Shown piece after piece: positions 1 to 45,990 of a stretch of 45,990 nucleotides of DNA (within the stretch, counting starts at the first letter, position 1; every line of letters starts with the position of its first letter). The position numbers and the translations under genes were made by a program. The DNA lies in assembly GCA_025355955.1 (NCBI GenBank), contig JANXYP010000106.1:1-45990 (forward strand). The letters are read 5' to 3'. Below the pieces are notes generated by a model. It was not told the DNA's origin. It searched no databases and was given only the letters and a program-made list of their open reading frames with translations. Origin of the DNA: Chloroflexota bacterium. GTDB taxonomy: Bacteria > Chloroflexota > Chloroflexia > QHBQ01.

Positions 1-95
1 AGACGTTGCCACGTACCCGCCCCCAGCCCCTCCCGGTGGGAGGGGAGACGTTGCCGCGCACCCGCCCCCAGCTTCTCCTGGCGGGAGGGGAGTAC
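1..95. repeat. two tandem copies of a GC-rich hairpin repeat
   Basis: Two about 47-bp units (about 2-47 and 48-95) share ACGTTGCC, CCCGCCCCCAGC and a CTCC..GGGAGGGGAG hairpin. The same CTCC/GGAG hairpin theme recurs at 9031, 11558, 17407 and 34040. The unit lies directly upstream of the hydrolase gene and is open in its frame, but it is clearly repeat and not coding. Confidence 0.75.
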
Positions 96-115
96 GTCGC
101 TCACGGCTGCTTAAA

Positions 116-979
116 TTGCTGGCAGTGGCGCTGCTGCTAGTGTTTGTGGTGATGCCGCTAGGCCTGGGTTTTAGCTTTATTTATATCGCGCCCCGCCCAG
201 TCGCGTTGGCGGCGCAGGCGGCTCAAGTGGGGGGGAGCTACGATCAGGTCAGCTTCGTCAGCCGCGCCGATGGCGTGACCTTGCGCGGCTGGTTGTTCCA
301 CGCTACTAGCCCCAACGGGCGAAGCGTCATCATCATCCCAGGCTGGCTCTCCAACCGCGTAGCGGGCGACTATATGTGGATGGCGAAAGACCTGCGGGCG
401 CATGGTTACGACGTGCTGATGTTCGACCTGCGCGCTCAGGGAACTAGCGGCGGCGACCATCCTACCCTGGGAGATCGCGAACGTTTTGATGTGCTGGGCG
501 CATACGACTTCATGCGTGGGCGCGGCTATGTGACGGGCAGGATGTTGGTATTTGGCGTGAGCATGGGCGGGGCGGCGGTGCTACTGGCTTCGCCGCAGTT
601 GCCGGATGTTGGCGCGATCGTCACCGATAGCGCTTTTGCCGAACTTCGCCTCACCCTGACTAACGGCCTGGCCCGCTTCTTCATTCCCGAATTGCTCGAT
701 GGACCAACCCTGCTTTATGCCCCCCTGTTCGGGGTCAACCCTGATCTGCGCCCGGTGGACGCGGTGCGTAGTCAGCCACAACGCGCCTTCCTTTTCTATC
801 ACGGTCAGAACGACCAGCTTGTGGCAGTGGCCCAGGCATATGAACTACGCGCCGCCAGCAGCAATCCACATAGTGATCTAGTGGTGGTCAGCGGCGCACG
901 CCACACCAAAGCCTACATCCAGAACCCCAGCGCCTACCTCAAACGCCTATACCAGTTCCTCGATCAGCAGATGAAGTAG
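116..979 (+). CDS. alpha/beta hydrolase, membrane-anchored
   Basis: This is a serine hydrolase of the alpha/beta-hydrolase fold, 287 aa from a TTG start. An ATG 12 codons in (position 152) is an alternative start. Residues 3-24 form a hydrophobic signal anchor, so the catalytic domain probably faces outward. The nucleophile elbow GVSMGG places Ser149, HGQNDQLV places Asp233 and GARHTKAY places His263, which completes the triad with the usual spacing. The HATSPNG...IIIPGW oxyanion-hole strand is also present. The closest general type is the Yqkd/BEM46-like group of hydrolases with a single N-terminal helix. The substrate cannot be read from sequence. The gene converges on the SDR gene with only 8 bp between stop codons. 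Confidence 0.85.
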   Translation: MLAVALLLVFVVMPLGLGFSFIYIAPRPVALAAQAAQVGGSYDQVSFVSRADGVTLRGWLFHATSPNGRSVIIIPGWLSNRVAGDYMWMAKDLRAHGYDVLMFDLRAQGTSGGDHPTLGDRERFDVLGAYDFMRGRGYVTGRMLVFGVSMGGAAVLLASPQLPDVGAIVTDSAFAELRLTLTNGLARFFIPELLDGPTLLYAPLFGVNPDLRPVDAVRSQPQRAFLFYHGQNDQLVAVAQAYELRAASSNPHSDLVVVSGARHTKAYIQNPSAYLKRLYQFLDQQMK

Positions 980-987
980 CCATTGTG

Positions 988-1899
988 CTATGATTGTATC
1001 CGGCAGGACGAATGCAGCGCCCCCATAGGCTTCATCTTTAATCTATTCTTTGGCTCCCGCCACAGCATCCCCACCAACAGGCGGTCACGCCAACGGGCGG
1101 GCAGCAGATTGGCAAGCGTCTGCACCCTGCCCCGCGCATTGCCGACCAGATAGCGCACCTTCGGTTGGTTCGCGGTCAGCGCATGAGTCACCGCCTTAGC
1201 CACAGCACTAGCTGGCACGCCCGTGCGGTTGGAGGCTACCGCCAGCTTACGCATATTCGCCATTGGCACGCCGTAAACCTCTTGCGCTTTGGGTGACATC
1301 TTGCGCTCCAGTTCATCGGCGGCAGCAAGCGACTTATCCCAGATGGGGGTTTTGATCGAAGCGGGTTCGATAATTGCTACATGAATACCGGATGGCATCA
1401 GCTCCATCCGCAGCGCATCACTCAACGCTTCCAGGGCGTACTTCGACGCGCTATAAGGGCCTAGCATTGGCACAACCGATTTGCCCCCGACCGAACTCAT
1501 GTTCACGATGCGACCATGCCCCTGCCGCAGCAGCGGGAGGAACGCCTGGGTTACGGCCATCTGGGCGACGACGTTGACTTCGAGCTGCCTGCGTAGCTCG
1601 TCGATGGGGATGAACTCCAGCGGTGCGGCTACCGCGATACCCGCATTGTTCACCAACCCTTGCAAGCCCGCTGCGCCGACCGCTTTGCCCACCTGCTCCA
1701 CAGCAGTCCTGATCTGCGCCTCGTCGGTCACGTCGAGGATGAGCGACGTGATGTTGCTATGCTTCTGCTTGAGCGCCTCGCCCGCCGCCGGGTTGCGTAC
1801 GGCCGCGAACACGCGCCAGCCCAGCCGTGCCAACCGCAACGCGCACGCCTGCCCGATACCCGACGACGCGCCGGTTACTAGCGCTGTTTGTTGGGTCAT
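988..1899 (-). CDS. short-chain dehydrogenase/reductase (SDR)
   Basis: This is an NAD(P)-dependent oxidoreductase of the classical SDR family. The cofactor motif TGASSGIG (residues 9-16), the structural NNAG (84-87), a catalytic Ser at 135/136 in NMSS, and Tyr149-x3-Lys153 (YSASK) are all intact. At 303 aa it is longer than the usual 250 because of a C-terminal extension. This length and the LEALSDALRMEL segment resemble the 17-beta-HSD/retinol-dehydrogenase-like SDRs. The substrate is unknown. The ATG at 1899 is preceded by GGAGG seven bases upstream, which fixes the start. A perfect consensus promoter lies upstream (1932-1960). The gene is divergent from the 2058 operon. Confidence 0.92.
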   Translation of the reverse strand: MTQQTALVTGASSGIGQACALRLARLGWRVFAAVRNPAAGEALKQKHSNITSLILDVTDEAQIRTAVEQVGKAVGAAGLQGLVNNAGIAVAAPLEFIPIDELRRQLEVNVVAQMAVTQAFLPLLRQGHGRIVNMSSVGGKSVVPMLGPYSASKYALEALSDALRMELMPSGIHVAIIEPASIKTPIWDKSLAAADELERKMSPKAQEVYGVPMANMRKLAVASNRTGVPASAVAKAVTHALTANQPKVRYLVGNARGRVQTLANLLPARWRDRLLVGMLWREPKNRLKMKPMGALHSSCRIQS

Positions 1900-1931
1900 G
1901 CTTATGCCTCCTGATTTGCCTGGTTGTGCTG

Positions 1932-1960
1932 ATTATATAAACGATGGCTCAGGTTGTCAA
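1932..1960 (-). promoter_or_regulatory. consensus sigma70 promoter of the SDR gene
   Basis: On the minus strand TTGACA (1960-1955) is followed by a 17-bp spacer and TATAAT (1937-1932). This is a perfect match to the housekeeping consensus, about 33 bp before the start codon of the SDR gene. Confidence 0.85.
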
Positions 1961-1988
1961 CGCGCTTTGTGGATAAGTGGAAAACAGA

Positions 1989-2017
1989 TTGACACTTAGC
2001 CGCCCCTCTGGTATCAT
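1989..2017 (+). promoter_or_regulatory. sigma70 promoter of the 2058-5545 operon
   Basis: TTGACA (1989-1994), a 17-bp spacer and TATCAT (2012-2017) sit 40 bp before the ATG at 2058. It is divergent from the SDR promoter, with 28 bp between the two -35 boxes, so one regulator could control both. Confidence 0.82.
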
Positions 2018-2057
2018 AAAAGGGTTAGATGATCCCTTTATCCCCTTGAGGTAACGA

Positions 2058-2816
2058 ATGCTGACAAATCGCACAGCCGTGAAACGCCACTACATAGTAA
2101 TCGGTGGTGGCTGCTATGGGCTGGTGCATACCAATGCCCTGTTGCGTGGGCGACGCAAAGGCTACGTGGACTTCGACACCATCAGCGTCGTTGATCGCCA
2201 CGCCAGCACTTGCCGAGTGCGACGCGAGTTGGGCGACGACCCAGCGCTGCGCTTCGTCGAGGCCGACTGGTTTACCTATATGCAGGCAGCACTGGATGGC
2301 ATGGGCGACGATGATGAAATCGTGCCTGCGCCGCTGGCCCCGCACCTGGCCTTCGAGTGGGTGATGTGGAGCGTGGCGCGTGAGCTGGACGGGCAGCGGA
2401 TCAGCATCGAGCCGTTCGACTACAAGCTGGGGTTGCCCTACGAGGTGCAGGGCAAGGAAGGCACCGGCTTTATCAGTTGGGCCGATTTCGTCTGCGTGCC
2501 GAACTGCCGCGCCCCCAAGATCTGCCCCGCCATCCTCAAGCCCCGCTTCTGGGAGATGAGCGAAACAGTCGAGCAGTTCGCCGCCCAGCAGGCGGCAGCG
2601 GGCCAACCCTTCGCCGCCGTCGAGATCTTCAAGTGTTACTTCTGCGCCCCTGGCGTGGAGGCCATCCCGGTTAGCCGCTATAAAGCGGCCCGCGACCATA
2701 TCGCAGCGGCTGCATCTGACGGTGAGATTCGCGCCCTGATCGCCACCGTCTCCGCCTGCCACGGCGCGGTCAACCTTATCCGTACCAGCAGTCCACAGCT
2801 AGCGAACGTCACATGA
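2058..2816 (+). CDS. Cys-rich protein with Rossmann-like N-terminus, function unknown
   Basis: The 252-aa protein begins with a beta strand and a dinucleotide-binding-like loop (HYIVIGGGCYG, residues 11-21), followed by VVD46 at the end of a second strand, as in FAD/NAD(P)-binding proteins. Cysteines cluster in CxxxCx5C (146, 150, 156) and CxxC (193-196), with another at 234, suggesting a metal or Fe-S site. I do not recognise a named family. The start follows TTGAGGTAACGA, giving GAGGT as Shine-Dalgarno. Its last codons overlap the next gene by 4 bp (ATGA at 2813-2816), so the two are translationally coupled, and the product may serve the large pseudokinase protein downstream. Confidence 0.7.
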   Translation: MLTNRTAVKRHYIVIGGGCYGLVHTNALLRGRRKGYVDFDTISVVDRHASTCRVRRELGDDPALRFVEADWFTYMQAALDGMGDDDEIVPAPLAPHLAFEWVMWSVARELDGQRISIEPFDYKLGLPYEVQGKEGTGFISWADFVCVPNCRAPKICPAILKPRFWEMSETVEQFAAQQAAAGQPFAAVEIFKCYFCAPGVEAIPVSRYKAARDHIAAAASDGEIRALIATVSACHGAVNLIRTSSPQLANVT

Positions 2817-5545
2817 ATCAGCTGAACCAGGCAGTCGAGCAACTACAGATTGGCGGCTATCAGGTGTTCAGCCGCGCCGGGTCGGATTACTCTGGCTCAT
2901 CGTTCCTTGCCCGTGACACGGGCAAGAACGAGGTGGTGCGTATTCGCCTCTACCGCCCCGAATATCGCAACGACCCCATTTTCGCAGCCAACTTCCGCAA
3001 GGATGTACCCCGCGCCCGCAAGCCCGGCAACGACGGCTACATGGCCCAGCCGCTGGCCTCCGGCTATGCCCAGCGTATCTACCCCTACGTCATCTTCAAC
3101 CAGCTAAACGGCAAGACCTGGGCGGACCTGCTGGCGGTGCGCGACCTGAATAGCATCGACATGATCGAGCTGTGCGCCACTGCGGTACGCGCCCTCGCCG
3201 CCGCGCACAGCAGTGGGCTGGTAGTCGGCGAACTGACCCCCCAGAAGTTGGTAGTGACGCGCAGCAGCAGTGGCGACGAGGTGCGGCTGGCCGAACCCGC
3301 GCTCGGTCGCCCCCGCTTGCTCGACCTCAAGCGGCCCACTGACGAAAACAAACTGGGCATCGGCAGTAGCGTGATGTCGGAGTACAGCGCTCCCGAACTG
3401 GCAACGTTGGGCAGCGAACCGACTCCCGCCAGCGATGTCTACGCCATGGGTGCGCTGCTGTGGGAGATGTTCACCGGGATGCGCTTCCGCGATGCCTGGG
3501 TCAATGCTCCTAAAGCAGCGAACGGCAAGAGCGCCAATGGCAGCGCTGCCACCGCGAATGGCAAAGCGGAAGCCCCGGTCCGCGCCCTCAAGCTGCCCCA
3601 TAATATGCCGCCCGCACTCAGCGCCTTCCTGCAACGCGCCCTCGCGCTCGACCCTGGCAAGCGTTTCGCCGACGGCAACGCGATGTACGATGAGTTGGCC
3701 GCGATGCAGACCCGTGATCGCAATCAGAAAGCCCACAATGCCCCGTTCACCCTCAGCACCAAAGGCGAGTCCGCTACCTGGGCGCAGCAGACTGGCGGTA
3801 GGCGGCGCGGGCGCTGGCTCGGTTTCGGCCTCATTCTCGCCGCGCTGCTCGTCCTCGCCATCTTCTACGGCAACGACGCGCTCGGCTACATCGGCGGGCT
3901 GTTCCCCCCCGCTAGACCCACGGCGGTCGCCAGCGCTCACGCCACGCCGGGTGGCGGCGCGGTGGTGGTTGGCGAAATATTGCCCACTTACACGCCTGCA
4001 CCGCCAACCCCAACTACTGTCGCTCCCACCGCGACCCATGCGACCGCTGCTACCCCCACCCTGCCCGCAGCAACCCCCACCCCTGCTGCGCCCATCGTCG
4101 TAACCGCCACCGATGGGGTAGCCGCGCAGTACGACCTGCACCTCGCCCTCGACCTCACCTCACTGACTATCCCGGTGCAGCAGGTAGTTAGCTACACCAA
4201 CCAGCAGACTGCCACTATCACCACCCTGGTTTTCCGTATCGTTCCCCACCACTTCGAGGGCAGCTTCACCCTCGATCAACTGACCATTAATGGCCTGCCA
4301 GCGGCATACACCTGGCGCGATGATGTGAACCTCAGCGTGCCACTGACCGGCACCGGCCAGACCCCGCTAGCCCCAGCTGCGTCTACGGTGATCGCTATGC
4401 AGTACACCCTCCGCCCCCTCACCGCAGGTAATCGCTTTGCGATTGATGCCGCCAACCGTATCATCACCCTGGGAGACTGGCTGCCCACGCTGGCGCCATA
4501 TCAGCAAGGCCAACCGATGACGTACCCCTACGCCCGCGTTGGTGACAACGGCATCGGCGTGCCTGCCGACTATAGCGTGCAGGTGCATACCGTGCAGCCG
4601 CTGCTGATCGCCGCTAGCGGCCAGCAGGTGACGCACAGCGGCAACAACTGGAGCTTCCGTGTAAGCGTAGGACGCGACTTCGCGCTGACCGCCTCTGATC
4701 AGTTCGTCGACCCCAGCGCCGACAAATCGTTGACCCGCACCGCCAGGGACGGCACGATTATATACGGCTACTTCCTACCCGAACACCGCGCCCGTGCCAC
4801 CGCCATCCTCGACCTTAGCCTGGCTGCCTACGACTGGTATGCGGCCCGACTCGGCCCTCGTTACGCCAGCCGCTTCAGCGTGGCGGAGATGGCTGATAGC
4901 CTGCTGCCCGTCACGCCTGGCGCAACTGTCCCCACCCCTACTGGGGTAGCCAGTGACCTGAGCATCGCCTCCGACCAGGAATATCCCGATCTCTACCTGT
5001 TGCGTGCTGGCAGCGTGCGTGACGAGGACATCAGCGCAGGCGGCTTCCTGTGGTGGCGCGCCTTGCACGGCGCGGTCTACCAGTGGCTCTACGCCGATGT
5101 GATCACCAACCAGTACAGCGACCCCTGGCTTGACGAGGCTACTGGCGATTATGCTACACTATACCTGATTGGCGATCTCTACCCCGCCAGCTTCAACAAG
5201 GCGTGGAACGACTGGGGCAACTACGTGCCGCCACCAGCGGCCAATCCCAACGCGCACACCCCACCAACGGTCGCCAGCTACAAGCCGCTCGGCGCAGCGG
5301 TCAGCGCCTTCATCGGGCGCGACGATTACTTCAACTTCATCTACCGCCAGGGCGCGACCTTCTACCGCACCGTGCGTATTGCGTTTGGTAACGACAACAC
5401 CTTCTGGCAGGCGTTGACCGCCTACCACAAGCAGTTCACCGGAAAGCTGGTCAGCGGGCGCGATTTGCTCGCTGTGTTGCAGTCCGCATCGCCCGCCGAT
5501 CTTCAGCCGCTGTTCCAGCAATACGTGGGCTATGGAAGCAAATAA
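2813..5545 (+). CDS. pseudokinase - TM - pseudo-M1-peptidase fusion protein
   Basis: The 910-aa protein has three parts. Residues about 12-300 follow a Ser/Thr kinase fold: SAPE (192-195) and SDVYAMGALLWEMFTG (207-222) match the APE and helix-F regions. However, the catalytic HRDxKxxN is LVVGELTPQK (136-145), DFG is lost near 160, and the VAIK Lys is absent, so it should be a pseudokinase. A TM helix at 335-352 follows RRRGR, then a Pro/Thr linker (365-430). Residues 435-910 resemble an M1 aminopeptidase. EYP (723-725) matches the GxMEYP region and WLDEATGDY (772-780) matches the third-ligand Glu segment, but HExxH has become HGAVY (752-756), so zinc catalysis is unlikely. The topology places the kinase-like part in the cytoplasm and the peptidase-like part outside. 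Coupled to the 2058 gene. Confidence 0.78.
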   Translation: MNQLNQAVEQLQIGGYQVFSRAGSDYSGSSFLARDTGKNEVVRIRLYRPEYRNDPIFAANFRKDVPRARKPGNDGYMAQPLASGYAQRIYPYVIFNQLNGKTWADLLAVRDLNSIDMIELCATAVRALAAAHSSGLVVGELTPQKLVVTRSSSGDEVRLAEPALGRPRLLDLKRPTDENKLGIGSSVMSEYSAPELATLGSEPTPASDVYAMGALLWEMFTGMRFRDAWVNAPKAANGKSANGSAATANGKAEAPVRALKLPHNMPPALSAFLQRALALDPGKRFADGNAMYDELAAMQTRDRNQKAHNAPFTLSTKGESATWAQQTGGRRRGRWLGFGLILAALLVLAIFYGNDALGYIGGLFPPARPTAVASAHATPGGGAVVVGEILPTYTPAPPTPTTVAPTATHATAATPTLPAATPTPAAPIVVTATDGVAAQYDLHLALDLTSLTIPVQQVVSYTNQQTATITTLVFRIVPHHFEGSFTLDQLTINGLPAAYTWRDDVNLSVPLTGTGQTPLAPAASTVIAMQYTLRPLTAGNRFAIDAANRIITLGDWLPTLAPYQQGQPMTYPYARVGDNGIGVPADYSVQVHTVQPLLIAASGQQVTHSGNNWSFRVSVGRDFALTASDQFVDPSADKSLTRTARDGTIIYGYFLPEHRARATAILDLSLAAYDWYAARLGPRYASRFSVAEMADSLLPVTPGATVPTPTGVASDLSIASDQEYPDLYLLRAGSVRDEDISAGGFLWWRALHGAVYQWLYADVITNQYSDPWLDEATGDYATLYLIGDLYPASFNKAWNDWGNYVPPPAANPNAHTPPTVASYKPLGAAVSAFIGRDDYFNFIYRQGATFYRTVRIAFGNDNTFWQALTAYHKQFTGKLVSGRDLLAVLQSASPADLQPLFQQYVGYGSK

Positions 5546-5594
5546 TTCAGGACTGAGGACTGAGTGGGCTTCCCACTAGCGATTGGAAGTCACG
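5546..5594 (+). repeat. short heptamer repeat between genes
   Basis: AGGACTG occurs twice in tandem followed by a third partial copy. It is one of several period-7 tandem repeats found between genes in this window (6274, 7895, 15336, 36914). Confidence 0.5.
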
Positions 5595-6269
5595 ATGTTG
5601 AAAGCGCAGTATCTGCTTATCACCATAGGTATCTGCCTGCTCGTCGGCCTGGGCTGGCTGGGCTTGCGCCTGGTGGGGAGCGGCAAGCCAGACATGGTGG
5701 TGACACTGCCTGCACCTGCGGCGAATGTGGCCCCAGCTACCGCCCCGCCTACTGCTACCCCGCCGCCCGCGCCGGGCTACAATTTGCCGCCAATGGTTGC
5801 GCCCACCGCGATGCCGTCCACCTTGCCCGCTGTGGTCAATATAGCGGTGAACGACATCGCGCCGCCGCCTTTCATCCCCACCGTAAACGAACACTGGGCC
5901 GAGGCCGATTTGACCAAAGCCGAAGTCCGACTCTACCAGGGTCAGGCATCACAGGCGGTTTTCCAGATCAGCTATGGCCGCGGTGATACCGCTAATACCA
6001 CCACCTACGCGGGTCTGTTCACCGTATACGTCAAGGATGCCAGCCTGCACCAGTCGGTAGTCAGGGGAGAGTACATCCGCTACTGGGTGGGATTCGACCC
6101 GAAGTGGGCGAATGGCTTCCACAGCGTGATCATGGATAGCAGCGGCAGGGTGATCGATGCGCGCCTCGGCCAGCCCATCTCCTCGGGCTGTATCCGCACC
6201 ACCGTGTCCGACGCAGCCGCCATCTTCGCCTGGCTGCGAGTAGGGGCGCAGGTGTGGGTACACTACTGA
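5595..6269 (+). CDS. L,D-transpeptidase (YkuD) with N-terminal anchor
   Basis: This is predicted to form 3-3 peptidoglycan cross-links or attach proteins to the wall outside the membrane. The C-terminal half carries the YkuD signature: His176 (GFHSVIM), then SSGCIRT with the catalytic Cys199 (224-aa numbering). A signal-anchor helix (residues 6-27) and a Pro/Ala/Thr linker (39-95) precede it. I chose ATG 5595, with GGAAG six bases upstream, over an in-frame TTG at 5583 that adds four residues. The Cys and His spacing is that of active enzymes. The gene follows the pseudopeptidase operon by 49 bp, and an envelope role for both is likely. Confidence 0.9.
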   Translation: MLKAQYLLITIGICLLVGLGWLGLRLVGSGKPDMVVTLPAPAANVAPATAPPTATPPPAPGYNLPPMVAPTAMPSTLPAVVNIAVNDIAPPPFIPTVNEHWAEADLTKAEVRLYQGQASQAVFQISYGRGDTANTTTYAGLFTVYVKDASLHQSVVRGEYIRYWVGFDPKWANGFHSVIMDSSGRVIDARLGQPISSGCIRTTVSDAAAIFAWLRVGAQVWVHY

Positions 6270-6303
6270 GAATTACAGATTGCCGATTGCCGATTGCAGA
6301 TTG
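6270..6303 (+). repeat. heptamer tandem repeat (ATTGCCG-type)
   Basis: ATTGCCG, ATTGCCG, ATTGCAG, ATTGCGG: four consecutive period-7 units between the transpeptidase stop and the next gene. Confidence 0.6.
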
Positions 6304-6335
6304 CGGGTGGCGCTCCCCGCTGCTTAAAGGAGATG

Positions 6336-6743
6336 ATGGATAACCCCGCCCCGTTTCGTTTTACCCCCGCGTTCGTCGGCTTCGTGCTGGCGGCGGCGTT
6401 GCTGGTGGCCTTGTGCAGCGTGATGGTCAGTCAGACCACGAGCGACACCACGGTTAGTGGGCATCGGGTGGTGCAGCTCGATTACGGCCTGCCGTTTGGC
6501 TTCACCGCGGCGACGACTAGCGATACTACACCTTTCAACGTATTCGCCTATTCCAGCCAGGCAGCCAACCCCGCTCATTGGCGACCACTCGGCTACCTGG
6601 GCGATGCACTGCTCTGGTTCGCCATCATTGCGCTCATCGTCGGGGGTCGCCGCCTCATTCTAAGCGCTGGCACATTCGTCGGGCTGGTGGTGACGGCGGT
6701 CATCTTCCTGGCGTTGATGAACCTGATCTTTACGTTTGGGTAA
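6336..6743 (+). CDS. small membrane protein, function unknown
   Basis: The 135-aa protein has predicted TM helices at about 12-32, 88-104 and 112-133. An extracytoplasmic loop of about 55 residues rich in Thr and Ser lies between the first two. AAAGGAG at 6326-6332 is too close to the ATG at 6333, so the adjacent ATG at 6336 is the more likely start. No family is recognised. It lies 66 bp after the L,D-transpeptidase gene in the same direction and may be co-transcribed with it. Confidence 0.65.
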   Translation: MDNPAPFRFTPAFVGFVLAAALLVALCSVMVSQTTSDTTVSGHRVVQLDYGLPFGFTAATTSDTTPFNVFAYSSQAANPAHWRPLGYLGDALLWFAIIALIVGGRRLILSAGTFVGLVVTAVIFLALMNLIFTFG

Positions 6744-6750
6744 TCGCTAA

Positions 6751-6860
6751 CCGAAAAAGGCGAACAGCGGTTCGCCCCTCTGAACACCCAGACTGCTGCT
6801 TGGCACGCGCTGAATGTTCAGCTGAAAAGGGCGAACAAAGGTTCGACCCTACGAACACCG
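6751..6860 (+). repeat. two direct copies of a GGGCGAAC/GTTCGCCC hairpin repeat
   Basis: GAAAA(A/G)GGCGAACA..GGTTCG(C/A)CCCT..GAACACC occurs at about 6751-6787 and 6822-6858. Each unit is a small inverted repeat. The stem sequence is the same as in the MITE copies at 6881, 18980 and 20952. Confidence 0.75.
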
Positions 6861-6880
6861 GATTTTGTTTCGGATAGCTC

Positions 6881-6977
6881 TAATACCAGTTCACTAAGGA
6901 GATGCTACAATTCTGTAGGGTCGAACCGTTGTTCGCCCTGGCCCAAACTGTAGCGACACCATAGCTAATTGGTATAA
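6881..6977 (+). mobile_element. MITE-like element, copy 1
   Basis: A 97-bp element starting TAATACCA and ending GCTAATTGGTATAA, with an internal hairpin GGGTCGAACCGTTGTTCGCCC. It matches copies at 18980-19075 and 20952-21049. Its right end forms TGG-TATAAG, an extended -10 box pointing at the methyltransferase gene that starts at 7046. Confidence 0.75.
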
Positions 6978-7045
6978 GTTCGATGGGTACGCTTCTTGCT
7001 CATAGGAATGAAGGATTGCCATAAATAAAGGGAGGAGAAAATATT

Positions 7046-7885
7046 ATGGAACAAGAGAGAGGCTATCAGCGGATGGATGACCTGGATTACCGCGAACCCA
7101 CGCAGCAGGGCGATGCCAGTTCGCCAGTCGCCACACCAACCGCGCAGCACCAGAGCGACGTGATGCTGAAGGTGGCCGCACCGAGCGGCAGTGAACGCAC
7201 GCTGGATATTGCCGCCGAGCATGGGCGGGCCACCGCCGCCTTCGCGCCTAGAGTGGCGGAGATCATCGCCATTGATCAGGATGCCGCCGCCGAGCAGCAG
7301 GTGCGGCAGGCGACCCAGGGCATGGGCAATGTCTACTTCGAGCAGGCCGATGCTAAGGATCTGCCATTCGAGGATGGTAGTTTTGATCTGGTAATCTGCC
7401 ATCGCCCGCTGCATAAGTTCGGAGAGGATCTGCTAGCGGTGCTGCACGAGGTGCGCCGCGTGCTGAAGTCACCGACCGGCCACTTCGTTGCCTTCGATGT
7501 GGTACGGGCGGGCGGTGGCGACAGCAGCGAACTGCGTGGCGCGGAGCAGCAGGGGCAGGTGATGGTAAGCGCAACGGGCGACGCATCCCACGGCCAGGTC
7601 AGCTTGCCAGGGGTGATTGGTGGTGGGGAGAGCATCGGTGGCGGCGCGAATGTCGCTTCGGCTAGCTCCACGCCACAGGTGGATGCCAGCATCGAGTCGC
7701 TGGTCGCCAACTACAACGCAGGACAGCTAAAGGTGCTGTTTGCCGACGCGATGCTGATGCCGATCAGCCAGGAACAGCTCTCCCGCGAGGGTCATCTTGA
7801 GGACAGCCTGCCCGATGTGCTGGCCGCCGTGTTTGTGACCAAGCCGCAGGGTCTGCCTTACCAGCAATCCAGTAGCAACCAGTGA
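7046..7885 (+). CDS. class I SAM-dependent methyltransferase
   Basis: The 279-aa protein has a Methyltransf_11-type core. A motif-I-like LDIAAEHG lies at residues 53-60, where the usual form is LDxGxGxG. The acidic Asp77 (IAIDQD) ends strand 2, ADAKDLPF (101-108) contacts the adenine in family members, and FDLVICHRPLHKF (113-125) corresponds to motif IV, followed by HEVRRVLKSPTGHFV. The Ala/His form of motif I is weak but common in the UbiE-like branch. A Gly/Ser-rich insert (about 165-215) with no clear domain precedes a short C-terminal segment. The start has GGGAGGAG upstream. The likely promoter -10 (TGGTATAAG) comes from the end of the neighbouring MITE. The substrate is unknown. Confidence 0.82.
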   Translation: MEQERGYQRMDDLDYREPTQQGDASSPVATPTAQHQSDVMLKVAAPSGSERTLDIAAEHGRATAAFAPRVAEIIAIDQDAAAEQQVRQATQGMGNVYFEQADAKDLPFEDGSFDLVICHRPLHKFGEDLLAVLHEVRRVLKSPTGHFVAFDVVRAGGGDSSELRGAEQQGQVMVSATGDASHGQVSLPGVIGGGESIGGGANVASASSTPQVDASIESLVANYNAGQLKVLFADAMLMPISQEQLSREGHLEDSLPDVLAAVFVTKPQGLPYQQSSSNQ

Positions 7886-7977
7886 GCGAATTTGCAGCTT
7901 TTTGATTGCAGATTGCAGATTAGGGCGGATTGCATTAGCCCTCACCCCAACCCTCTGCCAAAGGACGAGGGAGAATT
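7886..7977 (+). repeat. heptamer repeat and decayed CCTC hairpin unit
   Basis: GATTGCAGATTGCAGATT is a period-7 stretch (about 7903-7920). It is followed by CCCTCACCCCAACCCTCT, the left arm of the repeat family found in full at 11558. No gene is visible. Confidence 0.5.
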
Positions 7978-8454
7978 GTGGTAGCCTTGTTCGACCTGAA
8001 CAGCATCCTGATCCTGTTCGCCGTCCTCTGCCTGGGCGTGACTTATGGGGCGCAGACCTTCTTCGCGGTTATTGCCCGCCCCGCCTTGCAGCGCACCGAC
8101 GATGCCGCGCTCGGCCAGGTAATGGGCCGCATCCACGAGGTGGCGATGCTGCGAATGGCGCTATTCGGCTTCCCCGGCGCGTTTGCCACCTTTGCGCTCA
8201 TCTTCCTTACCGGCCTGGGCAGCGGGCGCAGTTGGTTGGCGATGGTCGCTTTCCTGATGCTCTGCGCCGACCTCGGTCTATCCGCAGTCTACGGCTGGCC
8301 GGTCAATCGCAGGCTAATCGCCGCCGTGCAACGCGGCGAGACCCTGCCAGATACCCGCGCCCTGCAGCGCCACTGGGATAAGGGCAACATCGCCCGTGCT
8401 TTTGTCGCGGGTGTGGCGCTGGCCTGCCTCACCCTGATGGCGTTGGCGCATTAG
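7978..8454 (+). CDS. DUF1772-like integral membrane protein
   Basis: The 158-aa protein has four predicted TM helices (about 6-28, 58-80, 85-105, 136-156). The pattern of a small residue-rich first helix, a conserved Pro in VIARPALQR and WPVNRRL before helix 4 resembles the DUF1772 (anthrone-oxygenase-like) family; this assignment is tentative. The GTG at 7978 is the likely start, but the Shine-Dalgarno (GAGGGAGA) overlaps a repeat. Its last 26 bp overlap the 3' end of the convergent DinB-like gene. Confidence 0.6.
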   Translation: MVALFDLNSILILFAVLCLGVTYGAQTFFAVIARPALQRTDDAALGQVMGRIHEVAMLRMALFGFPGAFATFALIFLTGLGSGRSWLAMVAFLMLCADLGLSAVYGWPVNRRLIAAVQRGETLPDTRALQRHWDKGNIARAFVAGVALACLTLMALAH

Positions 8455-8992
8455 CCGCTAACGCATAGCGATACCCAGTCGCCCCTTGCAACCCCTTGAG
8501 GCAGGAGATCTCCCCACACATCTGCTCTATGTGGCCGATTAGCTGGCGGCTTAGTACCATACCGAGCGTCACCTGGCCCGCGCCCAACGCGCTGAGGTCG
8601 ACCATCTGGTCGAGTGCATCGGGGCTGAGGGTGGCGAGATACTGGTCGGTGGTGGCGTAGACTGCAGTGGCGTACTGGCGCATCGCTGGCAAATCCACCT
8701 GTACGCGGCGGGTCCAGGGAAAATAGTTCACATATTCCTCGCCAGTGGGCATCGGCTCACTGGCTCCGGTCCTACCCTTCCACTCGCCCGCCATCAGCGG
8801 CGCGGTATGCCTGATAATCACGTTCATGATTGCGTCGGTAGCAATCACAACGTGGGCATAACTTGCACCAATCGGATTGGCGACCCCAGGCGGCACCCAT
8901 TGGGCCTGCTCTGCCGTTACATCGGCGATGGTATTCTCCAGCAGGCGATAGGTGGCCTGAAACTGGCTGCGTAGCAAGGAAACAGCATCCAT
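8429..8992 (-). CDS. DinB/YfiT-like four-helix metalloprotein
   Basis: The 187-aa protein belongs to the DinB superfamily of metal-binding four-helix bundles, several of which are thiol-dependent transferases. The N-terminal pattern RSQFQATYRLLENTIADVTAEQAQW and His47 in SYAHVV match the first helix and ligand. The C-terminal helix has QLIGHIEQMCGEISCLKGLQG with His154. Relatives usually read HxxEHxGEI..LKGLQG here, so the third ligand His is replaced by Cys in this copy. AGGAG eight bases before the ATG at 8992 supports the start. It converges on and overlaps the 7978 gene by 26 bp. Confidence 0.78.
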   Translation of the reverse strand: MDAVSLLRSQFQATYRLLENTIADVTAEQAQWVPPGVANPIGASYAHVVIATDAIMNVIIRHTAPLMAGEWKGRTGASEPMPTGEEYVNYFPWTRRVQVDLPAMRQYATAVYATTDQYLATLSPDALDQMVDLSALGAGQVTLGMVLSRQLIGHIEQMCGEISCLKGLQGATGYRYALAANAPTPSG

Positions 8993-9030
8993 GTTCTTTC
9001 TCCTCTTTATTTAGCTTATAGTCGAACAGC

Positions 9031-9057
9031 AAAAAGCCTCTCCCCAGCGGGGAGAGG
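9031..9057 (-). terminator. rho-independent terminator made of a repeat
   Basis: On the minus strand CCTCTCCCC-GCT-GGGGAGAGG is followed by CTTTTTGC. It lies 112 bp beyond the stop of the zinc-ribbon gene (9170). The same sequence serves as a terminator at 17416-17440. An inverted relative at 9122-9155 lets 9031-9155 form one large cruciform. Confidence 0.75.
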
Positions 9058-9108
9058 TTTGGTGAGGGGAGAATCTCGCATTACTACAACACTGGTTATA
9101 ACTCAACA

Positions 9109-9155
9109 TTCAATCCTCACCAAACCTCTCTCTCCCCAGGGAGAGGTTTTTATGT
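9109..9155 (+). repeat. inverted copy of the CCTCTCCC hairpin repeat
   Basis: CCTCACCAAACCTCTC..GAGAGGTTTTTAT is the opposite-orientation partner of 9031-9075. It could itself terminate plus-strand transcription, since its stem AAACCTCTC/GAGAGGTTT is followed by TTA. Confidence 0.65.
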
Positions 9156-9169
9156 CACTGAGCCTCAGC

Positions 9170-9475
9170 TCAAGCAGCGGCAGATGCCCCTTCGGCGCGC
9201 ATCCGGTCGAAGCAATCGCTGCAATAGACTGGCTTCTCGTTGCGTGGCACGAACGGCACAGTGGTTTCCTGGCCGCATGAGGCGCAGGTAACCGGATACT
9301 GGATGCGCGTGCCACCGCTCTGGTTACGCATCTTGCGCTTGGCAGCGCGGCAGTCGGGGCAGCGGGTCGGTTCGTTGACCAACCCTTTCTCCTGATAGAA
9401 CTCTTGCTCACCGACAGTCCAGATGAATGATGCGTTACACTCGCGGCACTGCAGTGACTTATCCTCGATACCCAC
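9170..9475 (-). CDS. double zinc-ribbon protein
   Basis: About 101 aa with two ribbon modules. The first is CxxC (CREC)...CPDC separated by about 26 residues, of the type called probable zinc-ribbon (zf-trcl-like). The second is CASC..CSDC with 18-20 residues between, the so-called CxxC-x17-CxxC type. The middle AAKRKMRNQ is basic, so nucleic-acid or protein binding is possible. The longest open frame begins at a TTG (9484), but AGGAGG directly abuts that TTG. The GTG at 9475 lies nine bases downstream of the Shine-Dalgarno and is the likelier start. Single-gene unit with a terminator at 9031-9057. Confidence 0.75.
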   Translation of the reverse strand: MGIEDKSLQCRECNASFIWTVGEQEFYQEKGLVNEPTRCPDCRAAKRKMRNQSGGTRIQYPVTCASCGQETTVPFVPRNEKPVYCSDCFDRMRAEGASAAA

Positions 9476-9824
9476 TTTGCTCAACCTCCTTGTTGACTAT
9501 AACGGATTAATGGCTTGTTGCAGCAAAGTCGGGTTCGGGCCTGCCTCGGGTTGCGCCGCTGTATTTCTGCAATGCTGGCCTGCTCGCCCCCGCGAGCCGT
9601 GTAGGTCCTGATTATTACGCCACGCTTGCTGACTGGCACAGATTGTAGCACAACACTTCAGAAAAAGCAATAGGCTGCGCCGAATTCGTGGAAGATGAAA
9701 GCGCTTCCACATGGGATCGGAGCCTAATTACACTAAAGAGTATATTTGCTTGCTGTAACTTTCCGGCCATACATTCCGTATACTTATAATCACCAGCGAA
9801 AACAACAGCGAAAGGAGCAAGACC
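9476..9824. other. intergenic region without a gene
   Basis: It separates the minus-strand zinc-ribbon gene from the plus-strand Yip1 gene. TATAAT at 9785-9790 is the probable -10 for the Yip1 gene; no good -35 is visible. AAAGGAG at 9811-9817 is its Shine-Dalgarno. Nothing else is recognised. Confidence 0.5.
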
Positions 9825-10550
9825 ATGGCCCAGAACTACGACCCTCAGGATAGCAACAAGGAAGATTACGGCATCAAGGATTACTACCAGCAGGGCGGCC
9901 AAACCCCGCCATACGAAACTCCCAAAGCCAAGCCCGACCCCTACGGCAGCCTCGAACCACCGGCCAGCAACATCTTCGCCAAGTGGGTGAAGGTAATCAC
10001 TCGACCTAGTACGGCAACCTTCGCCAGCGAGATGCGTGATGCCAACTGGGGAACAACCTTGCTGGGTGCGCTGATATATGCCATCGTCTACTTTGTCGTA
10101 GTTGCCTTCACCACTCGCTCGGTTGGCTTCTTCATTGGCTCGGCAATTGTCAGCGTGCCTGCTGTAGTCACCGGCCTGTTCCTCGGCTCTGGCTTCCTCT
10201 ATCTGCTGGCGAAGACCATCGGTCATGGTGAGGGCGACTTCATGACCCAAACCTACCTATATTCGCTCTATACCTTCCCGTTGGCAATAATTAGCTCCTT
10301 GCTGGGCATCATTCCCCTCGTCGGCTCGGTAGTCAGCCTCGCCATCGGCATCTTCGAGCTGTTCCTCACCTACTATATGCTGCAGCCTGCCCATCGTATG
10401 AGCGCCAGCAATGCCCGCACTGTGGTGCTAGTGTCGCTACTCATTGGTCTGGTGCTGGGGTTCATCCTATTCTTCGCCCTCCTAAACTTTATCCTCTCTG
10501 CCAAAGTCTCGGTCGTAATGTCGCAGGCGGCCAGCGGCCTGGGGCCGTGA
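9825..10550 (+). CDS. Yip1-family membrane protein, paralogue 1
   Basis: The 241-aa protein has a soluble N-terminus (about 1-60) rich in Pro, Tyr, Lys and Asp. Five TM helices follow at about 81-100, 105-130, 150-170, 173-190 and 203-225. The order of a conserved PSTATFASE segment before helix 1 and a short TYLYSLYTFP loop is that of bacterial Yip1/DUF1282-like proteins. AAAGGAG lies seven bases upstream of the ATG. It is a tandem paralogue of the next gene: both begin MAQ(N/D)Y and share RPSTATF/HPSVDTF, ANWG/ATWG and QTYLYSLxxFP. The function of bacterial Yip1 proteins is not established. Confidence 0.8.
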   Translation: MAQNYDPQDSNKEDYGIKDYYQQGGQTPPYETPKAKPDPYGSLEPPASNIFAKWVKVITRPSTATFASEMRDANWGTTLLGALIYAIVYFVVVAFTTRSVGFFIGSAIVSVPAVVTGLFLGSGFLYLLAKTIGHGEGDFMTQTYLYSLYTFPLAIISSLLGIIPLVGSVVSLAIGIFELFLTYYMLQPAHRMSASNARTVVLVSLLIGLVLGFILFFALLNFILSAKVSVVMSQAASGLGP

Positions 10551-10624
10551 AGCGGCAAACCACGAACGTGGACACTATGGTTTAATCGCTACTCAGCAAA
10601 TTATGTGGAAAGGCAGGAACAATC

Positions 10625-11380
10625 ATGGCTCAAGACTACAGCCCCAACCCACCGGGCAGCTATCCACCAGAGCGCGGTACTGGGCCAGACCAGCCCAAAC
10701 CCGACCTGCCAAAGTTGAAGCCTGCCCCCACCAGTATCAGGCGGCAGGTGCCGCTGCTAGGCACCTTCGCCGCCTGGTTGCGGGTGATGACCCACCCCAG
10801 TGTAGATACGTTTACTGCTGAGTCTGCCAACGCCACTTGGGGCGCAGTTATCCTCGGCGCAGTGGTCGAAGGAATCTTCCTCTTTACCCTTTTGCTTATC
10901 ACTGCCTTGAACACCAGTGTTCTAAGCAGTGCGATTGGCGAGCTTTTTCGCCTTACCCTAATAGGGATGGCAATTGTAGTGGCTGGCTTCCTTTTCCGCT
11001 CAGTAGTCCTCTACGTGATGGCGCGACGGACACAAGGCGGTGACGGCAACTTTAAGGTGCAAACCTATCTCTACTCCCTACTCTTCTTCCCGATCAGCAT
11101 ACTTGCAGACGTACTGCTGACTCTCTCGGTAGTTGCGGCCACTCCGCCGAACTTGTTCCTCTACGTTCTGGTAATTGCGCTACTTGCTCTAAGCATCTAC
11201 TCGCTAGCGCTTACTTACTTGATGCTCAAGGCTGCTCATCATATAGATGGCCCTGGCGCTGGCTACACCATGGTCAACGGATTTACCATCACCTTTGTGG
11301 TTTCAGTGATTGTCGGACTGCTATTTCATTACACTTTCCCTAGCATCATGCGCCTGACTGTCGGTTTCGTTGGCGGATGA
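10625..11380 (+). CDS. Yip1-family membrane protein, paralogue 2
   Basis: The 251-aa protein has the same architecture as its upstream neighbour. A Pro-rich soluble head beginning MAQDYSPNPPGSY is followed by a conserved HPSVDTFTAESANATWG segment, five TM helices from about residue 77 onward and VQTYLYSLLFFP. The 74-bp gap has a weak Shine-Dalgarno (AGGCAGG) and no clear promoter, so the pair is probably one transcript. The two proteins may form a hetero-oligomer, since they diverge well beyond a recent duplication. Confidence 0.8.
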   Translation: MAQDYSPNPPGSYPPERGTGPDQPKPDLPKLKPAPTSIRRQVPLLGTFAAWLRVMTHPSVDTFTAESANATWGAVILGAVVEGIFLFTLLLITALNTSVLSSAIGELFRLTLIGMAIVVAGFLFRSVVLYVMARRTQGGDGNFKVQTYLYSLLFFPISILADVLLTLSVVAATPPNLFLYVLVIALLALSIYSLALTYLMLKAAHHIDGPGAGYTMVNGFTITFVVSVIVGLLFHYTFPSIMRLTVGFVGG

Positions 11381-11411
11381 GCGATGCTCCTATACAAGGA
11401 TGACAACAACC

Positions 11412-11450
11412 ATGGCTCAGGATTACCACTCGTCCGATCATCGTACATAA
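11412..11450 (+). pseudogene. stub of a third Yip1 paralogue (12 codons)
   Basis: ATGGCTCAGGATTACCAC encodes MAQDYHSSDHRT and then stops. The first five residues are identical to the start of the 10625 gene and near-identical to that of the 9825 gene. The 31-bp spacing is short, and the following DNA shows no Yip1 coding in any frame before the repeat at 11558. It looks like the truncated remains of a third tandem copy. Confidence 0.55.
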
Positions 11451-11557
11451 GTCAGTTTGCAACCACCTATTGGCAAAAAAGCCACTGCCAGCCAGCTTGC
11501 GCTGACCGGCAATGGGAGGAAAGGAAGTGGGTTTGGAGTTGGTGACGAGCAGACTGC

Positions 11558-11690
11558 CCCTCACCCCAACCCTCTCCCCCGGCTGTGGAGAGGGAGTTAT
11601 GTTGCCCCTCACCCCCGGCTGGGGAGAGGGAGTTATGTTGCCCCTCACCCCAACCCTCTCCCCCGGCGGGGAGAGGGGTTTTATGTGGTT
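11558..11690 (+). repeat. three tandem CCTCACCCC/GGGGAGAGG hairpin repeats
   Basis: Units begin at about 11558, 11602 and 11639. Each reads GCCCCTCACCCC..CCCGGC..GGGGAGAGGG, and the first two end in GAGTTATGTT. The last unit ends in TTTTATG and lies at the 3' end of the DUF1501 gene. Units differ by small internal deletions (the middle one lacks the CAACCCTCTC stretch). Confidence 0.8.
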
Positions 11691-13030
11691 TATGACTTGA
11701 GGAAGTTGACGTTGGGCCAGCCGCTGCCCACCACCGGAGTGGGGTCGGCCCCAAACCAGTTGTGCAGCACCGAGCCGTAGACCGAGCGGAAGTCAATGTG
11801 GTACTTGAGGTCGCCCTGGTCGAGGTCGTCGAGGCTGGGATGGTCGCCGTAGACCCCCCCCTTGATGTTGCCGCCAACCAGGAACATGGGCAGGGCGGTG
11901 CCGTGGTCGGTGCCACCGCTGGCATTCTCCTGCACCCGCCGCCCAAACTCGCTGAAGGTCATAATCATTACATCGTTGGCGCGGCCCTGAGCGATCATAT
12001 CCTGCATGAAGCTCCAGATACCATCGTCCAGCGACTTCATCAGGGCGTTGTGGGTGTTCAGTTCGTTGGCGTGGGTGTCGAAGCCGCCAGTGGTCAGGTA
12101 GTACATCTGGGTGTCCAACCCGCCGCCGATCATCTGCGCGACCATCTTCAGCCCCTGGGCCACCTGGTTCTTGGCATCGTACTGCGACTTGGGCTGATAG
12201 GAACTGATGATGCGCTTGAGTGTGTCGCTGCTACCCAGCGCGTCAATCGCCGCCTGGCGGATATAGTCCTCGTAGCTGCCGCGCTTGCTGGCCTCCTGGT
12301 AGACCTTGTTGATCACATCTATCTGCGCCTGAGTGTCCGCGGGATAGCGAGTGTTGCCCGCAAAGGAGTAGGCATCGATGCTGGCGATCGACGGCACCAG
12401 GGTAGTGCTGGTGAAGAAGGTCTTGGGCAACTGCTGGCCGATGTTGATCGCCCGCAGCGCCTTGTCGCGGGCGGCCTGATCGTCGGCGGCGGAGGCATCG
12501 AGATAACGGCCCAGCCAGCCAGTGTCGCCAATGGTGTCGGGAACAGCGGTCTGCCAGATTTCCATCGAGCGAAAGTGCGAACGATTGGGGTTGGGGTAGC
12601 CCACCCCCTGGATTAGCGCCAGGTTGCCGCCATCGTAAAGCTGCTTCATCTTGGGCAGATAAGGGCTGAGGCCCACCTTGCCGTCGAGGTCCAACACGCT
12701 GCTCTTCGGCACGGCGAGTACGTTGCGATAGGTATAGTAGCTAGCCTGGCTGTAGGGAATGACCGTATCGAGGCCATCGTTACCGCCGGTAAGCTGGATG
12801 ACAACTAGAATGCGCTTGTTGTTGGTGGCGTTGCTGACTGCTGCCTGGCCTGCACTCTGGGCAGTGGCTGCGCTGGCGGGGGTGCTAATCGCGCTGGCCG
12901 CACTGGCGGCATGGCTGGCATCGCGCTGCTGCAGGCTGTATGCGCCCTTCACCAGGAAGGCCGGAGCGCCAATCCCGACTACCGACATCAGCGCGCCGCG
13001 CTTGATAAAATCACGTCTGCTGAGGCTCAT
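11690..13030 (-). CDS. DUF1501 protein, Tat-exported
   Basis: The 446-aa protein belongs to the DUF1501 family, related in fold to sulfatase/alkaline phosphatase. The twin-arginine signal SRRDFIKRG (residues 4-12) with a following hydrophobic stretch indicates folded export. Family hallmarks are present: TGGNDGLDTVIP (81-92), NPNRSHFRSMEIWQ (147-160), TTGGFDTHANEL (313-324), TFSEFGRRV (358-366) and GGTDHGTALPMFLVGG (372-387). AGGAGGAATTAAG lies before the ATG. It is 11 bp downstream of the DUF1800 gene, and the two families nearly always occur as a pair. The substrate is unknown. Confidence 0.92.
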   Translation of the reverse strand: MSLSRRDFIKRGALMSVVGIGAPAFLVKGAYSLQQRDASHAASAASAISTPASAATAQSAGQAAVSNATNNKRILVVIQLTGGNDGLDTVIPYSQASYYTYRNVLAVPKSSVLDLDGKVGLSPYLPKMKQLYDGGNLALIQGVGYPNPNRSHFRSMEIWQTAVPDTIGDTGWLGRYLDASAADDQAARDKALRAINIGQQLPKTFFTSTTLVPSIASIDAYSFAGNTRYPADTQAQIDVINKVYQEASKRGSYEDYIRQAAIDALGSSDTLKRIISSYQPKSQYDAKNQVAQGLKMVAQMIGGGLDTQMYYLTTGGFDTHANELNTHNALMKSLDDGIWSFMQDMIAQGRANDVMIMTFSEFGRRVQENASGGTDHGTALPMFLVGGNIKGGVYGDHPSLDDLDQGDLKYHIDFRSVYGSVLHNWFGADPTPVVGSGWPNVNFLKS

Positions 13031-13041
13031 CTTAATTCCTC

Positions 13042-14355
13042 CTAATTCATCTGGTAGGCGGGCGAGGCGAGGATGAGGTGGATGAGGCCACGCACCTTCG
13101 CTTCACTGTTCTGATTGTCCTTGCTGAGGTCGACATTGCCGATGTAGCTAACCAGGTCATTGCGGGTGCCATCGCTGACATCGCCATCGCAAAGCAAGTC
13201 GAGGTAGAAGTTGACCGCACCGCTGGCATCGGTTATGCCCGCCCGTTTAAGCAGGCCCATTGCGTCAATGTAGTAGGGAGTGTTCTTGTTGGCCTGAAGC
13301 GCGATGCGGTCGGCGGTGTTAGCGCGGGCGAAGTAGGTACCGGTGCTGATCCAGGCGGTTCCCCAGTCCCAGCCTTTGACGCTGGGCGGATTGTACAGAT
13401 CCATGTTCATCGCTGCTGGTACGTAGGCGATGTTCTGGTCAACCTTCTGCACTTCGAGCGAACGCAGCATCCCCACCGTGAAGTCGGTAGGCGACTTGAT
13501 CTGGGTGCGATAGGCAGCCAGGAACTCCGGCGACTTGAGGATTGCTGCGACCATTGCGCCGATGCTGTAGCCGCTGCTGAAGTAGAGGTCGCTGATGCGC
13601 TTGACCATTGCGGGGTCGGGCTTGTCGGTGACGAACCATTTAATCAGCTTGCTGGAGATGTAGTTGGCAGTGGCGGGCCGCTTCGCCAGGATGTCTATAA
13701 TATCGTCGCCATTGAAGTTGCCGGTTTGGCCGAGGTAGGTTTTCGACCCGAAGTCGTGCTGATTGCGGGCGAAGTAGAATGCGCCCTGTCGCTCGAACCA
13801 GCCGGTCCAGGCACGGGCCTCCTGCTTCACATCGTCCTCGGTATAGTTGCCAATGCCCATGGTGAACAGTTCCATCAACTCACGCGCCCAGTTTTCGTTG
13901 GGGCTGCCCTTGCGATTGGTATTGCTGTCAAGCCAGATGAGCATCGCGGGGTCGCGAGCGACTTGCTTGAGCAGCACGTCGAACTTGTCCATCGCATGGC
14001 TGCGGAACAGATCGTTCTGCCGCTGCATTGCTACCGCATCGTTGACCTTGCTGATGGCGGTGGCGAAGTGGTTATGCCAGAACAGGGTCATCTTCTCTTC
14101 GAGCGGTCGGGCGGTGTAGAGCATCCGGGTCAGCCAAACGGCGCGGATGCCTTTGGGGTCGGCGGGATTGTTCATCCCTAGCGCGGCGACCCGGTTGTCC
14201 ATCGCACTGTTGTCCACATTGCTGAAGTTGAGGAGGCGATCTACGGCAGCGGTGAAATCGAGGTTGGCGTACTCGTCAACCAACGCCTGGCTGCCGCCGA
14301 AGCCTGCCCGTCTGAGCAGGTGCGCTGCCTGCATATGCTTGCTATCTAGCGCCAT
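13042..14355 (-). CDS. DUF1800 protein
   Basis: The 437-aa protein is of the DUF1800 family, partner of DUF1501. Diagnostic segments are AAHLLRRAGFG (10-20), EKMTLFWHNHFATA (87-100), NENWARELMELFTMG (153-167), NYTEDDVKQEARAWTGW (170-186) and PSVKGWDWGTAWIST further on. It has no signal peptide of its own, so it may travel with the Tat-exported DUF1501 partner (inference). First gene of the two-gene minus-strand operon. A TATAAT on the minus strand at 14451-14446 is the probable -10 box; no convincing -35. Confidence 0.92.
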   Translation of the reverse strand: MALDSKHMQAAHLLRRAGFGGSQALVDEYANLDFTAAVDRLLNFSNVDNSAMDNRVAALGMNNPADPKGIRAVWLTRMLYTARPLEEKMTLFWHNHFATAISKVNDAVAMQRQNDLFRSHAMDKFDVLLKQVARDPAMLIWLDSNTNRKGSPNENWARELMELFTMGIGNYTEDDVKQEARAWTGWFERQGAFYFARNQHDFGSKTYLGQTGNFNGDDIIDILAKRPATANYISSKLIKWFVTDKPDPAMVKRISDLYFSSGYSIGAMVAAILKSPEFLAAYRTQIKSPTDFTVGMLRSLEVQKVDQNIAYVPAAMNMDLYNPPSVKGWDWGTAWISTGTYFARANTADRIALQANKNTPYYIDAMGLLKRAGITDASGAVNFYLDLLCDGDVSDGTRNDLVSYIGNVDLSKDNQNSEAKVRGLIHLILASPAYQMN

Positions 14356-14696
14356 TGTTTTAGTCCTTTCTTGCGTAAGGCGGTTGCGGGCGGCGGCTGC
14401 CGTTGTTGGTTGCGTGTGGCCGCTCTACCCTGGTGTACTGTTCCTATTATAGTTTATCCGTGTAAATCGTAGGTTAGGCCATTGTAAAATCCAGGTAAAA
14501 CCTGATGCCTTGGTGATTAGGGATTGGTGATTGGCGCTTAATTGGTCTGAGTAGGATGGTGGCAACGTTTCTTTATGATTTGTGGGTTTATGGGGGCAAA
14601 TTGTTTCAGTTTTGCCCCGAACCTTTTTGCCGAGTGGGGTATAGTATACATAGAGGGCCTTCACTAGCACCCCAAAGCGAGGGGATTAAGCCAAAT
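14356..14696. other. divergent intergenic region
   Basis: It lies between the DUF1800 operon (minus) and the sigma factor gene (plus). It holds a -10 box for each side (minus 14451-14446; plus TATAGTATACA at 14640-14650) and a short TTGGTGATTAGGGATTGGTG direct repeat near 14511. A GAACC (14620-14624) upstream of GTATA could be an ECF-type autoregulatory promoter, which is speculative. Confidence 0.4.
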
Positions 14697-15260
14697 ATGA
14701 GTAACGAACGCGAAGCAATTGCGCGACTTCAGCAGGGCGACATCGGCGGGCTGGAGACGCTGGTGCAACTATACCAGACTGCGGCGCTGCACGTGGCCTA
14801 TATCATCAGCCGCGACCGCACGCTGGCCGAGGACATCGTGCAGGCTGCCTTCTTGCGGGCTTACGAACGCATCCAGCAGTTCGATACTGCCCGCTCGTTC
14901 CGTCCATGGTTCCTGCGTAGCGTGGTCAACGCCACCTTGCGCGCCTGCGCCAGAAACGGCCGTCAGTTTTCGCTCGATGCCTACAGCGACGAATACATCG
15001 CCCTGCCTAGCGACGACCCCAGCCTCGACGAGATGTTGATTGCTGCTGCCAGCGATGAAGCGGTGTGGACAGCAATGAGCCAACTCGCGCCAGCACAGCG
15101 GGCCGTAGTGGTGATGCGTTACTACCTCGATATGAGCGAAGCGGAGATGGCGCAGACCCTGGATTGCCCGCCCGGCACGATCAAGCGCCGCCTCTACGAT
15201 GCCCGCCAGCGTCTCCGTCGCCTGCTGCCCGCCTGGGTGGGCCACCCGCTCGAAGAATAA
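14697..15260 (+). CDS. ECF-type RNA polymerase sigma factor
   Basis: The 188-aa protein has sigma-2 and sigma-4 regions only. Region 2 spans about 8-85, with AEDIVQAAFLRAYERI matching the region 2.2 core-binding helix and FRPWFLRSVVNA the 2.3-2.4 segment. Region 4 (about 120-178) has LAPAQRAVVVMRYYLDMSEAEMAQTL and the recognition helix GTIKRRLYDARQRLR. The ATG at 14697 is the natural start; the frame is open further upstream but has no coding character. It directly precedes a single-pass membrane protein gene, the usual place for an anti-sigma partner. Confidence 0.9.
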   Translation: MSNEREAIARLQQGDIGGLETLVQLYQTAALHVAYIISRDRTLAEDIVQAAFLRAYERIQQFDTARSFRPWFLRSVVNATLRACARNGRQFSLDAYSDEYIALPSDDPSLDEMLIAAASDEAVWTAMSQLAPAQRAVVVMRYYLDMSEAEMAQTLDCPPGTIKRRLYDARQRLRRLLPAWVGHPLEE

Positions 15261-15264
15261 TGCC

Positions 15265-15360
15265 GCGCAAAGAAGGGCGAACCGTTGTCCGCCCTTACGA
15301 AGAACAAGTGGTTTTCCGCGCCTATTCTGCACTCTACATTCTACATTCTACATTTAAGGA
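15265..15360 (+). repeat. hairpin repeat plus TCTACAT heptamers
   Basis: GGGCGAACCGTTGTCCGCCC (15275-15294) is the MITE core hairpin without its ends. TCTACATTCTACATTCTACATT (15336-15357) is a three-unit period-7 repeat directly before the Shine-Dalgarno of the next gene. Confidence 0.65.
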
Positions 15361-15367
15361 GGTTCCC

Positions 15368-16609
15368 ATGAGCCAGCTATCACCCGACCAGCACGCCCGT
15401 ATCAAGGCCGCGCTGGGTAAGTCCGCCCGCCAACGCCTGGCCGACACCGACCTCTGGCCCGCTATCGAGCAACAGGCGCAGGCCATGCCGCTGCCCATCA
15501 CCAATCCCGCCCCGCTCCTCGCTGCGTCCACCCCTACTAACCAGCCCCACCGTGCGCCTCGCTTTAGCCCGGCAACGGCAGTTATAGCAATCGCAGTGCT
15601 GATGGTGGTCGGCCTGCTTACCTCTGCGCTGCTGCCTGCCTTCACCCAACCAGCGCCAATCGCCGCCCCTGTTGCCAGCAACTCTGCTAGCTCCGCCGCG
15701 CCAGGGTCACTGCTGATCAGCACGCCTTATACTATCACCGTGCCGTACCAGGAACCAGGCGACATCAACTTGATGAGCGCGGTGATGGCCCAACGCGCCC
15801 AGCCAGTGGATATCAGTAAGACCATCAATGGCTACACTCTGACCATCAACAAGGTGTACGCTGATGCCAACGTCATCATGGTGCGATGTAGCATTAGCGG
15901 GGCTAACCAAGCTGCGGTTGACTATGATACCATCGCGTTGAGCAGCGGGCCAAGTGCGGTACGTAACGATGGTGTGATGGATAGCTTCAGTGGGAAGAAA
16001 GGCTCGCCAAGTGAGTGCGCCCTGCAGTTCGATGCCACCACCCTCAATGCAAATGCGTCGAACATCAACCTGCGCCTGAGCGCCAACCTGATTGCCCACC
16101 CCGACATCAGCAACCTGGGCGCTAACGCTCCCATCCCCGCCAAGCAAACCCTGGCTGGTCCCTTTGTCTTCGACTTCAACGTGGTGGTCGGCTCCGACAT
16201 TCGCATCGTCAACGTCGGCCAGACTGTTGAAGCCCAGGGCATCGCCTTCACCATGGAGCGGCTGATCATCACTCCTGGCGAGACCCGCATGGTAGTGCGT
16301 TACACCCTACCAGATGCCAACCCTAGCCTGCTATGGAATCCGATCATAGCCGCCGAGGGTGCGAACTGGGCCACGTCGTATAGCGACAACTACCCGCGCT
16401 ATCAGGGCAGCATGGACATAAAGAGCGAAGGCCCTGGGTCACAACTCGCCGATGGTAGCGCCATCTACCAAATCACCGGCAATCTCTACGACAAGACCGG
16501 CCCCTGGACGGTGACGGTTAAGCAACTACATAGTGCGGACAAGACCACCGACAAGGATCAGTACCTCACCGGGCCGTGGGTCTTCCAGTTCAACGTACCA
16601 GCAAACTAG
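15368..16609 (+). CDS. single-pass membrane protein, likely sigma partner (DUF4179-like)
   Basis: 413 aa from the ATG at 15368, chosen because AAGGAGG (15356-15362) sits five bases upstream; an in-frame opening further upstream runs through a repeat. Residues 1-65 are cytoplasmic, with a helical head LSPDQHARIKAALG...WPAIEQQAQAM. A TM helix lies at about 69-91, and the rest is extracytoplasmic and beta-rich with immunoglobulin-like strands. The arrangement (ECF gene, then a short cytosolic head, TM and large outer domain) is that of anti-sigma/sensor proteins of the DUF4179 type, although no zinc HxxxCxxC motif is present. Ends in a strong terminator. Confidence 0.65.
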   Translation: MSQLSPDQHARIKAALGKSARQRLADTDLWPAIEQQAQAMPLPITNPAPLLAASTPTNQPHRAPRFSPATAVIAIAVLMVVGLLTSALLPAFTQPAPIAAPVASNSASSAAPGSLLISTPYTITVPYQEPGDINLMSAVMAQRAQPVDISKTINGYTLTINKVYADANVIMVRCSISGANQAAVDYDTIALSSGPSAVRNDGVMDSFSGKKGSPSECALQFDATTLNANASNINLRLSANLIAHPDISNLGANAPIPAKQTLAGPFVFDFNVVVGSDIRIVNVGQTVEAQGIAFTMERLIITPGETRMVVRYTLPDANPSLLWNPIIAAEGANWATSYSDNYPRYQGSMDIKSEGPGSQLADGSAIYQITGNLYDKTGPWTVTVKQLHSADKTTDKDQYLTGPWVFQFNVPAN

Positions 16610-16635
16610 CGGCATAGGTGGATCGACTTGGTTGG

Positions 16636-16662
16636 GGGCGCACGCCAGTGCGCCCTTTTATT
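16636..16662 (+). terminator. rho-independent terminator
   Basis: A perfect 8-bp stem GGGCGCAC-GCCA-GTGCGCCC is followed by TTTTATT, 27 bp after the stop of the membrane protein gene. The stem belongs to the same hairpin superfamily as the dispersed repeats (compare 22930-22949). Confidence 0.85.
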
Positions 16663-16677
16663 GTGATTGGAATACGT

Positions 16678-16683
16678 TATAAT
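16678..16683 (+). promoter_or_regulatory. -10 box for a probably leaderless lipoprotein mRNA
   Basis: TATAAT ends 5 nt before the ATG at 16689, so transcription would start at about the A of the start codon. No Shine-Dalgarno is present. No clear -35. Confidence 0.6.
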
Positions 16684-16688
16684 CACCC

Positions 16689-17381
16689 ATGCGTTATCTT
16701 CTGCTGCTCTTGCTCATCGCACTGCTGGCCGCCTGTGATACCCAGCCTGCGCCACCCGCGCCTAGCGCCTTGCCTGCCTCACCAACTGCAGCTGCACCCG
16801 CGCTAACTGCAGCGGCCAGCGCCTTGCCTGCCTCACCAACTGCAGCTGTACCCGCGCCAACTGCAGCGGCTAACGCGGATGCATCGTCCACCCCTGTGCC
16901 GAGCAGCGGCGTACCGGGGCCAGCGCAGCGCTATGCGATTACCCTCGACGATCTGCTGTCCGGCTACCGCTTCGTCAGCCAGCAGCAGGGGCGCAACTTC
17001 TATGTCGCCCGCTACGAGATCGCCGACAAGTTCCGCAAGTTTGAGCAGACAATCTACGTGCTAGACAACCCGCAGCAAGCCACCGTGCAGATGCCGACGC
17101 TGCTTGATGCCTTCACCGCAACCCTACGCGCACGCACGATGATGCCGCTAACCGAAGTGGTCAGCGGCACGATTGGCGACACGATGCTGGCGCGGCAATA
17201 TCACTGGGGGCCGCTGGGCGGCGAACGCGGGGGGGTGGATCTCGCCTTTAGCTACGCGAACGTGGTGACGATCATCAGCTACAGCTATGACCCCTCCCAG
17301 ATGCCCGATGCCGATGCCCTGGATCGGGCGAGAGGGTTGGCGGCAATCATCCTCGGCAAGCTAATCGCTGCACCGAGATAA
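16689..17381 (+). CDS. lipoprotein, function unknown
   Basis: The 230-aa protein has a lipoprotein signal MRYLLLLLLIALLAAC, so Cys16 is the lipidation site. An Ala/Pro/Thr/Ser-rich spacer (17-75) contains two copies of an 18-residue repeat. A mixed alpha/beta domain (about 80-228) follows, with no recognised family. The domain contains a Phe-rich segment VARYEIADKFRKFEQTIYVL. The start is supported by the lipobox position. Transcription seems to begin at the ATG. A strong terminator follows at 17416-17440. Confidence 0.75.
   Translation: MRYLLLLLLIALLAACDTQPAPPAPSALPASPTAAAPALTAAASALPASPTAAVPAPTAAANADASSTPVPSSGVPGPAQRYAITLDDLLSGYRFVSQQQGRNFYVARYEIADKFRKFEQTIYVLDNPQQATVQMPTLLDAFTATLRARTMMPLTEVVSGTIGDTMLARQYHWGPLGGERGGVDLAFSYANVVTIISYSYDPSQMPDADALDRARGLAAIILGKLIAAPR
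16764..16871 (+). repeat. 54-bp in-frame tandem duplication
   Basis: 16764-16817 and 16818-16871 differ at only a few positions. Each encodes SALPASPTAA(A/V)PA(L/P)TAAA(S/N) in the lipoprotein linker. Confidence 0.9.
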
Positions 17382-17415
17382 ACATTGATGCTGGGCGAGA
17401 TTCTCCCTCACCAAA

Positions 17416-17440
17416 CCTCTCCCGCTGGGAGAGGCTTTTT
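17416..17440 (+). terminator. rho-independent terminator made of a repeat
   Basis: CCTCTCCC-GCT-GGGAGAGG followed by CTTTTT, 35 bp after the lipoprotein stop. The flanks (CTCACCAAA left, GCTG right) match the minus-strand terminator at 9031-9057. Confidence 0.85.
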
Positions 17441-17490
17441 GCTGCCTGCCATGCCAAATCTACAATCTACCTTCTGCCTTCAACCTTTGC
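17441..17490. repeat. AATCTAC heptamer-type spacer
   Basis: AATCTACAATCTACCTTCTG is shared with the leader of the FmdB gene (34193-34211), which reads AATCTACCTTCTGCCTTC. It may be a small dispersed repeat. Confidence 0.5.
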
Positions 17491-18135
17491 CTAAACCAGC
17501 ACCATGCTCTCCACCCAGCCATCTTCGAGTGGTGGAAGTAGCTGGCAGAGGCCGACTTGCAGCAGTTCGACGCAAGCCTTCATAACGTCGAGGGCGGGGT
17601 AGTTGAGGTCGAGGGCAAGTGCGGCAATAGTGACTGGGCCGCTGACGACGCGGGTCAGCACGCTCCATTGGTAGGGTTTGATAACCACATCGCCGAGGGG
17701 TGCCTGGCAGACGGTGATGCGATGGCCGAGGCTGGGGATGGCTTGCATCACATCGTGCCAGCGGTCGAGCCACAATGCGGCCCGCACCTGAATCACTGGC
17801 AGGCTGAGGTTGATACTACGCGCTTCGAGCGGTGCAACCATGAATAGGAACTCGCCTTCGCCCCAACTCATTGCCTCGAACAGCGCGTACAATCCGTGAC
17901 TGACCCCCAGGCGGGCATCCACCACCTCGCCATGCTCCAGCCATACCTGGCCGAGGAAACCGCGATTGCGGATGGTGAGCAAGCCGCTCTGCTTCTGCAT
18001 ATTAAGCAGCGACAGCAGCGCACTGACGCGGAACGCGCTCAGGCTGCCGCGCAGCAGCGGGCTGGCTTCGAGGCCCACTTCGAGGCGGCTGGGGTCGAGC
18101 GGTAGGGTGATGAGGCTGGTATCCTGGGTATCCAT
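17491..18135 (-). CDS. DUF4388 (PatA-like N-terminal) protein, copy 1
   Basis: The 214-aa protein is of the DUF4388 type, a small domain found at the N-terminus of PatA-like response regulators and in many Chloroflexota and Deltaproteobacteria. The core is GSLSAFRVSALLSLLNMQKQ..GLLTIRNRG, then HGEVVDARLG and a final ALFEAMSWGEGEF. A C-terminal helical region (about 145-205) ends in LLPPLEDGW. The first ATG in the frame (18144) lies inside the -10 box, so the ATG at 18135 is the start. Tandem paralogue at 18254. Confidence 0.85.
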   Translation of the reverse strand: MDTQDTSLITLPLDPSRLEVGLEASPLLRGSLSAFRVSALLSLLNMQKQSGLLTIRNRGFLGQVWLEHGEVVDARLGVSHGLYALFEAMSWGEGEFLFMVAPLEARSINLSLPVIQVRAALWLDRWHDVMQAIPSLGHRITVCQAPLGDVVIKPYQWSVLTRVVSGPVTIAALALDLNYPALDVMKACVELLQVGLCQLLPPLEDGWVESMVLV

Positions 18136-18142
18136 ACCTAAC

Positions 18143-18148
18143 ATTATA
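18143..18148 (-). promoter_or_regulatory. -10 box giving a leaderless DUF4388 mRNA
   Basis: TATAAT on the minus strand (18148-18143) is separated from the ATG at 18135 by 7 nt. There is no Shine-Dalgarno between. Confidence 0.65.
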
Positions 18149-18253
18149 CCCAGCTTTTCACCAAATTACACTGGTACTTTCTTGCTATTTCGCAAGCCGC
18201 CATTGGTACTACTTGCTAACCTGCAAGTCGGCTAATTGTTATCAGACTACATC

Positions 18254-18901
18254 CTACTCGCCCACCAGCGCGGCATCTGCACTCCAGCTATCCTCCAGCG
18301 GGGGCAGCGCTTCGCAGAGGCCGAGTTCGATTAGCTCGACGCAGATACGGGTAATCGCCAGGGGGTCTTCCTTTAGCGCGTGGGCGAGGTTGGCGACGGT
18401 CATCGGCCCGCCCACCACGCGGGTCAGCACCCCCCACTGATAGGGCTTGATGATTACGTCGCCATGAGGAGAATTATGCACGGTGATGCGACAGCCGAGG
18501 CTGGGAATTATGCCGAGTACATTGCGCCAGCGGTCGAGCCAGAGCGCGGCCCGCACCTGCACTACCGGCAGAGTCAGGGTAATGGTTCTATCGGCAGCAG
18601 AAGTGGCGATGAAGCTGAAGCTACCTTCGCCCCAGCTCATCGCCTGGAACAGCGCGGGCAGCCCATGGATGCGCCCCAGGCTAGCATCCGCCACCTCACC
18701 ATTTTCGACTGATACGTAGGCGACGAAGCCGCGATTACGCAATGTAAGCTGGCCGGTTTGCTTCTGGATATTGAGCAAGGAGAGCAGGGCGGAGAGGTTG
18801 AAGGCGTACAGGCTGCCAGCTAGCAATGGCCGCCCCTCAGCGTGGGCAGCAGCCAGGGATAGACTATAGGGCGTGGGCGTTTCTTGATCGTAGCTTTGCA
18901 T
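18254..18901 (-). CDS. DUF4388 protein, copy 2
   Basis: The 215-aa protein is a clear tandem paralogue of 17491-18135: both share SALLSLLN(M/I)QKQ, LRNRG/IRNRG, MSWGEG, VQVRAALWLDRW, GDV(V/I)IKPYQW and LLPPLEDGW-type endings. I choose the ATG at 18901 (MQSYDQETP). The frame continues 53 codons further upstream into a MITE hairpin and loses the coding character. TATAAT ends six bases before this ATG. Both copies lie in the same orientation with 118 bp between and each carries its own promoter, suggesting separate expression. PatA-like proteins act in signalling; a specific role is unknown. Confidence 0.85.
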   Translation of the reverse strand: MQSYDQETPTPYSLSLAAAHAEGRPLLAGSLYAFNLSALLSLLNIQKQTGQLTLRNRGFVAYVSVENGEVADASLGRIHGLPALFQAMSWGEGSFSFIATSAADRTITLTLPVVQVRAALWLDRWRNVLGIIPSLGCRITVHNSPHGDVIIKPYQWGVLTRVVGGPMTVANLAHALKEDPLAITRICVELIELGLCEALPPLEDSWSADAALVGE

Positions 18902-18907
18902 AACTAC

Positions 18908-18913
18908 ATTATA
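18908..18913 (-). promoter_or_regulatory. -10 box giving a leaderless DUF4388 mRNA (copy 2)
   Basis: TATAAT (18913-18908) with 6 nt to the ATG at 18901, the same layout as at copy 1. Confidence 0.65.
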
Positions 18914-18979
18914 TACCACCCTGAGATAGTAGAACAGTGGTACTTTGTAGCTATGGCTGGATAGCCAAATTGGGCTACT

Positions 18980-19075
18980 TATTCCGATTAGCCGAAGCGA
19001 TGCTATAGATCTGTAGGGGCGAACCGTTGTTCGCCCTGGCTCAATGTATAGCAGCACCATAGCTAATTGGTATTA
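18980..19075 (+). mobile_element. MITE-like element, copy 2
   Basis: It starts TATTCCGATTAGCC and ends GCTAATTGGTATTA, with the internal GTAGGGGCGAACC..GTTCGCCC hairpin at 19013-19036. The 3' end of the small zinc-finger gene (minus strand) lies inside it. A second partial copy follows at 19073-19140. Confidence 0.75.
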
Positions 19076-19382
19076 TTCCAATTAGCCGAAGCGTGACGGG
19101 TGTAAAACGGATGGGCGCGATAAATCTGCGCCCTACAGATAATCCGCCTGTTCGCCTGACTGATAACTTCGGGTCCATCTCCGGTATCTCGATGGGGCGT
19201 GGCGCAGGCTGGCAGATGCCGCAGAACAGGGTGTTGTTGGTTACCAGCACGTCGGGTAGCCCATGGTGGTCGATGTAAGCGGTGACGATATAGGGCATGG
19301 TCTGTGCATCCTTCTTGCACAGGGCGCGCCCACAGAATCGGCACACTCCGTTCGCCGGTTTGTCACAGTGCCAGCAGTTCAT
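19041..19382 (-). CDS. small B-box-like zinc-finger protein with repeat-derived tail
   Basis: The 113-aa protein begins MNCWHCDKPANGVCRFCGRA with Cys3, 6, 14, 17, a B-box-like arrangement, continuing with Cys22 and a second pair FCGIC. AAAGGAG precedes the ATG at 19382 by seven bases. From about residue 79 onward the reading frame is MITE/hairpin sequence (19041-19145): VRRTGGLSVGRRFIAPIR and the rest are not conserved coding but the repeat translated. The original protein probably ended near EMDPKLS. The protein may therefore carry an elongated tail; function unknown. Confidence 0.65.
   Translation of the reverse strand: MNCWHCDKPANGVCRFCGRALCKKDAQTMPYIVTAYIDHHGLPDVLVTNNTLFCGICQPAPRPIEIPEMDPKLSVRRTGGLSVGRRFIAPIRFTPVTLRLIGIIPISYGAAIH
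19073..19140 (+). mobile_element. partial MITE-like copy with a different core
   Basis: TATTCCAATTAGCCGAAGCG repeats the left end of the preceding copy. The core is GGGCGCGATAAATCTGCGCCC followed by TACAG (19113-19136). It is a chimeric variant with the same terminus but another hairpin. Confidence 0.55.
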
Positions 19383-19402
19383 CGGTTAACTCCTTTGGTG
19401 TA

Positions 19403-20932
19403 CTAATCAACTCCCCCAGTGGGGGTGGTAGAGAGAGGGTGCGTAGGCCGCAGTCTGCGCCGCAGCCCGGCGAATGCGGCGGCCAGCGCGCGGCGCGAGA
19501 TCAGCGCGAGGATGAAGCCGCCCATGATCAGGCTGGGCCAGCCTGCCAGCCGCACGCCGAGTAGGCTGGACAGCCATTCTACCAGCGTGGCGAAGAAGTT
19601 GACCCCTAGCCAGATGGTGAAGGCAGTAAAGATGAGACTGAGCAGCCCGAACCAGGTGAACAGCCGTTGTTCGCGGGTTAGTGACTGGGGGTGGCGCAGG
19701 TGGGCGGGCAGAGCGTGGAACACGAAATCGAAGGCGCGGGCGCGCAGCGAGGGTATCTCCAGCCAATCCATCAACATGAAGTAGCCATCGAGTTCGAGCA
19801 ATGGGTTGAGATTGAAGAAAGCGTTGAGGAAGCTCATCAAAGCCAGCGCGTACAGCGCCCCGATTAGCGGGCCAGCGCCCAGCCCATGCGCGGGGCTGAA
19901 GTAGAGCGCCAGAGTGCAGAGCGCGGCCACCACCAGGGTTGCCAGTGGCCCGGCCCAACTGACCATCACCCGCTGATGGCGCTCTGCCAGCCACATATCG
20001 TCGGTATCCACGAAGAAGGCGGGCAGGCCGTAGTAGAGCAGCAACCCGCCGCGGCGCACCTCATGACCGTAGCGCTTGCAGGTTAGCGCGTGGGCCAGCT
20101 CGTGGATAAATATGCTGATAAAATAGGCGAAATAGAGCATCAGCAGCGACCAGCCCGACATTTGCGTCGGTGCAACGACCACCGGCTGGTAGAAGGGGTC
20201 GAGCAGGTAGATGAGGAACAGGGCTACGCCCACGATGCTGATGATCAGGTAGGCGGCGAGGGCGAGCGGATGAAATAGGATGGGGTTGACGATGCGGGCG
20301 AGGCGGGTGAGGCGGGCATCGAGGTTGTGAACGCTGAACTGCAGGTTGCCGATAGTCAGCCCCGCTCGCAACCGCTGCCAGGGGCTGTGGCTAGTGGTGA
20401 GGCTGAGGGCGTGGCGCACTTGCGCGTAGAGGCTAGTGCCGCCACCGACGATGAAGCCGTTATCCTCAAGCTGATCGAGCAGGCGCGAGACGGTGGCGGG
20501 ATTGACCTTGCCGTAGCGCTGCATATAGGCGAGGTTGAGGTCGTGCAGGCTGTGCTGGCCGTCCATCAAGCCCCAGAGGTAGACCTGATCATCGCTGAGG
20601 CGCAGGTAGGTGGCGGCGGCATTGTTCTTCAGCACCCAGTAGCTTTCGCCAGTGGCGCTCTCTGCAACGTATTGCTCGATGGTGAAGCCGGTGATACGGA
20701 GGGGGCGCTGCTGGCTGGGGCGCAGCCGGTCACTGGCTGCTACATATACAGTTGCAGGCGTGGCTGTTGTGGTGGTAGGCGGGGACAATGGGGCGAAAGC
20801 CAAATCGCGCTCCACTACCTCGTTGATGTTAAGAGGGTGCAAGCCTGCGATGTTGCCTTCGCTAGCCTCAGCCCGGTCGAGCGCCGCCCAGATGTCGGCG
20901 GCAGGTGAGGGAGCCGGTGGTTTGCTCGCCAT
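19403..20932 (-). CDS. PqqD-like domain fused to M50 (site-2-type) metalloprotease
   Basis: The 509-aa membrane metallopeptidase contains HELAH (277-281) in a TM helix and NLNPLLELDGY (374-384), whose Asp382 is the third zinc ligand, as in site-2 proteases and the YydH/SpoIVFB-like branch. Residues about 90-165 form a PqqD-like domain: SYWVLKNNAAATYLRLSDDQVYLW... and a helical LNLAYMQRYG..TVSRLLDQLEDNGF. Such fusions occur near RiPP genes, but no precursor or radical SAM gene is visible here. TM helices about 222-245, 260-282, 325-345, 355-376, 430-455 and 470-488. ATG at 20932, GAGGGG upstream; the -10 box (TGGTATAAG) comes from the MITE at 20952. Confidence 0.85.
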   Translation of the reverse strand: MASKPPAPSPAADIWAALDRAEASEGNIAGLHPLNINEVVERDLAFAPLSPPTTTTATPATVYVAASDRLRPSQQRPLRITGFTIEQYVAESATGESYWVLKNNAAATYLRLSDDQVYLWGLMDGQHSLHDLNLAYMQRYGKVNPATVSRLLDQLEDNGFIVGGGTSLYAQVRHALSLTTSHSPWQRLRAGLTIGNLQFSVHNLDARLTRLARIVNPILFHPLALAAYLIISIVGVALFLIYLLDPFYQPVVVAPTQMSGWSLLMLYFAYFISIFIHELAHALTCKRYGHEVRRGGLLLYYGLPAFFVDTDDMWLAERHQRVMVSWAGPLATLVVAALCTLALYFSPAHGLGAGPLIGALYALALMSFLNAFFNLNPLLELDGYFMLMDWLEIPSLRARAFDFVFHALPAHLRHPQSLTREQRLFTWFGLLSLIFTAFTIWLGVNFFATLVEWLSSLLGVRLAGWPSLIMGGFILALISRRALAAAFAGLRRRLRPTHPLSTTPTGGVD

Positions 20933-20951
20933 GCTGGACCCCTCTTCATTC

Positions 20952-21049
20952 TTATACCAATTAGCCGAGCATCTGATATAAATTGAGCCAGGGCGAACAA
21001 CGGTTCGCCCCTACAGAAATTATAGCGGCACCAAGGCTAATTGGTATTA
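20952..21049 (-). mobile_element. MITE-like element, copy 3 (best-preserved ends)
   Basis: 98 bp with 15-bp terminal inverted repeats T(T/A)ATACCAATTAGCC (20952-20966) and GGCTAATTGGTATTA (21035-21049), one mismatch. Core hairpin GGGCGAACAACGGTTCGCCC then CTAC. It fills nearly the whole gap between two minus-strand genes, supplies the TAA stop codon (21049-21047) of the upstream gene and the extended -10 of the downstream one. Orientation is opposite to copies 1 and 2. Confidence 0.85.
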
Positions 21050-22678
21050 CTTCAAGGTGCGGTTGCTCATGCGGATTACCACTACGCCCACCACCAGGGC
21101 GATGAGACCGATAATCAGCAGGTAGAGCGGCCACGCACTTTGTTCGCCAGTGCTTGGCGCAACCTTGGGCGCAGGTCCGCCGCTAGCTGTGCCACTGCCT
21201 GTCGCGCCGCCGGTTATGCTGGTTGTGCCGGATGATGGGCCACCAGTCGTGGAGGGGGGAGCCTGGTTAGGTAGGGTAGGGATGGCCTCGGTCGGAGCAG
21301 CCAACGTTGGCTTGCCGGTTGCGGATGTGGGTGGGGTACCCGACAAGGGCGGCAGCTGCGGGATTACTGGCGTGGCGATACCCTTAGCGGGCGTGGCGGT
21401 CGGTGGGAAGAACGAGGTGGCGCTGGGGATGGGCTTGGGAGTCAGTCCGGTTATTGAATTAGGGGTGAAGGTGGGAAACAGGATGGTCGGCAACTCGGTG
21501 GGCAGGCCGCCACTGCTATCGGTAGGGATGGCGGTGGCGAAGGTGTCGTCGACGGTGGAGATTGGCGTGGGCGCAGCGGCGACCGCGATCTGCGGCTTGC
21601 CCGCAACCGATTGCGTAACGGGCTTGGCCGGGCTGGCAGGCACCTGAGTAGTTACCACAAGGGTTGGCGAAAGGGTTGGCGTGCTTGGCAGCAACGGAGT
21701 CGTAGTCGCGGTCGGTGTGCTGGGCAGCAACGGAGTAGTGGTCGCGGTTGGCGTACTCGGCAGCAACGGAGTAGTGGTCGCGGTTGGCGTGCTGGGCTGT
21801 GTGGACGGCGTGGCGAGGTTGGATTTGGTTGATTGGCTGGATGGAGTGGCGGTGTCGGTCGGGTTGACGGGGTTGCCGCCCCCGCCTGCTGTGCTGGTCG
21901 GCTTCGGTTGCAGGGTAGCGCTTACAGTTACGCTCACGGTCGCAGTTGGCTGACCGCTGTTCGCGGCGGTAGGGGTGGCGCTGGGTTGCGTGCCGCTGGG
22001 GGCGGTGGGTTGGGCGGTGGGCAGGCCCGCTACCCTGGTCGTTGTCGGCTGTGCAGCTGGCGGGGTGGCGCTTGGCGGGTTGCCGCCGCTGCCGACGGCG
22101 AATATTGCGTAGGCGGGCAGGCCGTCCGCCCCCACCAGGATAGTGCCGTAGGGTAGATAGACGGTTAGGGCAGTGGATTGCAGATTGGTGACGATAACGC
22201 TGCCGCTGCTGCTACTGAAGCTGGCGGTGGCGCTGGCCCGCCCGCCGGAGATTGCAAGCAGCAGGTCATAGCCGTTAGCGGTCGAAGCCGGAGTTGCGCT
22301 GCTGCGGGCCGTATCCACCAGCCGCTGCGCCGTGCTATGGTCGCCAGCGGGCCAAGTGCCACTGCTCACAAACCAGAGCGCGGCTTGTACTGAGGCGGGG
22401 TCGCTGCTGATTAGACCCCAGTCAGCCGCATAGTAGACGATGTTGCGCCAGGTGGGGCCATTGGCGAAAGCAGTGGGATTGGCCGCAACCTGCACTGAGG
22501 CGGGCGCGGGGCGGCTGCTCGACAGGCTGAAGCCAGCGACGGTGAAGCTGGCGGTCATGCCGGGCGCAGTGGTGGCGCTAGGTTCGGGGGCCGCGCTGGC
22601 AAAGGCAGCGGGGCTGAATAGCAGGGTGAGGGCCACAACCAGCGCCAGGGCGCAGGCGACAAGGCGTGGGTTTCGCAA
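21047..22678 (-). CDS. Pro/Thr-rich surface protein with cell-wall-sorting-like C-terminus
   Basis: The 543-aa protein has a signal peptide (about 1-30, ending AFASA) and a folded N-terminal domain (about 35-200) resembling a thioester/Gln-ester-like or adhesin head (WRNIVYYAADW...VQAALWFVSSGTW). A long Thr/Pro/Ala/Ser-rich stalk (210-500) includes three 12-residue TPTATTTPLLPS repeats. The C-terminus is PSTGEQSAWPLYL, a TM helix of about 20 residues and RMSNRTLK, which resembles an LPxTG-type sorting signal with A in place of L. The TTG start has GGGAGGAA upstream. The TAA stop lies in the MITE end. A long heavily O-glycosylatable stalk fits the GT39 locus nearby (inference). Confidence 0.75.
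   Translation of the reverse strand: MRNPRLVACALALVVALTLLFSPAAFASAAPEPSATTAPGMTASFTVAGFSLSSSRPAPASVQVAANPTAFANGPTWRNIVYYAADWGLISSDPASVQAALWFVSSGTWPAGDHSTAQRLVDTARSSATPASTANGYDLLLAISGGRASATASFSSSSGSVIVTNLQSTALTVYLPYGTILVGADGLPAYAIFAVGSGGNPPSATPPAAQPTTTRVAGLPTAQPTAPSGTQPSATPTAANSGQPTATVSVTVSATLQPKPTSTAGGGGNPVNPTDTATPSSQSTKSNLATPSTQPSTPTATTTPLLPSTPTATTTPLLPSTPTATTTPLLPSTPTLSPTLVVTTQVPASPAKPVTQSVAGKPQIAVAAAPTPISTVDDTFATAIPTDSSGGLPTELPTILFPTFTPNSITGLTPKPIPSATSFFPPTATPAKGIATPVIPQLPPLSGTPPTSATGKPTLAAPTEAIPTLPNQAPPSTTGGPSSGTTSITGGATGSGTASGGPAPKVAPSTGEQSAWPLYLLIIGLIALVVGVVVIRMSNRTLK
21676..21798 (-). repeat. 36-bp in-frame minisatellite, three units plus a part
   Basis: Units 21676-21711, 21712-21747, 21748-21783 and a partial 21784-21798. 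Encodes the repeated TPTATTTPLLPS of the surface-protein stalk. Confidence 0.9.
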
Positions 22679-22890
22679 GAGGATTCCTCCCAGGTCGGCC
22701 CAGGCCGACTGTAGTTATATCATCAGGATAAGTGGGAGCCGATTAAGAGCAGCGGGTTGCTAGATGGCGACCCCACGGTTTTCGGTGCAAGCTAAGGCCG
22801 CCAGCGCATTGTGGCGACGGCTGGCTCATTATATCATATAACGGTGGATAGGGCAAAATTGTAACCCTACCCGCGATCGGCTCTGAATAA

Positions 22891-22983
22891 GAGTCTGTCT
22901 GATAACTCAGTTGACAGTGCCTGGCAGCAGGGCGCACGTCAGTGCGCCCCTACGGGTAAATCCACTGGTTTTCAGACAGTCTC
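22891..22983 (+). mobile_element. 93-bp inverted-repeat element
   Basis: Ends GAGTCTGTCTGATAAC and GTTTTCAGACAGTCTC form 16-bp inverted repeats with two mismatches. The core is a perfect hairpin GGGCGCAC-GTCA-GTGCGCCC then CTAC (22930-22953). It directly abuts the next element. Confidence 0.75.
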
Positions 22984-22986
22984 TAA

Positions 22987-23110
22987 TATTACAGCCTCAG
23001 TTGGCATATTAGCGTCGGATTGGGGTAGGGGCGAATCGCATACGCCCTGCCGCCAAGTATCTAAACCAATCGTAACTACATCATCTTGCCTGCCAACTGA
23101 GGCTGTAATA
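22987..23110 (+). mobile_element. 124-bp inverted-repeat element, copy a
   Basis: Perfect 20-bp terminal inverted repeats TATTACAGCCTCAGTTGGCA and TGCCAACTGAGGCTGTAATA. Core hairpin GTAGGGGCGAATCGCATACGCCC (23025-23047). Flanked by CTAA on each side (22983-22986 and 23111-23114), consistent with a 4-bp target duplication. Confidence 0.85.
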
Positions 23111-23114
23111 CTAA

Positions 23115-23498
23115 TATTACAGCCTCAGTTGGCATATTAGCGTCGGATTGGGGTAGGGGCGAATCGCATACGCCCATAGACATCAAGCTAAGGCAACAGC
23201 CGCCCACATCATGCTGATTTGTGACTAATGGTGATGGCTCTCTGGGGGTCTGGGGGTTCAGCCCACCGCTGCTGCCTGGCTTTAATGCTGCGGGTTTGCT
23301 GCACCCCTGGCCGCACCGCTAGCCGATTGCATACGATGGGCATTGATGCGCTTGAGCCGCTGGGGGCTGAACCCCCAGACCCCCAAGTCCCCTACTTTCT
23401 TAACTTGATGCCTATGGGGCGAATCGGATACGCCTTGCCGCCCAGTGTCCAGGCCAATCGTAGCTACTTCACCTTTCCTGCCAACTGAGGCTGTAATA
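23115..23498 (+). mobile_element. same inverted-repeat element, copy b, with an insertion
   Basis: The same 20-bp ends (23115-23134 and 23479-23498), flanked by CTAA on both sides (23111-23114, 23499-23502). Compared with copy a, it is interrupted in the middle of the core hairpin by a 240-bp insertion at 23176-23415. Confidence 0.85.
23176..23415 (+). mobile_element. 240-bp insertion inside copy b with two nested inverted repeats
   Basis: Outer ends ATAGACATCAAGCTAAG / CTTAACTTGATGCCTAT (15 of 17 match). Inner perfect 21-bp inverted repeat from GGGGGTCTGGGGG to TTCAGCCC (23244-23264) and its reverse complement (23364-23384). Flanked by the 19-bp direct repeat GGGGCGAATCG(C/G)ATACGCC (23156-23174, 23416-23434), possibly a long target duplication or two recombined hairpins. 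The part between the inner arms has no coding look. Confidence 0.75.
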
Positions 23499-23521
23499 CT
23501 AACAATTTGGGGGTATTCGGA

Positions 23522-26500
23522 TCAAGGGACAGTGAAGAGCGGTTGATCAACTGGCTGGAAATTCGACTGGCCCAGCGTAGTTGCATCAACCGGCGCGGCC
23601 ACGCCCGCATCGAGCGGGCTGGGCGATAGCACTGCGGGTGGCACAATCGAGCGAATGCCGTTGGGCGGTATCCACGTCCATTCCAGGCCACCGGGACCGT
23701 CGGTTACATGGTAGACGATTGACACGGTGTGCGGACCAGCGGTCAGCGACACGCTGCCACCAGTCCAGGCATCATCGGGCTTGTCCGTATGCAGCACCGA
23801 GTTGCCATCCACCTTCAGGTCGAACAACCCCTGGGTGAAGGTAGTCATCGAGTAGCTGCCGCTGGCCGGGGCCATCAACGTGGCGGTCATGGTTGCGGTA
23901 AAGGGGTTGTTACCAGGGTGTATCTCGTCCCTTAGCGATTCGCTAGCCAGGGTGGATACCAGGCGGTGCTGATCAGGTTGGGTGGCGATTTGATACACCT
24001 GGTAAAAGCCCTGCGGCGCAGTTTGGGCCGAAAGTAGGTTTTGGGTGGGAGGGGATTGCCAGGCAAGCGGTGGTGCAGTTTGCCCCGCAGCAACCTGCGG
24101 CATGGTGGCCCACTGGAAGAGGGCCGGTTGCCCGGCTGCGCTGAGGTTGCCATCGTAGACAATCGCATGAATACCGTTCGCCAGGCTGAGGGTGGTACTC
24201 ATACTGGTGGTGCCAGTTGGCACGGTCAGCACCTTGATGCCGTCAATGCTCAACTGGGCTGGCCCCGGCCCAATCTGCAAGGCATAGTTCCAGTATTGCG
24301 ACACCCGCAGGCCCGCGGTCCAACGCATCGCGGTGGGATACTGGCTCCAGCCGGTGGGGGCCTGACCAAGCGCATCGACCCGCTGCCCGCGGGCCTGCGG
24401 GGGGGTAGCGGTTGCACCCTGCGTGGCCGCCCAGTCTGCCTTAGAGGTACGATAGATGGTGAACATCTTACCCTCGGTAGGGCTGGTATAAACTGTGCTA
24501 CTGCCGATCGGATAGACATCCTGTAGATATGGCAGATAATAATCCTGATTGAAGAAGACAAAGAAAGCTAGATTATGCAGTGGCGGCAACGGCAGCGGTA
24601 GGTTGGAGCCAGTGAAGGAAACCGCGCCACGAGGGGTGTTCGGCGCAAGCAAGCGCACCCAACCCGAATTAACTTCGTGCGCCTTACGACCAATCCCTAC
24701 TACCAGCGTATCATTGCCCTGGGCATTAACTGCCTGACCCTCGTGACTGGGCCAGGGCCAGTGTTCCGATGATCCATAGCTACCAAAGTAGAAGCGGCCC
24801 TGCTCGGCCATCAACAACGCTACCACCACCAGGCTCACTGCCGTGGCTGCGATTGGCACACTACGCGCCCACTGGATATTGACCCCCTGAACCAGCGCAG
24901 CAACCCGCCTGATCATGCTATCCAACACCAGCGCAACGAACAGGGCCAATACTGGCACTGCGGTTGCCATCCGTTGCAAGTCGGGGGTCTCGACCGTTAC
25001 GATCACGCCAACAAAGCCGACCCAGAACCACAGCGACAGCATCACGAAGCGGGGATCGCGGATGCGGATGCTAACCCAACCGAGGCCGATCAGGGTAAAC
25101 ACCGCCAGCGCGCCGCTCATCAGCGGCTGCTGGGTAGGCCAGAAGCCGTTGCCGTCGGTCAGATTATTGAAGATGCCGATCGAGTGGATGACCTGCTCAC
25201 GCAGCAGTTGCCAGATACTCCAACCGGGCTGGTAGTAGTTTAGGCGAGTGGGATTATCACCGTTGAAGATGGATGTGCCAGCAGCGCGCTGGATAAGGGT
25301 ATTGATGTCGTGGAGGGCGTTGATCATGAAAGGGGCGACCGCAAATATCGAGGCCAGCCCCGCCAGCATCGAACCTCCGAGAATGGCCCAGCGACGGCCG
25401 CCCAGGCCATGAATAAACAGGTAGACACAGTAGCCCACCGCTACCACCGCCCAGAGCCGCCCGGTTGGGTAAAAGTAGATCGAGAGTCCCCCCGATAGGC
25501 CCGCCCCAACCCAGGCCCATAGCCGCCCAGTGCGGGCCGCCTCCAGAAATAGAGCCGCGCTAATTGCCCACAGCATCGCGGTTGGTCCCGAGTCGCTGGT
25601 TTCGCGCGAGAACTGCAGCGCTACCCCCAGCAAGGCCATCAACCCGCCTGCCATCACCCCCACCCGCCAACCGAAGTGGCGCATTCCAATCCAGGTTATT
25701 ACTGCAACGGTAATAATGCCAGTAAACGCGCTGAACAGTCGAGCCTGAACGAAGCCAACGCCGAATATCTGCATCACCCCGGCCATGAGCCAGAAGTAAA
25801 GCACTGACATATAGTACCAGCCCGCGCTAAAGATGCTATCGGTATTGATGCCCCGCACAATCTGGATCGACAATGCTCCCATGTCACCTTCATCGGCGTT
25901 GATGCCATAGGGAACGCTATCGAGCGCCAGCAACCGGGCGAGGGAGGCAACGACGACAATGCCAATCACGGTGCCGACCAGCAGCCAGCGCGCCATACGA
26001 CCCGAGGGCCAGAGTTGGCCCCCCCAACGCGGCTGCCAGCCGAACCTCTTGCCCACCACCACCCCAGTTGCCAACAACAGCAGCATACTCACCAGCCACA
26101 GCCAGGCACCAGCAGTTGTTTTGATGTCTTGCTTTATCAGATTAAGGGCGATCGCCTGCAAAATGACGGCTAGAGCCACCCCGATGCCAGGTACAATCCA
26201 GCGGCGGCGGGTTGGCACAGCAGGGAGGTCGGCGGCTGACGCGGCTGGCATATCGTAAGCCGTAGCTGGTAGCGGCCATGCGCTAAGGATGAAACAGGCA
26301 ATCGCAATCAGATAGAGTATCATGCTAACCGCACTCTTATCACCGGCCTCGACCCGCATCTCGGCAAATCCAGCTAGGATCAGGGCAAGCGCACCGCCAG
26401 CTAGCGGAATTACGCGGCGGGCAACGGCAGGCAGGGCGAAGCGTGGGGTGGTTTGGGTAACAGCCTGGACAGCAGCTGCGTCGCTGCTGATTACAGTGGC

Positions 26501-26644
26501 GGGGATGATATCTGCTTGCAGCGAACTGGCAGGCGGGTCGGTGCTGATTTCAGAGCCAGGTGAAAACTCTGCTTGCGACGAACTGGCAGGTGGGTCGCTG
26601 CCCATTTCAGAGCTGGATACGAACTCTGCTTCCGATTGTGCCAT
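23522..26644 (-). CDS. GT39-like membrane glycosyltransferase with C-terminal carbohydrate-binding-like modules (copy A)
   Basis: The 1040-aa protein has a Ser/Glu-rich cytosolic head with three repeats (1-55). TM helices run from about 80, including the GT-C first-loop acidic motif NADEGDM (249-255, Asp251-Glu252), that places catalysis on the outer face. About 12 TM helices run to about residue 610, then a large outer region with two beta-sandwich segments. The last (about 900-1010) has SGSYSMTTFTQGLFDLKVDG and HTVSIVYHVTDGPGGLEWTW, which is PA14-like. It probably transfers a sugar from a polyprenyl phosphate to protein or glycan (family knowledge, not shown). ATG at 26644 with AAGGAG seven bases upstream; -10 TATAAT at 26700-26695. 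Confidence 0.8.
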   Translation of the reverse strand: MAQSEAEFVSSSEMGSDPPASSSQAEFSPGSEISTDPPASSLQADIIPATVISSDAAAVQAVTQTTPRFALPAVARRVIPLAGGALALILAGFAEMRVEAGDKSAVSMILYLIAIACFILSAWPLPATAYDMPAASAADLPAVPTRRRWIVPGIGVALAVILQAIALNLIKQDIKTTAGAWLWLVSMLLLLATGVVVGKRFGWQPRWGGQLWPSGRMARWLLVGTVIGIVVVASLARLLALDSVPYGINADEGDMGALSIQIVRGINTDSIFSAGWYYMSVLYFWLMAGVMQIFGVGFVQARLFSAFTGIITVAVITWIGMRHFGWRVGVMAGGLMALLGVALQFSRETSDSGPTAMLWAISAALFLEAARTGRLWAWVGAGLSGGLSIYFYPTGRLWAVVAVGYCVYLFIHGLGGRRWAILGGSMLAGLASIFAVAPFMINALHDINTLIQRAAGTSIFNGDNPTRLNYYQPGWSIWQLLREQVIHSIGIFNNLTDGNGFWPTQQPLMSGALAVFTLIGLGWVSIRIRDPRFVMLSLWFWVGFVGVIVTVETPDLQRMATAVPVLALFVALVLDSMIRRVAALVQGVNIQWARSVPIAATAVSLVVVALLMAEQGRFYFGSYGSSEHWPWPSHEGQAVNAQGNDTLVVGIGRKAHEVNSGWVRLLAPNTPRGAVSFTGSNLPLPLPPLHNLAFFVFFNQDYYLPYLQDVYPIGSSTVYTSPTEGKMFTIYRTSKADWAATQGATATPPQARGQRVDALGQAPTGWSQYPTAMRWTAGLRVSQYWNYALQIGPGPAQLSIDGIKVLTVPTGTTSMSTTLSLANGIHAIVYDGNLSAAGQPALFQWATMPQVAAGQTAPPLAWQSPPTQNLLSAQTAPQGFYQVYQIATQPDQHRLVSTLASESLRDEIHPGNNPFTATMTATLMAPASGSYSMTTFTQGLFDLKVDGNSVLHTDKPDDAWTGGSVSLTAGPHTVSIVYHVTDGPGGLEWTWIPPNGIRSIVPPAVLSPSPLDAGVAAPVDATTLGQSNFQPVDQPLFTVP
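26511..26644 (-). repeat. 57-bp in-frame tandem repeat at the 5' end of a gene
   Basis: Units at 26511-26567 and 26568-26624 plus a partial 26625-26644. Encodes the SxAEF..SE..(S/T)DPPASS repeats (19 aa) at the N-terminus of the 1040-aa glycosyltransferase. Confidence 0.85.
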
Positions 26645-26741
26645 GCTACTACTCCTTGATCGGCCGGGTGATACAGAAGATGAAATTGCATTGCATTATA
26701 CAATATATCGATGGCTCAAGCCAGCTAACCGCGATCGCCGC

Positions 26742-29700
26742 TCAAGGTGAGGGTAGAGGCTGTAGATACTTGGGGGCAATCACACTGCCGTCAGCCTGGT
26801 CCAGGGTCGGCCAGTTGCCGCCCGCCTTCGGATCGGGGTAGGTAGCTTGCACCGGCCAGAGGAAGGCGGAGGGTATCACGCTGCGGTCTTGCTGGTTCGG
26901 CGGGGTCCAGTAAAGATAGATGTGCGAGGAGCCATCACGATCATTGAAAAGTAGGCGAATGTCGTGGAATCCGGCGCTAAGGTTAACGGTTACATCATGA
27001 TAGCCATTGAGTTCGTTGTTGATCAACACCACATTACCGTCGATCTGCAGGTTGGAAGTGCTGATCTGCTCGGTGCCAAGTTTATAACTGCCGGTGGTGG
27101 GAACGTACAATTTGCCCTTCCACTCGACGCTATATGGTCGGAGGAAGGGGGGATGATGGAGCGCAAATGAGATGATCGGGTCTAGCCGTATTAGATCAGG
27201 GGTGGTGTTATAATCCGTTCCCTGGCGATAGTAGCCGGTAAGGCCGTGCGGGATGAGGCTGGCCTTGAACAGCATGGTCGCGTCGACCGACGCGGCAGCG
27301 CCGTCCGGCCCGCGCATCAGCAGCACGGTACTCTGGTTGGGAGAGTTGATCGTAGTCGAAACCACCAGGCTGTGCAGCCCAGCGGCCAGTGGTTGAGCGG
27401 TAGTGTGTGCATAGCCATCAATCGTAATTTGCGCGGTAGGGTCATCCTTCAAGTATAGCTGATTGAGAGTGGTAGTAAGTGGGTCGCCAGCGGGCGCGAT
27501 GCGTAGAGTAGCAGTGTATCGTACGTTGAACGGCGGGGCAGGCGCATCCTTGCTCCACGTCTGGTTGATGCTGTCAACGTCGCGCTCACTGAGCGGCTTG
27601 CTCTGCGCTACAGCGTTGGCGGGGTAAATACTCAGGTGTACGCCATGCAACGCCTGCTGCTCTTTGGCGGGGATGAGCGCAACATACTGCAAAGGGACGG
27701 GATAATTGGGGGCTTGCAGCAAGCTAAAGGTTGCGCCAGGATAAAGCTGGGTGAGGCGCGCAAAATCGCTACCATCGGCGGGGTCGAGTACCAGCGCGAT
27801 GTTATGGTCGAGCGGGTCAGCGGTAGGTATAGCCCACTCGCCGGGGTATTCCAGCGCTTTGGCATTAGGGGCGAGGAAAATCTGCTGCGGCACTCCGAGA
27901 AACGGCGCTGAGACATAAACATCGTAGCTGGCGCTATAATCGTGGATGATACGAGCGGCGTTATACTCCAGCGCATCCATCTCCTGCCAGGTATTGTATA
28001 GATTACTCTGCTTTACATAGCGGGCAATATTGGCATTGCCCACCTGTACCGTAGTAGCGAAGATGAGGGCAACCGCGATGACCAGCGCAGCCCAGCGCCA
28101 GACACCCAGACGCGGCGATGCTGGTAGCGGGTCGGGCCGAACGGGCGCAGGTGAGGCAGGCAGGATCGGCAAGGCACGGGTTTCGTCCATCGGTTCAGGT
28201 ACTGGCAAGGTGGATAGGCGTGGGCGACGGGTAAGCGCGGTTGCCAATGCACCCAACGCCACTCCCGCGATCAGCGAGGTGGTGATTGAGTTCTCTACCG
28301 TGCGATGGGCTTGCGGCGCTTCAAAGGAGACCGATAGGATTCCACCTAGCAGCGAAGCGAACAGCCAGGCGATGGGGAGGAAGTATTGCCAGTGCATCGC
28401 GCGAATCAGGCAGTAACCGAGGCCGACCACAAATAGCGCACCCACAACCGTGTCCAGCATCGGCTCACCAGAAAGATTGTGACGGAAATTGCTATCACCC
28501 ATCCAGTTGAACATCAGCAGATGCTTTTTGATGCTGTCGCCTAGCGCAGCAGTATCTATGCCGTTGCCCTGGATTACTGACACCGCACTGAGGCGCGTCA
28601 TGAAGGCAGAGGGGCGTTGCAGGGCGAACAGCCCCAGCGGCAGGAAACTCAAGACCATGCCGATCAGGAACGTAGGCACGCCGAGGCGGATGCCGCGCAG
28701 GAAGCGAGTGCGTTCGCTGATCAGCTTGTGCAGGAAGAGTAGCACAATAACGATAGGCAAAAGCCGGGCTGAGAAGTATATCTGCAAGGCAAAGCCCAGC
28801 AGTACCCCAGCCAGACCGTACCAACCAACCCGCCCGCTTCGCAGACCCAGCACCAGGCAGGTAAGCACTGCCAGGTCGAGCGCCACGGTAGCCATGGTAA
28901 ACATCCCCAGCCGACTGATGGTAATATTCCACACGCTGACCGTGAGCAGCGCGCTGGCGGCCAACCCCGCCCGCCAGCCGAACAGCCGCGACGCGAGAAT
29001 GTAGAGAAGCGCCACACAGATTGCGCCAGCCACCGCTGGGAACAGGCGCATAGTTAGCAGTTGCGGGCCAGTGAGCGATAGAGCTATGCCCACCAGGTAG
29101 AAGTACAGCCCGCCGGTTTGAATGTAGCCACCGATGTAGACGGGATGGGGCGAGTTCCAGCCGGTAATCTGGCGGGCAATCACACCCTCTTGCGCCTCGT
29201 CGAACCACATTCCGGGGGGCGCTTGCTGCAGGTTGACGGTGCGGATAATCAGGGCGACGACGAACAGAGTGGCAACCAGGCCAAACTCTACCCAGTGCGG
29301 GAGTTGGTCAGGGAAGGGATCGGCGCTGTAGACGCGACTGCCCCCCTTAGCGCCAGACTCCCAGGCAATCAGGGCCGCGCCAAAAAAAGCCAGGCTGGCG
29401 AGGAACAGCATCCACGCACCATTGGCAACCAGCGGTGACACCGTGCTATTGGTCAGTGGGCCGTCGAGTTCCATCTGATCTGCGTTTATCTGGAGGAACA
29501 GGGGGATGCTAATAATCGCGCAGAGGATGGCGGCGGCGAATAGGATAAGGGCAAGACGACGGCGGGGATTGTTCGACCAGAGTTGACGCAGCGGCGCAGG
29601 CACGGCGGTGGACAACAGCGGCGCACGCCACGCGCCTGCCGCCAGCAACACCGCGCCGAGCGCGAACAGGTACCAGGGCAGTGTAGGCACGCTGTCATAA

Positions 29701-29942
29701 CCGGGATGGTCCTGGCGTGCGGTATCAAGGAGGTTCTGGGCAAACAGGCCGAGCATGAGCGCCGCGATAATCAGGGCCAGACGCACGACCCAGAGCAGGG
29801 GGATAGCGCGCATAAGGTCAGGCGGGGTAGCGGCGCTCACTGTTGCGGCAGTTGTTGCCTCGGCGGGCAAGGTAGTAGCGTCCGTTGCAGTAGACGGCTC
29901 GACTACAGGTTCGGGAGTGAGTTCCGCTTCGGGTTGGGACAT
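26742..29942 (-). CDS. GT39-like membrane glycosyltransferase with PA14 domain (copy B)
   Basis: 1066 aa from the ATG at 29942, chosen for AAGGAGA six bases upstream; the open frame runs 20 codons further without support. A Glu/Pro/Thr-rich head (1-42), then TM helices, the first-loop motif PPGMWFDEAQEGV with Asp248-Glu249, and a hydrophobic core to about 640. The C-terminal domain (about 905-1035) is a PA14 module: LTGYYRQGTDY, GSYKLGTEQISTSNLQIDG and IRLLFNDRDGSSHIYLYWTPP are typical strands. It parallels copy A (97 bp apart, same strand) but has diverged strongly. Function: transfer of a polyprenyl-phosphate sugar, with PA14 possibly binding the acceptor glycan (inference). Confidence 0.82.
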   Translation of the reverse strand: MSQPEAELTPEPVVEPSTATDATTLPAEATTAATVSAATPPDLMRAIPLLWVVRLALIIAALMLGLFAQNLLDTARQDHPGYDSVPTLPWYLFALGAVLLAAGAWRAPLLSTAVPAPLRQLWSNNPRRRLALILFAAAILCAIISIPLFLQINADQMELDGPLTNSTVSPLVANGAWMLFLASLAFFGAALIAWESGAKGGSRVYSADPFPDQLPHWVEFGLVATLFVVALIIRTVNLQQAPPGMWFDEAQEGVIARQITGWNSPHPVYIGGYIQTGGLYFYLVGIALSLTGPQLLTMRLFPAVAGAICVALLYILASRLFGWRAGLAASALLTVSVWNITISRLGMFTMATVALDLAVLTCLVLGLRSGRVGWYGLAGVLLGFALQIYFSARLLPIVIVLLFLHKLISERTRFLRGIRLGVPTFLIGMVLSFLPLGLFALQRPSAFMTRLSAVSVIQGNGIDTAALGDSIKKHLLMFNWMGDSNFRHNLSGEPMLDTVVGALFVVGLGYCLIRAMHWQYFLPIAWLFASLLGGILSVSFEAPQAHRTVENSITTSLIAGVALGALATALTRRPRLSTLPVPEPMDETRALPILPASPAPVRPDPLPASPRLGVWRWAALVIAVALIFATTVQVGNANIARYVKQSNLYNTWQEMDALEYNAARIIHDYSASYDVYVSAPFLGVPQQIFLAPNAKALEYPGEWAIPTADPLDHNIALVLDPADGSDFARLTQLYPGATFSLLQAPNYPVPLQYVALIPAKEQQALHGVHLSIYPANAVAQSKPLSERDVDSINQTWSKDAPAPPFNVRYTATLRIAPAGDPLTTTLNQLYLKDDPTAQITIDGYAHTTAQPLAAGLHSLVVSTTINSPNQSTVLLMRGPDGAAASVDATMLFKASLIPHGLTGYYRQGTDYNTTPDLIRLDPIISFALHHPPFLRPYSVEWKGKLYVPTTGSYKLGTEQISTSNLQIDGNVVLINNELNGYHDVTVNLSAGFHDIRLLFNDRDGSSHIYLYWTPPNQQDRSVIPSAFLWPVQATYPDPKAGGNWPTLDQADGSVIAPKYLQPLPSP

Positions 29943-30043
29943 GATGCGTCTCCTTGAGGCAAACGGCCAGGGGTGGCAATATCTTCGGCTGCATTTTAGC
30001 ATACCAGCCGTGCAAGGGCAAGCGCGGTTTCACCACAGCGTGT

Positions 30044-30235
30044 GTTACAAGTTATTGGGTAGCTTGTTCGCTCACCAGGGCGGGCCACCGCCCGCCCCTA
30101 CGTTCATCCAATAACTCGTAACCCACCCAGCGGCAGCAGGGCAGCCGGTCACGGTTTAGCATACCCAGCCAGGGCGGGCCACCGCCCGCCCCTACGTTTA
30201 CCCAGTAACTCATAACCCACCCAGCGGCAGCAGGG
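30044..30235 (+). repeat. two copies of a GGGCGGGCC hairpin repeat
   Basis: The first copy (30044-30122) has ends GTTACAAGTTATTGG and CCAATAACTCGTAAC, with core GGGCGGGCCACCGCCCGCC then CCTAC. The second (30165-30235) lacks the left end but keeps the core, CCCAGTAACTCATAACCCACC and CAGCGGCAGCAGGG (also at 30128-30141). The family reappears at 34621-34905. Confidence 0.75.
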
Positions 30236-30238
30236 TAC

Positions 30239-30268
30239 TTGTGATCTGCCAGGCGGGTAGGCTATAAT
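30239..30268 (+). promoter_or_regulatory. probable promoter of the GT2 gene
   Basis: TTGTGA (30239-30244), 18-bp spacer, TATAAT (30263-30268), about 80 nt before the ATG at 30352. Confidence 0.65.
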
Positions 30269-30351
30269 AGCCCTGCTTGGGTGAGCTGTTCAGCGCACCT
30301 TACTATCGCACCCTATTCCTATTTTCCGATTTAATGAGAGGAAGCCATTCG

Positions 30352-31194
30352 ATGTTCACTAGTCAGCCGCAAATTGGCCCTGGGGACCAGCCCAAGGTTA
30401 TCGTGGTGATGCCCGCCTACAATGCTGCCCGCACTCTGGAGCAGACCTACGCCGACATCCCGGCGGGGGTGGTGAACAAGGTTATCCTGGTCGACGACGT
30501 TAGCCAGGATGAAACGGTCGAGATTGCCCGTATGCTCAACCTCAAGGTCATCGTCCACATCCAGAATCGCGGCTATGGTGGCAACCAGAAGACGTGCTAC
30601 ATCGAGGCGCTCAAGGATGGCGCGGATGTAGTGGTGATGTTGCACCCCGACAACCAGTACGATGCCACTCTGGTGCCGCAGATGATCGCCCCGATCCTCG
30701 AAGGCCGCGCCGATATGGTGCTGGGTTCACGGTTGTTGGGCGGCGGCGCGCTCAAGGGTGGGATGCCAATCTGGAAGTTCGTCAGCAACCGCTTCCTCAC
30801 CATCTGCGAGAACTTTGCGCTGCAGACCCATCTCAGCGAAGCGCACACCGGCTTCCGCGCCTACAGTCGTAAGCTGTTGCAGACTATCCCCTTCCTGCTC
30901 AACTCCGACGATTTCGTGTTCGACAGCCAGGTGATCGCCGAGGCCCGCGCCTTCGGCTTTCGCATCACCGAGATCTCGGTGCCGACCCGCTACTTCAAGG
31001 AGGCATCGTCGGTCAACTTCCGCCGCAGCGTTACCTACGGCCTTGCCACTCTGGGGGTGGCGCGGCGTTACTACCTCTGGCGCAAGGGTTGGCGCAGATA
31101 CCCTCAGTTCAACCGGCGGCTCGACCAGATCATTAGCCGCTACCACCTTGCCGACATCCTGGGTGAGGAAGCTAGCAACGTTCGACCATCATAA
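30352..31194 (+). CDS. GT2 polyprenol-phosphate sugar synthase (DPM1/Ppm-like)
   Basis: The 280-aa GT-A glycosyltransferase makes polyprenyl-phosphate mannose or glucose from a nucleotide sugar on the inner membrane face. VIVVMPAYN (16-24) starts the fold, ILVDDVSQDET (45-55) binds the nucleotide, QNRGYGGNQ (71-79) and the DXD-like HPDNQYD (98-104) bind metal, and GSRLLGGG follows. No C-terminal TM helices, so it is of the soluble DPM1-like form. GAGAGGAAG precedes the ATG at 30352; an in-frame GTG at 30277 is unlikely. It lies 19 bp before a GT39-like gene, so donor synthesis and use are probably one operon. Confidence 0.88.
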   Translation: MFTSQPQIGPGDQPKVIVVMPAYNAARTLEQTYADIPAGVVNKVILVDDVSQDETVEIARMLNLKVIVHIQNRGYGGNQKTCYIEALKDGADVVVMLHPDNQYDATLVPQMIAPILEGRADMVLGSRLLGGGALKGGMPIWKFVSNRFLTICENFALQTHLSEAHTGFRAYSRKLLQTIPFLLNSDDFVFDSQVIAEARAFGFRITEISVPTRYFKEASSVNFRRSVTYGLATLGVARRYYLWRKGWRRYPQFNRRLDQIISRYHLADILGEEASNVRPS

Positions 31195-31213
31195 CAAAGG
31201 CTAAACAAACTTC

Positions 31214-34015
31214 ATGTCCAACCCCCCCCGCCCGCCAAACCGGCCCATGCGTATCCGCCGCTCTGCGCCCGTCGAGGCTATTGCCGTCGATGACGAGGGC
31301 CAACCGATCACTATCGACTTGCCCGCAGCTACACTTCCCACCGCCATAGCGAAGGCTGCGCCCGCCACTGGCGGGGAGCAACCCACTGCATCTGTACCCG
31401 TGCGTGCGGTACGCACCAGCCGGGTTGCAGAAGCGGCGCTGCCCAGCGCTGAAGCGGTAAAACCGCTTGTCGAAGCGGCATCGGAGGACGAGTCCGACCC
31501 GCTGCCAGTTGCGCCACGTTCGTGGCAGGCGCGCATCCTGGCCCGCCCCGACCTGCTGCTGCTGGCGGCGCTGGTCTTCTTCGCGCTCGCCATCCGCCTC
31601 TTCAACCTGGGCAGCTTCCCCGACACCTTCGGCGCTGACGAGGCCGACAACACTGAGGATGCTCTACGTATCATCCACGGGATGCCACCAGTGAACGGCT
31701 TTTTCGGCTTCGACTGGAAGCCGCAGCCTGCCTTCAGCGTCTACCTGCTCAGTTTCTTTCTACGCATCTTTGGCACCAGTATGTTCGCCGCCCGCCTACC
31801 CAGCGCGCTGATCAGCAGCGCCGCCCTTATCCCCTTCTACTTCCTGCTGCGCCGTCAGTTTTCGGTGGTTGCCGCGCTGCTCGGCACCTTCCTGCTCGCT
31901 ACCAACCTATGGTATCTCAACTTTTCGCGCAGTGCGTGGGAGAACGTCCATATCGCCTTCTATATGCTGATGACGATGCTCTTCCTGCTGTTCGCGCTCG
32001 ACGGACTGCGTAAGAAGTCCACCCCGCAATGGCGCATCTGGCTCTGCTTCGCCGTCACTGGCTTCTTCTGCGCCCTTGGCCTCTACGGCTACTTCGGCGG
32101 GCGGGCCATCATCCTGGCGGTGGTTGCCTATTTCCCGGTGGCGCTCTGGTTCTACCGCCGTCGTTGGGGTTGGCTGCTGGCGGGCTACCTGATCATCGGC
32201 GCAGTCGCCGCCCTGCTCATCTGGCCGCAGTTGGCCTACACGCTCCAGCCGGAAAAGTGGACGTTCTTCAATCGGCGCAGCGATATCGTGCTGGTGCTGA
32301 ACACTGGTGAGTACAAGTCTAACCCACTCGGCACGCTCATGAGTCAGGCAGGGACGAACATTCGTGGCATCTGGTTTAACGTCAGCAGCGTGCTGCGCGG
32401 CTACTATATACCCAGCCGCTATGTGCCTTCTGGCTCGCCGCTGCTCGACCCCATCACCGGCCTACTCGTCTTCGTTGGCCTCATCCTCAGCCTTGCCCTG
32501 GCACGATTGCGCCGCCGCCCCGAAACCTACCTCTGGTGGCTGATGCTGATCGTCTGCTGGGCCTTCACCGAGGTGATCACCACCATGACCCCCGACGGCG
32601 CACGGGGGGTGGGTTGGATGCCCGCGCTGATCTACTTCGCCACTATCACCATCGAAGCGGCGGTGTTGTTCGCGGCGCGGCTACGGACTAGCCGCTGGCT
32701 GCCAGTCGCGCTCGCCACTGCCATCGTGCTCATCACTGGCTTCGCCAACATCAACGACTACGCTCATTGGCAGAGCCAGCCAGAGGGCCGCCAGGTACGC
32801 GCTCCCTACATCGCCAATTGCGAGTTCCCCGCCTGGTCGGCGCAGGTGATTGATCGCGCCGATAAGCATCTGGCTGGCTTCGCGGTCAGCGACTGGCTTG
32901 GCACCCATTACCACCCCAAGGGTTACGCAGTGCTGCCCTGCGGCCCTGATGCCGATAAGACTGACAGCAACCCGCCTGCTACCACTGGCAGCACACCGGG
33001 CGGCGGCTCTACCACAATCAACAACCCACCTGTGAGTACCTTCATTCCCCCATCTACCCCGCGCCAGCAGTGGTTGGCTAAACTCGCCACTATTGGCAGG
33101 GATGCTCACGCCGGACAGGGGCAGCTGATCGAACCACGCGCCGTGGCGGTGGACAAGGATGGCAATATCTATGTAGTAGATAGCGCGGCCAGCGCCCAGA
33201 CGATTACCAAGTACGATCAAAACGGCAAACTCCTGCTCACCTGGGGCGGTGTGGGCAGCCCCAGCGACAACGACAAGTTCGACGGGCTATGGGCGATTGG
33301 CATAGACAAGGCGGGCGAGGTACTCACCCTGGACCAGGCCGACTACTGGGTACGGGTTTTCGATCAGAGTGGCAAGTTCATCCACAAGTGGGGTGGCCCC
33401 GATATTCGAATGTACCACCCGCGGGCGATGAGCATCGATGCCAACGATAATGTATACATCGCCGACAGCGGTAACAAGCGCATCCTGCGCTACAGCGTCA
33501 GCGGCCAACTGCAGCAGGAGATGGCAGATACAGCGGCGGGCGCGGCCCCCAGCGAAAAGCTAGTAGAGCCGGGCGGGGTGGCAGGTGCGTCAGATGGTGG
33601 CTTCTTCGTCGCCGACTCGCTAGCCCAGTTGATCCGCCGTTACAATCGCATCGGCCAGCAGCAGAACAGTTGGAGCTTCGCGGCGGTCGCCTCGACCAAC
33701 GGCCCCCGCCTGGCAGTCGCCCCCGACGGCAGCCTGTACGTCACGGCTTATAACCTGTGCGCTATCATCCACTACGATGCCAACGGCATCGCCAAGGATG
33801 CGACAGGCGACTGCACAAGTAAGGACTATCTCAGCCAACCCAGCGGCGCGACCATCGCCAACGGCAAGCTCTACGTCACCGACCTCGGCCTGAAGGCAGT
33901 GTTGGTGTTCGCTCTGCCCGCAACCTCCGCGCCCGCAACGCCAGCTACCGCTGCCCCAATCGCGCCGCTTACTGCCACCATCACGCTAACCGGCACCAGC
34001 AAGCCAAAGCCATAA
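31214..34015 (+). CDS. GT39-like membrane glycosyltransferase fused to an NHL propeller
   Basis: The 933-aa protein has a cytosolic Pro/Ala-rich head (1-105). About eleven TM helices from 113 to about 525 contain the acidic loop motif FGADEADN with Asp142-Glu143. An outer segment (530-600) with conserved Cys follows, a Gly/Thr linker, and then four to five NHL repeats (about 636-905): AVDKDGNIYVVDSA, IDKAGEVLTLD, SIDANDNVYIADSGNKRI and VAPDGSLYVTAYN are the repeat cores. The tail is Ala/Thr/Pro-rich. No PA14, unlike copies A and B. The propeller may bind protein or glycan outside the cell. 19 bp after the GT2 gene; weak Shine-Dalgarno. Confidence 0.82.
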   Translation: MSNPPRPPNRPMRIRRSAPVEAIAVDDEGQPITIDLPAATLPTAIAKAAPATGGEQPTASVPVRAVRTSRVAEAALPSAEAVKPLVEAASEDESDPLPVAPRSWQARILARPDLLLLAALVFFALAIRLFNLGSFPDTFGADEADNTEDALRIIHGMPPVNGFFGFDWKPQPAFSVYLLSFFLRIFGTSMFAARLPSALISSAALIPFYFLLRRQFSVVAALLGTFLLATNLWYLNFSRSAWENVHIAFYMLMTMLFLLFALDGLRKKSTPQWRIWLCFAVTGFFCALGLYGYFGGRAIILAVVAYFPVALWFYRRRWGWLLAGYLIIGAVAALLIWPQLAYTLQPEKWTFFNRRSDIVLVLNTGEYKSNPLGTLMSQAGTNIRGIWFNVSSVLRGYYIPSRYVPSGSPLLDPITGLLVFVGLILSLALARLRRRPETYLWWLMLIVCWAFTEVITTMTPDGARGVGWMPALIYFATITIEAAVLFAARLRTSRWLPVALATAIVLITGFANINDYAHWQSQPEGRQVRAPYIANCEFPAWSAQVIDRADKHLAGFAVSDWLGTHYHPKGYAVLPCGPDADKTDSNPPATTGSTPGGGSTTINNPPVSTFIPPSTPRQQWLAKLATIGRDAHAGQGQLIEPRAVAVDKDGNIYVVDSAASAQTITKYDQNGKLLLTWGGVGSPSDNDKFDGLWAIGIDKAGEVLTLDQADYWVRVFDQSGKFIHKWGGPDIRMYHPRAMSIDANDNVYIADSGNKRILRYSVSGQLQQEMADTAAGAAPSEKLVEPGGVAGASDGGFFVADSLAQLIRRYNRIGQQQNSWSFAAVASTNGPRLAVAPDGSLYVTAYNLCAIIHYDANGIAKDATGDCTSKDYLSQPSGATIANGKLYVTDLGLKAVLVFALPATSAPATPATAAPIAPLTATITLTGTSKPKP

Positions 34016-34121
34016 GCACCCCTCGCTAACAAAGTTCTGAATACCCCTCCCCAATGGAGAGGCAAGGAGGGGGAGTACGGCGCATCATAACATGGTTTGC
34101 CAGGCAATAAGCGCCCGCTAA

Positions 34122-34148
34122 TTAGCACTCGAACTTGCCGAGTGCCAA
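34122..34148 (+). promoter_or_regulatory. CIRCE operator (HrcA binding site)
   Basis: TTAGCACTC-N9-GAGTGCCAA matches the CIRCE consensus (TTAGCACTC-N9-GAGTGCTAA) at 17 of 18 arm positions. It overlaps the -35 box TTGCCG (34135-34140) of a promoter with an 18-bp spacer and TACAAT (34159-34164). HrcA binding would block RNA polymerase, so the gene below should be heat- or stress-inducible. Confidence 0.88.
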
Positions 34149-34164
34149 CCCGATCTGGTACAAT
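34135..34164 (+). promoter_or_regulatory. promoter overlapped by CIRCE
   Basis: TTGCCG (34135-34140), 18-bp spacer, TACAAT (34159-34164), about 75 bp before the FmdB-type gene. Both the -35 and part of the spacer lie inside the CIRCE. Confidence 0.65.
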
Positions 34165-34238
34165 AGAGGATGGTAGGTTTTATTATTGACCCCAATCTAC
34201 CTTCTGCCTTCCACCCTCTACCATTGTGAGGTAAAGTA

Positions 34239-34589
34239 ATGCCGATTTACGTATACAAATGCCCCGAATGTGGGCAGCAGTTCGACAAGATGCAGCCGTT
34301 TAGCGCCGCAAATGGCTACCCCTGCCCCAACTGCCATGCTGAGGCGAAGCGGAAGCTGCAAGCAGCGGGCATCGTGTTCAAAGGCTCCGGCTGGTACATC
34401 ACCGACAGCCGCAAGGCCGATGAGGCCAAGCGTGACGCGATTGCTAACAAGCCCGCTAGCGAGGCCGCCGCACCGAGCGAGACTAGCGCCCCAGCCAGCA
34501 ACGAAGCCAGCAGCGAAGCCAGCCCTGTTGCTGCCCCAGCCACGCCTGCCAAGCCCACCAGCATCGAACCGAGCAGCACGCCTGCTTAG
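34239..34589 (+). CDS. FmdB-family zinc-ribbon protein
   Basis: The 116-aa protein begins MPIYVYKCPECGQQFDKMQ and continues CPNCHAEAKRKL, the classical FmdB regulatory-protein zinc ribbon (Cys8, Cys11, Cys28, Cys31). AGIVFKGSGWYITD follows, the standard FmdB end of domain. The C-terminal 55 residues are an Ala/Ser/Pro/Glu-rich tail without structure. Start at 34239 with GAGG upstream. It sits alone behind a CIRCE, which makes it a likely heat-shock-regulon member. FmdB proteins are thought to be small regulators or zinc carriers; the role is not firmly known. Confidence 0.88.
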   Translation: MPIYVYKCPECGQQFDKMQPFSAANGYPCPNCHAEAKRKLQAAGIVFKGSGWYITDSRKADEAKRDAIANKPASEAAAPSETSAPASNEASSEASPVAAPATPAKPTSIEPSSTPA

Positions 34590-34620
34590 TCTATGGGTGA
34601 GCGTCACGTTTTTGCATACC

Positions 34621-34905
34621 CGACCAGGGTGGGCCACCGCCCGCCCCTACGATTACCCAATAACTTGTATCACACCCGTATCTGCGGGTGTGTTATTAGT
34701 TTTTGGGTGGTTAGCACCCTCACCAGGGCGAGCCACCGCCCGCCCTACGATTACCCAATAACTTGTATCACACCCCTGTATCTGCGGGTGTGTTACTAAT
34801 TATTGGGTGGTTAGCGCCCTCACCAGGGCGGGCCACCGCCCGCCCCTACGTTTATCCAATAACTTGTATCACACCGTGTATCTGCCGCTGCCTTGATAAC
34901 CCACC
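34621..34905 (+). repeat. three 100-bp tandem hairpin units
   Basis: The unit (AC)CAGGGCGGGCCACCGCCC...CCAATAACTTGTATCACACC...GGGTGTGTTA...TTGGGTGGTTAGC begins at about 34623, 34723 and 34823, an exact 100-bp period. Each contains two hairpins: GGGCGG-core, and CACACCC(C)GTATCTGCGGGTGTG. The unit ends also match 30044-30122. The last unit loses its right hairpin. No gene; the kinase promoter lies immediately downstream. Confidence 0.85.
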
Positions 34906-34921
34906 TCTTCTGTGCTAAAAT
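34893..34921 (+). promoter_or_regulatory. promoter of the kinase-bactofilin gene
   Basis: TTGATA (34893-34898), 17-bp spacer, TAAAAT (34916-34921); the ATG follows at 34959 with GGGAG at -7. Confidence 0.75.
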
Positions 34922-34958
34922 AGCCCTGCGTTACATAACATAAGCAAACGGGAGCAGC

Positions 34959-36803
34959 ATGGCAATCAGGAAAAGCGGCGAACGGATTGGCGACTACGAG
35001 CTGATCAGCGAACTGGGGCGGGGGGGGATGTCGGACGTGTATCGCGTCTACAACCACCGCAAAGCCCGCAGCGAGGCGCTGAAGGTGCTGCGTCTGCAAG
35101 TGGCTAGTAGCGAGGATGCGGGCCGCTTCCAGCGCGAGATCGCGATCAGCTCGAAGTTGACTCACCCCAACATCGTCGCGGTCTACGACGCGGGGGTGAT
35201 GAAGGAAGAAGGGGTTTACTTCATTGCGATGGAGGCAATGGAGGGAACGCTGCGCGACTACCTCAAGGCGCAGAAGAGTGGCTACCTCAAGCTGGAAGAG
35301 GCGGCGACGATTATGGCCGCCCTGGCTGCCGCGCTAGATTACGCCCACAAGCAGAAGGTTATCCACCGCGATATCAAGCCGGAGAACGTGCTGTATCAGA
35401 CTGATGCCAACCGTGAGCGACGCTGGTGCCTGGCCGATTTCGGCATTGCCCGCGCCGCCGACGATGCCCACTTTACCCGTGTCGGTGAGGCGGTTGGCAC
35501 CGTCACTTACATGGCCCCCGAGCGGCTGGGCGGCGATGTGACTGCCCCTGGCCCCGCCTCCGACCAGTATGCGCTGGGCGTGGTGCTGTATGAGATGCTA
35601 ACCGGCGCGCCCCCGTTTACCGGAGCGCCGGAAGACATCATGCGGGCACAACTGGAAACCCGCCCCGACCCCCCATCCAAGCGCAACACCCATCTGCCCC
35701 GCGAGGCCGACGATATTGTGCTGCGGATGCTGGCGAAGCGGCCCCGCGACCGCTACCCCTCGGCCAGCGCCGCTGCTGCTGACTTGCAGGCCGCCGCGGG
35801 AATGCTACCCGACGACGCTCTGCGTAAGATGTACGCCCGCGCCACCGCCCTTGCCAGCGACTCTGACCCCGCCAGCCCTGCTATCGCCCGTGTACTAATC
35901 GAGACGGTAATCGAGGCAGCGCCCAACTTCCGTGACCGCCAGAAGGTAATGCAGCGTATCGAGGAGCGTGAACGCAACGCGCCCGTCTTGTCCCACGACG
36001 CGCCGACCAAAAAGACCACGCCACCTAAAGCCGCGCCCCTGATTGGCGATCGCAATAACTGGCCCGGCCATCTATTTCCCACCCGCAAGGCCGAGCTTGG
36101 CCGCGAGATAACATTGGTGGCAGGATCAAGCGCGGACGGCACGATGTTCGGCACGCGGGTACGGGTAGCCCAGGGCGCGACCTTGCGCGGTCACGTCTAT
36201 AGCACTGGCGACATAATTCTGGAAGAGGGCGCGACCGTGACTGGCACGGCGATTGCGCGGGGCAAGCTGGAGATTGGCCCCAACTGCCGCGCCCGCAGCG
36301 TGTTCGCCAGCAGCATTAGCGTGGGGCAGAACAGCCAGGTGCGCCGTTGGACGGTGAGCGAGGGGGAGATGGCGGTTGCAGCCGACGCTCAGGTGGGTGG
36401 GGCGCACGCACTTGGCCCAATCAGCATCGAGCGCGGTGGTCAGGTGATGTCGCCCAGCGTGGTCAGCGCCCACGATAGTGTCATCATCGCGCCGCAGGTG
36501 AAGGTAGGCGAGTTGCCGGTTAGCGACGAGAACAGCTTCGCGCTCGACCGTAGCGGTCAACTGCGCGCCAGGGTAGCTACTACTGCGCCATCATCTGCGC
36601 CCCGCACTGGCACCATCGTCACCAGCCTGCTCAACCATCGCTTGCTACAGGCGATCCTCGCTGCCAAGTCAATCCTCGGCGCAAATGCTGGCCCAGTCGC
36701 GCACACAATGCTCGACGAACCCCGCGCCAGCACTGGCCCGTTGCCCGCCGAAGATACCACCGACGCACCAGCAGACCAGCCAACGGATCAGCTAACCGAT
36801 TAG
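34959..36803 (+). CDS. Ser/Thr protein kinase with bactofilin-like C-terminal solenoid
   Basis: The 614-aa cytosolic Hanks-type kinase is complete: glycine loop GRGGMSDVY (20-28), Lys42 (ALKVLR), Glu60 (QREIAI), HRDIKPEN (136-143), DFG (160-162), APE (186-188) and SDQYALGVVLYEM (201-213). No TM helix or PASTA domain follows. Residues about 265-335 are helical (dimerisation?), and 393-515 form a beta-solenoid of short strands (GTRVRVAQGATLRGHVYS, GDIILEEGATVTGTAI, GKLEIGPNCRARSV), the bactofilin (polymer-forming) pattern. The C-terminal tail is acidic. ATG at 34959. It precedes the coiled-coil membrane protein gene by 140 bp, and a shared pathway is plausible. Confidence 0.85.
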   Translation: MAIRKSGERIGDYELISELGRGGMSDVYRVYNHRKARSEALKVLRLQVASSEDAGRFQREIAISSKLTHPNIVAVYDAGVMKEEGVYFIAMEAMEGTLRDYLKAQKSGYLKLEEAATIMAALAAALDYAHKQKVIHRDIKPENVLYQTDANRERRWCLADFGIARAADDAHFTRVGEAVGTVTYMAPERLGGDVTAPGPASDQYALGVVLYEMLTGAPPFTGAPEDIMRAQLETRPDPPSKRNTHLPREADDIVLRMLAKRPRDRYPSASAAAADLQAAAGMLPDDALRKMYARATALASDSDPASPAIARVLIETVIEAAPNFRDRQKVMQRIEERERNAPVLSHDAPTKKTTPPKAAPLIGDRNNWPGHLFPTRKAELGREITLVAGSSADGTMFGTRVRVAQGATLRGHVYSTGDIILEEGATVTGTAIARGKLEIGPNCRARSVFASSISVGQNSQVRRWTVSEGEMAVAADAQVGGAHALGPISIERGGQVMSPSVVSAHDSVIIAPQVKVGELPVSDENSFALDRSGQLRARVATTAPSSAPRTGTIVTSLLNHRLLQAILAAKSILGANAGPVAHTMLDEPRASTGPLPAEDTTDAPADQPTDQLTD

Positions 36804-36943
36804 CCAACAGATTGAAAAGACGGATAAACGGATTAGGTGGGGTGGCATTGCTAGTTACGATATGCGTGGTCGCCGAGTGGCAAGGCAAGTGCAACCCGAC
36901 CTTACAACATCATTCTACAATCTACAATCTACATTCTACAATC
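36804..36943 (+). repeat. spacer with TCTACAA heptamers
   Basis: TCTACAA-type units run from about 36915 to 36942 (four units), directly before the ATG of the coiled-coil gene. No Shine-Dalgarno is visible. The upstream frame extension to a TTG at 36812 passes through this and is not credible. Confidence 0.6.
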
Positions 36944-39900
36944 ATGATCGAAGCCGAGACAATCGCCACAACCACAGTAGACGAGGGCCAGACGCGGCAC
37001 ATCCCGTTCAGCGAACTGGACCCGCACCTGCCACCGCCTTACCTTGCCAGCGAGGATGGCGGCGAAGCCGCCAGCCAGCCGATGGTGGTGGCGTATCTTT
37101 ATGCTCTGCTCTGGCAGCGCTTCTTTCGCCTGATGAAGTGGTGGATTTTCGCAGTGCCAGTGGTGATCGTGATCGGCGGACTGCTGCTGCTCTATATGAA
37201 TGCTAATGCAAACCTGGCGGGCAACAACTCTATCAACACCACGATTGTCACTGCTGCTATCTTTGTCGTGATCATTGGCGGCGCGCTGGCGCTCATTCTG
37301 CTCAAACCGAGCATCCAGAACCTGACGAAGGGTGACTGGCTGGTTACTGCCCAACCGTTCGGCGAAGGCGACGATTATTTGCTGCTCGATACCCTCAAGC
37401 AGCAGGCCGACGACCCCAACGATGTCTTCCACCTGCCCCGCGCCGACCAGACCGCGCTACTCAGTCGCACCAACGCGACTCTGGCGATGGCCCCGCTGGA
37501 ACAGGCGAAAGGCGACACGCCCTTGCCGCTCGATACCCAGGCCGAATTGATCGAGAACCTGACCGAGATTGCCCGCCTCACCGCCGCACAGGAATATACT
37601 GACTATCCCGCCTACACCCTTGCTAGCGACAGCGAGGCGTTTGCCATCTTCGGCGAGTTGCTCAAGCCGGGCGAAGACCGCGCCACCCTTCCAGAACCGA
37701 ACTACGATTACACCGTGCAAGAGTTGCCGCCCGCCGACGCGGATGAGGAGGGGTTGGACGACGAGGAGGCTTTGCGTCGCCGCATCATTACCATTACCAG
37801 CCGCCTCGATGCCGAGGAGCGGGCCAAAGCGCCGACCGAGATTGCCGCCGTTATCGCCCCTGCCAGCCTGCCGATCGACCCGACCACCGTGCTACCTGGC
37901 GCAATGACCCTGGCGCAAACGCACGGCTATGTTGGAGAACTGAGCGAGTTCACGGCGCTGGCCGAGCCGCTGCTGAACATTTGGCAGCACCAGCGCGAGG
38001 GGTTGGGGGCGATGCGGGTGTGGAGCGGCAACTGGCGCGAGGCGGCTGGCTTTTGGCGCAAGCAAACCGACGCACATCACGCCGAGATGGCTGATTTGCT
38101 TACCGCCGCGAATACGATGTTCGCCCGCGCCGCCGATGCGCTGGCCTACGAGATCAAGCCGCTACTGGAACAGGTAGAGAGCGACCGCGCCTTGATCGAA
38201 GGTCGCGCCCGCCAGCTTGCCACCACGCGCATCGAGCAGGCGCGGGTGGAGTTTGGCCGCCGCATCAGCACCGAAGAGCAGTTGCAAGCGGAGCTAAGTG
38301 GCCGCGAGGTGGGGCAGCGGGAGCAAATCGGGCGATTGGAGCAGCGCGAACGCAGCGAGGAAGCGACGCTCAACCGCCTGCGCGATGAGCAGGGCCAGGC
38401 CGAGGTGCAGATTGAGGCGCGCATCAACCAGGCGCAGAATCGCATAAAAAATGCGGCAAAGACCCCATATCCGGTAGATGCGGGCCGCAGCAACCCGCGT
38501 GAGCAGTTGCCCGCCGATCCGATCGAAGCTCTGCCCCGTGCCAGCCGCAAGGTGGGGCGCATCACCTCGCTGTTTAATGAAGTGAGTGGCCCTTTCGCCC
38601 AGCTAACTGACCGCTATGAGAACATCCGCCAGCAGTCTACCGCGCTAACTCAGACGGGCAACCCCTACGTCGAGCGGCTGCAACTGCTAACCATGCTATT
38701 GCCAGTGCTACGCAACCTGCGCGGCGAGATGAGCAGCGAACATGATGTAATCATCGGCCTCAGCCGCGACGTGGCGGCGGTCAATCAGGAGCTTGCCACC
38801 TATATCAGCGGTTTGTCCCGCACTGTGGAGGCGGATGAGGAAGCCGCCAGCGCCCGTCAACGGCTCTTGCAGTTGCAGAATCAGGCCAAAACCTTGCAGC
38901 AGCAGATTGACGGAACGCGGCCAGGCTACATATACAATCAGCTTGACACCAACGTGCGCCAGTACGAGGAACTGGCGCGGGGATTGCCGCCGCAGGTACA
39001 ACTCTGGGCCGAGACCGTAGCCGACATCGAGGAGGCCACCGCCGCCCTGTTCAAGACTCGCGAGGAGCGGCAGCGGGCGCTGGATGCCCTGACCGCCATC
39101 CATCAGCAGACGGAGGACAGCCAACGCAAGGCGCAGCAGCTTACCCTCAGCCGCGATCGTGAGGTGACCGAGCATGAGGCGCAACTTGATACCCGCGTGC
39201 GTACCTTCACCACCGATGCCGCCCACCAGCAAGAGGAGATCCGCCACCACCTGACCGAACTCGAGCAGGCGCACAGCGAATGGCAGCGTCGTCACGCTTC
39301 GATTGCCGCTGGCAGCTTCACCCGCTATGTTAACTTCGATGCGGAATGCATGGAACTGAAGGCCGAGACAGTCGAGAGCCTGCTGGACTACATTGAGACC
39401 AACCTGCGCCGCGCTAGCGAACTGGTGGAAGCTACCCAGCGCCTGCTAGGACGCTGCCTGCTTAAGCGCGACGCAGACAACCCGTCCGCCGTGCCAATTG
39501 CCCCGCTGATTACTGGCGCGGTGGTCAACTTCCTCATCCCTGTCTGGCTGGTGGAATATCGCCCCTGGTTGTTCGGCAAGCGCACCTACTACGCGCTCAC
39601 CCCGGTTACGGTGCGCTTCCAGCTAAAGCCGGGATGGGGTGCAGTCGGCGCGGAGATGAACCCACGCAGTAGCGGGGCGCAGACCCTGTTCGCCAATCGC
39701 GCTCACCTCAGCGACAACTATCCGCTGATGCGCTTCATCACCCGCAACTCGGTACTTGCCAGCCGTGACAGCCGCGACAATCTGCGTGGTAGGATTGACC
39801 ACCTCGCCCATGTTGGCTTCATCAACTTCGCCCTCGCCACCGTTCTAAAGTTCACTATCGGCTGGCGCAACCTGTTCGACTTCGCCCCCCGCCAACATAA

Positions 39901-39958
39901 GGACGACGCACCGCCACCTACCTCCGACACGCCACCCGCTGAGGAATCAGCCGCGTAG
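36944..39958 (+). CDS. giant coiled-coil membrane protein, function unknown
   Basis: 1004 aa from the ATG at 36944. Residues 1-64 are a cytosolic acidic head, two TM helices follow at about 66-84 and 100-120, and the C-terminal bulk is on the cytosolic side (inference). Residues about 400-830 are strongly helical with Gln/Glu/Arg-rich heptads (RARQLATTRIEQARVEFGRR, REQIGRLEQRERSEEATLNR), a coiled coil. A compact C-terminal domain (about 860-980) has FLIPVWLVEYRPWLFGKRTYY. No family recognised. With the upstream kinase it could form a membrane-cytoskeleton signalling unit. Confidence 0.7.
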   Translation: MIEAETIATTTVDEGQTRHIPFSELDPHLPPPYLASEDGGEAASQPMVVAYLYALLWQRFFRLMKWWIFAVPVVIVIGGLLLLYMNANANLAGNNSINTTIVTAAIFVVIIGGALALILLKPSIQNLTKGDWLVTAQPFGEGDDYLLLDTLKQQADDPNDVFHLPRADQTALLSRTNATLAMAPLEQAKGDTPLPLDTQAELIENLTEIARLTAAQEYTDYPAYTLASDSEAFAIFGELLKPGEDRATLPEPNYDYTVQELPPADADEEGLDDEEALRRRIITITSRLDAEERAKAPTEIAAVIAPASLPIDPTTVLPGAMTLAQTHGYVGELSEFTALAEPLLNIWQHQREGLGAMRVWSGNWREAAGFWRKQTDAHHAEMADLLTAANTMFARAADALAYEIKPLLEQVESDRALIEGRARQLATTRIEQARVEFGRRISTEEQLQAELSGREVGQREQIGRLEQRERSEEATLNRLRDEQGQAEVQIEARINQAQNRIKNAAKTPYPVDAGRSNPREQLPADPIEALPRASRKVGRITSLFNEVSGPFAQLTDRYENIRQQSTALTQTGNPYVERLQLLTMLLPVLRNLRGEMSSEHDVIIGLSRDVAAVNQELATYISGLSRTVEADEEAASARQRLLQLQNQAKTLQQQIDGTRPGYIYNQLDTNVRQYEELARGLPPQVQLWAETVADIEEATAALFKTREERQRALDALTAIHQQTEDSQRKAQQLTLSRDREVTEHEAQLDTRVRTFTTDAAHQQEEIRHHLTELEQAHSEWQRRHASIAAGSFTRYVNFDAECMELKAETVESLLDYIETNLRRASELVEATQRLLGRCLLKRDADNPSAVPIAPLITGAVVNFLIPVWLVEYRPWLFGKRTYYALTPVTVRFQLKPGWGAVGAEMNPRSSGAQTLFANRAHLSDNYPLMRFITRNSVLASRDSRDNLRGRIDHLAHVGFINFALATVLKFTIGWRNLFDFAPRQHKDDAPPPTSDTPPAEESAA

Positions 39959-39985
39959 GTTCGAGGAATGTGCGGATCGGTAAGC

Positions 39986-40792
39986 TCAACTAACCAGGCC
40001 CGAGACCAATTGCCCAACGGCGTAGACGACCAGTGCGCCAACCCCGCCCGCGATCATCATCTCCAGCCCGCTACGCCACCAGGGCTGATGGGTGAAGCGC
40101 GACTTGAACGTGCCGAAGGCGAACAGCACGGCGAGGGTTAGCGCTACGGATATAATGAAGGTGGTACTCAGCGAGTCCGCCGTGTCGGCGATGCTCAGGA
40201 TGCGGTGAACAATGTAGGACGACAATGGCACTAGCGCCCCGATCATGTAAGATACGCCTACAATCATGCCAGTACGTACCGGGCTTTCGTTGCTCTCATC
40301 GCCATAGCCCAGCTCCTCGCTCATCATCATGTTTACCCAACGATCCTTATCGCTGGTGATGCGGGTCACAATCATCTCCAAATCCGCACCCTCGAAGCCC
40401 TTGGCCGCGTATATGTCGCGCACCTCCTGCCGCTCCGCATCTGGCATATGCTCGACTTCGTAATACTCGCGGGCCTTCTCCTTGGCATAAACTTCGCGTT
40501 GGCTCTTGCTGCCCAGATACGCGCCCAGGCCCATGCTGACTGCGCCTGCGAACATCTCGGCCACGCCTGCCTTCAGCACCAGGTTGGTGCCTTGTAGCAG
40601 CGCGGTAGTTCCCGCGACGAACGCGATAACCGTGACCAGCCCATCGCTTATGCCCAGCACCAGGTCGCGTAGGTTACTGCCGGTGTCGCCACCCGCGTGC
40701 CAGTGTTCCACCGCTTGCGGGTTCCCGTCGGCTGCCGCAACATTTATTTCGGATGCCAGTTCCTTCTGTGTGTTCGTTTCCATTTTGTTCAT
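39986..40792 (-). CDS. VIT1/CCC1-family transporter
   Basis: The 268-aa protein is of the VIT1/CCC1 family (Fe/Mn vacuolar transporters in eukaryotes). The signature LRDLVLGISDGLVTVIAFVAG (residues 41-61) with GLGAYLGSKSQREVY and the cytosolic metal-binding loop rich in Glu and Met (EYYEVEHMPDAERQEV; DRWVNMMMSEELG) is complete, followed by three C-terminal TM helices. The upstream start (Met1, not Met4) is set by GAGGAG five bases before. Extended -10 and TTGGTT -35 are seen at 40856-40828. Likely role: metal export or storage. It is not adjacent to a ferritin gene. Confidence 0.88.
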   Translation of the reverse strand: MNKMETNTQKELASEINVAAADGNPQAVEHWHAGGDTGSNLRDLVLGISDGLVTVIAFVAGTTALLQGTNLVLKAGVAEMFAGAVSMGLGAYLGSKSQREVYAKEKAREYYEVEHMPDAERQEVRDIYAAKGFEGADLEMIVTRITSDKDRWVNMMMSEELGYGDESNESPVRTGMIVGVSYMIGALVPLSSYIVHRILSIADTADSLSTTFIISVALTLAVLFAFGTFKSRFTHQPWWRSGLEMMIAGGVGALVVYAVGQLVSGLVS

Positions 40793-40827
40793 TAAGGCTC
40801 CTCACTTTGTATCCAAACGAATGCCTC

Positions 40828-40856
40828 ATTATAACAAACTTGCGTCCATAAACCAA
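40828..40856 (-). promoter_or_regulatory. promoter of the VIT1-type gene
   Basis: Minus strand TTGGTT (40856-40851), 17-bp spacer, TGT-TATAAT extended -10 (40836-40828). Confidence 0.65.
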
Positions 40857-40873
40857 CTTCTAGCGCCTATCAG

Positions 40874-40896
40874 AAGCGGACGTAATCCGCCCCTAC
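40874..40896 (+). repeat. hairpin repeat (GCGGA-CGTAA-TCCGC, CCCTAC)
   Basis: Single-copy version of the hairpin superfamily: stem GCGGA-CGTAA-TCCGC followed by CCCTAC, in the divergent gap between the VIT1-type gene and gltX. Confidence 0.6.
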
Positions 40897-40999
40897 GCCA
40901 CACACATTGCGATTTGATGAATAGCACCCACCAACATCTAGGTCAAATAGTCTGAGGCGCAGTTGGGTCTCCAGGCTGAAGCAAGTGCTGTGCCAGCTA

Positions 41000-41008
41000 T
41001 GGTATAAT
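41000..41008 (+). promoter_or_regulatory. extended -10 promoter of gltX
   Basis: TGG-TATAAT (41000-41008) with no good -35; about 30 nt before the Shine-Dalgarno AAAGGAG (41027-41033). Confidence 0.65.
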
Positions 41009-41044
41009 ACCGCGCACATAAGCAGCAAAGGAGAGCATGATAAG

Positions 41045-42598
41045 ATGAGCAACGATCGAGCCGATATTAGCGGGCCAGTACGGGTTCGCTTCGCCCCCAG
41101 CCCGACTGGTTTCCTGCACGTCGGTGGAGTGCGTACCGCGATGTTTAGCTGGCTGGCCGCCCGCCACTACGGCGGTCAGTTCATCCTGCGGATCGAGGAC
41201 ACCGACCAGAAGCGCTATGTCGAGGGCGCAGAGGACGACTTGAAGGCTAGCCTGCGCTGGGTGGGCATTACGTGGGATGAGGGGCCGGATGTGGGCGGCC
41301 CACACGCGCCATATCGTCAGTCGGAGCGGCTGCCGCTCTATCAGCAATACGCCCACCAGCTAGTAGAGATGGGCTGCGCCTACAAGAGTTGGAGCAGCGC
41401 TGAGGAGCTTGACGTAGAGCGCAAGGCTGCCGCCGCCAATCACCAACCGCCGCCGCTGCACGATCGCTGGCGCAATGCCGCACCGGAGCAGATCGCCGCC
41501 GCCGAAGCTGAGGGCAAACCCTATACCATCCGCCTGAAGATGCCGGAAGAGGGCAGCACTGGCTTCTACGATTTCGTCAAGAATCAAACCATCACCTTTG
41601 AGAACGCCAGGGTGGACGACACCGTGCTGCTCAAGTCGGACGGCTACCCAACCTACCATCTTGCGGTGGTGGTCGACGACCATGAGATGGGCATAACCCA
41701 CGTGCTACGCGCCGAGGAGTGGGTTGCCAGCACCCCCAAGCACGTGCAGTTGTATAAGTGTTTCGGCTGGGAGATGCCGGTCTTTGTCCATGTTCCCGAT
41801 ATACTGCGTCCTGACGGACGGGGCAAACTGAGCAAGCGCGACGGCGATGTTATGACCAATTAGTTTTGGGAGCAGGGTTATCTGCCGGAGGCGATGTTCA
41901 ACTTTCTGGTGCTGCAGGGCTGGAGCTACGATGAGAAGACCGAGCTTATGACCCAGGCGGAGATTGTCGAGCGCTATACCTTCACTCGCATCCAGCCCTC
42001 ACCCGCCCGCTGGGACATCAACAAGCTGAACTGGATGAACGGCCACTACATCAATCATATTCTCACCCTGGATGATCTGGCCCGCCGCTCCCTAACCTTC
42101 ATGCATCAGGCCGGGTTGCTCACCGAGGTGGAGGCGCTGCCGGGCGACGACGAGTATCTCTACTTCCAGGCGATCATTGCACTGCTCAAGGATCGCATCA
42201 AGGTGCTGTCCGAGGTTCCCGACCTAACTGGCTATTTCTTCGCCGACCACCTGAAATATGACCCTGCGTTGCTGCTGGGCAAGGACAAGAATGCGATCAG
42301 CGTAGCGCAGGCTAGCGAGATTATCCACTCGGCAACCATGCTGCTGCAGGCCGACAAGTACGCCGCCTGGCACCTGAGCGACAAGGAGAACGGCCCGGAG
42401 GCGGAGGTGAAAGCGCTGGCCGAGCAGATGGCGTTGAAGCCTGGCCCGGTGTTCATGCCGCTGCGCGTGGCAATCACGGGCCGCACCCAATCACCCAGCT
42501 TGTTCGAGACCATGGAGGTACTGGGTCGAGAGCGGGTGATGGTAAGGCTGCGCGATGCCACGCAACTGCTGGATGCAATGGGCGCACAAGATGAATAG
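41045..42598 (+). pseudogene. gltX: glutamyl-tRNA synthetase interrupted by an in-frame amber codon
   Basis: The two open parts (41045-41863 and 41864-42598) are in the same frame and together make a 517-codon class I synthetase. The HIGH-like motif FAPSPTGFLHVGG (16-28), IEDTDQKR, KLSKR (261-265) and the C-terminal anticodon-binding helical bundle (WDINKLNWMNGHYINHIL etc.) are all intact. A single TAG at 41861-41863 falls eight codons after the KLSKR motif, between DVMTN and FWEQGYLPEAM. CAG to TAG would be the simplest change (Gln). Only sequencing error, a recent mutation, a second copy elsewhere, or read-through explains a broken essential gene. Start at 41045 with AAAGGAG 11 bases upstream; a three-codon ATG-ATA-AGA-TGA frame overlaps it. 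Confidence 0.85.
41861..41863 (+). other. in-frame TAG codon in gltX (codon 273)
   Basis: Sole stop in the 517-codon frame. The surrounding codons show normal coding and no frame change. Several other genes in the window end in TAG (for example at 979, 8454, 16609, 34589, 36803, 39958), which argues against general reassignment. Confidence 0.9.
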
Positions 42599-42657
42599 CT
42601 AACAAATTGTAACACATCCCTAATCATATACAGCTAACACTAGCGCGGCCAATAGCT

Positions 42658-42663
42658 TATAAT
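42658..42663 (+). promoter_or_regulatory. -10 box for a leaderless ABC ATPase mRNA
   Basis: TATAAT ends 7 nt before the ATG at 42671. CTAACA at 42634-42639 with an 18-bp spacer could be the -35. No Shine-Dalgarno. Confidence 0.6.
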
Positions 42664-42670
42664 AGGCGTG

Positions 42671-43444
42671 ATGAACGAGACTAATATAGACAAGCCAATC
42701 ATCCGCCTGATCAATCTGACCCGCCGCTACAAGGTGGGGCCGAATGTGGTCGAGGCGGTTGCCGGTATAGATCTGGAGATTGCCGCTGGTGAGTTTGTCG
42801 CGCTGATGGGCGCATCGGGCAGCGGCAAATCCACCCTGCTCAACCTGCTCGGCGGGCTGGATACGCCTAGCAGCGGCGAAGTCTGGGTGGGCGAGGTAAA
42901 CCTGGCGACCGCCAAGCGCAACATCCTCGACCAGCACCGTCAGCATACCGTCGGCTTCGTGTTCCAGAGCTTCAACCTGCTGTCCACCCGCACCGCGCTG
43001 GAAAATGTGGAGATGCCAATGCTGCTGGTGGGCGAACGAGCTGCCGCCCGCCGCACCCGCGCCCACGAGTTGCTGGCCCAGATCGGCCTGGCGCAGCGCA
43101 GCGACCATCTGCCCAACGCCCTCTCCGGCGGCGAACAGCAGCGCGTAGCAATCGCCCGCGCCCTCGCCAACAACCCCCTCATCCTGCTAGCCGATGAGCC
43201 TACCGGCAACCTCGACTCCAAAAATGGCGCAGAGGTGATGCGCATCCTGCGATCGCTCAACCAGGAGCGCGGCCTCACCCTCATCGTCGTCACTCATGAC
43301 CCGGCGGTGGCTGCGTACGCTGACCGGGTGGTGCGCCTGCTCGATGGCAAGATTGTGGAAATCAGCATGAATGCGGCCCCAACAATTGAGGCAGTGCCAC
43401 CGATTACCCCGGTCATGAGCCAACTGCAGGAGGCCAGTGTATGA
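42671..43444 (+). CDS. ABC transporter ATPase, MacB/LolD-type
   Basis: 257 aa. Walker [10 protein letters not shown] (47-55), Q-loop FQS (98-100), signature [15 protein letters not shown] (151-165), Walker B ILLADEP (171-177) and a His switch in VTHDP are intact. With [11 protein letters not shown] and [10 protein letters not shown], it is a typical MacB/LolD/FtsE-like ATPase of type VII exporters. The C-terminal tail (about 230-257) is Pro/Ala-rich. The start is the ATG at 42671, since the GTG at 42668 lies too near the -10. Its last codons overlap the permease gene (ATGA at 43441-43444). Confidence 0.93.
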
Positions 43445-44772
43445 GATTCCCCGATATGCTGGGCAACTCGCTTGCCAGCCTGCGCCGCCGCAAGGTTCGC
43501 ACCATCCTCACCTCGATCGGCGTGTTCGTCGGCATCGTCACCATCGTCACCATGGTCAGTGCGGGCATTGGTACCGAGCAGCAAGTCACCTCCACTCTCT
43601 CCGGGCTGGGCTTCGAGACTATTACAGTCAACCCCGACTACAGCAGCGAAAGCAACAGTCCCAACAATGTCCCTACCCATCCGCTCACCCCAGAGATAGT
43701 CGCGCTGATCAAGCAAATCCCCAACGTAGTCAGCGTAATAACGGACATCAGCCTGCCCGATGCCATTCCCGAAGTTGAGATCAGCATCAACGGCACATCC
43801 GCGCCGGTATCCGCTTTCTTCAGCAATGCGGGCAGCATCAACCCGCTGGTCAGTGGCGGGACAATTAGCATGATTGCCGGTCCCAACTTCGATGCCACCC
43901 ACCAGGACGGCGTAATTATTGGAGCGCAAAGCCTGTACAACAGCCTGCACCTGGTTGGCACCTACCCGGCGGATACGTCGGTGTATAATCAACTGCTTGG
44001 CACCCCGGTTCACCTCACCGTAACCGACCCGCGTGGCGAGCAGCAAGTTTTTACCACCACCATCGCGGGCGTGGATACTAACAGCAACCTCGATGATGCC
44101 CGCGCCCCCGGCGCAAGGTCGATCACGGTGCGAAACGCCTCGGTACGCATTGGCGCTAACGTTAAACTTGCGATCGTGCAATGGTGGTATCGTCAGCCCG
44201 ACTACCTGGAGAAGCGCGGTTACAGCCGCGCCACGGTCAAGGTTGACACTATTCCTCATGTCAACGCCGTTGCCGATCAGATCAAGGGTTATGGACTGCA
44301 GGCGGATACCGTTCCCGCCTTGATTGATCAGATCAGCCGTGTCTTCACCATCTTGCAATTGATGCTCACCTCGGTGGGGCTGCTGGCGCTATTGGTTGCC
44401 AGCATCGGCATCGCCAACACTATGATCATGGCGATATACGAACGAACCCGCGAGATTGGTGTGCTGAAGGCGCTGGGTGCAACCCGCCGCGACATTCTGG
44501 GGATGTTTATGCTGGAGGCTAGCTTTATTGGGTTGCTGGGCGGTATTTTGGGGGTAATCGGTGGCTGGTTGCTGGATCTGTTGCTCAACTGGGGACTAAA
44601 CGCCTATCTGCAGTCGCAGGGCTTCTATGTTAATCTGCAGATCTTCCAGGTCAACGCCACACTGATTGTGAGCGCGCTGATCTTCGCCGCATTTATCGGC
44701 CTACTGGCCGGTCTCTATCCTGCCCGCCGCGCCGCCCGCCTCGACCCGCTAGCCGCACTACGGCACGAGTAA
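43441..44772 (+). CDS. MacB-like ABC transporter permease (FtsX fold)
   Basis: The 443-aa protein has a short cytosolic start [22 protein letters not shown]1 at about 20-44, an outer MacB-PCD-like domain (45-285), and three C-terminal TM helices (about 300-328, 350-380, 400-430). The FtsX-type coupling loop YERTREIGVLKALGATRRDILGM (between TM2 and TM3) and the end LLAGLYPARRAARLDPLAALR are hallmarks. Coupled to the ATPase by a 4-bp overlap. The exported substrate (lipoprotein, peptide or drug) cannot be read. No membrane-fusion protein is adjacent, in line with a single-membrane or atypical envelope (inference). Confidence 0.92.
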   Translation: MRFPDMLGNSLASLRRRKVRTILTSIGVFVGIVTIVTMVSAGIGTEQQVTSTLSGLGFETITVNPDYSSESNSPNNVPTHPLTPEIVALIKQIPNVVSVITDISLPDAIPEVEISINGTSAPVSAFFSNAGSINPLVSGGTISMIAGPNFDATHQDGVIIGAQSLYNSLHLVGTYPADTSVYNQLLGTPVHLTVTDPRGEQQVFTTTIAGVDTNSNLDDARAPGARSITVRNASVRIGANVKLAIVQWWYRQPDYLEKRGYSRATVKVDTIPHVNAVADQIKGYGLQADTVPALIDQISRVFTILQLMLTSVGLLALLVASIGIANTMIMAIYERTREIGVLKALGATRRDILGMFMLEASFIGLLGGILGVIGGWLLDLLLNWGLNAYLQSQGFYVNLQIFQVNATLIVSALIFAAFIGLLAGLYPARRAARLDPLAALRHE

Positions 44773-44837
44773 TTGCAGATCTACGATTTGCAGGATCGCA
44801 GATTAAGTAGCATCAGAACCTAAAATCTAAAATCCAC
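44773..44837 (+). repeat. heptamer-like spacer
   Basis: TTGCAGATCTACGATTTGCAG and CTAAAATCTAAAATCC resemble the period-7 repeats elsewhere. It lies between the convergent permease and Nramp genes; no clear terminator stem. Confidence 0.4.
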
Positions 44838-45990
44838 CTACTGCCCCCAGGTAAGGAACAACCCGATTGCTGCCGCAAACATCACTGCCGTGGTTATCCA
44901 GCCTACCGTATTGCTCCAGCGATTGTTGACCCGCTTGCCCATCACCTGCTTGTTGTTGGCAACCAACATGATGATCACCAGCAGCGGTGGGGCAAGCACA
45001 CCATTGATCACGGCAGTCCAGAACAGCGCGTCAATCGGGTTAATGCCACTAAAATTGATCAGCATCCCGATGATGGTGGCAGCGGCGATCACCGCATAGA
45101 ACTTTTTGGCTTTCCCAGGCTTTTCATCCAGGCCATGCTTCCAGCCAAACATCTCGGCCACTGCGTATGCGGCGGAGCCGGTCAGGATTGGCACCGCCAG
45201 CAAGCCGCTGCCGACCAGCCCCAACGCCAGCAGCAATCCCGCAGCATCGCCAGCGATTGGCTGCAGCGCCTGGGCCGCATCGGTAGCCGACTGAATATCA
45301 TGTTTGCCATGAGTGAACAGCGTGGCGGCGGTGGATAGAATGATGAAGTACATCACCAGGTTGGAGAAGAGCATCCCGATATTCACATCCCAGGTGGCGT
45401 ACTTCAACTCCCTGTCGGTCACGCCCTTGCGCTCCCAGAGTCGCTTGCGCCCCATGCTGATTTCTTCCTCCACCTCCTGATTGGCCTGCCAGAAGAAGAG
45501 GTAAGGTGAGATTGTAGTACCCAGGATCGCCACCAGAATGGAAAGAAAGTGGCCGTCGAAGCTGAAGCTAGGGATGAAGGTGCCGCGCAGCACAATGCCC
45601 CAGTCAGGCCGAGCGAAGAAGGCGGAGCCGATGTAGGCAAGTAGGGCAATGGTCAGCCATTTGAAGGTATTAGCAATCAGTCGGTAGGAGCCCCAGATCT
45701 GCAAGGCCAGGATGAGCAAGCCGATCGGGATAATCATTACCCAGATGGGGATTGGTATTAGCAGGTTGATAGCGGCAGCAATCGCACCGATGTCCGCGCC
45801 CGCGTTGATGGTGTTGGCAACCACCAGGGCGAGGACGGCGGGGTAAAGCACCCAGCGCGAATAATGATTACGCAGGATGCTGGCAAGGCCCATACCGCTA
45901 ACCATGCCGATTTTAGCGCAGATGAATTGCACCACTGCCATCATCGGATAGGTTACCAGCGCCAGCCATAGCGTACTGAAACCCAGCGAC
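44838..45990 (-). CDS. Nramp-family divalent-metal transporter, 5' part missing from window
   Basis: At least 383 residues of an Nramp-like (SLC11) transporter; the frame stays open to the window edge (LWLALVTYPMMAVVQFICAKIG reads on upstream of the first Met), so the true start and the TM1 DPGN motif are outside. The TM3 EICARIG-like IGMVSGMGLA and TM helices 4-11 are recognisable. TM6 reads ILGTTISPYLFFWQANQEVEEE, where classical family members have ATVMPHNLYLHS; the metal-ligand Met and the His are replaced by Ser and Tyr. A divergent Nramp subfamily with different metal preference is likely. Convergent with the permease gene. Confidence 0.85.
   Translation of the reverse strand, partial: SLGFSTLWLALVTYPMMAVVQFICAKIGMVSGMGLASILRNHYSRWVLYPAVLALVVANTINAGADIGAIAAAINLLIPIPIWVMIIPIGLLILALQIWGSYRLIANTFKWLTIALLAYIGSAFFARPDWGIVLRGTFIPSFSFDGHFLSILVAILGTTISPYLFFWQANQEVEEEISMGRKRLWERKGVTDRELKYATWDVNIGMLFSNLVMYFIILSTAATLFTHGKHDIQSATDAAQALQPIAGDAAGLLLALGLVGSGLLAVPILTGSAAYAVAEMFGWKHGLDEKPGKAKKFYAVIAAATIIGMLINFSGINPIDALFWTAVINGVLAPPLLVIIMLVANNKQVMGKRVNNRWSNTVGWITTAVMFAAAIGLFLTWGQ

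Follow-up and report, generated by a model that had tools for sequence, protein, structure and literature searches.

Analysis of a 45,990-nt stretch of DNA from a Chloroflexota bacterium (GCA_025355955.1, contig JANXYP010000106.1, positions 1 to 45,990, forward strand; hereafter the window) points to a gene whose product may be a bitopic double-pseudoenzyme receptor or scaffold, with a degenerate PknA/PknB-like kinase inside the cell and a disabled two-domain M1 peptidase outside. From the sequence and the predicted folds we put the probability of this reading at roughly 0.45. The gene (2813..5545) starts with ATG and encodes a 910-AA protein composed of a Hanks-type kinase domain (residues 1-310), one transmembrane (TM) helix (residues 335-353), a Pro/Thr-rich linker and an M1 domain (residues 439-907), and all its parts described below lie on the + strand. 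The preliminary description of this DNA had proposed a double pseudoenzyme in one fused protein; sequence and predicted folds agree with that proposal, and the bitopic topology is likewise supported.

The kinase half (2813..3742) was recognized by homology and predicted fold. It matched the NCBIfam PknB_PASTA model (4.6e-15, far under that model's cut-off), Pfam Pkinase (1.6e-5, under cut-off) and, in the PDB, PknA (1e-10). Structure prediction of both enzymatic parts had been suggested as a check, and AF2 was run on the kinase and M1 halves separately, as a combined alignment had placed kinase rows on the M1 half. Although the alignment for the kinase half held only 11 rows, its model reached a pLDDT of 80 and a pTM of 0.81, and Foldseek returned PknA/PknB as the top matches with E about 1e-17 (PknA, 1.5e-17). 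A kinase fold was thus found for residues 1-310.

When the window protein was aligned with 14 comparator kinases, drawn from its class and its own genome, the loss of its catalytic elements became apparent. The counterpart of VAIK is VRIR (2936..2947; Lys45 to Arg), with Lys present in 14/14 comparators; the αC residue Glu64 is replaced by Asp, and no glycine loop remains. In place of HRDxKPxN stands VGELTPQK(L) (residues 138-146, 3224..3250), with HRD changed to VGE, Lys142 to Thr and Asn145 to Lys, where HRD and N are invariant in the comparators, and the DFG counterpart is EPA (residues 161-163, 3293..3301). The APE motif (3389..3397), the helix-F Asp208 (3434..3436), a fold-defining Gly and the C-lobe Arg284 are kept. 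The alignment therefore bears out the earlier claim that HRD, DFG and VAIK are gone and that APE and the helix-F Asp remain. With respect to the features of an active Hanks-type (PknB-like) kinase, the fold is present and the VAIK Lys, HRD Asp and DFG Asp are absent; judged by sequence and model, this predicted cytosolic half is a pseudokinase in the sense of a kinase fold without one or more catalytic motifs.

Other kinase-like proteins with altered motifs were seen in the genome. One, a second degenerate kinase (L219; G000:C89, 193-2232, + strand), is a 680-AA frame with a kinase-like part fused to a PP2C phosphatase (PF13672, 6e-17); HRD is replaced by SAA and DFG by DLS, and no relationship between it and the window kinase was detectable. 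Another (L215; G000:C58, 1447-2679, + strand) is a membrane kinase-like protein that has HGN at the HRD position but retains DFG and the VAIK Lys. The window itself encodes a Hanks kinase (34959-36803) with canonical HRD and DFG, whose C-terminal half looks by eye like a polymer-forming/bactofilin-like repeat and gave no Pfam match.

The kinase half is followed by a TM helix (3815..3871) marked by a hydropathy maximum of 2.29, with GGRRRGR just before it, and then by the Pro/Thr-rich linker (3872..4126), assigned from sequence. Because of the positive-inside charge and the secreted location of the M1 relatives, we infer that the linker and the M1 half are outside and the kinase half is in the cytosol.

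The M1 half (4127..5533) matched Pfam PF01433 above its cut-off (1.6e-7; 31.6 bits vs. 27.7). Its AF2 model gave a pLDDT of 90 and a pTM of 0.90, and in Foldseek it matched ERAP1/2 and the Deinococcus two-domain M1 enzyme with E values of 1e-20 to 1e-22, so that an M1 fold was found here too. The GAMEN counterpart QEYP (4976..4987) keeps Glu723 and WLDE (5126..5137) keeps Glu775, the third zinc ligand, both Glu residues being invariant in the M1 alignment; Tyr844 (5342..5344), which from its position we take to be the catalytic Tyr of M1, is kept and nearly invariant. HExxH is replaced by HGAVY (5066..5080), in which the first His (H752) is kept, the general base Glu753 is changed to Gly and the zinc ligand His756 to Tyr. 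The spacing is thus HGAVY-x18-E in place of HExxH-x18-E, and no HExxH was found elsewhere in the 2813-5545 ORF. The preliminary description had reported HGAVY with retained EYP and WLDE landmarks, and the M1 alignment upholds this. Of the attributes of an active M1 enzyme, the fold with a Pfam score above cut-off is present, as are, by alignment, the GAMEN Glu and the catalytic Tyr, and HExxH-x18-E is absent. Compared with 47 relatives, the window protein keeps 31/40 conserved M1 columns, the same number as in the most divergent of the intact relatives compared; E753 and H756, which it has lost, are fully conserved in all 47.

A survey of relatives with and without catalytic residues, as had been proposed, turned up 150 other M1 rows, after removal of near-duplicates, with H-E-H, the only exceptions being the window gene and one further locus (L198); the rows from GTDB contigs are biased toward HExxH, which was included in 1/3 peptide patterns used, and the class-genome and phylum-genome search sets are free of that bias. 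The further locus encodes a 632-AA unfused M1 protein of another genome (G370), with RETAR for HExxH, WIAE, and Asn replacing Tyr. Its catalytic loss is independent of that in the window gene and shows that such loss occurred more than once in this M1 subfamily. This gene (L198/L203, 1000-2886, - strand) has a TM segment at its C-terminus and adjoins an EPSP-synthase-like gene, named by eye.

The closest relative of the window M1 half is encoded in the same genome, on another contig (L002; G000:C213). This 739-AA protein with HEVAH, a hydrophobic N-terminus and no kinase domain is an intact paralogue of the secreted type. A maximum-likelihood tree built from 46 M1 domains pairs the two as sisters with support of 100/97, and their end branches are equal (1.11 for the window M1 half and 1.12 for L002), which makes this an old M1 duplication in a lineage without compared relatives below class level. 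As the disabled copy evolves no faster than the intact one, its fold still looks constrained, which argues against free decay of the ectodomain and suggests a binding role. M1 genes also occur as tandem pairs in several genomes of family f19 (e.g., G207:C41, G215:C11).

The strongest competing explanation, which we nevertheless regard as somewhat unlikely, is that only the extracellular M1 half works, in adhesion or peptide binding, and that what is left of the kinase half is a membrane anchor in decay, without any function itself. The equal rates of the M1 sisters fit it, as do the data for the kinase half: 49 of its 84 conserved kinase columns are lost vs. 0 to 10 in the comparators (leave-one-out count), and its end branch in the kinase tree is 3.97 vs. 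a median of 0.42, so long that the tree cannot place the window kinase. This extreme branch is a point against the receptor or scaffold reading, as it also fits loss of function in the kinase half. Yet the frame of the kinase half is intact with normal codon bias, and the fold-defining APE, Asp208, Gly and Arg284 are all kept.

A second explanation, that the gene was recently inactivated and is heading to loss, draws on the rarity of the fusion. Neither the 158 genomes searched in the class nor the 400 searched in the phylum contained a kinase-M1 fusion (a second phylum search sampled largely the same genomes and adds little), and none was seen among the best 80 M1 loci that an alignment-based scan of GTDB contigs gave; a single-protein scan of GTDB contigs gave no relative, and the long M1 ORFs (e.g., L024/L042/L076/L130, L077-L080, L082, L150) contained no kinase part. 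The protein is therefore a singleton from one draft genome, with no orthologue found in the class, phylum and GTDB-contig searches. Recent inactivation is nonetheless improbable: the ORF runs for 910 codons without an internal stop, coding bias is confined to this frame and present in its kinase, linker and M1 segments, the M1 model reaches a pLDDT of 90, and outside the catalytic positions most residues conserved in the family are kept.

It is hardly probable, too, that the protein is still an enzyme, either an M1 peptidase using another metal or reaction or a kinase half working by non-canonical chemistry like the SidJ-type polyglutamylases. Retention of E723, H752, E775 and Y844 would suit such activity, some of the catalytic substitutions in the kinase are conservative (K to R, D to E, D to E), and bacterial pseudokinase polyglutamylation has been reported, according to the title of a work that PMC11266112 cites. 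However, the M1 general base and zinc His are both gone, and in the kinase other residues stand at the positions of the Lys, the HRD Asp, the Asn and the DFG Asp, and the glycine loop is missing. Finally, the joining of two genes by an assembly or binning artefact is very unlikely, even though the genome is a draft in 420 contigs with a completeness of 84% and a contamination of 3.5%, since codon bias and GC3 (0.76-0.79, like neighboring genes) are the same in both halves and mark one frame across the kinase, linker and M1 parts; moreover, the kinases of relatives align through into the TM/linker part, and the sister gene of the M1 half lies elsewhere in the bin, on a different contig.

The genes flanking the double pseudoenzyme are on the + strand as well. 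The upstream gene (2058..2816) encodes a Cys-containing 252-AA protein of no Pfam family, overlaps the start at 2813 by ATGA, and is preceded by a sigma-70-like promoter (1989..2017; TTGACA-17-TATCAT, 11/12, extended -10), identified by consensus match only. Downstream, an L,D-transpeptidase gene (YkuD; 5583..6269; PF03734, 1.3e-10) lies 37 bp past the stop at 5545; no + strand terminator pattern was found in between, and this gene is likely on the same transcript. A conserved operon of gene 2058 and the L,D-transpeptidase was considered and dropped, as the two homologues of gene 2058 whose surroundings were examined (L066, L067) occur in another context. These adjoin XdhC/MobA-like and LON-like genes, not kinases or M1 genes, and the conserved association with gene 2058 raised in the preliminary description did not hold. 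Members of the gene 2058 family are 240-300 AA long, with a GGGxxG start and a conserved CPxxCRxPxxCPA-like motif; because of the XdhC/MobA-like and LON-like neighbors in the two relatives (names by eye), the family is possibly linked to molybdoenzymes. No conserved gene neighborhood linking the double pseudoenzyme to a pathway was found. Elsewhere in the window, sequence inspection showed a glutamyl-tRNA synthetase-like gene apparently split into two ORFs (40985-41863 and 41894-42598); a frameshift or a stop, whether real or introduced by the assembly, would account for the split.

Among known systems, the PASTA-type receptor kinases (PknB) are closest to the kinase half in fold and sequence and have the same kinase-TM-ectodomain layout, but PknB is catalytic and its ectodomain is of the PASTA type. 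EssB/YukC of T7SSb resembles the window protein in having a pseudokinase on the cytosolic side, its motifs degraded, together with one TM helix and an extracellular domain (PMC9600267); its ectodomain, however, is all-helical and unlike known folds, whereas that of the window protein has the M1 fold, and it is encoded in the T7SSb operon, whereas none of the genes next to the double pseudoenzyme at 2058-6743 belongs to T7SS. MviN of Mycobacterium (ActPs3 family) likewise resides in the membrane and carries a PknB-like pseudokinase domain (PMC12599244, PMC3601408), which recruits FhaA (PMC3601408), but it is a peptidoglycan-synthesis protein without a described M1 domain. The two-domain secreted M1 peptidases of Chloroflexota, and L002, have the M1 fold and QEYP/WLDE in common with the window protein but retain HExxH and lack a kinase domain. 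Yeast Tma108, an M1 homologue, is thought to bind peptide N-termini without cutting and binds nascent chains via its substrate pocket (PMC11266112); it is eukaryotic, ribosome-associated and keeps HExxHx18E, whereas the window M1 half lacks the base and one zinc ligand.

The general layout of a bitopic pseudokinase is thus known from EssB/YukC and MviN, and the M1 ectodomain on it is new. Pseudokinases are known from bacterial membranes, but few studies have dealt with them. A 2025 review of bacterial pseudokinase families (ActPs1-3, GLW, CP1, DYD, DLHK), described with family-specific motifs and indels, nowhere mentions a peptidase (PMC12599244), and in a review of pseudometallopeptidases the sole M1 case is Tma108 (PMC11266112); bacterial M1 pseudopeptidases appear undescribed in the searched literature. 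With no second fusion found in the class, phylum and GTDB-contig searches, this supports the earlier remark that the combination is not a described family.

For the receptor or scaffold reading, we propose that an M1 gene was duplicated within the lineage and that one copy remained an intact secreted peptidase, while the other would have been joined to a kinase-TM module, its general base and one of its zinc ligands disappearing. The sister relationship to L002 is observed in the tree; the order of duplication, fusion and loss is our reconstruction. The M1 cleft should not cut but may bind an extracellular peptide or cell-wall protein, perhaps by the peptide N-terminus, given the Tma108 precedent and the retained E723, the Glu that in M1 enzymes holds this end of the peptide. 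Ligand binding might then alter clustering across the TM helix, and an active Hanks kinase (e.g., the PASTA kinase of this genome) and/or an FHA protein could dock on the pseudokinase. Docking inside is suggested by the MviN and EssB precedents and by the many apparently active kinases in the genome, where 14 kinase matches pass the Pfam cut-off (canonical motifs are present in most of them, PASTA domains in one), and by nine FHA matches. That the fused protein carries an outside ligand signal inward, as first suggested, is plausible. The more specific version, a receptor built of two dead enzymes in which the M1 pseudopeptidase senses peptide N-termini and the cytosolic pseudokinase regulates kinases or phospho-binding proteins, is tentative and rather doubtful.

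As a protein of a single genome it would be moderately worthwhile to follow up if orthologues appear. If the more specific reading is true, the architecture of the receptor would be new and, judging by the papers searched, the protein would be the first bacterial M1 pseudopeptidase sensor. With its intact sister peptidase in the same genome, the protein offers a clean case for asking whether a peptidase cleft can become a peptide sensor.
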